This document shows positions 1 to 33,727 of a stretch of DNA of 33,727 bases, one piece after another. Source of the stretch: a virus. Location of the stretch: the IMG/VR virus record IMGVR_UViG_3300043409_000821, positions 1 through 33,727 of that record, one strand, 5' to 3'. Position 1 is the first letter of the stretch. Each line of letters opens with the position of its first letter. A program made the position numbers and the translations under genes. The notes under the pieces were generated by a model. The model was not told the DNA's origin, made no database searches, and worked only from the letters and a program-made list of their open reading frames with translations.

Positions 1-205
1 TCAACTGGAGAAAGCCCGACTTGAAGGAGAACTAGAACTCTCCTCCGTCGTCCGCCAATGCGGCAATGGTTGGCAAGGCTCCGCATGGCTGCTGGAGAGA
101 ACCCGAGGTTACGTAGCTCGCGCTCAACTCGAACACACTGGCAAGGGCGGGAAGGAGTTAAGCGTTAGCGGTGCCCTACTCGGCGCATTCGGAGGGGGGA
201 AGTAA
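1..205 (+). CDS. Terminase small subunit, C-terminal end (partial)
   Basis: An open frame enters from the left edge (first whole codon at base 2) and stops with TAA at 203-205, followed directly by a second in-frame stop, TAG. The visible 67 residues contain a helical stretch with the pattern W-x-G-S-A-W-L-L-E-R-T, followed by R-G-Y-V-A. This resembles the W...AAWLLERR.P..Y signature common in phage small terminase subunits and related packaging regulators. In that family the protein binds DNA and directs the large subunit to the packaging start. Its place just upstream of the large subunit gene supports the call. The tail is glycine- and lysine-rich. The DNA-binding N-terminus is outside the window, so this rests on a short motif plus position. 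Confidence 0.6.
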   Translation, partial: QLEKARLEGELELSSVVRQCGNGWQGSAWLLERTRGYVARAQLEHTGKGGKELSVSGALLGAFGGGK

Positions 206-212
206 TAGGATA

Positions 213-259
213 GGTATAGCAATAGCGGTACTACAATAGCGGCTATGGTAATACAATAG
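213..259 (+). repeat. Three imperfect 13-base direct repeats (GGTAnnnCAATAG)
   Basis: Copies start at 213 (GGTATAGCAATAG), 227 (GGTACTACAATAG) and 247 (GGTAATACAATAG). Four bases on the left and six on the right are invariant and the middle three vary. They lie in the gap between the small and large terminase genes. Such iterated sites next to terminase genes can be packaging or regulator binding sites, but that role is inference. Confidence 0.6.
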
Positions 260-265
260 ACCACA

Positions 266-323
266 GGGGGGGGGCCACCCCAAGAGGGGGGTGGGTGTTA
301 CCTGTATACCCCCTCCCCCTCCC
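266..323 (+). other. G-run / C-run tract with a short hairpin between terminase genes
   Basis: A run of nine G (266-274) is followed by CCACCCC (275-281), which pairs with GGGGTGG (288-294) around a six-base loop. A C-rich tract, CCCCCTCCCCCTCCC, follows at 309-323. The C tract could also pair with the upstream G runs, and its complement could form a G-quadruplex. The large terminase start at 336 follows just after. Function is unknown; it may control terminase translation or belong to the packaging site. Confidence 0.45.
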
Positions 324-335
324 ACAACCAATTTT

Positions 336-1871
336 ATGGCAGTCAAGCAAATTAAGCGTAAGAAATCCCCTTCACTCGGTATGGGGTCCCATATCCCTGC
401 TTGGAAGCAGCGAAAGCTCCTCGAAGAGGCGCAGCATCTGAAGAACTTTCCGAAGATGATGCTTGGCCTACGCGATACCTACGCTTGGCAGGAGGCGGTG
501 TTGGGAGCGTTGAACGAGAAGCACTCGAAGGTGGCGCTCAAAGCGGCTAACGGCTCGGGCAAAACGAGCATGGTGGCGGCGAGTGCTGTGATCTGGCACA
601 TGCTTCGCTGGCCTGGGAGCTTGGTGGTGTGTACCGCTGGTGTGTACCGGCAGGTGGCCGACGCTCTGTGGCCGCATCTGAGGAAGATGATCAATGGGTT
701 GGGTGGCGAGGAGAATGGGTTCTCGATCAAGGACGGTGAGATTCGCTACCTCTATCCTAAGAAAGTGGATGGGCAGGAGTTGGTCAGCCGGTGCATCGGG
801 TTCAGCGCCAGCAACCCGGAGAAGGCGGAGGGTTGGCACGTGCAGGGTCCGAGCAATGACTTGATGTATATCGTCGATGAGGCGAAGGCGGTTCCGGACG
901 GGATATTCCAGTCGATGGAGCGGTGCCAGCCGACGCGGACGCTGCTGATGAGCAGCCCGGGGGGAAGCTCCGGGTACTTCTACGATGTCTTTAGGCGGAA
1001 CGATGGCAAGTGGCAGACTTTCACGGTGACCGCTTTCGATTGTCCGCATATCCGGAAGGAGTGGATTGATGATCAGTTCGCCCGCTGGGGCGAGGGGCAT
1101 CCGCTGGTGCGCTCGATGATCTACGCGGAGTTTATGGAGGATGATGGGAGTTTGACGGCTGTGAGGACCGCCGACTGGCAGAAGGTGGTTAGTGGCCCAC
1201 CCAAGGAGGATACCGACGGGCACCGATTGACTGCGGGCTGCGACTTCAGCGCCGGTGGGGACGAGAGTGTGATGGTGGTGCGCCATGGTAATACGGTGAA
1301 GGCGCTGATCCGCTGGCGGGATAAGGACACGATGGCCAGCGTGGGTCGATTCGTGAGTGAGTTCAGGAAGTGGAAGCTTAAGGCTGATGATATTTATGCG
1401 GATGTGGGTGGTATGGGGGTGGTGATGTGTGACGCGCTCCGGGCTGAGGGCTGGGATGTGAGGCGGGTGAATTTCGGGGAGCGGGCCATTCGGGATGATC
1501 AGTTCGTGAATAGGGCGGCTGAGATGTGGATCGAGTTCGGGCGGATGGTGGAGGAGGGGAAGGTGAATCTTGGACCGGTAGGGACCGACGAGGTATTGCT
1601 CCAGCAGTTCGTGAGCCGGAAGGTGCGGACCAATGGGAAGGGGAAGCTGACGCTGGAGGGGAAGGATGAGCTGCGGGCGAGGGGGGTGAACAGTCCGGAT
1701 AGGGCGGATGCGATGGTATTGGCCTTCTGCGGAGCGGGCGGGAAGCGGATGGACGATTACATGAAGGCGCTGGGCGAGGATGGGCGGAGCCTGCTGGAGC
1801 GTATGGAGGATGAGCTGGGTCCTATTGATCCCGAGGGGGTTACGCTTGCTGGTTGCGAGGTGGGGGGATAA
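336..1871 (+). CDS. Terminase large subunit (packaging ATPase and nuclease)
   Basis: This is the motor that pumps DNA into the prohead and cuts it to length. Counted from the ATG at 336 the protein has 511 residues. The ATPase half shows a Walker A motif, AANGSGKT, at about 70-77 and a Walker B, MYIVDEA, at about 177-183. The nuclease half has the RNase-H-type acidic set: D303 in GCDFSAGGDES, D356 in YADVGGMG and D458 in SPDRADAM. An in-frame GTG at 291 would add 15 residues (a proline run) encoded by the C-rich tract. I prefer the ATG because the added part looks non-coding and the bases before 336 match the CA-rich leader seen at other starts. Codon use is rich in G-ending codons (CGG, GGG), as in the portal gene but unlike most later genes. 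Confidence 0.95.
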   Translation: MAVKQIKRKKSPSLGMGSHIPAWKQRKLLEEAQHLKNFPKMMLGLRDTYAWQEAVLGALNEKHSKVALKAANGSGKTSMVAASAVIWHMLRWPGSLVVCTAGVYRQVADALWPHLRKMINGLGGEENGFSIKDGEIRYLYPKKVDGQELVSRCIGFSASNPEKAEGWHVQGPSNDLMYIVDEAKAVPDGIFQSMERCQPTRTLLMSSPGGSSGYFYDVFRRNDGKWQTFTVTAFDCPHIRKEWIDDQFARWGEGHPLVRSMIYAEFMEDDGSLTAVRTADWQKVVSGPPKEDTDGHRLTAGCDFSAGGDESVMVVRHGNTVKALIRWRDKDTMASVGRFVSEFRKWKLKADDIYADVGGMGVVMCDALRAEGWDVRRVNFGERAIRDDQFVNRAAEMWIEFGRMVEEGKVNLGPVGTDEVLLQQFVSRKVRTNGKGKLTLEGKDELRARGVNSPDRADAMVLAFCGAGGKRMDDYMKALGEDGRSLLERMEDELGPIDPEGVTLAGCEVGG

Positions 1872-1889
1872 TAGGAAGGGAGGACATTT

Positions 1890-3773
1890 ATGATGACCGA
1901 TAAACAGAGGAGTTCGTTACAGGGGCAGATTGTCGAGGCAGTTGGCCAACGTAGTCCTTGGGAACTGCGGCAGACTCGGTGGTATGAGCTGCGCCATCAC
2001 GGGTTGCGCCGGACCAATAAGCCTTGGCCTAAGGCGGCGGATCTTCACTGGCCGCTCATTGATACGGCGATCGAGAAGCTCAAGCCACTATTTCTCCAGC
2101 AGGCGCTGGGGATGGATGTAGTGGCCAGCTTTGTTCCGATGCGCCAGCAGTTGAATGCGTATACGAAGGTGGCGGAGGACTGGTTCAATTATAAGATCCG
2201 GGACAAGACCAATTTCACGGATGAGGTCCTGAGCTGGGTGGATTACACGCTGATGAGCGGGCGTGGGGTGATGAAGTGCTTCTGGAATCCGGGCGATAAG
2301 CGGGTGGGGTTTGAGGCGGTGGACCCGATGTATTTCGTGGTGCCGGCCTACACGGTGGATTTGCAGGATGCGGACTGGGCGGTGCATGTGATGCCGATGA
2401 GTGTCCCGGCGTACAAGCGGATGGCTGGCCAGTTCGGTTGGAAGAATGATTCCAAGACGATCGAGAAGATCCGGGGGAATCCGCAGGAGGATGACAATAT
2501 CCCGGGGGCTGCGACTGAAGATGACGCGAAGCAATTGCGTGAGGGTATAACCTATACCAACAACACGGACGGCGTGATTGTCTGGGAGGTTTATCGCAAG
2601 CGGGATGACGGGGTGTGGGAGGTGTATCTGTACAGCCCGGCAGCGGTGGATATGGATCTGCGGGATCCCATGGAGCTGCCGTATGACCATGGCCAGCTTC
2701 CCTTCGTGGACTTCCCGTACGAGATCAAGGACAAGGGCTGGTTCAGCCCGCGTGGCGTGTGCGAGATCCTGGCTCCGTTCGAGCTGTCCATGACCTCGAT
2801 GTGGAACCACAAGCACGATGCGATGACGCTCTATAACCGCCCGCTCTTTCGGGCGGAGCGGGAGCTGCCGAACTCCATCAACCTGCGGTTCCAGCCGGGG
2901 CAGATCCTTCCCTACGGTGTTGCGCCGGTGCAGATGCCGCAGCCTCCGGTGAGCTTCGATCAGGAGCTGAACCAGACCCGAGCTGTGGCGGAGAACCGGA
3001 TCGGTAGTCCGGACTACGCGATGGGCAGCGTGATGAGCGGTGGCAGTGATCGTCGTACGGCCACCGAGATCCAGAGCATCAATGCTCAGGCCATGCAGAG
3101 TGGGGATCTCCGGGCGCGGCTCTTCCGTATGGCGCTTGGAAAGCTGTATCGGCAGGCGTGGGGACTCTATGTTCAGTATGATTCCAAGAGTCTTCGCTAT
3201 CGATTCGCTGAGGATTCGCTGGAGGCGGACCCGGTGGCGCTCCACGATCAGTACGAGCTGGAGCCGAAGGGCGGTATGGACATGGTCAGCCGACAGATGA
3301 TGGTTCAGCAGGCCATCAATCGTAAGCAGTTGTTCATGAACTCGCCCTGGATCGATCAGGTGGAGCTGGACAAGAGCATCATGGAGCTGGATGACCCGAG
3401 TCTTATCAAGCGATTGCTGCGGGATCCGGGCCAGAAGGCGGCGGATGAGCTGGAGGATGAGACCAAGACTATCCCGACTCTGCTCGTTGGTATTCCGGTG
3501 CCGGCTAAACCGGGTCAGAACTTCGCTGGCCGCATCGGGGTGCTGATGCAGTACCTGAATGGAGCGATCCAGCAGGGGCAGCAGTTCAGTCCGGCGAGCA
3601 AGAACGCGTTTATGATGCGGATCGATAGCCTGCTCCAGGGATACGAGCAGGTGGCGACCAACGAGGCGCGGAAACTGCGGAAGGAAATCCAGAAATTCTT
3701 GGAGAGCAGCGGATTGCTGGCTCCTATGCAGCCACCCGCTCCGGCTCCTGTCGCTGAGCAGCCCATGATGTGA
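1890..3773 (+). CDS. Portal protein (head-tail connector)
   Basis: A 627-residue protein directly after the large terminase and before scaffold and capsid, the usual place for a portal. The portal is a ring at one head vertex through which DNA is pumped and ejected. The sequence looks like portals of podovirus-like phages: an N-terminal W-P-K-A-A-D-L-H-W-P segment, a helical core with R-T-A-T-E-I-Q (about 391-397) and a proline-rich end. It has a clear ribosome binding site, GGGAGGA at 1878-1884. Two ATG codons in a row (1890 and 1893) both fit, and the second has slightly better spacing. The stop shares a base with the next start (TGATG). It shares the G-rich codon use of the terminase gene. 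Confidence 0.9.
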   Translation: MMTDKQRSSLQGQIVEAVGQRSPWELRQTRWYELRHHGLRRTNKPWPKAADLHWPLIDTAIEKLKPLFLQQALGMDVVASFVPMRQQLNAYTKVAEDWFNYKIRDKTNFTDEVLSWVDYTLMSGRGVMKCFWNPGDKRVGFEAVDPMYFVVPAYTVDLQDADWAVHVMPMSVPAYKRMAGQFGWKNDSKTIEKIRGNPQEDDNIPGAATEDDAKQLREGITYTNNTDGVIVWEVYRKRDDGVWEVYLYSPAAVDMDLRDPMELPYDHGQLPFVDFPYEIKDKGWFSPRGVCEILAPFELSMTSMWNHKHDAMTLYNRPLFRAERELPNSINLRFQPGQILPYGVAPVQMPQPPVSFDQELNQTRAVAENRIGSPDYAMGSVMSGGSDRRTATEIQSINAQAMQSGDLRARLFRMALGKLYRQAWGLYVQYDSKSLRYRFAEDSLEADPVALHDQYELEPKGGMDMVSRQMMVQQAINRKQLFMNSPWIDQVELDKSIMELDDPSLIKRLLRDPGQKAADELEDETKTIPTLLVGIPVPAKPGQNFAGRIGVLMQYLNGAIQQGQQFSPASKNAFMMRIDSLLQGYEQVATNEARKLRKEIQKFLESSGLLAPMQPPAPAPVAEQPMM

Positions 3774-4099
3774 TGATTACTTGCAAAGATTGCCGGTTCT
3801 TCTCGGTCGATAACACCTGCCGTAGGTTTCCACCTGCTGGCAGACCCAGTTGTTGGCCAACTCTCAACGCCAATGACTGGTGCGGAGAGTTTGAAGCTAA
3901 GAAATCTATGATTGCACTCAACGAAGGCTTCGCGGTCCAATGCAATGTGTCGCCAACGACGCCTAAGGAACCTGAAACGAACGGTATGCAGGCGCTTGAA
4001 GAGGGCGTTGCACCGAAAATCAGGGTTCAGAAGACTAAGAAACCGGAAAGCTTGAAGGATATTCAGGCTTCGCCCCTATTCTCTGGTGAACAAGGCTGA
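3773..4099 (+). CDS. Small cysteine-rich (zinc-binding-like) protein
   Basis: A 108-residue protein whose ATG at 3773 overlaps the portal stop by one base. The first 41 residues carry C4-x2-C7, C16 (TCRRFPP), C27 and C37 (DWCGEFE), a spacing typical of a small zinc-binding or treble-clef-like fold seen in short phage and bacterial proteins. The rest is hydrophilic and probably disordered, ending in a lysine- and glutamate-rich part. A role in head assembly is suggested only by its place between portal and scaffold. A GTG at 3770 is an alternative start but gives only one more residue. Confidence 0.75.
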   Translation: MITCKDCRFFSVDNTCRRFPPAGRPSCWPTLNANDWCGEFEAKKSMIALNEGFAVQCNVSPTTPKEPETNGMQALEEGVAPKIRVQKTKKPESLKDIQASPLFSGEQG

Positions 4100-4100
4100 T

Positions 4101-4346
4101 ATGGCAGAATATCAAGGCAAGAAGGTCACTCTGAACAAGCCGTTCTACACTCCGGGCGAGCGCAAAAAGAGTGCTGTGTATGTCCGGAGCCCGAAGGGTA
4201 CTGTGATCAAGGTCCGCTTCGGTGATCCGAACATGGAGATCAAGAAAGATGACCCGGAGCGGAGGAAGAACTTCCGAGCGAGGCATAATTGCGATACGGC
4301 CAAAGATCCTACCAAGCCAAGAACGTGGTCCTGCAAGGCTTGGTGA
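4101..4346 (+). CDS. Conserved small phage protein with RFGDPNMEI / RARHNCD motif
   Basis: An 81-residue basic protein. It contains the block V-R-F-G-D-P-N-M-E-I-K-K-D-D-P-E-R-R, then F-R-A-R-H-N-C-D and a final W-S-C-K-A-W. I recognise this combination as a domain widespread in tailed-phage genomes, either as a small protein between portal and scaffold or fused to larger proteins; its biochemical role is not known to me. The two cysteines, one histidine and acidic residues could bind a metal. The ATG follows the preceding stop by one base (TGATATG). A GTG at 4086 in the same frame would overlap the previous gene and is less likely. Confidence 0.8.
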   Translation: MAEYQGKKVTLNKPFYTPGERKKSAVYVRSPKGTVIKVRFGDPNMEIKKDDPERRKNFRARHNCDTAKDPTKPRTWSCKAW

Positions 4347-4358
4347 CCCATTTCCAAC

Positions 4359-4520
4359 ATGAAGAAGAAATCCAAGTTCAGTAAGCTCGCAACGCAGCTC
4401 AAGAAAGAGGGTGCTGATGATCCCAAGGCACTTGCTGCCTACATCGGTCGCAAAAACCTCGGGGCCGCAGAGTTCATGCGCCGTCAGGCTGCGGGTCGGA
4501 AGAAAGCCTCTAGCAAGTAA
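4359..4520 (+). CDS. Very small basic phage protein (53 residues)
   Basis: ATG at 4359, TAA at 4518-4520, next gene starting at the very next base. The product is lysine-rich with the pattern A-L-A-A-Y-I-G-R-K-N-L-G-A-A-E-F followed by A-A-G-R-K-K. Short proteins of this type (an ALAA.IGRKK.G core with a basic tail) recur in phage structural regions near the portal. The conserved motif and tight packing with both neighbours argue for a real gene despite its size. Its basic charge would suit nucleic-acid or head-interior binding, which is inference. No catalytic motif is seen. Confidence 0.75.
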   Translation: MKKKSKFSKLATQLKKEGADDPKALAAYIGRKNLGAAEFMRRQAAGRKKASSK

Positions 4521-4847
4521 ATGATCTCCATCATCGCACGAGTCCGCGCTGCATGGACCTTTGGCCGACATCAGTGCTGGGTTGATCCGCTTCCATGGAG
4601 GAAGGAGGATGCGATCGCACTCAATTCATTTTTCAAGAGCGAGGTTGGCAAACGCTTCAAGGATGCGTTGCTAAATACCGTTCTTATGCAGAACGCTTCT
4701 GCAATAACTGACAGAAACCATTTGCAATACTCCTCTGGTTTTGCAATGGGTCAGGCAAGTCTTGTGAAGGTCATCGAGATGATGGCCGACCAGGAATCAA
4801 TTACGGGGCAGGAAGTAGATGATCCGGATTCTGCCACGAATACATAG
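4521..4847 (+). CDS. Conserved hypothetical protein in head gene cluster
   Basis: 108 residues starting at the ATG directly after the previous stop. It is predicted to be mostly helical: a hydrophobic N-terminus, then L-N-S-F-F-K-S-E-V-G-K-R-F, and a Q-N-A-S-A-I-T segment leading to S-S-G-F-A-M-G-Q-A. Proteins with this layout (FF....G, then QNA, then G.A.G) are common just upstream of scaffold genes in podovirus-like phages. No function is known to me. The acidic C-terminus is likely disordered. No signal peptide or convincing membrane helix is seen. Confidence 0.7.
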   Translation: MISIIARVRAAWTFGRHQCWVDPLPWRKEDAIALNSFFKSEVGKRFKDALLNTVLMQNASAITDRNHLQYSSGFAMGQASLVKVIEMMADQESITGQEVDDPDSATNT

Positions 4848-4903
4848 GATCAAAGTTGCGGTTGTTGGTCTGTGCGGATCAACAAACGAGTAAAAGCACA
4901 AAT

Positions 4904-5857
4904 ATGGCAGATGATACAATGAGCGCCGATGCAATGCTTGCGTTGGCCAGCGATTACGATGCTGGTGTCGATATTGACAGCCAGAAAACGGAGACGCCCA
5001 TAACCAAAGAGGCTTCTTCATCTGAGCAGGAATCCACAGATGTGGATTCATCCAGCAAAGAAATTGATGGTGGCGAGCAGGACGCCGGCGCGACCAAGTC
5101 AGAGACTCAATCGAAGAAGGTTGAGAGTGAGAAGCCGAAGTCTGATAAGGAGAAGAGCAGCAGTAAGTTCGCCCAAGAACAGGGTCGCAAGACCAAGACT
5201 TGGGAGCAGATCAATGCCGAGAAGGAGGCTATCAAGGCCGAGAAGGAGACATTGAGGCGTGAGCGTGAGGAATGGACGAAGCAGCGGGAGCAATCCAAAA
5301 CTGCTGAAACCAATTCTCAACGTGATGAGAAGGGTTATACGGCTGATGACTACGAGGCTGCGGCCAAAGAGTTTGAGGCTGATGGCGATTCTCAGTTGGC
5401 CAAAGCAGCGCGAGCTAAGGCTGATAACGTCCGTAAATCTGCGTTTGAACGCCAGCGGAAGGTTCAACAGGAGCAGTTCTCGAAGTCATGGGCTGATTCG
5501 TATAACCGGTTGTCCGAGAAGGAGACATGGTTGAAGGATCAGAGCAGCCCCGAGTACAAGCGAACTGTTGAATTGCTCCAAAGGATTCCAATACTGACTA
5601 CGCTCCCTAATGGACTGACTCATGCAGTGGAGTTAATGAAGCTGCAAGATATAGCAGGCAAATCACAATCAATCGAAGCTGAGAATAAGTCTCTGAAAGA
5701 ACAGTTAAATAAGCTCCAGCAGAAGACCGCTATTGGTAAAAGCGTTCCGGCAGGACAACTCAAGACCGAGGAGAAAGATTTCTCGCGGTTATCCCAGAAG
5801 GAGCAGAGGGATTCGCTCTTGCGAGCGTCGAGGGAGTTCGACCGGGAATCTAACTAA
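4904..5857 (+). CDS. Scaffold protein (capsid assembly)
   Basis: A 317-residue, highly charged protein located between the portal-side small genes and the major capsid gene, the classic scaffold position. Scaffolds guide capsid subunits into a prohead and leave before DNA fills it. The first 90 residues are acidic and serine-rich. Residues about 95-200 are a long run of E, K, R, A and Q with heptad-like pattern, consistent with coiled coil. The end is basic and helical. A TTG at 4856 in frame is open, but the ATG at 4904 has the CA-rich leader seen elsewhere (AGCACAAAT) and starts a sensible protein. No protease motif is visible, so prohead maturation cleavage is not evident. The call rests on position and composition. 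Confidence 0.75.
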   Translation: MADDTMSADAMLALASDYDAGVDIDSQKTETPITKEASSSEQESTDVDSSSKEIDGGEQDAGATKSETQSKKVESEKPKSDKEKSSSKFAQEQGRKTKTWEQINAEKEAIKAEKETLRREREEWTKQREQSKTAETNSQRDEKGYTADDYEAAAKEFEADGDSQLAKAARAKADNVRKSAFERQRKVQQEQFSKSWADSYNRLSEKETWLKDQSSPEYKRTVELLQRIPILTTLPNGLTHAVELMKLQDIAGKSQSIEAENKSLKEQLNKLQQKTAIGKSVPAGQLKTEEKDFSRLSQKEQRDSLLRASREFDRESN

Positions 5858-5878
5858 TAGCACAACCACAACTAAAAT

Positions 5879-7051
5879 ATGGCCGGCATTACTACCTCAA
5901 CCACACTTACTAACCAGTTCCAGAACTTCTTCAGCAAGGAACTGCTCTCGATTGTCACTCAGGAGACGATTCTTGATCAGTTCGGAATGAAGGCTCCGAT
6001 CCCCAAGAACAACGGCAATCGTGCGATTAGCATGTTCCGTTTTGGCGCTCCGAGCATTGCTGATGTTAAGACTTTGGCTCTTACTCCCAGCTATACGAAC
6101 GAAGGCACGGCTATCAGCCCAGCCGCCTATCGCTCTCTTTCACTGCTGAAACTCGACAAAGGGCTTTCGCAGTACGGTCAGGTGATCGGTTTGACCGACA
6201 TCCTCCGCGCCACCGACCTGTTCAACTCGCTCCAGCAGGCCACCAAGACCTCCGGTCTGGATATGGCGCTCTGGGTCGATACGGTGATCCGCAATACGTT
6301 GATCGGATCGAACCTTACTTTGAGCGGTTCCAACATGGGTACCGGTCCTGAAGGTGGCACCATTGGTGCCCCCACGTTCGACAATTCCGATGCTTGTAAT
6401 ACTGCTGCTGGTACTGGTGGTATCAACGTGTACGGAAATCCTTCTCTGTGCACTCAGACCTTTAGTGGCTTGAACACCGAGACAACGAACTCCACGATGA
6501 CCGCTTCGTCTGTCCTCGACTCCATGACCCGTCTGAAGCGCAACCGCGCTCCGATGATCAATGGTGGATACGTCCTGGCGACCGATCCTCGTGTGGCCCG
6601 CGACTTGATGCGCGATGCCGACTGGTTGAACGCCTCGAACTACGGCAACAAGGGCGCTCCGTTCTATAAGGGCGAGGTTGGTTCGATCTACGGTTGCCGC
6701 GTTGTGACTCAGACTAACTCGTTCGTTAGCCAAGGATCTGCTACTCAGGGTGATCAGTTCGTGTTTTCCACGGCTGGTGGTGGTGGAACTGCTATTACCA
6801 AGGACATCATCGCTTCGTTCTTCCTTGGTAACGAGTCGTTTGGTATCCCTGCCTTGACCGGTGATGATCCGTTGTCCCCGAAGATCGTGATCACTGATAC
6901 CCCCGACAAGAGCGATCCGTTGAACCAGCTCGTCACCGTTGGTGTGAAGCTGTTCTTCGCTACACTGCGCTTGGCCGCTGGTAACAGCAGCACCACCGGT
7001 AATCCTACCTGGTATTTGGTGCATCGCACGAAGACCAACAGCTTGCTGTAA
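5879..7051 (+). CDS. Major capsid protein (N4-gp56 family)
   Basis: A 390-residue protein that forms the icosahedral head lattice. The N-terminus has the pattern T-L-T-N-Q-F-Q-N-F-F-S-K-E-L-L, then a loop with G-N-R-A-I-S-M-F-R-F and a segment L-S-Q-Y-G-Q-V-I-G-L-T-D-I-L. This matches the N4-gp56-type capsid proteins (HK97 fold) of many podovirus-like phages. Length and position after the scaffold agree. The leader before the ATG (ACAACCACAACTAAAAT) has no Shine-Dalgarno sequence even though this should be one of the most translated genes. A strong terminator-like hairpin follows at 7098, which fits the head block ending here. Confidence 0.9.
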   Translation: MAGITTSTTLTNQFQNFFSKELLSIVTQETILDQFGMKAPIPKNNGNRAISMFRFGAPSIADVKTLALTPSYTNEGTAISPAAYRSLSLLKLDKGLSQYGQVIGLTDILRATDLFNSLQQATKTSGLDMALWVDTVIRNTLIGSNLTLSGSNMGTGPEGGTIGAPTFDNSDACNTAAGTGGINVYGNPSLCTQTFSGLNTETTNSTMTASSVLDSMTRLKRNRAPMINGGYVLATDPRVARDLMRDADWLNASNYGNKGAPFYKGEVGSIYGCRVVTQTNSFVSQGSATQGDQFVFSTAGGGGTAITKDIIASFFLGNESFGIPALTGDDPLSPKIVITDTPDKSDPLNQLVTVGVKLFFATLRLAAGNSSTTGNPTWYLVHRTKTNSLL

Positions 7052-7097
7052 TATGCGACCTAAGACGGCCACCATTATGGTGATTGCCGTCGGCCCT

Positions 7098-7131
7098 GGG
7101 GGGCATCATCGAAAAGGTGGTGCCCCCCTTT
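7098..7131 (+). terminator. Rho-independent terminator after the capsid gene
   Basis: Left arm 7098-7110 (GGGGGGCATCATC) pairs with right arm 7116-7128 (GGTGGTGCCCCCC) over 13 pairs, two of them G-U wobbles. The loop is GAAAA, and TTT then C-T-C follow. It is oriented to stop rightward transcription just after the major capsid gene, a place where podovirus-like phages often have one. Confidence 0.75.
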
Positions 7132-7175
7132 CTCATTCCGCTTGCGGATGCGAAGAGGCTGACAACAATGCACCC

Positions 7176-7451
7176 ATGATTGCTATTCCGGTCGAAGCCC
7201 TTTCCACCGACATGGAGGATGGCCAACAGGCTATGCCCGAGGTTGGTGATGAAGTGCTTTTAGACGATGTTCGCGGCGTTCTCAAGAAGCTGGAGAACGG
7301 CGAAGCCTACGTCGAGATCCGCAGCGTCAACGGCATGCCCGCTGAGTACGAGAAGACCGGCGAGGATGCCATGGAAGCCAGCAAGAAGCCCATGGACGAG
7401 AATGGTATGCGGAAGATGGTCGAAGAGTACGACAGCGAAATGGGTTCCTAA
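7176..7451 (+). CDS. Small acidic protein following the capsid gene
   Basis: 91 residues from the ATG at 7176, very acidic, with E-V-G-D-E-V-L-L-D-D-V-R-G and G-E-A-Y-V-E-I-R-S-V-N-G-M-P forming a probable small beta domain, then an acidic helix. Similar short acidic proteins follow the capsid gene in related phages; the role is unknown (head or head-tail joining is possible). The same frame is open back to an ATG at 7053 (a TAATATG junction with the capsid stop), giving 132 residues with G-G-H-H-R-K-G-G-A-P-L encoded by the terminator hairpin. I prefer 7176 because a terminator inside a coding region is unlikely and the leader before 7176 is CA-rich. The start is uncertain. Confidence 0.65.
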   Translation: MIAIPVEALSTDMEDGQQAMPEVGDEVLLDDVRGVLKKLENGEAYVEIRSVNGMPAEYEKTGEDAMEASKKPMDENGMRKMVEEYDSEMGS

Positions 7452-7452
7452 A

Positions 7453-7707
7453 ATGCCGATCTACACCTTCGAGAGCAATGGCAAGTCCATCGAGCATATC
7501 GCTCCGATGGGTACCGACTCTGTTGTCCTTGATGGGAAGCGGTGGACGAGGCAGCCGGTGGCCCGCTTTGGGGTCACCGGTTTTGCTTCTGAACCGGGAC
7601 TCAAGGACCATGTGAAACGCGGCTTTAGCCGGATGGAAGACCGGCAGGGAACGCGCTTCGAGAGCACTTTCAGCAAGAATCAAATTCGTAAGATCTGGGA
7701 TATATGA
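7453..7707 (+). CDS. Small conserved phage protein (84 residues)
   Basis: The ATG comes one base after the previous stop, and the stop overlaps the next start (ATGA). The protein begins M-P-I-Y-T-F-E-S-N-G, recalling the first strand of FmdB-type zinc-ribbon proteins, but it has no cysteines and so cannot be a normal member. The middle has G-K-R-W-T-R-Q-P-V; the second half has V-K-R-G-F-S-R-M-E and ends S-T-F-S-K-N-Q-I-R-K-I-W. Position between capsid and fibre suggests a virion or head-tail completion part. No function is known to me. Confidence 0.65.
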   Translation: MPIYTFESNGKSIEHIAPMGTDSVVLDGKRWTRQPVARFGVTGFASEPGLKDHVKRGFSRMEDRQGTRFESTFSKNQIRKIWDI

Positions 7708-7970
7708 GCGACGTATCAAATCAGGCCATTCAGTATTCGATGGGCCAAGGTGGCTTTCAACTGGTGACCGTCACCACGCTGACTACTGGCCCGTTTGTGG
7801 CCATCACCACTATCGCCCCGACTACCTTTAGCTCGATCACTGGCAACAATATCAGCGGTGCATGGTCCACGGCGACCATCCCTGCGGGTATTACTCTACC
7901 CGGACCGATTACGAGCTTCCAGATATCCAGTGGTCAGGTAATTGCGTTCAACGGCGTAATTCAATCGTGA
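7704..7970 (+). CDS. Small beta-rich putative virion protein
   Basis: 88 residues with a four-base ATGA overlap with the upstream gene. It is rich in T, I, S, G and V with almost no charged residues: V-T-V-T-T-L-T-T-G-P-F-V-A-I-T-T, then P-A-G-I-T-L-P-G-P-I-T-S-F and S-G-Q-V-I-A-F-N. That alternation suggests an all-beta fold such as a capsid decoration protein or the base of a spike. It sits directly before the fibre genes. Function is inferred from composition only. Confidence 0.6.
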   Translation: MSDVSNQAIQYSMGQGGFQLVTVTTLTTGPFVAITTIAPTTFSSITGNNISGAWSTATIPAGITLPGPITSFQISSGQVIAFNGVIQS

Positions 7971-8197
7971 CACTCTCTCTTGGCACACGACTGGTATCGA
8001 ACGGCGGGGGTAGTGTTACCCCTGGCGATCTGCCTATCTTGCGCCGGGACTTGCTTCAGGAGGACGACTTCTTCGTTCTGCTGGAGGATGGTGACAAGAT
8101 CGTCATCACGTTTGGGACATTTGATTCCATCTTGCTGGAGGACGCGTCGTTCCTACTCCAAGAGGATAGTGGAAAACTCATAATTCAAGCTAACTAA
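7967..8197 (+). CDS. Small protein with duplicated LLxED motif
   Basis: A GTG start at 7967 overlaps the previous stop (GTGA); the product is 76 residues. The second half is a near repeat: L-L-Q-E-D-D-F-F-V-L-L-E-D-G-D-K-I-V-I and then I-L-L-E-D-A-S-F-L-L-Q-E-D-S-G-K-L-I-I-Q. Each unit looks like a short beta hairpin with E-D turns. A similar string, E-E-G-L-L-L-E-S-G-S-S-I-E-L-E-G, occurs in the tail hub protein (about residues 442-457). Likely a small virion component, perhaps linked to the fibre encoded next. The GTG start is chosen because the open frame upstream overlaps the previous gene by more than 100 bases. Confidence 0.6.
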   Translation: MTLSLGTRLVSNGGGSVTPGDLPILRRDLLQEDDFFVLLEDGDKIVITFGTFDSILLEDASFLLQEDSGKLIIQAN

Positions 8198-8203
8198 CAG
8201 TTT

Positions 8204-9610
8204 ATGGCAGATACGAAAATCACAGCACTGACGGCGATCTCGACCGTCGATCCCGCGGTGGATGTCCTTCCCATTGTCGATGTCAGTGACACGACGATGG
8301 CGGCATCCGGCACCACGAAGAAGATCACCAGCAACCAGATCCTCGGCTCCGGCGGCACCGCCACGCTCGCCTCCGCCACCATCACCGGCGATCTGACGGT
8401 GGCGACTGATCGGTTGAAGGTTGTCACCGGAAGCACTGCGGTCCAAATCGGATCGACGACGCAGACTCAGTTCGGAACCACTGCTTGGCCTTCTGATTTA
8501 ATTGCAAAGGCTAATAGCAGGGTTTTAGTTGGAAATCTCGGAACTGTTTTGCTGTGGAACGAGTCCGCTGCCGCAATTGGAAATGCTTCTAATCTTTTCA
8601 TCGGAGCAAAGTCAGGTGCAGGTGCCACTACGTTTGGCGGTTCATACATCTCGTCAGGAATTGAAAACGCTTCTGACCGTGCTGGATTCTTTGCGCTTTC
8701 GACTTTCCAATCCAATGGAATCGACCGCGAACGGTATCGGATAGATTCGACTGGTGTTCATACTTGGCAGTACGTCGGCGGAGTCGCTGGCACCGCCATG
8801 ACCCTCAACAGCACGGGGCTGGGCGTGGGGGTTACGCCGAGTGCGTGGAGTGCTGGATCAAAAGCTATTCAGATTTCTTCATTTTTTGCTGCGTGGCAGG
8901 GTTCAAACGGATCATCAAACCTTGGTTTTGCTGTCTATGAAGGCGGGGCGAACACATACAACTACCGCACAACCGGTGACGCGCCGACTTTCTATTCCCA
9001 GTTGACAGGCGCTCACAGGTGGTTCACCGCTCCTTCAGGCACCGCTGACAACGCCATCACCTTCACCCAAGCGATGACGCTCACGGCGAGTGGCAATCTG
9101 TTGGTGGGGAGCGCGATGCCCGTTGCGTCTGGAAGAATCAGCGCAAACACATCGACAGGATCTGCTGCCAGATTCTTGACATCCGCCGGAGATAACCAGT
9201 TTGCGGCGATGTTTGAAAAGTCTTCAACGACTAACACAACTGCTCAAGTCCTGATTGGTTTTACTATCAACAACCAAGCGACTGGATCAGGACAGATCAA
9301 CGCAAATGGTGCGAGCCAAGCTGCGTTTGGCACATTCTCCGACTCTCGGTTGAAGGAGAATATTGTCAGCCTTCCTTCTCAGTTGGCCAACATCCTGTCG
9401 CTGCGACCCGTCGAGTTCGATTACAAGGACGGTTCCGGTCATCAAATCGGTTTTGTCGCTCAGGAGATGCAAGAGGTTTATTCCGATGCCGTTGGTGAGC
9501 AGAACGGATTCTTGACCGTCACCGGATGGAGCAAGACCGAAGCTCGACTTGTGTCTGCCATCAAGGAACTCGCTGCTAAGGTTCAAGCTCTGGAAGCCAA
9601 ACTCGCCTAA
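8204..9610 (+). CDS. Tail fibre with C-terminal S74 self-cleaving chaperone domain
   Basis: 468 residues. The N-terminus (M-A-D-T-K-I-T-A-L-T) resembles the virion-anchoring start of many phage fibres. A segment I-T-G-D-L-T-V-A-T-D-R-L-K-V follows and recurs in the second fibre at 10888. The middle is a beta-rich shaft and tip of S, T, G and A. The last 95 residues are an intramolecular chaperone of the endosialidase type (peptidase S74): S-D-S-R-L-K-E-N-I with the expected serine (about 379) and lysine (about 384) five apart, then G-F-V-A-Q-E-M, ending in a coiled coil. In this family the domain drives trimer formation and is then cut off at the serine. It should bind the host surface. The leader has no Shine-Dalgarno sequence. 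Confidence 0.9.
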   Translation: MADTKITALTAISTVDPAVDVLPIVDVSDTTMAASGTTKKITSNQILGSGGTATLASATITGDLTVATDRLKVVTGSTAVQIGSTTQTQFGTTAWPSDLIAKANSRVLVGNLGTVLLWNESAAAIGNASNLFIGAKSGAGATTFGGSYISSGIENASDRAGFFALSTFQSNGIDRERYRIDSTGVHTWQYVGGVAGTAMTLNSTGLGVGVTPSAWSAGSKAIQISSFFAAWQGSNGSSNLGFAVYEGGANTYNYRTTGDAPTFYSQLTGAHRWFTAPSGTADNAITFTQAMTLTASGNLLVGSAMPVASGRISANTSTGSAARFLTSAGDNQFAAMFEKSSTTNTTAQVLIGFTINNQATGSGQINANGASQAAFGTFSDSRLKENIVSLPSQLANILSLRPVEFDYKDGSGHQIGFVAQEMQEVYSDAVGEQNGFLTVTGWSKTEARLVSAIKELAAKVQALEAKLA

Positions 9611-9616
9611 TATCCC

Positions 9617-10018
9617 ATGATTACTCTCAACTGGATCATCGAACGCCTGTTGGTCAAACCCACCGAAGGCTCGCTCACCGATGTCGTCATCACCGCCGAC
9701 TGGCGTTGCAACGGCTCGCAGGATCAGTACAGCGGCACCTGCTACGGCAGCGCGTCGTTCGCGCCTCCGACCGGATCGTTCACGCCGTATCCTGACCTCA
9801 CGCAGGATCAGGTTCTCGGCTGGTGCTTCGCCAATGGCGTCGATCAGAAGGCCATCGAAGCCAACGTCACGCAGCAGATCAACGACCAGATCAACCCTCC
9901 GGTCATCGCTCCGCCGCTGCCGTGGGTGACTCCTGAGATGATCGTTCCTCCGATGCTGCCGCAGGTGGAGCCGGTTTTGGTTGCGGATCAGCCTGTGTCT
10001 GCCGACACTGCGGCCTGA
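9617..10018 (+). CDS. Conserved phage protein (DUF7936-like), fibre-adjacent
   Basis: 133 residues. Residues 1-45 have the pattern I-E-R-L-L-V-K-P, then L-T-D-V-V-I-T-A-D-W-R-C-N-G and Y-S-G-T-C-Y-G, followed by F-T-P-Y-P-D-L-T and V-L-G-W-C-F-A-N-G-V-D, then Q-I-N-P-P-V and P-P-L-P-W. I recognise this layout from a widespread family of small phage proteins next to fibre genes, with no known function to my knowledge. The C-terminus is proline-rich and probably disordered. It could be a fibre or baseplate accessory protein or an assembly factor. Confidence 0.75.
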   Translation: MITLNWIIERLLVKPTEGSLTDVVITADWRCNGSQDQYSGTCYGSASFAPPTGSFTPYPDLTQDQVLGWCFANGVDQKAIEANVTQQINDQINPPVIAPPLPWVTPEMIVPPMLPQVEPVLVADQPVSADTAA

Positions 10019-10019
10019 T

Positions 10020-10169
10020 ATGATCAAGATCGAACTCACTCAGGAGCAGACCAATAGCCTGCTCCAGCTCATCGACATTGCCATCAAAGCCGGTGGCTAT
10101 CAGAACGCCAAGGTAGGTGTTCCTTTGGCCGACATCATCCTCGACGCTGCACAGACTAAGCCCGAATAA
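10020..10169 (+). CDS. Small helical phage protein (49 residues)
   Basis: The ATG lies one base after the previous stop (TGATATG). The product is two amphipathic helices: E-L-T-Q-E-Q-T-N-S-L-L-Q-L-I-D-I-A-I-K-A-G-G then V-G-V-P-L-A-D-I-I-L. Short proteins with an LLDIAIKAGG core lie beside holin genes in many phages. No membrane segment is seen. Function unknown. Confidence 0.65.
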   Translation: MIKIELTQEQTNSLLQLIDIAIKAGGYQNAKVGVPLADIILDAAQTKPE

Positions 10170-10170
10170 C

Positions 10171-10350
10171 ATGGACGCGACTAATCATGGCGGTGGATTC
10201 GGCGGAATCGTTGGATTACTAGGGACCGCCACGGTCGCAATGGTCGCATCCTACATCCCTGAACTCACCGAGTGGACTAGGTTCCTAACCGCACTCGCCG
10301 CCCTGATCGCCGCAATCACGGCCCTCTACAAAGCCATCAAAAAGAAATGA
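10171..10350 (+). CDS. Holin-like small membrane protein 1
   Basis: 59 residues with two hydrophobic stretches: about 11-30 (G-I-V-G-L-L-G-T-A-T-V-A-M-V-A) and about 37-54 (F-L-T-A-L-A-A-L-I-A-A-I-T-A-L). A short W-T containing linker separates them and the tail is A-I-K-K-K. Two membrane helices, very small size and a basic tail fit a class II holin, which forms lesions in the inner membrane at lysis. The next gene, also holin-like, overlaps it by four bases (ATGA). No endolysin is adjacent, so lysis function is inferred from topology and position. Confidence 0.65.
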   Translation: MDATNHGGGFGGIVGLLGTATVAMVASYIPELTEWTRFLTALAALIAAITALYKAIKKK

Positions 10351-10517
10351 ATCCCAACATCGCATCTCTCATCCGCCATATCCTCACGGCTGCTGGCGGT
10401 TTTATCGTCGCAAAAGGATTGGCCAGCGCCGATCAGATCGCCGAACTCGCAGGCGCTGTTGTAACGCTCGCCGGAATCGGCTGGTCGATCAAAAATAACA
10501 CCAAGAAAGCGGAGTAA
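10347..10517 (+). CDS. Holin-like small membrane protein 2
   Basis: 56 residues from the ATG that overlaps the previous stop. The sequence (I-R-H-I-L-T-A-A-G-G-F-I-V-A-K-G-L-A, then I-A-E-L-A-G-A-V-V-T-L-A-G-I-G-W-S-I-K) closely follows the pattern of small phage holins with R-H-x-L-T-x-x-G-G and G-A-V-x-T-L-x-G-x-x-W-S. Two membrane helices are predicted, with a lysine-rich end. The tandem with the preceding membrane protein may be a holin/antiholin pair. A terminator hairpin follows. Confidence 0.75.
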   Translation: MNPNIASLIRHILTAAGGFIVAKGLASADQIAELAGAVVTLAGIGWSIKNNTKKAE

Positions 10518-10540
10518 TCCCCGCTCATAAAGGTATGCAT

Positions 10541-10575
10541 CGCCAGCGGGATTAACACCTCGCTGGCGTTTCTAT
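10541..10575 (+). terminator. Rho-independent terminator after the holin genes
   Basis: CGCCAGCG (10541-10548) pairs perfectly with CGCTGGCG (10561-10568). Two further inner pairs (G-T and G-C) are possible, then TTTCTATT follows. Oriented for rightward transcription; it separates the holin pair from the next two genes. Confidence 0.7.
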
Positions 10576-10576
10576 T

Positions 10577-10777
10577 ATGGATCCAGTCGCAAGCATAGCC
10601 CAAGGAGTGGCCAACGCAGTCCTAAACAAGATAACCAACCAGAAAGATCAAACCCTTGAAGATGGACAGAAAGACAATCGCTTGCGCGACGATCTCCTTG
10701 CTCGCGCTGATGCCGCTGGGCTGCACCCCAACAAGAGTGGTAATGGTCCCACCGGGACAACCAGTCAGACTGGCTGA
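10577..10777 (+). CDS. Small hypothetical protein overlapping a lipoprotein gene
   Basis: 66 residues with an ATG right after the terminator T-run. The N-terminal third (A-S-I-A-Q-G-V-A-N-A-V-L-N-K-I) is an amphipathic helix, followed by a charged Q-K-D-N-R-L-R-D-D segment and a glycine/threonine tail. The second half shares 116 bases with the lipoprotein gene at 10662 in another frame. The arrangement recalls spanin pairs, but this protein lacks the inner-membrane helix expected of an i-spanin. It could be a real small virion or lysis-associated protein or a chance frame. Confidence 0.45.
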   Translation: MDPVASIAQGVANAVLNKITNQKDQTLEDGQKDNRLRDDLLARADAAGLHPNKSGNGPTGTTSQTG

Positions 10778-10886
10778 AAGCGTCAAAGCCCATGTGTGGG
10801 CCAAAGATGCTGAAGGAAAGATCATCAAGAGCCGAAACCGCGTGACAATTCACGAGGGTTGGTTCGCACTACCTCCAAGAGAATAG
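10662..10886 (+). CDS. Small putative lipoprotein (spanin-like position)
   Basis: 74 residues from the ATG at 10662. The N-terminus has a basic start (M-D-R-K), a hydrophobic core (C-A-T-I-S-L-L-A-L-M) and P-L-G-C, a slightly irregular lipobox with proline at -3. The mature part runs R-V-V-M-V-P-P-G-Q-P-V-R-L-A-E-S-V-K, then V-W-A-K-D-A-E-G-K and H-E-G-W-F-A-L-P-P. I have an impression of related small phage lipoproteins near holins. A spanin-like outer-membrane role is possible given the neighbours, but the fold looks beta rather than the proline-rich o-spanin type. A TTG at 10656 gives two more residues. Stop TAG at 10884-10886. Confidence 0.65.
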   Translation: MDRKTIACATISLLALMPLGCTPTRVVMVPPGQPVRLAESVKAHVWAKDAEGKIIKSRNRVTIHEGWFALPPRE

Positions 10887-10887
10887 T

Positions 10888-12210
10888 ATGGGAACCCCAC
10901 TCACAGGCAGTACCGTCGCCAGTACCTATACTGGCCTGCTAAAGACCACCGACAATGCCACACTGACGGCGTCCCTGAAGTCGCTCAGCGATGGTTCCGG
11001 CAACGATTCCGCGCTCCAAGTCTCGACGGTTGCTTCCAACATCAACGGCGATTTCAGCGTTGCAACCAGTCGCTTTACGGTCGCTTCTGCCAGCGGCAAC
11101 ACGGCTGTGGCCGGTACCCTCGCTGTCACCGGAGCCACCTCCCTCAGTTCTCTTACTACCAGCGGCAACGCCACAATCGGTGGAACACTCGGTATCACCG
11201 GTGGCCTCACGATCCCTGGTACCCTGTCGGTCACCGGAGCTTCCACACTAACCGGTGCGGTTGGAATGGGCAGTACCCTCAATGTCACGGGGGCCTCCAC
11301 GTTGGCCAGTGTTGGTGTCACCGGCGCTGCTACAGTCGGAACCACGCTGGGGGTTACCGGCCTTTCAACGCTGGGTAGTCTCGCGGTTACTGGTGCTTCC
11401 ACGCTCGACAGCCTCGGTGTTACCAACGCGGCTACGATCGGTACCACGCTGGGCGTGACGGGTTTGTCCACCCTAGCGAGTCTGGCGGTGACGGGAGCTG
11501 CTACCGTGGGGTCCACGCTGAGCGTCACCGGTGCGACCACGCTCTCCGGAGACCTCGCTGCCAACGGTAACACCACGTTAGGCAATGCTGGAACCGATAC
11601 GCTGACACTCAACTCGGACAACATCACCGCTCCGAATCTTTCGACCGTCACGGTCGATCTCAGTAATGACAAGGTGCTGATTGCCGACGCAAACGACTCC
11701 AGCAAGTTGAAGCTTGTTACCGTTGGTTCCATTGGAATCAACTCAACAAATGCTCCTCAATGCGTTCAGCAAGTTTCGGACGATCGTTACACATATACTG
11801 GGGCACTTACTGCTCCTGGGCTTGAAATAGGAACTCTAAATAAGTCGATCACCCCAAGATCAACTTCATCCAAAGTTCTTGTAAGCATTACGCTTAATTA
11901 CTCGTGCGTTTCAAATACCTCTCAATACGTTCTATTTAGAGTCACAAGAAACGGAACTGAGATTGGAACCTCTGTTGGAGCGGGGCAAAAAGGGATAGCA
12001 TCTGGAAGCTATGAGGATGGAGAAGTGAATGCTATTAACAATACTAAGATAGAGTTTCTTGATTCCCCAAACAGCTCTTCCTCTGTTTCTTATAAGGTGC
12101 ATATATTTAGCCCACTTTCAGCTACTAACGTGTATTTGAATTACGCGATAAATGGAGGAACCAGTTTCACTACTATTTCCACGATGACGCTCCAAGAGTT
12201 CTTCGCATGA
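10888..12210 (+). CDS. Repeat-built tail fibre
   Basis: 440 residues. An N-terminal 60-residue part ends in I-N-G-D-F-S-V-A-T-S-R-F-T-V, matching a segment of the fibre at 8204. Residues about 75-230 are a shaft of eleven short V-T-G (or I-T-G, V-T-N) units, including a 34-residue higher-order repeat (starts at 11335 and 11437, I/V-G-T-T-L-G-V-T-G-L-S-T-L). This gives a threonine-rich triple-stranded beta shaft. The last 150 residues are a globular tip with S-S-K-V-L-V-S-I-T-L-N and V-L-F-R-V-T-R-N-G, a knob type frequent in phage fibres and likely receptor-binding. The tip DNA is clearly more A/T-rich than the shaft, which suggests domain exchange. The stop overlaps the next ATG (ATGA). Confidence 0.8.
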   Translation: MGTPLTGSTVASTYTGLLKTTDNATLTASLKSLSDGSGNDSALQVSTVASNINGDFSVATSRFTVASASGNTAVAGTLAVTGATSLSSLTTSGNATIGGTLGITGGLTIPGTLSVTGASTLTGAVGMGSTLNVTGASTLASVGVTGAATVGTTLGVTGLSTLGSLAVTGASTLDSLGVTNAATIGTTLGVTGLSTLASLAVTGAATVGSTLSVTGATTLSGDLAANGNTTLGNAGTDTLTLNSDNITAPNLSTVTVDLSNDKVLIADANDSSKLKLVTVGSIGINSTNAPQCVQQVSDDRYTYTGALTAPGLEIGTLNKSITPRSTSSKVLVSITLNYSCVSNTSQYVLFRVTRNGTEIGTSVGAGQKGIASGSYEDGEVNAINNTKIEFLDSPNSSSSVSYKVHIFSPLSATNVYLNYAINGGTSFTTISTMTLQEFFA

Positions 12211-12968
12211 AACCCTCCGAAGTAGCCCAAGCGGCCTGCGACAAGCTTTCGTTCACGGACTCGGCCACCCTCACATTGGCCAAGAAGTTCTGCATCCGCC
12301 GCTACTCGATGATCTGGGATTCGTGCCTCTGGAACGATACCCTCGGGGTGATCTCTCACCCTGTTACCGCTGGCGATGAAATGGTGACGCTCTCTGATTA
12401 CGTCACCTCTACATACGCTTCTGGGACCGGATACAACATGTTCCTCGATTTCCCGGTGGCGATTCGATTCACCGTAACCGGTGATACCGATGGCATCGAG
12501 GTTCCAGCCGCTGAATGGGTTTCGTTCTTCCAGCTCGATCCCAACACTTGGAACAACGTCGATAGCCGCAAGTCCACTCCCGGCAACTTCGTAAACTGGA
12601 CCCGCCTCATTGGAGTCGCCTACGGACAAGCCGGAGTTCCTCGGCTCAAGCTTGTTCCAACCCCAAATACCGATGGGACTCTCTTCATCCTCGGCAAGAA
12701 GCAGTCGCAGATGCGGCAGTTCGGGGAAGCTCAGACCATCATCAATGATACCAACTTCGAGCTTCGAGCAGTCGAGAATGCACTGATGGCCTACACCGAA
12801 GGAGATCTCCTCGAATACTCTCGTCAGTACGGCAAGGCGCAGGCCAAGTTCCAAGAGGGTGCTGCTCAAGTCACGATTATGAAGGACATGGAGCGCGGTC
12901 AGCAGCAGCAGATCAGCCGTATCATTCCGGATAGCCTTTACGATTACACGTTCCAGGACATCCTCTAA
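12207..12968 (+). CDS. Head-tail adaptor / tail tubular A-like protein
   Basis: 253 residues, starting within the fibre stop (ATGA) and ending one base into the hub start (TAATG). Helical N-terminus with A-K-K-F-C-I-R-R-Y-S-M-I-W-D, then a beta-rich middle (F-P-V-A-I-R-F-T-V, W-V-S-F-F-Q-L-D-P-N-T-W) and a helical end (L-M-A-Y-T-E-G-D-L-L-E-Y). Size, layout and the pairing with a large hub protein immediately after match the gp11-like tubular/adaptor proteins of T7-like phages, which form the ring between portal and tail hub. The assignment is by context and overall pattern. Confidence 0.65.
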   Translation: MKPSEVAQAACDKLSFTDSATLTLAKKFCIRRYSMIWDSCLWNDTLGVISHPVTAGDEMVTLSDYVTSTYASGTGYNMFLDFPVAIRFTVTGDTDGIEVPAAEWVSFFQLDPNTWNNVDSRKSTPGNFVNWTRLIGVAYGQAGVPRLKLVPTPNTDGTLFILGKKQSQMRQFGEAQTIINDTNFELRAVENALMAYTEGDLLEYSRQYGKAQAKFQEGAAQVTIMKDMERGQQQQISRIIPDSLYDYTFQDIL

Positions 12969-14929
12969 TGCCTTTCCAATCCTCAGACGCTCTCGATGAT
13001 CAGATGCTTCTGGATGGAAGCACCGGTTTTTCTACCGGAGTCATCTCTGCCACTCGCCCTGATGCCATTCCTGCCACGAGTATGGAAGAGGCCATCAACA
13101 TGGACTACGATGACTTCGGTAATCTCGTCACGCGCCTCGGGACCATCTCGCTGACCGGCAACAGCGAATCACGCAATTGGGAAGACATCATCACCAACTG
13201 GGAGTCTACTACTTCCAACTTTGCCAGTAACCTTCCCACCAACTCGCAGGTCTTCTCTGGCTTCTATTTCGATACAGCGGCTTCCGAGCGCCTTGTCATC
13301 GCTGTTCTTGATCGGAATACCGCAGCAAAGAATCTCTACTACGGCTCACCCGGTGTCTCGTACAACCTCATATCCAGCTCGACGATCAATGACTCGTCGC
13401 AGTTCGTTTACTTCGCTCAGCTAAACGACAAGCTGTTCTACGCGGATGGCTATAGCGCACTGCGTTATGTAACCAGCACGAACACAAACTCATCGATTAC
13501 CGCCGGCAAAATTAGCCGCATTGATGTGATCAATCAGGGCGATGGTCACAGTGTAATTCCAACAATCACCATCTCGGCTCCTCCGAGCGGTGTGACCGCA
13601 ACAGCCACAGCCATTGTGGCCAATGATGGAAACCTTGTTGCGATCACCATCACGAACCCCGGCAGCGGTTACGTCACGGCTCCTACGGTTTCAATCTCCC
13701 CGGCAAATCAATCCCATGCGGTCGCCTTCGTCTCGCTCGCCGCTCCCGCCAAGCCGCTCTATCTCACCACCCACACCAATCGTCTGTGGGCTGTTTCGGC
13801 AGATACCACCATCCAGCCCGATACCCTCTACTTCTCCGACATCCTCGATGGCGAATCATGGGATCCACTCGGTTCCATCCGAGTTGGGGGTGATGGCGAT
13901 CCGATCCGAGGTCTTTACTCGTGGTTCGCATACAAACTCCTCGTCTTTAAGGAACGCTCTATTTGGAGCGTAGATGCCGATCCTACGCAGGATCCTGCCG
14001 ATTGGGTCATATCACTCGTCTCGGGCAATATCGGCTGCTCATCGCACCGGTCCATCACGGCTGTAGGTGCTGACGTATTCTTCCTGTCCCGCGATGGCGT
14101 TCGCTCGATGGCGCAAATCCAAGCGGGTACTCAGACCAGCGTCGGTCTCGCGCTCAGCAGCCCGATCAATGACCTGATCAGTCGCATCGACAAGACCAAG
14201 CTTCAGTATTGCGACGGGGTCTTCTGGAACAACCGCTACCTGCTGGCCGTACCGTTCATCACCGAGGGTCCGTATTCCATAGGACTCGAAAGCGAGGAAG
14301 GGCTCCTGCTTGAATCTGGTTCATCCATCGAACTCGAAGGAGCTTTCAACCAGAACAACGCGGTCATCGTGTACCATTCACTGGCCCGCTCATGGCTCGG
14401 TTACTGGGACAACTGGCAGGTCAACGACTTCATACCCACCGCATTCTCCACGTTAGGTCCAGTACTCATGTTCGCTGGCGATGTCCTTTCGCTTGCTGAT
14501 GGTGCGGGCCAAGTCTGGTCATTCAACGACTACCTGCCAAACACACGGCTTGATCCAGTTCAGAACTCCGCGTACCTGGACGGCGGTAGCGCGTATCAAT
14601 CGTCGGTGATCACGAAGGCGTACAATCTCAACGAGCCTATCCCGGACAAGATCGGATACAGCATCCAGATCGCACTCGATAATCCGTATCCAACGCTCAA
14701 CATTGGTGCCGCTCTATCCTACGCCACCAACATGAGCGGGACATTCACAAGCATCGATCCGGCCATCAGCGTTCCGAATAGCCAGAAGTTCCTCGCTGCA
14801 TACAACCTCATCAGCCGTGGACGCTGGAACAACATCCAGTTCAAGATCAACACAACCAATGGCAATCGGTTGAGCGTTCAATCCACCATCCTCTCTGGAT
14901 TCGTAGATTCCGTTCGACCTCAGCAATGA
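12968..14929 (+). CDS. Tail hub / tail tubular B-like protein
   Basis: 653 residues, the partner of the preceding adaptor and in the place of T7 gp12. It is beta-rich with repeated blades (Q-L-N-D-K-L-F-Y-A-D-G-Y, H-T-N-R-L-W-A-V-S, Y-K-L-L-V-F-K-E-R-S-I-W, N-R-Y-L-L-A-V-P) as expected for the nozzle of a short tail. Residues about 180-256 look like an inserted pair of small beta repeats: I-D-V-I-N-Q-G-D-G...P-T-I-T-I-S and I-T-I-T-N-P-G-S-G-Y-V-T-A-P-T-V-S-I-S. This GSGY..PTV motif is known from surface-exposed extra domains of phage proteins. A third short motif (E-G-L-L-L-E-S-G-S-S-I-E-L-E-G) resembles the protein encoded at 7967. Confidence 0.75.
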   Translation: MPFQSSDALDDQMLLDGSTGFSTGVISATRPDAIPATSMEEAINMDYDDFGNLVTRLGTISLTGNSESRNWEDIITNWESTTSNFASNLPTNSQVFSGFYFDTAASERLVIAVLDRNTAAKNLYYGSPGVSYNLISSSTINDSSQFVYFAQLNDKLFYADGYSALRYVTSTNTNSSITAGKISRIDVINQGDGHSVIPTITISAPPSGVTATATAIVANDGNLVAITITNPGSGYVTAPTVSISPANQSHAVAFVSLAAPAKPLYLTTHTNRLWAVSADTTIQPDTLYFSDILDGESWDPLGSIRVGGDGDPIRGLYSWFAYKLLVFKERSIWSVDADPTQDPADWVISLVSGNIGCSSHRSITAVGADVFFLSRDGVRSMAQIQAGTQTSVGLALSSPINDLISRIDKTKLQYCDGVFWNNRYLLAVPFITEGPYSIGLESEEGLLLESGSSIELEGAFNQNNAVIVYHSLARSWLGYWDNWQVNDFIPTAFSTLGPVLMFAGDVLSLADGAGQVWSFNDYLPNTRLDPVQNSAYLDGGSAYQSSVITKAYNLNEPIPDKIGYSIQIALDNPYPTLNIGAALSYATNMSGTFTSIDPAISVPNSQKFLAAYNLISRGRWNNIQFKINTTNGNRLSVQSTILSGFVDSVRPQQ

Positions 14930-15354
14930 GTCCTCATCCGACCATAATCGAAGCCTCTAAGCTGCTGAGACAGCATTGGCCAACATGTGCTTCTTGGTCT
15001 GATGACGAACTGCTCAATTGGATCGGCATCTTTAATTCAAAGAAGCTGATCGGTATTGTGAAGAACGAGGAGGGAAAGTGTGTCGGGGTTGGGGCTGTTC
15101 GTTTCCTGAACTCGATTGAGGAGTCAGAAGACATCAACAACAACTTCCCTGATGGTCACATCGCTTGGATCGAGATAGCCATTGGAGTCGAGCCGTGCGC
15201 GGTTCAGACGCTGTGGTTGGCCATGATGAGCATGTGTTCAAAGCATGTCACCAAGCTGGGAGGATTCCGAAAAGGTATTTCCCGTTTGTACGATTTTGAC
15301 AGGTACTTCAAACTACTGATGAACAAGAGGATTTCTTATGGGCGGAACATATAA
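14926..15354 (+). CDS. GNAT-like internal/tail protein (T7 gp13-like position)
   Basis: 142 residues, ATGA overlap with the hub gene. The core strand-helix pattern (V-G-V-G-A-V-R-F-L, then I-A-W-I-E-I-A-I-G and A-V-Q-T-L-W-L-A-M-M) resembles the GNAT acetyltransferase fold, but the acetyl-CoA-binding loop is poor. T7-like phages have a degenerate GNAT-like protein (gp13) at this position, needed for virion assembly or ejection. The 3' end overlaps the next gene by 17 bases. A catalytic role is doubtful. Confidence 0.55.
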   Translation: MSPHPTIIEASKLLRQHWPTCASWSDDELLNWIGIFNSKKLIGIVKNEEGKCVGVGAVRFLNSIEESEDINNNFPDGHIAWIEIAIGVEPCAVQTLWLAMMSMCSKHVTKLGGFRKGISRLYDFDRYFKLLMNKRISYGRNI

Positions 15355-16684
15355 AGCACCGGATATGGCAGCGGCTAACCGCGAGGCGGTTTATGCCCAA
15401 GCGGAAACTTTCCCTATTCTTCGAGAGCTTGAAGCAGCTTCTCGATTGGGGACAAAAGGCGAGTATGTCATTCTTGATGAAAAGGGAAATCCGCGTCTTG
15501 ATTCGAGTGGTAAGCCTGTAACGAGATCATATGATTTCACTGGCCTAAGTGATGTTGATCTGACCAAGGCTATCGGGACTGCCATGAATGAGATGGCTGG
15601 TCCGCAGGCAGCGGCTCAGCTTGCAGCGGCTCAGAAATACGGCACTCAGTTCGCTCAACAGCGTCGGGCTGAACTTCAAACTCTTGATCCCACTCGATAT
15701 GGTCTTTATGAGAATTTTCTCAAAGATCTTCAAAGCGGTGCCAATCAGATTCCTGAAGATACCATTCAGTCCCCAACTTATGAGCGAGTAGGGATGCCGG
15801 GAGGGCCTCAAGATACTGGATACGCTCGTTCGATTCGTAGCGATCTTGAACGTCAGATTGGAGCCGGACTCGCCCAAGCTGGAACGCTTGATCCTGCGAT
15901 GATTCGCGCTGCTGAACAGGCCGCTCGCGCTCGTGGAACCGCTACCGGCAACGTCCTCGGCAATCTCTCTGCATTCCGAGAGGCTCGTGCTGTTAACGAG
16001 GCGATCTCCAATGCTGATGTCCAACGTCGCCAGCAAGCACTTGGCCTACTTCAGAGTGGTCAGACCACGAGCGATGTCGCCAATCGACAGGCGCAGGAGG
16101 CGTTCCAGAACATCCTCGCAGCCACCGGTCAGCGGAACACCGCGATGCAGCAGAGCTTTGCCGGCCAGATGGCTTCTCAGCAGCAACGCCAAGGTACTCA
16201 GCAACAGAACATCGCCAATATCCAGTCCGCCCTGGGACTCCAGCCAATCGTCTCGCAGGCGGCCCAGCTCGGAGGTCTCCAGCAGGGCGCTTCGCCGTTC
16301 GGTGCGCCTCAGTACATTCAAGGGATGCAACAGGCTGGTCCGGGACAGCTGCTTCAGACTGGATCCAGCTTTGCGCTCAGCAACGCTCAAAATGAGTTCC
16401 AGGCTTCGCAGGCCAATTCTCCGTTGTCGATTATGAAGGGTGTTACGAGTGCGATCGGAGCCCTTGGAGCCGCTGCCGGCTGCTACGTCGCTCGTGAGTG
16501 CATCCCCGATCAGTGGGAGGCGTTCTACTTCTGGAAGGAACTCGTTGGTCCCAAGTGGTTCAAGAGCTTCTATGACAGCAATGCCGAGAAGTTCGCCAAG
16601 TGGATCAAGGACAAGCCGAAAGCCAAGAAGCTGGTGGCCAACCTCATGCTCGGTCGGATCAAGAGCTTGATTCCAAAAGCTTGA
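15338..16684 (+). CDS. Large helical virion protein (T7 gp14-like position)
   Basis: 448 residues, rich in A, Q, R and G. The central part (about 175-345) has long glutamine- and alanine-rich helical stretches (Q-Q-R-Q-G-T-Q-Q-Q-N-I-A-N-I). A hydrophobic glycine/alanine segment (V-T-S-A-I-G-A-L-G-A-A-A-G-C) precedes a C-terminal domain with Y-V-A-R-E-C-I, W-F-K-S-F-Y, E-K-F-A-K-W-I-K-D-K-P. That last pattern is common at the ends of structural proteins of podovirus-like phages. It probably is an internal or tail protein released during ejection. ATG 15338 overlaps the preceding gene by 17 bases; ATG 15365 is an alternative nine codons in. Confidence 0.65.
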   Translation: MGGTYKAPDMAAANREAVYAQAETFPILRELEAASRLGTKGEYVILDEKGNPRLDSSGKPVTRSYDFTGLSDVDLTKAIGTAMNEMAGPQAAAQLAAAQKYGTQFAQQRRAELQTLDPTRYGLYENFLKDLQSGANQIPEDTIQSPTYERVGMPGGPQDTGYARSIRSDLERQIGAGLAQAGTLDPAMIRAAEQAARARGTATGNVLGNLSAFREARAVNEAISNADVQRRQQALGLLQSGQTTSDVANRQAQEAFQNILAATGQRNTAMQQSFAGQMASQQQRQGTQQQNIANIQSALGLQPIVSQAAQLGGLQQGASPFGAPQYIQGMQQAGPGQLLQTGSSFALSNAQNEFQASQANSPLSIMKGVTSAIGALGAAAGCYVARECIPDQWEAFYFWKELVGPKWFKSFYDSNAEKFAKWIKDKPKAKKLVANLMLGRIKSLIPKA

Positions 16685-16687
16685 GCT

Positions 16688-17665
16688 ATGGCAACTGATA
16701 CAGGATCAAACTACTTCTTTATACCCGGTGGAGAAACACCCGCTCCGCCATCCACTCTGCCTCCAGAGATCGCAGCGTTGTTTGGTCCTGTAACTAGTTC
16801 TGGATACGCTCAAGCTCCGGTAGATCCGATGAGCTACTATTCTCCTCAGCAACCTGTCGCTGAGCCGACCCCATATACTGGAGGCCCAACTCGATGGACT
16901 GAAGTGTATAGGCCAACTCCAGACCTAAGCATTCCTGAAACTTTTTCTCCGGTTCAGACTCAACCTGAACAATATACTCCTTCGTTGGTAAACCAACCGA
17001 CTCCTTCGCTTTTAGATCAGCCTACTGGATTTGATATTGAAAACCAAAACTACATCCTGACTGGAGAAGGTTTTGAAAACACGATCGCAAATCCAAACTT
17101 TAAGGAGCCTCGTGTTCCACCAAACCCTCCTAGATTTGGAATTCCTCCGGTTCCTATTGATGCAATAGATCCGGTTTTTGATTACGATAGCTGGCAATGG
17201 TTGGATCGTAGAATCAAAGCTCCGACTACTCCTCCAGTGCCTCCTGGTCCCGATGAGAATGTAAAAGAGGTTACTCCAGAAGAAGCTCAGCAGATGATTG
17301 GAGATCAGACTCCAGTTGTTCCCGAACAACAGGGTGAAACGGTCACTCCAGTAAAAGTGGGCTGGACTGAAAAGCCTTACACAGTAATACAGGACATTAT
17401 TAGGACAAACCGCCCTAATCTGCCGCCTGTTCCTACTTATGAATTTAAGGATTATGTAAAGCCAGCTGAAAGCGTAACTAATCGTAGGCCAGGAACAGTG
17501 ACTCCGTTCAACATGCCTACGGAAATTCCTGTTCCTCCTCGAAGGGCTGATGAATTCGTTCCTTCAGGATACTTCAAAGATATCAACTACGATCCCGATG
17601 AGATCCTAGCTGCGGCGATGCGGGTTCTTCGCGGTAGGGGTGCAGGCAGATCTTTAATAGAGTAA
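16688..17665 (+). CDS. Proline-rich, probably disordered virion protein
   Basis: 325 residues with P, T, Q and E dominating: long stretches such as T-P-A-P-P-S-T-L-P-P-E, Q-P-T-P-S-L-L-D-Q-P-T and P-P-V-P-P-G-P-D. Few hydrophobic blocks, no membrane helix, no cysteines. The C-terminal 40 residues (D-P-D-E-I-L-A-A-A-M-R-V-L-R-G-R-G) form the only clear helix and may be the docking part. It lies between structural genes without overlap, so it is probably a virion component. The family is not recognised. Confidence 0.55.
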   Translation: MATDTGSNYFFIPGGETPAPPSTLPPEIAALFGPVTSSGYAQAPVDPMSYYSPQQPVAEPTPYTGGPTRWTEVYRPTPDLSIPETFSPVQTQPEQYTPSLVNQPTPSLLDQPTGFDIENQNYILTGEGFENTIANPNFKEPRVPPNPPRFGIPPVPIDAIDPVFDYDSWQWLDRRIKAPTTPPVPPGPDENVKEVTPEEAQQMIGDQTPVVPEQQGETVTPVKVGWTEKPYTVIQDIIRTNRPNLPPVPTYEFKDYVKPAESVTNRRPGTVTPFNMPTEIPVPPRRADEFVPSGYFKDINYDPDEILAAAMRVLRGRGAGRSLIE

Positions 17666-17669
17666 CACT

Positions 17670-18107
17670 ATGGCTTTCGAGAACTTCCTACAGAACGCTG
17701 CCAACTTTGCGACGGGTGGATTGTACAACAACCTCAGCGGGCGCGACAAGGAGTTGGAACAGCAGAAGCTTGCTGAGGCCGAAGCGTTCCGAGCCAATCC
17801 AGAACTGGTTCGCGAAGCCGCCAAGTACGATCCGAGCATCATGGAGCGCCTCGGAAATCTGCTTACTGGAGGCATCTATGGACAAGCCAGTGGGATGGAT
17901 GAAAAGCTCGCTCAACGAAGCATGGCAAAGGAGCAGATTATGAAGGATGAACTTCAAGCTCGAATGCTCGAACGCATGAAAGCCTACGGAATCAGCCCTG
18001 TCGAAGAACCAATTGGGAGCGAGATGAATCCCGATCGCAGCATGGCACCGATGCCCGTCGCACCTGGAACGCTTCGTAAGAAGAACACTTTCGCTGGAGG
18101 ATACTAA
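17670..18107 (+). CDS. Small virion protein with internally repeated TGG(L/I)Y motif
   Basis: 145 residues. Two related segments occur: N-A-A-N-F-A-T-G-G-L-Y-N-N-L-S-G-R-D-K-E (about 9-28) and R-L-G-N-L-L-T-G-G-I-Y-G-Q-A-S-G-M-D-E (about 60-78). Each is followed by a charged helix. The second helix ends in A-R-M-L-E-R-M-K (about 97-104). The next gene has a third version of this unit. Proline and methionine are common at the end, which closes with F-A-G-G-Y. Likely an internal virion or tail part; family not recognised. Confidence 0.6.
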   Translation: MAFENFLQNAANFATGGLYNNLSGRDKELEQQKLAEAEAFRANPELVREAAKYDPSIMERLGNLLTGGIYGQASGMDEKLAQRSMAKEQIMKDELQARMLERMKAYGISPVEEPIGSEMNPDRSMAPMPVAPGTLRKKNTFAGGY

Positions 18108-18110
18108 TCT

Positions 18111-18965
18111 ATGGCTACGAACTACAATTACCCGAGCGCAGATACTATTGAGTCTCAGGCTCAATATCGCCCTGGAGTTCCAACTCGTCTTCTTAATGTT
18201 CTTACGGGTGGACTTGCTGGAGCTATTACTGGAAGCACTGAAAAAGCTCAAGAAGCTGCTCGTGCAAGACAGATGATTTTACAGGAAGATGCTGAAAAAA
18301 GGAATGAGCAACGGATGCTTGAGCGCATGAAGTTGCAGCGACAGCTTTCGCTTGAAGACAGTTTGAAGCTTGCTGCCGCTCAAGATGAGCTGACAACTCG
18401 CAGGCAAAAAGAAGCTATTGTTGCTGCTCGTGAAGCTAAACGGCCAGAATTGATGGGGAAACTAAAGGCTCTTCCTGATTACCAAGCCGGTGGGGCAATG
18501 GCCATGCCTATTCCTGCTTTGGAACCAATAGAAACATTAGAAGAAAGCGTTTCTATGGAAGAGGCTCGTCAGAAACAGGAAGAAGAGGCCCGCAAGCTCA
18601 AGAGTGGATATATCAATCTTGGAGCAATAGGTGGCACTCCTGAGCAAATCAGAACAATTGCAGAAAAATACCCTGAGTATAAAAACCTGATTGAACAGGC
18701 GATAAGGAGGGCTGGGGCTGAAGAGCCTAAAGTGGTTTCGAGACAAGACCCTCTTACTGGGAAGAGAATTGAAACAATAGAGTTTCCTAAAACATACACT
18801 CCTCAGATGAGGAAGGATTATATCGAATCGCTTGGAGAAACAGAATCTAACATCTTTGGAAACGAGCCTGCTCCAGGAGTTGGAAGTAATCAGCCTCAAG
18901 CCACAAAGCCTACCAGTTTTCCCGGTTATAGAGTAACAATACCCGGAAAAGAAGAACTAAAGTAA
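18111..18965 (+). CDS. Helical virion protein related to its upstream neighbour
   Basis: 284 residues. Residues about 26-46 (T-R-L-L-N-V-L-T-G-G-L-A-G-A-I-T-G-S-T-E) and 67-74 (Q-R-M-L-E-R-M-K) mirror the second repeat of the preceding protein in the same order. The middle is a long charged helix (K-L-A-A-A-Q-D-E-L-T-T-R-R-Q-K-E) and the end is proline- and glycine-rich with G-Y-R-V-T-I-P-G-K-E. The following giant gene starts one base after the stop. Probably part of the ejection or tail assembly; no enzyme motif. Confidence 0.6.
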   Translation: MATNYNYPSADTIESQAQYRPGVPTRLLNVLTGGLAGAITGSTEKAQEAARARQMILQEDAEKRNEQRMLERMKLQRQLSLEDSLKLAAAQDELTTRRQKEAIVAAREAKRPELMGKLKALPDYQAGGAMAMPIPALEPIETLEESVSMEEARQKQEEEARKLKSGYINLGAIGGTPEQIRTIAEKYPEYKNLIEQAIRRAGAEEPKVVSRQDPLTGKRIETIEFPKTYTPQMRKDYIESLGETESNIFGNEPAPGVGSNQPQATKPTSFPGYRVTIPGKEELK

Positions 18966-18966
18966 T

Positions 18967-21900
18967 ATGCCTAAATATAGAGTTTTTCAAGAATCAACTG
19001 GCGTTACTCTTGATCTTGAAGGTGACAAAGCGCCAGATCTTGATGATATCAATAGAGCATTTGCTTTTTATGGCCAACAGAAGTATCCGAATGCTCCGGT
19101 TCTTCAGGCTCCTCCAAGTCTGTACGAGCAGGCCAAATCCGTTGCTCCTTCTTTGGCCCGTGTTGCTGCTCCTCTCGCATTCGGAAGGCCGATGCCTGAG
19201 GACATTGCGACGACTGGAAGGGTAATCCAGCAAGGCGCAGAGGCTGTTCGTAGGATGACCGGTGGCCGTGAAAAGCCCGAAGAGCTGCTGCAAGGCGCTT
19301 CTCAAATCGAGAGAGAAGGCATCTTGGCTCTTGGCACGGCATCGCCAGAAAAGCGGGAGCTTGCTGCCTCTCTTGGTGGAAGATTGGGCGAGGTCATCAG
19401 CGAATACACTCCAATTCCTGAATCCGTAACTCGTCCTGTAGGACAGGTGGCAGGTCAGGTTTCGGCTGATCTCTTGTCCCCAATGAATCTGATGAGCCTC
19501 GGCATTGCCGGTGCGGCTCGTCAGGCTGCTCGCATTCCTCAGTTGGTTGCAGGTGCTGAGTTTGCGGAGACAACCGCGCCTTCAGCGGTTCGTGCTGCCC
19601 AGATTGCTGATCTCACGAGAGCCAGTGAAGCTGCCACTGCCACCGAACAAGTTGGCAAACTGGTTGCACCTGCACTGCTTCCTCCAATCACGCTTGGAGC
19701 AGCAGAGTCCACAGGGATGGCTCTCCAAACCGTCGTTGATCCGAATGCTACTCCTGAGCAGAAGCTGAAAGCTTCGCTTGAAGCTGGTGTTGGAATGCTA
19801 TTTTCCGCAGGTCTTGGTGCTCAGGTTGGTAAGACCTTCGGGATGAAGCGCGGAGTCACTCAGGCTCAGGTGCTTGAGCAATTGGCGTCGCGCAAGCAGA
19901 CCGTTGGAGAGGCGATTGGTAAGGTTGAGGGTTTGCTCAACGAGATGGATCAGATTGTTCCGGTTGAGAATCTTAGGGATCAGTTCCGGAGATTCACTTC
20001 GGAGATGAATCCTGACGAACCTTTCATCTTTCGACAGGAACCAGTTGGAGAAGGACCTCGCTCTCGCTCTCGTTTTGTTACAGAAGAAGAGCGGGCTGCC
20101 TTTGAGAAGGAAGGTAAATTTGTTGAGCAACAGAAAGAATCTCAACAAGCTGCTTTGGAAAATGCGGCAAAGGAATCAGAAACTCTTCTCAAAACAGAGG
20201 CCCCAAAAACCCCATTAAAGACAGCAGAAGAGTTGTTTCAGGAGAGAAACAAACCTCCTGTAATGGAAAGCAAACCTCTTGTAACTCCCGAGGAAGCTTC
20301 AGTGGTTCGAGGAATAACTCCTGAAGCAGTTGATATTCTGGAAAATGTAGATGCCGGAGGCGTTCCATCTATCATTACTAGAAATCTGGAACGTGTTCTC
20401 AATGAGAATGGAATCACAGTCACAGATTCTGATACTCCTAACACAGCTATAAACAAGCTTCGACAACTCCGCACCCGCAATGAACGCATTGCTGCAATAC
20501 GAAAAGTTCTTGGACGAGGAGAGTTTACTACCGAAGAGTTGATGCGTGGGGAATCAGCTCCTGAACTTACGACAGAAGGATCCGCTTCTCGTGAGGGAGG
20601 AATGCTTCCAATCAGAGAGGCCATAGAAGCAGAAGGAACTCCGCTTCGTTCTGTTGACGACATATTAGCTGAGCGTCTTCGAGTTCGTGATGAGCGGATT
20701 GCCGCTCAACGAGAGCCCATTGCTCAAACATCTACGCCGCTTGAAACCGTTGAGCAGAAACTTAATAGAGCTTTAGACGCAAAAGATACTCGACTTGCTG
20801 CGGAAGCTATGTCCGAAGCTCTTGAATCTGGAGCTGCTCGCGGAGAGTCAGTTAAAGTCACTCGATCCTCAATCGAGAAATCCCTTGGCATTGGAAAGAA
20901 ACGAGTGGGCCGGTCAGCAGCAAGAGAGATAATCTTCAACGAGGTCTGGAACAAGGCGCTCGAAGAGACTCAAGGCAAGTTCCGCCAGAAGGCTGAAGGA
21001 GTTGCTCAGAAGCTCGAAGGACTCCGCGCTGAGGTTGAACCTGGTGTCGGTGCAAACCCGTTCCCTCAACTGATGGGCGCAGCTTGGAACGGTGCGCTAA
21101 CGGTCGCCCAAGCCGTGATCCGCGCAGGCGGAACCGTGGCCGACGGTGTTGCCGCTGGCATCCGATACGCCAAGCAGAACTTCAAGGGCAAGTTCGATGA
21201 GGCTGATTTTACAAATCAACTCACGCGCACGATCCAGTCACCTTCCCGCATCAATGTTCCACCTGCAATGGAGCCTCGGCGTTTCGCTGAACGTGTAGCT
21301 GCTGCTCCTGGGGTTCCGCCCGTCATTCGTGAAGCTGTGGCCGCTTCTCCAGAGGTTGCTTATAAGAGGCAGAATGTTGCGGATGAAGCGTTCGACGCTT
21401 CAACCAAAAGCGACCGTGATCTGGCCGCAGACATCATCGATCCGGAATCGAACACTCGGGTGATTTCCGGGATGGAACAGTTCAATCGCCAAATCGCTAG
21501 TGGCGACATGGCTGGGGCTAGCAAAACCGCGATTTCTCTTTCAAAAAGCGGAACCACTTGGGGTCAGCTGATCAATCAGTTCAAGCTACTCAAGTCGGCC
21601 AGTCGTGAGGGTATCATTCAACTCGTCACCAAGTCGCTTGAGCAGAACAAGCGCAAGCCGATGACTCCGAAGCAGGCCGATCAGCTCGGCACTGCGATGG
21701 ATCAGTACAAGATCGCTCAAGACGCTGTAAACGCTGCTAAAATTAAAGCAAAAAGCGCCTTTGAATCCAACAACCCTTCGGAAATCAACAGTGCAATAGA
21801 CCAAATTATCGCTGCCGATACGCTCCGTATGGAAGCTGATGTGACGTTGAACGAAACCGTTGCCAAGATTAATCCATCTTCCGCTGCGGACCTGTTTATA

Positions 21901-23838
21901 TCGCTTGTTCAGGGATCGGTCATGGCACCGCTCTCTATCGTCAAGAATGTTGTATATAATACAATCAGACTTCCGATGGTAGAGATAGCAGACATGACAA
22001 CTGCGTTGATCGACATGGCGGTTTCCGGAAACAAGAACAACACTTACAGCCCACGGTCTCGTATTCTTGAACGCATTAAAGCGTTTGGTGAATCTCTGCC
22101 TGCTTTTAAGCGCACTTTGCTCAAAGGTTCCAATGCTAATCCATACGAACTTGGAACAAATATCGGTAATCCGCTGAATTTCCAACGCGCTTGGAAAAAC
22201 CTCTACGAATCGATGCAGGGCGAGTACAACGGCAACGTGGTTCGCAATATCGTCGAGGCTACAGTAGGCGTGATGCCTGACATCATGCTTCGACTGACTC
22301 AGGCAACTGATCTTCCATTCCGCCAATCGGCCCGCGCAGCGATTGTATCTGAAATCGGTCGCATGCGGGGACTTACTGACGGTCAGATCAAGTTGGCCAT
22401 CAGAGATCCTGAGCTTGTACGAATTTCCGATAAGGCTCGTTCAGAAGGGCGCAAAGGATTAACTGCGGAGGACATTAATACTATTGAATTTGAAGCTGCT
22501 CGGGCCGTGTTCCAACAAGACAATGCGGCTACTAAAATGGTGTCAGGACTCAATCGAGTCATTAAACAACTGCCTGCTGGTTCAGCTGCTTACATTCCAT
22601 ATCGCCTGATCTCGCTCTTTCAAAAGACTCCGATCAACGTCGCCGCAGAGGTTGTTCAGTTTACGCCAGCCGCTGTGCTTCAGGGGTTCAACTGGAAGAA
22701 CATGACAGTAAGGGCTCGCGAGCAGGCTGTTGGCCGACTCATCGTCGGAAGCATGGTCATGGGAGCGTTCTCATACTTGTATGATAAGGGTGTCATCACG
22801 CCGAACCTAGACACTCCCGGAGAGACGAATAAGGCTCGTGAGTTGGCCAAGGCTGGCGGTGTCATGCCTCCGGGAACAATCAATGTATCGGGTCTTCGAC
22901 GCCTTGTGAAAGGTGAAAACCCATCTTTTCAGCCGGGCGACATCGTCAAAGACTTGTCTGGACTTGGAACCGCTGGAGCACTTGGAATCATTGTGGGTTC
23001 CTCAAAGCGTATCGCTGAGCGAGCTCGTGTTGATGAGCCAGATCTTTTCGCCATTGGCAAAGGATCATTTCTGTCAGGCATTAACTTCATCATGGAACAG
23101 CAATTCCTGAAGGGCACCAGCGAGTTCATCAAACTGTTGTCTGAAGAATCCGAAGCTTCGCTTGAGCGATTCGTAAAGAATCTGAACGTCACCGCCGCAT
23201 CGCCTATCGCTCCCGCTACGTTGGCATCTCTTAATCGCGCTCGACGCGAGTATATTCCGGTGACGGGCGGCGAAGGCATCCTGAAGGATACGGTGAACGA
23301 ACTGAACCAGCGATACGCTGCATTGAGGCTTGTTTTCCCTGGCGCTCAAATCCCTGGCACCAGGGATCCAGATGCGATGCCAATGCGCCGAAATCTGTGG
23401 GGAGAAGCGGTAAAGCAGACGCCTAAGAATGGAAATCCGTGGATCGATCAGTTTGTGGATTTTTGGAATCGACGAGAGATCGATGCCGATCCGCTGAACG
23501 CCTCGATTTACCGCGTGTGGCGCAGGACTGCGGACAACAAGGCAATTCCGTCGGTGCCAAACCCGCAGCTCACTTACAAAAAACAAACCTTTGAGCGCAT
23601 GACTCCCGATCAGTTCGATCGGTACGCTCAACTTGTCGGATTTTACCGTCGGAAATTTGCGGAACGCGCATTCATGAGCGGTGCCTACCAGCAGCGCGAC
23701 GATGAATCTCGAATCAAGTTCCTATCCGATGCATATGATAGGGGGCTGGAACTCGGAAAGCTTAGATTCCTTCAGGAAATCGCGAAATCTGGCCAGACTT
23801 TGACCCCGGTCGCACCCCGCCGAGGCTTCGAGGAGTAA
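18967..23838 (+). CDS. Giant internal virion / ejection protein (1623 residues)
   Basis: The largest gene in the window, at the end of the virion block, where T7-like phages place their largest internal core protein. The first 40 residues (M-P-K-Y-R-V, L-D-L-E-G-D, F-A-F-Y-G-Q) resemble an N-terminal module shared by many giant phage virion proteins. Residues about 690-750 carry an A-W-N-G-A-L / V-A-D-G-V-A-A-G-I-R-Y-A-K / F-D-E-A-D-F pattern seen in polyvalent phage proteins. About 975-1350 hold hydrophobic segments and P-Y-R-L-I-S-L-F-Q-K-T-P-I-N-V, like the LPD38-type domain of large polyvalent proteins. No lysozyme or transglycosylase motif was found. It probably travels in the head and enters the host envelope with the DNA. 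Confidence 0.75.
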   Translation: MPKYRVFQESTGVTLDLEGDKAPDLDDINRAFAFYGQQKYPNAPVLQAPPSLYEQAKSVAPSLARVAAPLAFGRPMPEDIATTGRVIQQGAEAVRRMTGGREKPEELLQGASQIEREGILALGTASPEKRELAASLGGRLGEVISEYTPIPESVTRPVGQVAGQVSADLLSPMNLMSLGIAGAARQAARIPQLVAGAEFAETTAPSAVRAAQIADLTRASEAATATEQVGKLVAPALLPPITLGAAESTGMALQTVVDPNATPEQKLKASLEAGVGMLFSAGLGAQVGKTFGMKRGVTQAQVLEQLASRKQTVGEAIGKVEGLLNEMDQIVPVENLRDQFRRFTSEMNPDEPFIFRQEPVGEGPRSRSRFVTEEERAAFEKEGKFVEQQKESQQAALENAAKESETLLKTEAPKTPLKTAEELFQERNKPPVMESKPLVTPEEASVVRGITPEAVDILENVDAGGVPSIITRNLERVLNENGITVTDSDTPNTAINKLRQLRTRNERIAAIRKVLGRGEFTTEELMRGESAPELTTEGSASREGGMLPIREAIEAEGTPLRSVDDILAERLRVRDERIAAQREPIAQTSTPLETVEQKLNRALDAKDTRLAAEAMSEALESGAARGESVKVTRSSIEKSLGIGKKRVGRSAAREIIFNEVWNKALEETQGKFRQKAEGVAQKLEGLRAEVEPGVGANPFPQLMGAAWNGALTVAQAVIRAGGTVADGVAAGIRYAKQNFKGKFDEADFTNQLTRTIQSPSRINVPPAMEPRRFAERVAAAPGVPPVIREAVAASPEVAYKRQNVADEAFDASTKSDRDLAADIIDPESNTRVISGMEQFNRQIASGDMAGASKTAISLSKSGTTWGQLINQFKLLKSASREGIIQLVTKSLEQNKRKPMTPKQADQLGTAMDQYKIAQDAVNAAKIKAKSAFESNNPSEINSAIDQIIAADTLRMEADVTLNETVAKINPSSAADLFISLVQGSVMAPLSIVKNVVYNTIRLPMVEIADMTTALIDMAVSGNKNNTYSPRSRILERIKAFGESLPAFKRTLLKGSNANPYELGTNIGNPLNFQRAWKNLYESMQGEYNGNVVRNIVEATVGVMPDIMLRLTQATDLPFRQSARAAIVSEIGRMRGLTDGQIKLAIRDPELVRISDKARSEGRKGLTAEDINTIEFEAARAVFQQDNAATKMVSGLNRVIKQLPAGSAAYIPYRLISLFQKTPINVAAEVVQFTPAAVLQGFNWKNMTVRAREQAVGRLIVGSMVMGAFSYLYDKGVITPNLDTPGETNKARELAKAGGVMPPGTINVSGLRRLVKGENPSFQPGDIVKDLSGLGTAGALGIIVGSSKRIAERARVDEPDLFAIGKGSFLSGINFIMEQQFLKGTSEFIKLLSEESEASLERFVKNLNVTAASPIAPATLASLNRARREYIPVTGGEGILKDTVNELNQRYAALRLVFPGAQIPGTRDPDAMPMRRNLWGEAVKQTPKNGNPWIDQFVDFWNRREIDADPLNASIYRVWRRTADNKAIPSVPNPQLTYKKQTFERMTPDQFDRYAQLVGFYRRKFAERAFMSGAYQQRDDESRIKFLSDAYDRGLELGKLRFLQEIAKSGQTLTPVAPRRGFEE

Positions 23839-23855
23839 ATTCCCAAACATTTCTC

Positions 23856-23883
23856 TCGACAGTTTGCAACACGCTGCTACTTT
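23856..23883 (+). promoter_or_regulatory. Candidate early promoter with extended -10, near-leaderless start
   Basis: TCGACA (23856-23861) and TACTTT (23878-23883) are 16 bases apart, with TGC just before the -10 box giving the extended TGn form. Transcription would begin near 23890, almost on the GTG at 23891. This is the junction between the virion block and the recombination/replication block, where an early promoter is expected. Read from consensus only. Confidence 0.35.
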
Positions 23884-23890
23884 GGCTTGC

Positions 23891-24061
23891 GTGAGCGTGA
23901 AACTCTTAACCGTCCAAGAGATCGCATCGGCTCTCGGTACTCATCCCGAGACTGTGCGTCGCTGGATCCGGTCGGGAAAGCTTCCGGCCATGAAGGCTAC
24001 GAAGCGCACCATCCGTGTCCGCTCCGATGTGATCGAAGAACTCCTACGACAAAACCAATGA
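23891..24061 (+). CDS. Small excisionase/MerR-type DNA-binding protein
   Basis: 56 residues from GTG 23891 (GTG 23897 is an alternative, 54 residues). Sequence pattern L-L-T-V-Q-E-I-A-S-A-L-G-T-H-P-E-T-V-R-R-W-I-R-S-G-K-L-P-A-M-K is a textbook winged HTH of the helix_turn_helix_17 / excisionase type, which binds DNA through the Q-E-I-A..T-V-R-R-W-I helices. The frame is open from TTG at 23864, but the first codons would lie in the candidate promoter. As the first gene of the early block with no integrase present, it is more likely an early regulator than an excisionase. Its stop overlaps the RecT-like start (ATGA). Confidence 0.8.
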   Translation: MSVKLLTVQEIASALGTHPETVRRWIRSGKLPAMKATKRTIRVRSDVIEELLRQNQ

Positions 24062-24846
24062 ACAACTCAATCGCAACGACAACGCAACCCACTGACTCTG
24101 CTGAGATGTACAGCAAGATCGGTGATCCAATCTCAGCCATCGAGAAGATGGGCGAATGGATCGCAGCATCCGGCATGCTCGGATGCACCAAGGTGGAACA
24201 GGGTAAACTGATCGCTTGGCAGTGTGCTGCTGAGAAGAAGACCCCGTTCGACTTCCGCAGAGAATACCACATCATCAACGGCTCCCTCTCGATGAGGAGC
24301 GACGCCATGCTGGCCGGCTACCGCGCTCGTGGTGGCAAGGTGGTATGGAAGCAGTTCGATACCAAGGCAGCGATCGCTGTCTGGTCCTACGATGGCAACC
24401 AGTGCGAGATCAGTTTCTCCACCGAGGATGCCAAGCTCGCTGGCCTCCTTCCCGCCAAGCCGGGTTCTGGGTGGGCCAAGGATCCTGGTGCCATGCTCCG
24501 CGCTCGGTGCATCAGCAAAGCCATCCGCATGCTCGCTCCAGAGGTTGTGGCCGGCATCTATACACCCGAAGAGACCGAGGACTTCCAGCCCGCTATCTCC
24601 GAGGTTGCAGTCGCTCCTACCAAGAGCTTCGATATCACCACCAAGCTCGAAGCCCTGTTCGAGTATCGTGAGGAAGATGTGAACGCGCTGCTGCTCAAGG
24701 CCGGTCGCATCAAGGAGGGTCAGACCTTCCGCGATCTGGATGATGCGGTTGCATCCAAGTACATCAGCAAGCCGGACCTCATCCTGTCCAAGCTCGCCGT
24801 CATCGTCAGCCCCGAGGTTATCGCTACGGAGGTTTCCAATGGTTGA
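24058..24846 (+). CDS. RecT-like single-strand annealing protein
   Basis: 262 residues. The core has F-D-F-R-R-E-Y-H-I-I-N-G-S-L-S-M-R-S-D-A-M, then G-W-A-K-D-P-G-A-M-L-R-A-R and A-I-R-M-L-A-P-E-V-V-A-G-I-Y-T-P-E-E. This is the characteristic block of phage RecT-type annealases (a W.K.P..MLRAR..S.AIR...PEV..G.Y...E motif). RecT proteins pair complementary single strands during recombination and replication. It overlaps the nuclease gene downstream by 8 bases, matching the usual RecE-RecT type pairing. The ATG at 24058 has a CA-rich leader (GACAAAACCA) and no Shine-Dalgarno sequence. Confidence 0.85.
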   Translation: MNNSIATTTQPTDSAEMYSKIGDPISAIEKMGEWIAASGMLGCTKVEQGKLIAWQCAAEKKTPFDFRREYHIINGSLSMRSDAMLAGYRARGGKVVWKQFDTKAAIAVWSYDGNQCEISFSTEDAKLAGLLPAKPGSGWAKDPGAMLRARCISKAIRMLAPEVVAGIYTPEETEDFQPAISEVAVAPTKSFDITTKLEALFEYREEDVNALLLKAGRIKEGQTFRDLDDAVASKYISKPDLILSKLAVIVSPEVIATEVSNG

Positions 24847-25621
24847 TATCATGTACGACATGCCCGCCTCGGATTACCACGCCGAGAAGGCACTCTCGAA
24901 GTCTGGGCTCGATCAGTTCCGCAAGAGCCCCGCTCACTTCCGCGCTTGGCAGGATGGCAAGACTCGCAACGAATCCAGTCCCGCGCTGGAGTTTGGTACC
25001 GCCGCTCATTGCGCTGTCCTGGAACCCGAACGCTTCGCGATCAGCTACAAGCTGTTCATCGGAGATCGCCGCACCAAGCAGGGTAAGGATGACTACCAAG
25101 CAATCGTCGATCGCGGACTCATCCCGCTCAATCAAGATCAGTGGGACAACGTCACCGGGGTCGCCGCTGCGGTTCACGCCCATCCTGCTGCTGCTGGCCT
25201 ACTGGATGGAATCAAGACCGAGGTCTCGTACTTCACCGAATGGTCAGGCATCGAGGTCAAAGCTCGCATCGATGGCATCGGCAAGGATTACATCATCGAT
25301 CTTAAAACCACCCAGGACGCATCAGCGAACGCATTCGGGAAGTCCTGCGCTCAGTTCCGGTACCACGTTCAAGCCGCTTGGTATCAGCGAATCACCGGCA
25401 TCAACCGGTTCGTCTTCATCGCAGTCGAGAAGGAATCACCCTACGGAGTCGCCTGCTATGAGCTTGATCAGCAGGCCATCGATATCGGACATTCGATCAT
25501 CGACGAACAACTCCGTACGTTCATCGAGTGCCAGGAACTGAACTCTTGGCCCTGTTACCCATCCACAACTCAAACCCTTTCGTTACCCATCTGGGCGACG
25601 CGTCAGTCCGAACAACAATAA
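24839..25621 (+). CDS. PD-(D/E)XK exonuclease (RecE/RecB-type), partner of RecT-like protein
   Basis: 260 residues with a complete RecB-family nuclease set: F-G-T-A-A-H at about 52-57, an acidic E128 in T-E-V-S-Y, D145 in A-R-I-D-G-I, the D-x-K pair D154/K156 in Y-I-I-D-L-K-T-T, and Q-F-R-Y-H-V-Q-A-A-W-Y at about 172-182. This is the DUF3799/RecE C-terminal type exonuclease, which resects double-strand ends to give the single strands its RecT partner anneals. The gene overlaps the RecT-like gene by 8 bases, so translation is likely coupled. The C-terminal 20 residues are poorly structured. Confidence 0.85.
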   Translation: MVDIMYDMPASDYHAEKALSKSGLDQFRKSPAHFRAWQDGKTRNESSPALEFGTAAHCAVLEPERFAISYKLFIGDRRTKQGKDDYQAIVDRGLIPLNQDQWDNVTGVAAAVHAHPAAAGLLDGIKTEVSYFTEWSGIEVKARIDGIGKDYIIDLKTTQDASANAFGKSCAQFRYHVQAAWYQRITGINRFVFIAVEKESPYGVACYELDQQAIDIGHSIIDEQLRTFIECQELNSWPCYPSTTQTLSLPIWATRQSEQQ

Positions 25622-25630
25622 ATCAATCCC

Positions 25631-26050
25631 ATGAAATTCACAGTCGATCGCAGTCAGGCCGAAGTTAAGCCGTTCGCCAAACCCGGCGAATACACCGTCA
25701 CCATCAACTCCTGCAAGGACGATGGTCTCGATAAGAATGGCAATCCCGTCGCAACGCTACGGTACAAGGGTGCCAATGGTGAGGTGGTCAATGACCGGTT
25801 CACACTCAAGGATACCATGATGTGGCGTCTTCAGGCGCTGATCAGTGCCACCGAAGCGAACATCGCTGATGGAGACGAGTTCGATTTTAGCATCGGAGGG
25901 GCGTTCATGCGCTTCCTCCAAGGCTTCGTCGGGTTGTCGATGATCGTTGTTCTTGAAGAGGAGAAGTACATCGACAAGAACGGGGCCGAGCAGGTCACCC
26001 TTCGAGTGAAGCGGATGAAGAAGCTGCCGGTGGACCTCGACGCCATCTGA
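25631..26050 (+). CDS. DUF669-like protein of the recombination cluster
   Basis: 139 residues: a beta-rich N-terminal half (F-A-K-P-G-E-Y-T-V-T-I-N-S, N-G-N-P-V-A-T-L-R-Y-K), then R-F-T-L-K-D-T-M-M-W-R-L-Q-A-L and a second beta part with V-V-L-E-E-E-K-Y and V-T-L-R-V-K-R-M. This resembles the DUF669-type proteins that sit in phage replication/recombination operons, commonly next to nuclease and SSB genes, and may bind single-stranded DNA. That role is inference from position. The leader is CA-rich (AACAATAAATCAATCCC). A strong GC hairpin follows at 26065. Confidence 0.65.
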   Translation: MKFTVDRSQAEVKPFAKPGEYTVTINSCKDDGLDKNGNPVATLRYKGANGEVVNDRFTLKDTMMWRLQALISATEANIADGDEFDFSIGGAFMRFLQGFVGLSMIVVLEEEKYIDKNGAEQVTLRVKRMKKLPVDLDAI

Positions 26051-26064
26051 TGTAGAAACAAAAG

Positions 26065-26092
26065 CCCCCCGGAGAGTGCAGGCTCCGGGGGG
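26065..26092. terminator. Strong GC hairpin, terminator-like on the minus strand
   Basis: CCCCCCGGAG (26065-26074) pairs perfectly with CTCCGGGGGG (26083-26092), loop of eight. On the + strand no T-run follows. On the minus strand the stem is followed by CTTTTGTTTC, the look of a rho-independent terminator. No minus-strand gene is visible, so its use is unclear; on the + strand it could protect mRNA or weaken transcription before the helicase gene. Confidence 0.6.
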
Positions 26093-26139
26093 TGACGACG
26101 AGTCCTAAACAAACAAACAACAAAGCGCAACGACACGCT

Positions 26140-27255
26140 ATGCAGACAAACGATCATCCGGAAACCATTTCGACGCAAGCTTTTCTGCTTCGTCCCTACC
26201 AGCAACGAGCGGTTGAATGGGCCAAGTCTGGCGCTGATGGACTCATCATCGCTCCTGCGGGATGCGGCAAGACCCTTATCGCTTCCTCGATCATCAAGCA
26301 TTTCGCACAGGATCCTAGCTGGACCTTCGGATGGATTGCTCCCACTCGCGAGACCTGTCTACAGGCACACGCCTCTCTCGCGGCTATGGGAGTGGATGTT
26401 AATCGGGTGGACATTCGATGCCCCCACGAATCAGTCGATTTCAGCGGCAAGAAGCTGATCATCGTGGATGAGGCGAAACATGCGCCTGCGACCACATGGA
26501 AGCGTATCATCGAGTCCTGCAATGGACTTCGGTTCGGTTTCGATGCCACTCCTTGGTGCGATGATGGCGAGCGTAATCAAGAACTCCGCAAGCTGTTCCG
26601 AGGCAACCAGTTCGAGATCAAGCGCGAGGAACTCCAAGGAGTGTTGGCCCACGCAACTGTTCACATGTCCAGCGCCTCGGACCAATTCATTGAGGACCGG
26701 ATCAATGATCGCATCGAGAAGCTCTTCAACGAACGCAAGAGGTACATGCGGATCCGGCACGAGGAACTCCGTGCCATGTGCGCTTGGGAATCAATCACCG
26801 AGATCGGCATCTGCGAGAACATGGCTCGGAACGCTTCAGCGATCATGTTCGCCAATTGCTCGCTTGGCCCCACGCTGGTGCTCGTTCCCAGGGTGACGCT
26901 CGGAGAGGAGTACGCCCGCATGATAGAGGGGTCCGTGCTCGTTCATTCCAAGATGAAGAAGTCGCTTCGTAAGCAGGCCATGGATGACTTCAAGGCTGGA
27001 AGGATTACGAAGATGATCGCAACCTCTCTGGCCGACGAAGGACTGGATCTTCCCAACGTAGAGAACCTGATCATGGTGTCCGGAGGCAGAAGCGCCCAGA
27101 AGACCATCCAGCGGGCCAGCCGTGCGCTGCGTAGGACTGAGACCAAGACTGATGCTCGTATCTACGACTTCTTGGACAACTTCCACCCCATGGCGATCGC
27201 GCACTCCAAGAAGCGCATGAAGTGTTACAAGGAACTCGGGTGCCACATCATATGA
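26140..27255 (+). CDS. SF2 DNA/RNA helicase
   Basis: 371 residues from the ATG at 26140. Motifs in order: L-R-P-Y-Q-Q-R-A-V (about 17-25), Walker A A-P-A-G-C-G-K-T (38-45), Ia I-A-P-T-R (66-70), motif II V-D-E-A-K-H (109-114, lysine where DEAH proteins have H), motif III F-D-A-T-P-W (134-139), and motif VI Q-R-A-S-R-A-L-R-R (about 324-332). This is an SF2 helicase of the UvsW/RecG-like compact type common in phages, probably remodelling branches for the neighbouring recombination proteins. The same frame opens with GTG at 26092, but that start overlaps the hairpin. The ATG has a CA-rich leader. Confidence 0.85.
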   Translation: MQTNDHPETISTQAFLLRPYQQRAVEWAKSGADGLIIAPAGCGKTLIASSIIKHFAQDPSWTFGWIAPTRETCLQAHASLAAMGVDVNRVDIRCPHESVDFSGKKLIIVDEAKHAPATTWKRIIESCNGLRFGFDATPWCDDGERNQELRKLFRGNQFEIKREELQGVLAHATVHMSSASDQFIEDRINDRIEKLFNERKRYMRIRHEELRAMCAWESITEIGICENMARNASAIMFANCSLGPTLVLVPRVTLGEEYARMIEGSVLVHSKMKKSLRKQAMDDFKAGRITKMIATSLADEGLDLPNVENLIMVSGGRSAQKTIQRASRALRRTETKTDARIYDFLDNFHPMAIAHSKKRMKCYKELGCHII

Positions 27256-27392
27256 GCACCGCCCTGACAATCATTTCCATGGCCGTGCTGATGCCGCTCT
27301 GCGTGATCGCAGGTATCTACGTTGGCCATACTCTCACCATCAAGTCCCAGAACACCAAAACCAATGACAAACAAAACAATCGTAGCTTGTGA
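27252..27392 (+). CDS. Tiny single-span membrane protein between helicase and resolvase genes
   Basis: 46 residues; ATGA overlap with the helicase stop and a 29-base overlap with the resolvase start. Residues about 3-26 (A-L-T-I-I-S-M-A-V-L-M-P-L-C-V-I-A-G-I-Y-V) form one clear membrane helix. It is followed by a polar tail rich in N, T, K and Q. The overlaps at both ends are those of its neighbours, which supports reality. Function unknown. Its N-terminus also fits a cleavable signal peptide, with no lipobox. Confidence 0.55.
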   Translation: MSTALTIISMAVLMPLCVIAGIYVGHTLTIKSQNTKTNDKQNNRSL

Positions 27393-27822
27393 CCCAGGCG
27401 TTAACGGCGGGTTCGCTGTTCAAACCAAGGACGGCATCCTCCTCTTCGCGATGCCCGAATCGCTTCCGGATATGGCGCAACTCCTCACCGGCTTTAAGCT
27501 ATCCGATTCCCACCTGTGGATCGAAAAGGTGCCCAAGTTCGTGAGCAGTCTTACGCCATCATCGAGCGTAGCCACGCTCCACGAGAACTACGGGATAATC
27601 CAGGGACTGGCCTACTCTACTGGATACGCTCTGCATCGGGTCGAACCCAAAGTATGGCAGGAACCGCTTGGTCTCGGTGGCAAGCGTTCATGCGCCAGCG
27701 GTCCAGAGTGGAAGCGCAAGCTCAAGTCAAAGGCCCAGGAGTTGTACCCTCAACTCGATGTGACACTGAAGAATTGCGACGCTCTTCTGATTCTACACTA
27801 CGCCAACGGGGGAGGCCGATGA
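27364..27822 (+). CDS. RuvC-like Holliday junction resolvase
   Basis: 152 residues. The RNase-H fold acidic positions are visible: D10 in V-A-C-D-P-G-V-N-G-G-F-A, E54 in L-W-I-E-K-V-P, and D139 in K-N-C-D-A-L-L-I. A basic W-K-R-K-L-K-S-K-A segment lies before the last one. This is the layout of small phage RuvC-like resolvases that cut recombination and replication junctions before packaging. The frame is open to 27322, but the ATG at 27364 has a CA-rich leader (AACACCAAAACCA) and starts just before the catalytic strand. It overlaps the next gene by four bases (ATGA). Confidence 0.8.
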   Translation: MTNKTIVACDPGVNGGFAVQTKDGILLFAMPESLPDMAQLLTGFKLSDSHLWIEKVPKFVSSLTPSSSVATLHENYGIIQGLAYSTGYALHRVEPKVWQEPLGLGGKRSCASGPEWKRKLKSKAQELYPQLDVTLKNCDALLILHYANGGGR

Positions 27823-27974
27823 GCGAGCATGCTAAAAAGATTATCGAAAGCGGAAGTGGTATATATCAGATGAACAGAAGCCAAGCTGGAGAAGCATACA
27901 GAGCAGCTAAGAAGGTTAAAGCATACGAAATCAGCTATTGGACAAGGAATAGGAAGAAAGGAAAATCAAAATGA
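27819..27974 (+). CDS. Tiny basic hypothetical protein (51 residues)
   Basis: Starts in an ATGA overlap with the resolvase stop and ends in another ATGA with the next gene. The sequence is lysine- and arginine-rich (R-A-A-K-K-V-K-A-Y-E-I, T-R-N-R-K-K-G-K-S-K at the end) with a helical core. It could bind nucleic acid, but no known motif is present. First of a chain of small overlapping genes up to 30383. Confidence 0.55.
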   Translation: MSEHAKKIIESGSGIYQMNRSQAGEAYRAAKKVKAYEISYWTRNRKKGKSK

Positions 27975-28150
27975 CCATCGAAGAAATGAGAACAATCGAC
28001 GCCGTGAAGACCTACAAGGAGCTGGAGGAGGCCCGAGCCAGGATCGCGCACCTGGAGGAAGCACTCCGCCGCATAGCTAATCAGGACTACCGAGGAAACC
28101 GCTCAACTGAATCCCAGATCGCTTTCCGGGCGTTGGAGGCCAAGCCGTGA
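27971..28150 (+). CDS. Tiny coiled-coil hypothetical protein (59 residues)
   Basis: Overlaps its neighbours by four bases on both sides (ATGA in, GTGA out). Residues about 10-37 (A-V-K-T-Y-K-E-L-E-E-A-R-A-R-I-A-H-L-E-E-A-L-R-R-I as a heptad-type helix) suggest a short coiled coil, followed by a polar part. The G/C content is higher than in the genes around it. No recognised function; the similarly charged small protein at 29320 has the same coiled-coil type. Confidence 0.55.
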   Translation: MTIEEMRTIDAVKTYKELEEARARIAHLEEALRRIANQDYRGNRSTESQIAFRALEAKP

Positions 28151-28335
28151 GCGGAATGAAAATCAGCTCGTTTATCAACGAGCCATGGCAGGTAGTCGGT
28201 TTGGATGCGATGAAACGAGGCCAGGATATCTGCGACCGGAATGGCATGGCCAATCCACAAGGCTACCTCGCCATGTGCATCGGCCTGTGCGACATCATCC
28301 GCGAAATCAAAGAGGAAAAGAAGGAGGCCAAATGA
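28147..28335 (+). CDS. Small hypothetical protein, GTG start (62 residues)
   Basis: GTG at 28147 overlaps the previous stop (GTGA); ATG at 28156 in the same frame is an alternative. Contains E-P-W-Q-V-V-G-L-D-A-M-K-R-G-Q-D-I-C and a helical C-terminus (A-M-C-I-G-L-C-D-I-I-R-E-I-K) ending E-E-K-K-E-A-K. No membrane segment; two close cysteines in the helix. Function unknown. The following gene has an AAGGAGG ribosome binding site within this gene's end. Confidence 0.55.
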   Translation: MSGMKISSFINEPWQVVGLDAMKRGQDICDRNGMANPQGYLAMCIGLCDIIREIKEEKKEAK

Positions 28336-28535
28336 GCGAGCAAAACAAATCAGAGACTGTACGACTTACATTTAAGGGATTGCTGTCCATCTACCTGCAA
28401 GATGAAAAAACGGTGATGGAAGTCTACAACGCAACCGAGCTGTGCTGCCGTAGAAACAACTGGGGCATCGCAATCGACGAGAGCAACCGATTAGATTTTG
28501 TTCCGATGATGAAAGTGGAGGAGGACAAGCCGTGA
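28332..28535 (+). CDS. Small hypothetical protein (67 residues)
   Basis: ATG at 28332 overlaps the preceding stop and has a good ribosome binding site, AAGGAGG at 28321-28327. The protein has R-L-T-F-K-G-L-L-S-I-Y-L, a V-M-E-V-Y-N-A-T-E-L-C-C-R-R helix and an acidic tail. Overlaps the PP-loop gene by four bases (GTGA), so the two are probably translated together. No recognised function. Confidence 0.55.
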   Translation: MSEQNKSETVRLTFKGLLSIYLQDEKTVMEVYNATELCCRRNNWGIAIDESNRLDFVPMMKVEEDKP

Positions 28536-29323
28536 CTGAGATATTTTCTCACGGAGGCGGAACTCAATCCGCTGCCATCACAGCTTTGATCGTTCAAGGA
28601 AAGCTGCCCAAGCCAGACTTCGTTTGCATCGTCGATACGGAGCGTGAAAGGCCAACGACATGGCAATACTTAGATGCTGTAATCCGCCCAGCACTCGCGT
28701 CAGTGGGGCTTGAGGTACATCGGATTTCAAAAAGCAATTGGGGAAGCAAACCTCCGCATGGTATTGATTGGCTTTCTCATAATAAAAACACAGTTCTACT
28801 GCCAGCATTTACTTCCGTTTCAGGAGAATCTGGAAAGATGTCTGGGTTTTGCTCCAAGACATGGAAAATTCAGGTTCTTGATAGATACGTCAGAGAATAT
28901 TTAAGAGTACCAACAAAAGAACAGCGTCACTGGATTGGTTTTAGTTTAGATGAAGCTAGGAGGGCAATGCGGATGATGGATGGAGACGAATACAAAGCTG
29001 GAAGGATTCGGCTTCCATTGATCCATGACGTTCCTCTTCGACGACAGCAAGCAATCCGCGTTGTAGAAAATATGGGTTGGCCAACCCCACCTCGATCCGC
29101 TTGTTCAATGTGTCCAAACCAAGCAGACAACGAATGGAGAGATTTAAAAACAAACCATCCATCTGAATTTGAGGCAGCGTGTGAACTAGAGAAAGAAGTG
29201 CAATCCGTTGATCCACATGTGTGGTTTCACAGTTCTTGCAAGCCGTTGAGTGAAATTGATTTCACTGAAGAACCGGATCTTTTCGGAGATTCTGCATGCA
29301 AATCTGGAGTGTGTTTTCTATGA
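28532..29323 (+). CDS. PP-loop (PAPS reductase-like / adenine nucleotide alpha hydrolase) protein
   Basis: 263 residues from a GTG start in a GTGA overlap. The ATP pyrophosphatase-type loop is S-H-G-G-G-T-Q-S (6-13), followed by V-D-T-E-R-E-R-P-T-T-W-Q-Y (35-46), the second nucleotide motif. Cysteines are arranged as C107 (G-F-C-S-K-T-W-K), C191-x2-C194 (C-S-M-C-P), C236, C256 and C261, which could bind an iron-sulphur cluster or zinc. Known members activate a substrate with ATP to move sulphur or modify nucleic acid; phages carry relatives of unknown substrate. DNA or tRNA modification is possible, but there is no partner gene here. The gene is more A/T-rich than its neighbours, which hints at recent acquisition. 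Confidence 0.75.
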   Translation: MTEIFSHGGGTQSAAITALIVQGKLPKPDFVCIVDTERERPTTWQYLDAVIRPALASVGLEVHRISKSNWGSKPPHGIDWLSHNKNTVLLPAFTSVSGESGKMSGFCSKTWKIQVLDRYVREYLRVPTKEQRHWIGFSLDEARRAMRMMDGDEYKAGRIRLPLIHDVPLRRQQAIRVVENMGWPTPPRSACSMCPNQADNEWRDLKTNHPSEFEAACELEKEVQSVDPHVWFHSSCKPLSEIDFTEEPDLFGDSACKSGVCFL

Positions 29324-29523
29324 ACGAATCTATGACACTTGAAGAACGAATCATAAAAGTAGCTGAAGAGCCGCTTGGTCTTTGGACGGTGCAGCGCAAC
29401 AAGCGCGAACTCCGCGCAATCGCTCTCGATGTCCGCAGGCTGGAGGATCGGTTGAAACAACTGGAGCAGGAGAACGACGCAATGAGAGCGGATCTGCTGC
29501 TGTGGCGGGAGGCAAAACTGTGA
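29320..29523 (+). CDS. Small coiled-coil protein (67 residues)
   Basis: ATGA overlap with the PP-loop gene and GTGA overlap with the next. A helical protein with T-V-Q-R-N-K-R-E-L-R-A-I-A-L-D-V-R-R-L-E and D-R-L-K-Q-L-E-Q-E-N-D-A-M-R, heptads typical of a coiled coil. Similar short coiled-coil proteins precede HTH genes in other phages. No enzymatic motif; perhaps a dimerisation or adaptor protein. Confidence 0.55.
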   Translation: MNESMTLEERIIKVAEEPLGLWTVQRNKRELRAIALDVRRLEDRLKQLEQENDAMRADLLLWREAKL

Positions 29524-29762
29524 GCTTGCTTGAAAAATTAGGTCTCACAAAGCAATCAATGGAGAAGATGCTTGGTGTCGTCGCTCCGTTAAAAAAGACT
29601 AAAATCAAACGCTATCGGAGATACGAAACTGTTCCCGCAGATATCCGCAAAGCCATTCTTGGAGAGCATCCAAGCTACACTTGCCGAGAGTTAGCTAAGA
29701 AATATGGTGTCTCAGCTTCAACCATATACGACATCAGAGAAAGTAAATCCAAAATTGAATGA
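29520..29762 (+). CDS. Mini helix-turn-helix protein 1 of three
   Basis: 80 residues, GTG start in a GTGA overlap. The N-terminal 37 residues are basic with K-K-T-K-I-K-R-Y-R-R-Y. The C-terminal half is a helix-turn-helix: V-P-A-D-I-R-K-A-I-L (38-47), then E-L-A-K-K-Y-G-V-S-A-S-T-I-Y-D-I-R (57-73). Such HTH domains act as DNA-binding regulators. The same unit appears in the next two genes. It may regulate early or late genes, but no target is visible. Confidence 0.7.
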   Translation: MSLLEKLGLTKQSMEKMLGVVAPLKKTKIKRYRRYETVPADIRKAILGEHPSYTCRELAKKYGVSASTIYDIRESKSKIE

Positions 29763-29932
29763 CGATAAGAAATGATTCATACATACCAAAGCGCGGACAT
29801 ATACCACAAGCAGTAGTGTTAGAAGTGTTGGAAGACATAAAGAACAATAGAACATACAGACAAATTAAAGAAGACTACGCAGTCAGCATAGGTTGGATAC
29901 ACAAAATCAGACACAATAAGACCAGAAAATGA
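29759..29932 (+). CDS. Mini helix-turn-helix protein 2 of three (57 residues)
   Basis: ATGA overlap on both sides. The protein is nearly all HTH: I-P-Q-A-V-V-L-E-V-L (15-24) and Q-I-K-E-D-Y-A-V-S-I-G-W-I-H-K-I-R (35-51), aligning without gaps over the recognition region with the genes on both sides. It has a short basic N-terminal arm (P-K-R-G-H). Strongly A/T-rich DNA. Likely a small DNA-binding protein that may compete with or dimerise with its paralogs; inference only. Confidence 0.65.
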   Translation: MTIRNDSYIPKRGHIPQAVVLEVLEDIKNNRTYRQIKEDYAVSIGWIHKIRHNKTRK

Positions 29933-30204
29933 ACATACTCAACGAAATTAAAAGCGGAATCTCCAGATTGCTTGGAGTCCACAAGACAATGGAGACCAAA
30001 GAGGCTCCGAGAACTCTTAAGTCCAAACGTAGCCCAAAGCGTGGAAGGGGACGACCAAAGGGACTCAAAATACCGCAGCAGATTGTCGATGCGGTGCTGC
30101 AAGCCGATAAGAGCCTCACCATCAGACAGATAGCCGCAAAATATCGCGTTTCCTGCTTTTGGGTTTGGAGCGTGAGGGCAAAGAAGCTAAGGCTCAAGCG
30201 ATGA
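29929..30204 (+). CDS. Mini helix-turn-helix protein 3 of three, with AT-hook-like arm
   Basis: 91 residues, ATGA overlap with the previous gene and with the next. Residues about 36-45 (P-K-R-G-R-G-R-P-K-G) form an AT-hook-like motif that would grip the minor groove of A/T-rich DNA. The HTH follows: I-P-Q-Q-I-V-D-A-V-L (48-57) and Q-I-A-A-K-Y-R-V-S-C-F-W-V-W-S-V-R (67-83). It is the longest of the three paralogs and the one with two DNA-binding elements. Confidence 0.7.
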   Translation: MNILNEIKSGISRLLGVHKTMETKEAPRTLKSKRSPKRGRGRPKGLKIPQQIVDAVLQADKSLTIRQIAAKYRVSCFWVWSVRAKKLRLKR

Positions 30205-30383
30205 AATACCTGTCAAAGACTAAGCCAACCGTTGAGGTTGAGTTTGTTGCCGAAGCTCAACTGAGGATCGGTGAGACCAAGCGACTCTGCGTGATCTACC
30301 AACGAGGAGAGATCTTCTACGTTCGACCGAAAGCTGAGTTTTTTGACAAGTTTGTGCTGGACGAACCGCAGATCCAGCCTTAG
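30201..30383 (+). CDS. Small beta-rich protein (60 residues)
   Basis: ATGA overlap with the third HTH gene. Contains V-E-V-E-F-V-A-E-A-Q-L, then R-L-C-V-I-Y-Q-R-G-E-I-F-Y-V-R-P-K-A-E-F-F-D, a pattern that resembles small single-domain proteins of the DUF1653 kind. Last gene of the chain; its stop is followed by a non-coding stretch with a structured hairpin. Function unknown. Confidence 0.55.
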   Translation: MKYLSKTKPTVEVEFVAEAQLRIGETKRLCVIYQRGEIFYVRPKAEFFDKFVLDEPQIQP

Positions 30384-30440
30384 AAGTAAGCAGTCAGCGC
30401 GAGCCGTAGGAAGCGAGCGAGGACACTCAAAAAAGAACCC

Positions 30441-30560
30441 ATGTTCAACCAATTTCTCCCCATCCTTTTCGTGTACGTCGCGTTGGTTCTTCGCGAGTTC
30501 CTACCACGAACTGGATGGGGTTTCTATTTGTTACATGAACGAAGACAAGAAAACCCGTAA
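30441..30560 (+). CDS. Possible tiny membrane peptide overlapping the hairpin leader
   Basis: An ATG-to-TAA frame of 39 residues, M-F-N-Q-F-L-P-I-L-F-V-Y-V-A-L-V-L-R-E, with one hydrophobic segment. It spans the terminator-like hairpin and overlaps the next gene's start in another frame. No clear ribosome binding site. It could be a leader peptide for the replication genes, but may equally be chance. Confidence 0.25.
   Translation: MFNQFLPILFVYVALVLREFLPRTGWGFYLLHERRQENP
30458..30530 (+). terminator. Three-tier hairpin with T-rich tail before the replication genes
   Basis: Outer arms CCCCATCC (30458-30465) and GGATGGGG (30513-30520); middle arms TTCGTG (30468-30473) and CACGAA (30505-30510); inner arms TCGCG (30478-30482) and CGCGA (30492-30496) with a nine-base loop. 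TTTCTATTTG follows at 30521-30530. It looks like a terminator or attenuator for rightward transcription and lies five bases before the next ATG. Confidence 0.65.
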
Positions 30561-31272
30561 GGCTCCAGCCTTCCAGTTCTACGCTGACGACTTCTTAGCT
30601 GGAACCATAACGATGACCAACGAGGAAAAGGGAGCGTACATTACGCTGCTTTGCATCCAGTGGTCGCGTGAATCATTAACCGAAAGTGACTTTACTCGGG
30701 TCTGCGTTGGTATGCCACCGCATTCCCAACGCATATGCCAGAGTAAGTTCCAGATTGATGCTGAAGGCAACTTCCGTAATCCAAGAATGGAGACTGAAAG
30801 GGAGAAGCAGGATCAATATCGGCAAAAGCAGACAGATAACGCTAAAAAGAGATGGGTTGGCAATGCCACCGCATATCCCACTGCATTGCCAGTGGATATG
30901 CCAAACGTATGCTCTCCATCTCCTACTCCTACTCCTAATAAGAAAGATACAGCGGCTCCTAAGTCGCCATGGGAGGTTTCATTCGGAGTTGAGCTACCGG
31001 AGAGCTTGCGAACCGATAGCTGTCTCCAAGCCGTTAAGCTCTGGCTCCAGTACAAAGCCGAGAAGCGGGAAGGCTACAAGAAGACCGGACTTACCGCAGC
31101 ACTGACCAAGTGGTCCCGAGAGTTTACCGCTGCTGACTTCCCGACTGTCGTCGAGAACTCAATTGCTAGTGGATGGAGAGGAATTTTCCCGAAGAAAGAC
31201 TTGCAACAAACTTTATCAATAGCCGGTCAACCAAAGACCGTTCTCTCAGAAAACATTGCTGACTACTTATGA
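30535..31272 (+). CDS. DUF1376-type replication initiator / helicase loader-like protein
   Basis: 245 residues from the ATG at 30535. The N-terminal domain has A-F-Q-F-Y-A-D-D-F-L-A-G-T-I-T-M-T-N-E-E and G-A-Y-I-T-L-L-C-I-Q-W, the hallmark of DUF1376 (YdaU-type) phage proteins, which are winged-helix replication initiators. A linker follows, then a C-terminal part with A-V-K-L-W-L-Q-Y-K-A-E-K-R and A-L-T-K-W-S-R-E-F like helicase-loader domains. It is directly upstream of the DnaB-like gene, overlapping by four bases, which supports initiation/loading. The frame is open to 30343, but those residues lie inside the hairpin region and the previous gene. Confidence 0.8.
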   Translation: MNEDKKTRKAPAFQFYADDFLAGTITMTNEEKGAYITLLCIQWSRESLTESDFTRVCVGMPPHSQRICQSKFQIDAEGNFRNPRMETEREKQDQYRQKQTDNAKKRWVGNATAYPTALPVDMPNVCSPSPTPTPNKKDTAAPKSPWEVSFGVELPESLRTDSCLQAVKLWLQYKAEKREGYKKTGLTAALTKWSREFTAADFPTVVENSIASGWRGIFPKKDLQQTLSIAGQPKTVLSENIADYL

Positions 31273-32564
31273 GCGATCCCTTTTTTGCTGAAGACGACGA
31301 GTTTGGTTTGATTGGAGCGTGTATTGCTGGAGGCTCTGACATTTGCTTTGACGCATTCGCTGAAGTTCCAACAGCAGCAATTCAAAACGAACAGCTGGCT
31401 TTAACTTACGAAACCATAAAAAGCCTTATCACTCAAAACAAGCGAGTGACATTGCCGGAATTAATGAAGGAATGGAAACGAACCATTACAAGTTCAGCAG
31501 TACCATTTGAAGCTTGGAATCGCTGCGATGAGCTTTGCCCATCACCATCCGGTTACCCGATGTTCGCCAAGAGCGTTCTAGAAGCCCACCACCGGAGACA
31601 ACTCCGTTTCGCTGGAGACCGCTTGATTCGCGATTCCGCTGTGGTGACCCTAACCGTCGATCAAATCGTCGCTAATGCCGAGCAGGGACTCAGCGTTGAG
31701 GCTTCCAAAGACGATCTTCAATCCAGCAAGTCCGTTGTCTCAAGATTTATCGACTCTACCCAAGAGCGGTTCAACCGACGAGGACAGTTGAGCGGAATCA
31801 ATACCGGCTTCTTTCGACTCAACCAGATGACCGATGGGTTGCAGCTTGGAGAACTCGCCATCATAGCAGCGCGACCCTCGATTGGAAAGACCGCTATGGC
31901 GATTGCTATTGCAAAAGCGGCAACGATAGAAGACCAAGTTCCAACTTTATTTATATCTCTAGAGATGTCTGATGAAGCTATTATTAGAAGAATGGTTTCA
32001 ACTGTTGGATCTATCCCAATGCAAGATATTAAGACCGGAGAGATGGATCAGGGAGGTCTTAAAGCTATGAGTACCGCATCAGCTAAGATTGCAGCAAGTC
32101 CCCTACACTTTGCCTCTGGCTCCTCGGTGACCAACATATCGTCCATCACAGCAGTAATCCGCAGAGCGGTACGCAAGTGGGGAGTTAGGTTAGTCTTGAT
32201 CGACTACATTCAGAAGATCCACGGCAGCAAAGGAGCCGAGAAGAAAACCTACGAGATAGGCGAGGTCAGCGGTAAGCTCAAAGCAATCGCAGTGGATACC
32301 AAGACCGCCATCGTTGCTCTAGCGCAACTCAACAGGGAAAACGAAAAAGATAAGGGTCGCTCGCCCAGACTTTCAGACATAGGGGAGTCAGGACAGGTGG
32401 AGCGCGATGGGGATCTGGTGATGCTCCTGAACCGAGACCGCAACCAACCTCAGGGAGAAGCTATGGTCGCAATCGCCAAGCAGCGGGACGGAGAATGTGG
32501 AGCCGTAAAACTCTGGTATGATGGACGCTTCTGTCGGTTCTCTGAGTGCGGTATGGATACCTAA
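31269..32564 (+). CDS. Replicative DNA helicase (DnaB-like)
   Basis: 431 residues. Helical N-terminal domain (1-120), then a RecA-type ATPase: G-I-N-T-G-F-F-R-L-N at 176-185, Walker A A-R-P-S-I-G-K-T (201-208), S-L-E-M (230-233), Walker B L-V-L-I-D-Y-I-Q (308-315), L-A-Q-L-N-R (351-356) and the closing S-D-I-G-E-S-G-Q-V-E-R-D (369-380). It unwinds DNA at the replication fork as a hexamer. No primase or DNA polymerase is present in the window, so it would work with host enzymes. ATGA overlap with the initiator/loader gene. Length is close to that of bacterial DnaB. Confidence 0.93.
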   Translation: MSDPFFAEDDEFGLIGACIAGGSDICFDAFAEVPTAAIQNEQLALTYETIKSLITQNKRVTLPELMKEWKRTITSSAVPFEAWNRCDELCPSPSGYPMFAKSVLEAHHRRQLRFAGDRLIRDSAVVTLTVDQIVANAEQGLSVEASKDDLQSSKSVVSRFIDSTQERFNRRGQLSGINTGFFRLNQMTDGLQLGELAIIAARPSIGKTAMAIAIAKAATIEDQVPTLFISLEMSDEAIIRRMVSTVGSIPMQDIKTGEMDQGGLKAMSTASAKIAASPLHFASGSSVTNISSITAVIRRAVRKWGVRLVLIDYIQKIHGSKGAEKKTYEIGEVSGKLKAIAVDTKTAIVALAQLNRENEKDKGRSPRLSDIGESGQVERDGDLVMLLNRDRNQPQGEAMVAIAKQRDGECGAVKLWYDGRFCRFSECGMDT

Positions 32565-32645
32565 GTTTAAAAAACCCAACGACAGGTTGACTCCCCTAAA
32601 CAAGTCTGCCAACCTATCACCGGACCTAAGTCCAACATAAACACC

Positions 32646-32933
32646 ATGATAACCGGCAAGATTGACGTTACTAAAGTAGACAAGACCCATCTCTTCAAAG
32701 GTAAGGCTGGAACGTATTTGGACATTGCTCTTATTGCCAATAAGGCTGGCCGCGACCAGTACGGTAACGATGGGATGATTGTTCAGTCTGTATCTAAGCA
32801 AGCCAGACAAGATGGACACAAAGGTCCAATCCTCGGTAACTATGTAGCGACAGAAAACCGTGAGCCTAAGCAAGCAACTAAGAAGGTATCTGCTAACGAT
32901 CCTCTTGGGCCTGAAGATGACATTCCCTTTTGA
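32646..32933 (+). CDS. SSB-like protein with acidic tip
   Basis: 95 residues. The body has L-F-K-G-K-A-G-T-Y-L-D-I-A-L-I, then D-Q-Y-G-N-D-G-M-I-V-Q-S-V-S-K and G-P-I-L-G-N, a conserved small phage family. The last residues, G-P-E-D-D-I-P-F, are the classical acidic tip of single-strand binding proteins, used to recruit partner proteins. Probably coats single-stranded DNA in the fork and recombination. The start at 32646 follows a CA-rich leader (CAACATAAACACC) without Shine-Dalgarno. An 81-base gap to the helicase gene has no clear promoter. Confidence 0.75.
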   Translation: MITGKIDVTKVDKTHLFKGKAGTYLDIALIANKAGRDQYGNDGMIVQSVSKQARQDGHKGPILGNYVATENREPKQATKKVSANDPLGPEDDIPF

Positions 32934-32956
32934 TATACAACAAACCATTTAACACC

Positions 32957-33172
32957 ATGACAACTACCGCAGAGTTCTTTGAAGATACTAAGTCAGCAAC
33001 TCCACGCTGTGACGCTGAGATTGAGAAGCTTAGAAAGCATTATCCGATACTAACGCTAACCGTTGTATTCGCATTGGCTCGTAAGCTTGAGATGGAGCTT
33101 ATCCAATCCAATAACTCTATCGTTGATCTTCTCAACCAGATCGAAGCGAAACAAGAAAAGAACCAACAGTAA
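32957..33172 (+). CDS. Small hypothetical protein (71 residues)
   Basis: Leader ACAACAAACCATTTAACACC before the ATG matches the SSB-like gene's leader type. The protein has E-F-F-E-D-T-K-S-A-T-P-R-C-D-A-E-I near the N-terminus and a long amphipathic helix (A-L-A-R-K-L-E-M-E-L-I-Q-S-N-N-S-I-V-D-L) ending in Q-E-K-N-Q-Q. Likely a small helical replication-associated protein; no recognised family. A GTG or other upstream start is not needed. Confidence 0.55.
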   Translation: MTTTAEFFEDTKSATPRCDAEIEKLRKHYPILTLTVVFALARKLEMELIQSNNSIVDLLNQIEAKQEKNQQ

Positions 33173-33173
33173 T

Positions 33174-33614
33174 ATGGGAGGCGTACAGAAATACCTTACT
33201 CGCCAAGTCCAAGACGGTGAGATCTCTAAAGACGATCTGCTTGAATCACAGAGGAAACTAAGCCTTTTAAATCAAGCACCTAAGCTTGTGCTTAGTGCTA
33301 TTGCTAAAGGTTGGATGAGTTATCCCGACAAGCTTGAGACTATTACTGAGGAAGAAGAGACTGCTAAGTGGATTAACACATACGATTGTGAGCGAGCATA
33401 TCACAACAGGGTTAAAGGCATGACTTACCGTGAGATCGGGAAGCTAATGGGCTGCGGTATGAATCGAGTGAGTGCCATCCTTCATCACGGCGAGAATATT
33501 GTGCTGCAAAGAAAGATGCAATCAATAGGCAAGACTATTGTATCAATACCGACTAAAGCTACAGTACAAGAGCATATCACTAATGCTAAGAGCAAGACCA
33601 AGTCAAAACAGTAA
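33174..33614 (+). CDS. HTH protein with sigma-region-4-like domain (possible late regulator)
   Basis: 146 residues; the ATG is one base after the previous stop (TAATATG). The middle is helical. Residues about 89-117 (V-K-G-M-T-Y-R-E-I-G-K-L-M-G-C-G-M-N-R-V-S-A-I-L-H-H) form a helix-turn-helix like the region 4 of sigma factors (G.TYREIG..MG...NRV). The tail is basic (K-S-K-T-K-S-K-Q). Such proteins can recruit host RNA polymerase to phage promoters. As the last gene before the repeat-rich gap at 33615 and the next gene, it is a candidate activator of the late block; this is inference. Confidence 0.7.
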   Translation: MGGVQKYLTRQVQDGEISKDDLLESQRKLSLLNQAPKLVLSAIAKGWMSYPDKLETITEEEETAKWINTYDCERAYHNRVKGMTYREIGKLMGCGMNRVSAILHHGENIVLQRKMQSIGKTIVSIPTKATVQEHITNAKSKTKSKQ

Positions 33615-33623
33615 TGCGCTACC

Positions 33624-33657
33624 GTATAACAAATTGTTTTATACTACTAAGTATAAC
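33624..33657. promoter_or_regulatory. Operator-like repeats before the last gene
   Basis: GTATAAC occurs at 33624-33630 and 33651-33657. TTATACT (33639-33645) and AGTATAA (33650-33656) form a perfect 7-base inverted repeat with a four-base loop. This A/T-rich cluster lies between a regulator-like gene and a well-initiated gene, so it may be an operator or promoter region. Confidence 0.4.
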
Positions 33658-33699
33658 GCTTTGCCTACCTAATGCAATAATCTTAGGAGGCTCCCAGCT

Positions 33700-33727
33700 A
33701 TGTCTAATACGCAGGTGATCGCGCGGG
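33700..33727 (+). CDS. Start of a new gene, possibly the terminase small subunit (partial)
   Basis: ATG at 33700 with a strong ribosome binding site, TTAGGAGG (33683-33690), nine bases upstream. Only M-S-N-T-Q-V-I-A-R is visible. Because packaging genes follow at the other end of the window, this could be the start of the terminase small subunit on a circular map. The two window ends cannot be joined directly in frame, so sequence must be missing if so. Confidence 0.5.

Follow-up and report, generated by a model that had tools for sequence, protein, structure and literature searches.

Three consecutive, overlapping genes of a freshwater phage, called P1, P2 and P3 here, encode proteins that are almost certainly small HTH proteins of one family, as judged from sequence comparison and structural models, and that are predicted to bind DNA. 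The genes are under purifying selection, and the array they form probably supplies the phage with three sequence-specific regulators of its own transcription, brought together by the stacking of older lineages. The source is an IMG/VR virus contig of 33,727 bases with a GC content of 53%; this whole stretch is referred to below as the window. The three genes follow one another on the + strand, between short accessory genes and genes for replication (Table 1).

Table 1. Positions of the array, its neighbours and other features in the window
Feature	Positions	Strand	Description
Hairpin	26051-26148		strong G+C-rich hairpin, CCCCCCGGAG..CTCCGGGGGG, in an intergenic gap; terminator-like on the - strand
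PAPS-reductase-like protein	28532-29323		PHROG 424, 4.4e-31; second match to the SspD defence model, 1.7e-16
Short coiled-coil gene	29320..29523	+	upstream of the array; stop overlaps the GTG of P1
P1	29520..29762	+	80 aa HTH protein, GTG start; P1/X lineage; N-terminal helix motif, then basic linker KKTKIKRYRRY, then HTH
P2	29759..29932	+	57 aa HTH protein, ATG start; no N-terminal helix, nearly bare HTH; found in double and triple arrays
P3	29929..30204	+	91 aa HTH protein, ATG start; has the N-terminal helix plus an AT-hook-like arm; clusters with the downstream gene of double arrays; related to the lone gene carried by other relatives
GRGRPKG arm of P3	30043..30063	+	residues 39-45, immediately ahead of the HTH
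s60	30201..30383	+	conserved 60 aa protein of unknown function, dN/dS 0.11; start overlaps the P3 stop (ATGA)
RNA-like element	30390-30539	+	between s60 and the initiator-like gene; 3' end includes the start codon at 30535
Replication-initiator/primosomal-like protein	30535..31272	+	PHROG 9327 primosomal protein, 8.8e-11; neighbour, outside the array
DnaB-like replicative helicase	31269..32564	+	neighbour; served as lineage marker

The three proteins and their relationship

The three frames lie where a first-pass annotation of the window had placed them and overlap as it described, at the P1/P2 and P2/P3 junctions by the 4 bases ATGA. The flanking genes, before P1 and after P3, are joined to the array by the same kind of overlap. 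A six-frame search of the window for the residue pattern that it took to be common to the three gave exactly three matches, one each in P1, P2 and P3, and 100 codon shuffles of the window yielded none. The arms at the N-terminus also differ as it reported, being basic in P1, short in P2 and of the GRGRPKG type in P3.

The proposed similarity was recovered when the proteins were aligned. Single-pair BLAST matched P1 with P3 (33% over 43 aa, E 2e-7) and P2 with P3 (41% over 54 aa, E 2e-8); direct BLAST alignment of P1 with P2 found nothing, and the direct match of their profiles was weak (28.5%). Compared with the profiles of the P3/single family, P1 aligned over its entire length, N-terminal helix included (prob 98.5, E 1.6e-15), and P2 aligned across the HTH (prob 97, E 1.2e-10). 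The N-terminal helix, overlooked in the first-pass annotation, is common to P1 (LLEKLGLTKQSMEKMLG) and P3 (ILNEIKSGISRLLG) and is missing from P2.

In AlphaFold2 models of P1 and P3 this helix is joined by a loose basic linker to an HTH of three helices, which has a pLDDT of about 90. The helices are predicted at residues 11-18, 40-47, 55-62 and 66-79 of P1 and at residues 3-14, 50-58, 65-72 and 76-83 of P3, and both models contain the three-helix core with conserved recognition helix by which the HTH class is recognised. A Pfam scan of P1, P2 and P3 gave no match above the curated threshold; among 25 members of the family, weak matches were obtained to HTH_23 (15 members) and HTH_3 (11 members). 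Homology, the two models and conservation thus agree in pointing to what had been claimed, an array of very small, predicted DNA-binding proteins that differ in their arms.

Conservation and copy number

The frames are kept in relatives, with dN/dS values of 0.16 for P1, 0.12 for P2 and 0.15 for P3 (0.05 for the helicase, for comparison), and P1, P2 and P3 are therefore real genes under purifying selection. The arrangement P1-P2-P3 is present in 36 IMG/VR records including the window, that is, in 34 contigs found by a search with P3 and one (L046) from the helicase search, all with the three frames in order; P2-P3 is present in about 30 records and others have one P3-like gene. An ATGA overlap is found at every scorable junction in the relatives, in counts that include overlapping loci. 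Neither of the outcomes that the first-pass annotation had named as refuting it, a lack of structural similarity among the three or frames not kept in relatives, was observed.

Copy number, which the first-pass annotation had proposed to check in related phages, varies between one, two and three genes. In terms of distinct cassettes there are 25 of P1-P2-P3, 16 that are P2-P3-like, 13 with a single P1-type gene and 28 with a single P3-like gene, although the count of single cassettes may include doubles cut at contig ends. One further triple array, L083, has a different first member, a divergent HTH protein (L083:4210-4467) with the same N-terminal motif (GLTKEQIARLLG), for which two distant partial relatives were found. 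The helicases beside the two-gene and most one-gene forms are about 75% identical to that of the window.

The relatives are without exception metagenomic contigs, and many are fragments. Searches of 50,697 sequenced phage records by tblastn, with P3 and the single form as queries, found no homologue, and neither did searches of GTDB genomes that used the A3 profile and the helicase. The mini-HTH family was thus not found in the sequenced phage records searched, yet occurs in many freshwater phage contigs. Arrays of one, two and three copies occur naturally next to the same set of replication genes and allow a comparison of how a phage control circuit gains parts.

Origin of the array

The trees of the HTH are short (54-55 columns) and unrooted, and because they are so short only their strongest forks were used. 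P1 and the P1-type genes that stand alone in another phage lineage make up one side of a branch with support of 100/100. P2 and P3 group with the downstream members of the doubles, with support of 70/87. The AU test rejected a clade of P1, P2 and P3 (p=0.009) as well as a clade of P1 and P3 (p=0.002). The fork that places P1 elsewhere, together with these two rejections, makes the array look like a stack of older lineages. The "local amplification" of the first-pass annotation consequently fails as worded, since the three copies are not one another's closest relatives, and a recent local triplication is rejected by the one-clade test and the placement of P1.

Growth of the array would have started from a P3-like single gene, the form seen in many relatives. 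P2 would then have been placed ahead of it, probably as a tandem duplicate; P2 and P3 may be an older duplicate pair of this kind, with which the tree is compatible. A P1-type gene, elsewhere the single gene of another phage lineage, would finally have been set in front. We infer this order from single to double to triple, while the stacking itself is suggested by the tree evidence.

The AT-hook-like arm of P3

The first-pass annotation described one of the three arms as AT-hook-like, and the stretch (P)KRGRGRPKG of P3 does have an AT-hook core with basic flanks. The RGRP core with basic flanks is exact in P3 and in most doubles, and no Pfam AT-hook match was reported. The GRGRPKG arm is kept in the triple and most double arrays; many singles retain GRP only, other members have the variants KLGRPTG, KIGRPKG or QRGRPVG, and in some it is missing. 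It is absent from P1, from P2 and from the relatives L050, L062, L113 and L115. P3 shares with AT-hook proteins the RGRP core flanked by basic residues, but has a single hook that is confined to P3 and its closest relatives and is replaced in several others.

A GRP arm ahead of helix 1 is a trait of serine recombinases, and is found in P3 and most double and single members. The serine resolvases and invertases (Hin, Gin, Tn3 resolvase) carry, like P3, an AT-hook-like GRP arm right before a three-helix HTH, and by inspection the spacing from arm to HTH in P3 is one residue off that of Gin; unlike them, P1, P2 and P3 are without a catalytic domain. Membership of the resolvase DNA-binding domain family was rejected, with an hhalign probability to Gin of 0.3%, gapless scores at or below chance and no HTH_7 match listed in the Pfam scan of P1-P3. 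One account of Tn3 resolvase describes a short "AT hook", placed ahead of the HTH, that sits in the minor groove (PMC9943657), so that a similar role for the P3 arm can fairly be supposed by analogy.

Two P3-like genes (L050:1134-1421 and L112:795-1082) resemble hybrids of two arm types, with the N-terminal half as in two-gene phages and the arm and HTH as in L113-type singles. Their appearance suggests recombination within the gene.

Function of the array

Transcription regulation is the best reading of a set of individually weak profile and fold pointers combined with the context of sigma-region-4-like proteins. Among the 25 members, 20 gave weak matches to PHROG 836, "late transcriptional activator" (best 1.5e-4), and seven gave weak matches to Pfam Mor. 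In the fold search with P1, Mor and C of phage Mu were among the top matches, at insignificant scores (best E 0.28). Helicase-lineage loci without mini-HTH genes often have a sigma-region-4-like protein (Pfam Sigma70_r4 4.9e-8 in L080), which was seen in 42 loci with overlaps counted, and no helicase-lineage locus has both; such counts include overlapping fetches of the same contigs and are read as patterns of presence and absence, not as independent counts. The two kinds of protein occur together in the P1-type phages, and so they are not strict substitutes.

We therefore favour the reading that the array probably encodes three sequence-specific regulators of the phage's own transcription. 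The overlapping frames would allow coupled translation from one message in the early/replication region. P1 and P3 would dimerise, probably via their common N-terminal helix, with the HTH reading short half-sites; the GRGRPKG arm of P3 would add minor-groove contacts in A/T-rich DNA beside the half-site, in a resolvase-like manner; and P2, as a stripped HTH, would probably be a partner or a competitor. A possible but doubtful extension is that the slot between accessory and replication genes is a regulator-stacking site, where phages would combine HTH proteins from distinct lineages, whose N-terminal helices and minor-groove arms can be exchanged, into a combinatorial switch, in which homo- and heterodimers of P1 and P3 are tuned by the armless, helix-less P2. 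If true, the control circuit would evolve through changes in the number of copies and the type of arm.

The closest known parallel to this kind of action is an analogy and implies no membership. Mor and C of Mu (PF08765; PHROGs 836 and 532, late transcriptional activator) are middle and late transcription activators and are also small phage proteins with a C-terminal HTH; one report describes how Mor, as a dimer, occupies a pair of 5-bp inverted repeats that stand where a -35 element would be (PMC4390567). P1, P2 and P3 differ in their tandem copies and in having no larger N-terminal dimerisation domain. That domain belongs to proteins of approximately 130-140 aa (140 aa for C), compared with 80, 57 and 91 aa here, and in its place P1 and P3 have only short N-terminal helices. 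P1 scored 15.2 bits against PF08765, below the gathering cut-off of 24.9, and the hhalign probability to Mu C was 3.6%, so membership of the Mor/C family is not supported.

A scan of the region for sigma-70 promoters gave fewer sites than in shuffles, and no binding site or promoter attributable to P1-P3 was found there. The best match in a sequence search of the PDB with the family profile had a value of 0.003, to a chain named DBP48.

Small HTH genes of phages have roles outside transcription too. The proteins could bind at or near the replication origin and help to load the initiator and helicase encoded downstream, and in the helicase-lineage phages that have them the genes do sit shortly upstream of an initiator-like gene and a DnaB helicase. 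We regard this as unlikely, however, as the P1-type genes occur with a quite different replication gene and many phages of the same helicase family are without mini-HTH genes; nor were iterons noticed in passing.

Autoregulation of a cargo operon, in which the proteins would repress the small variable genes that precede them in the manner of Aca (anti-CRISPR-associated) proteins, seems to us quite improbable. The Aca HTH proteins are likewise very small phage proteins within operons of small genes, P1-P3 end a run of small and variable genes, and a fold search with P3 listed Aca11 among its weak matches. But no sequence relation between Aca proteins and P1-P3 was found, a PADLOC scan of P1-P3 and two neighbours identified no anti-CRISPR neighbour, the PADLOC matches of P1 are marginal (mad1 6.4e-4), and three regulators exceed the need of such a loop.

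The first-pass annotation also suggested that the proteins compact or silence A/T-rich DNA; such a nucleoid-like action, on the DNA of phage or host, is very improbable. The AT-hook-like arm of P3 and the abundance of basic residues in all three proteins speak for it, but there is one such stretch in one protein of three, several relatives have lost it, the genome has a GC content of 53%, and Pfam, PHROGs and NCBIfam gave no H-NS, Lsr2, MvaT or Rok match. That the genes are chance open frames or a sequence artefact, as their shortness and 4-base overlaps might suggest, is refuted by their retention in 35 other records at dN/dS of 0.12-0.16.

A structured element before the replication genes

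The intergenic element downstream of s60 has counterparts at L062:5058-5208, L106:7496-7646, L253:413-564 and elsewhere. A first structure of four helices and a pseudoknot, derived from one sequence, gave 99.1% standard pairs in a plain MAFFT alignment of 24 sequences, with 47 two-sided changes compared with 15.5+-2.8 in shuffles. A covariance model without pseudoknots found the element in 83 of 83 sources, most of which had been fetched by the pattern of its own core. An unsupervised covariation score on the alignment of these 83 sources ranked pairs of both pseudoknots among the top; the pseudoknot helices are outside the model that built the alignment, and the second had been spotted by eye before the score was run. 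This second pseudoknot is formed by GUAGGAA/UUCCUAC in some sequences and GUGAGAA/UUCUCAC in others. The full structure with two pseudoknots has 39 pairs, 26 of them with two-sided changes, and 97.1% standard pairs; its two-sided cells number 315, compared with 91+-13 in shuffles.

The element is found in helicase-lineage loci generally, including those without mini-HTH genes, and is missing from the P1-type phages; it is therefore not part of the HTH array. The gene downstream varies among the relatives (several initiator types, an HNH endonuclease) and the element stays. A 39-aa frame that runs through it (30441-30560) was rejected as a gene because relatives carry single-base insertions that change the reading frame but leave the pairing intact. 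Most simply, the element would be a structured leader RNA that controls the downstream gene, although it might still act as DNA, for example as an origin.

Rfam 15 contains no match to the element and the INPHARED phages gave none of note, while the DNA pattern of its conserved core occurs in at least 119 stretches of viral contigs. It is probably more novel than the array, and would matter more, as a conserved and apparently undescribed structured RNA lying right where translation of phage replication genes starts.

Other neighbours

Sigma-70 region-4-like HTH proteins are encoded near the mini-HTH position at L217:4257-4808, L226:4266-4781 and L080:3430-3825. Their C-terminal half bears a faint resemblance to the alpha subunit of RNA polymerase (2max_A, E 0.13) and they have a conserved CPHC end; those of the P1-type phages start with MSRIGRMLG, which resembles the N-terminal motif of P3. 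Short coiled-coil proteins form variable runs upstream of the array in many loci, as at L062:2716-4063 and in the window. They have the common pattern ERELNAANDRIKRLEEAGD..KAKEAKP, and in some relatives several stand in tandem.
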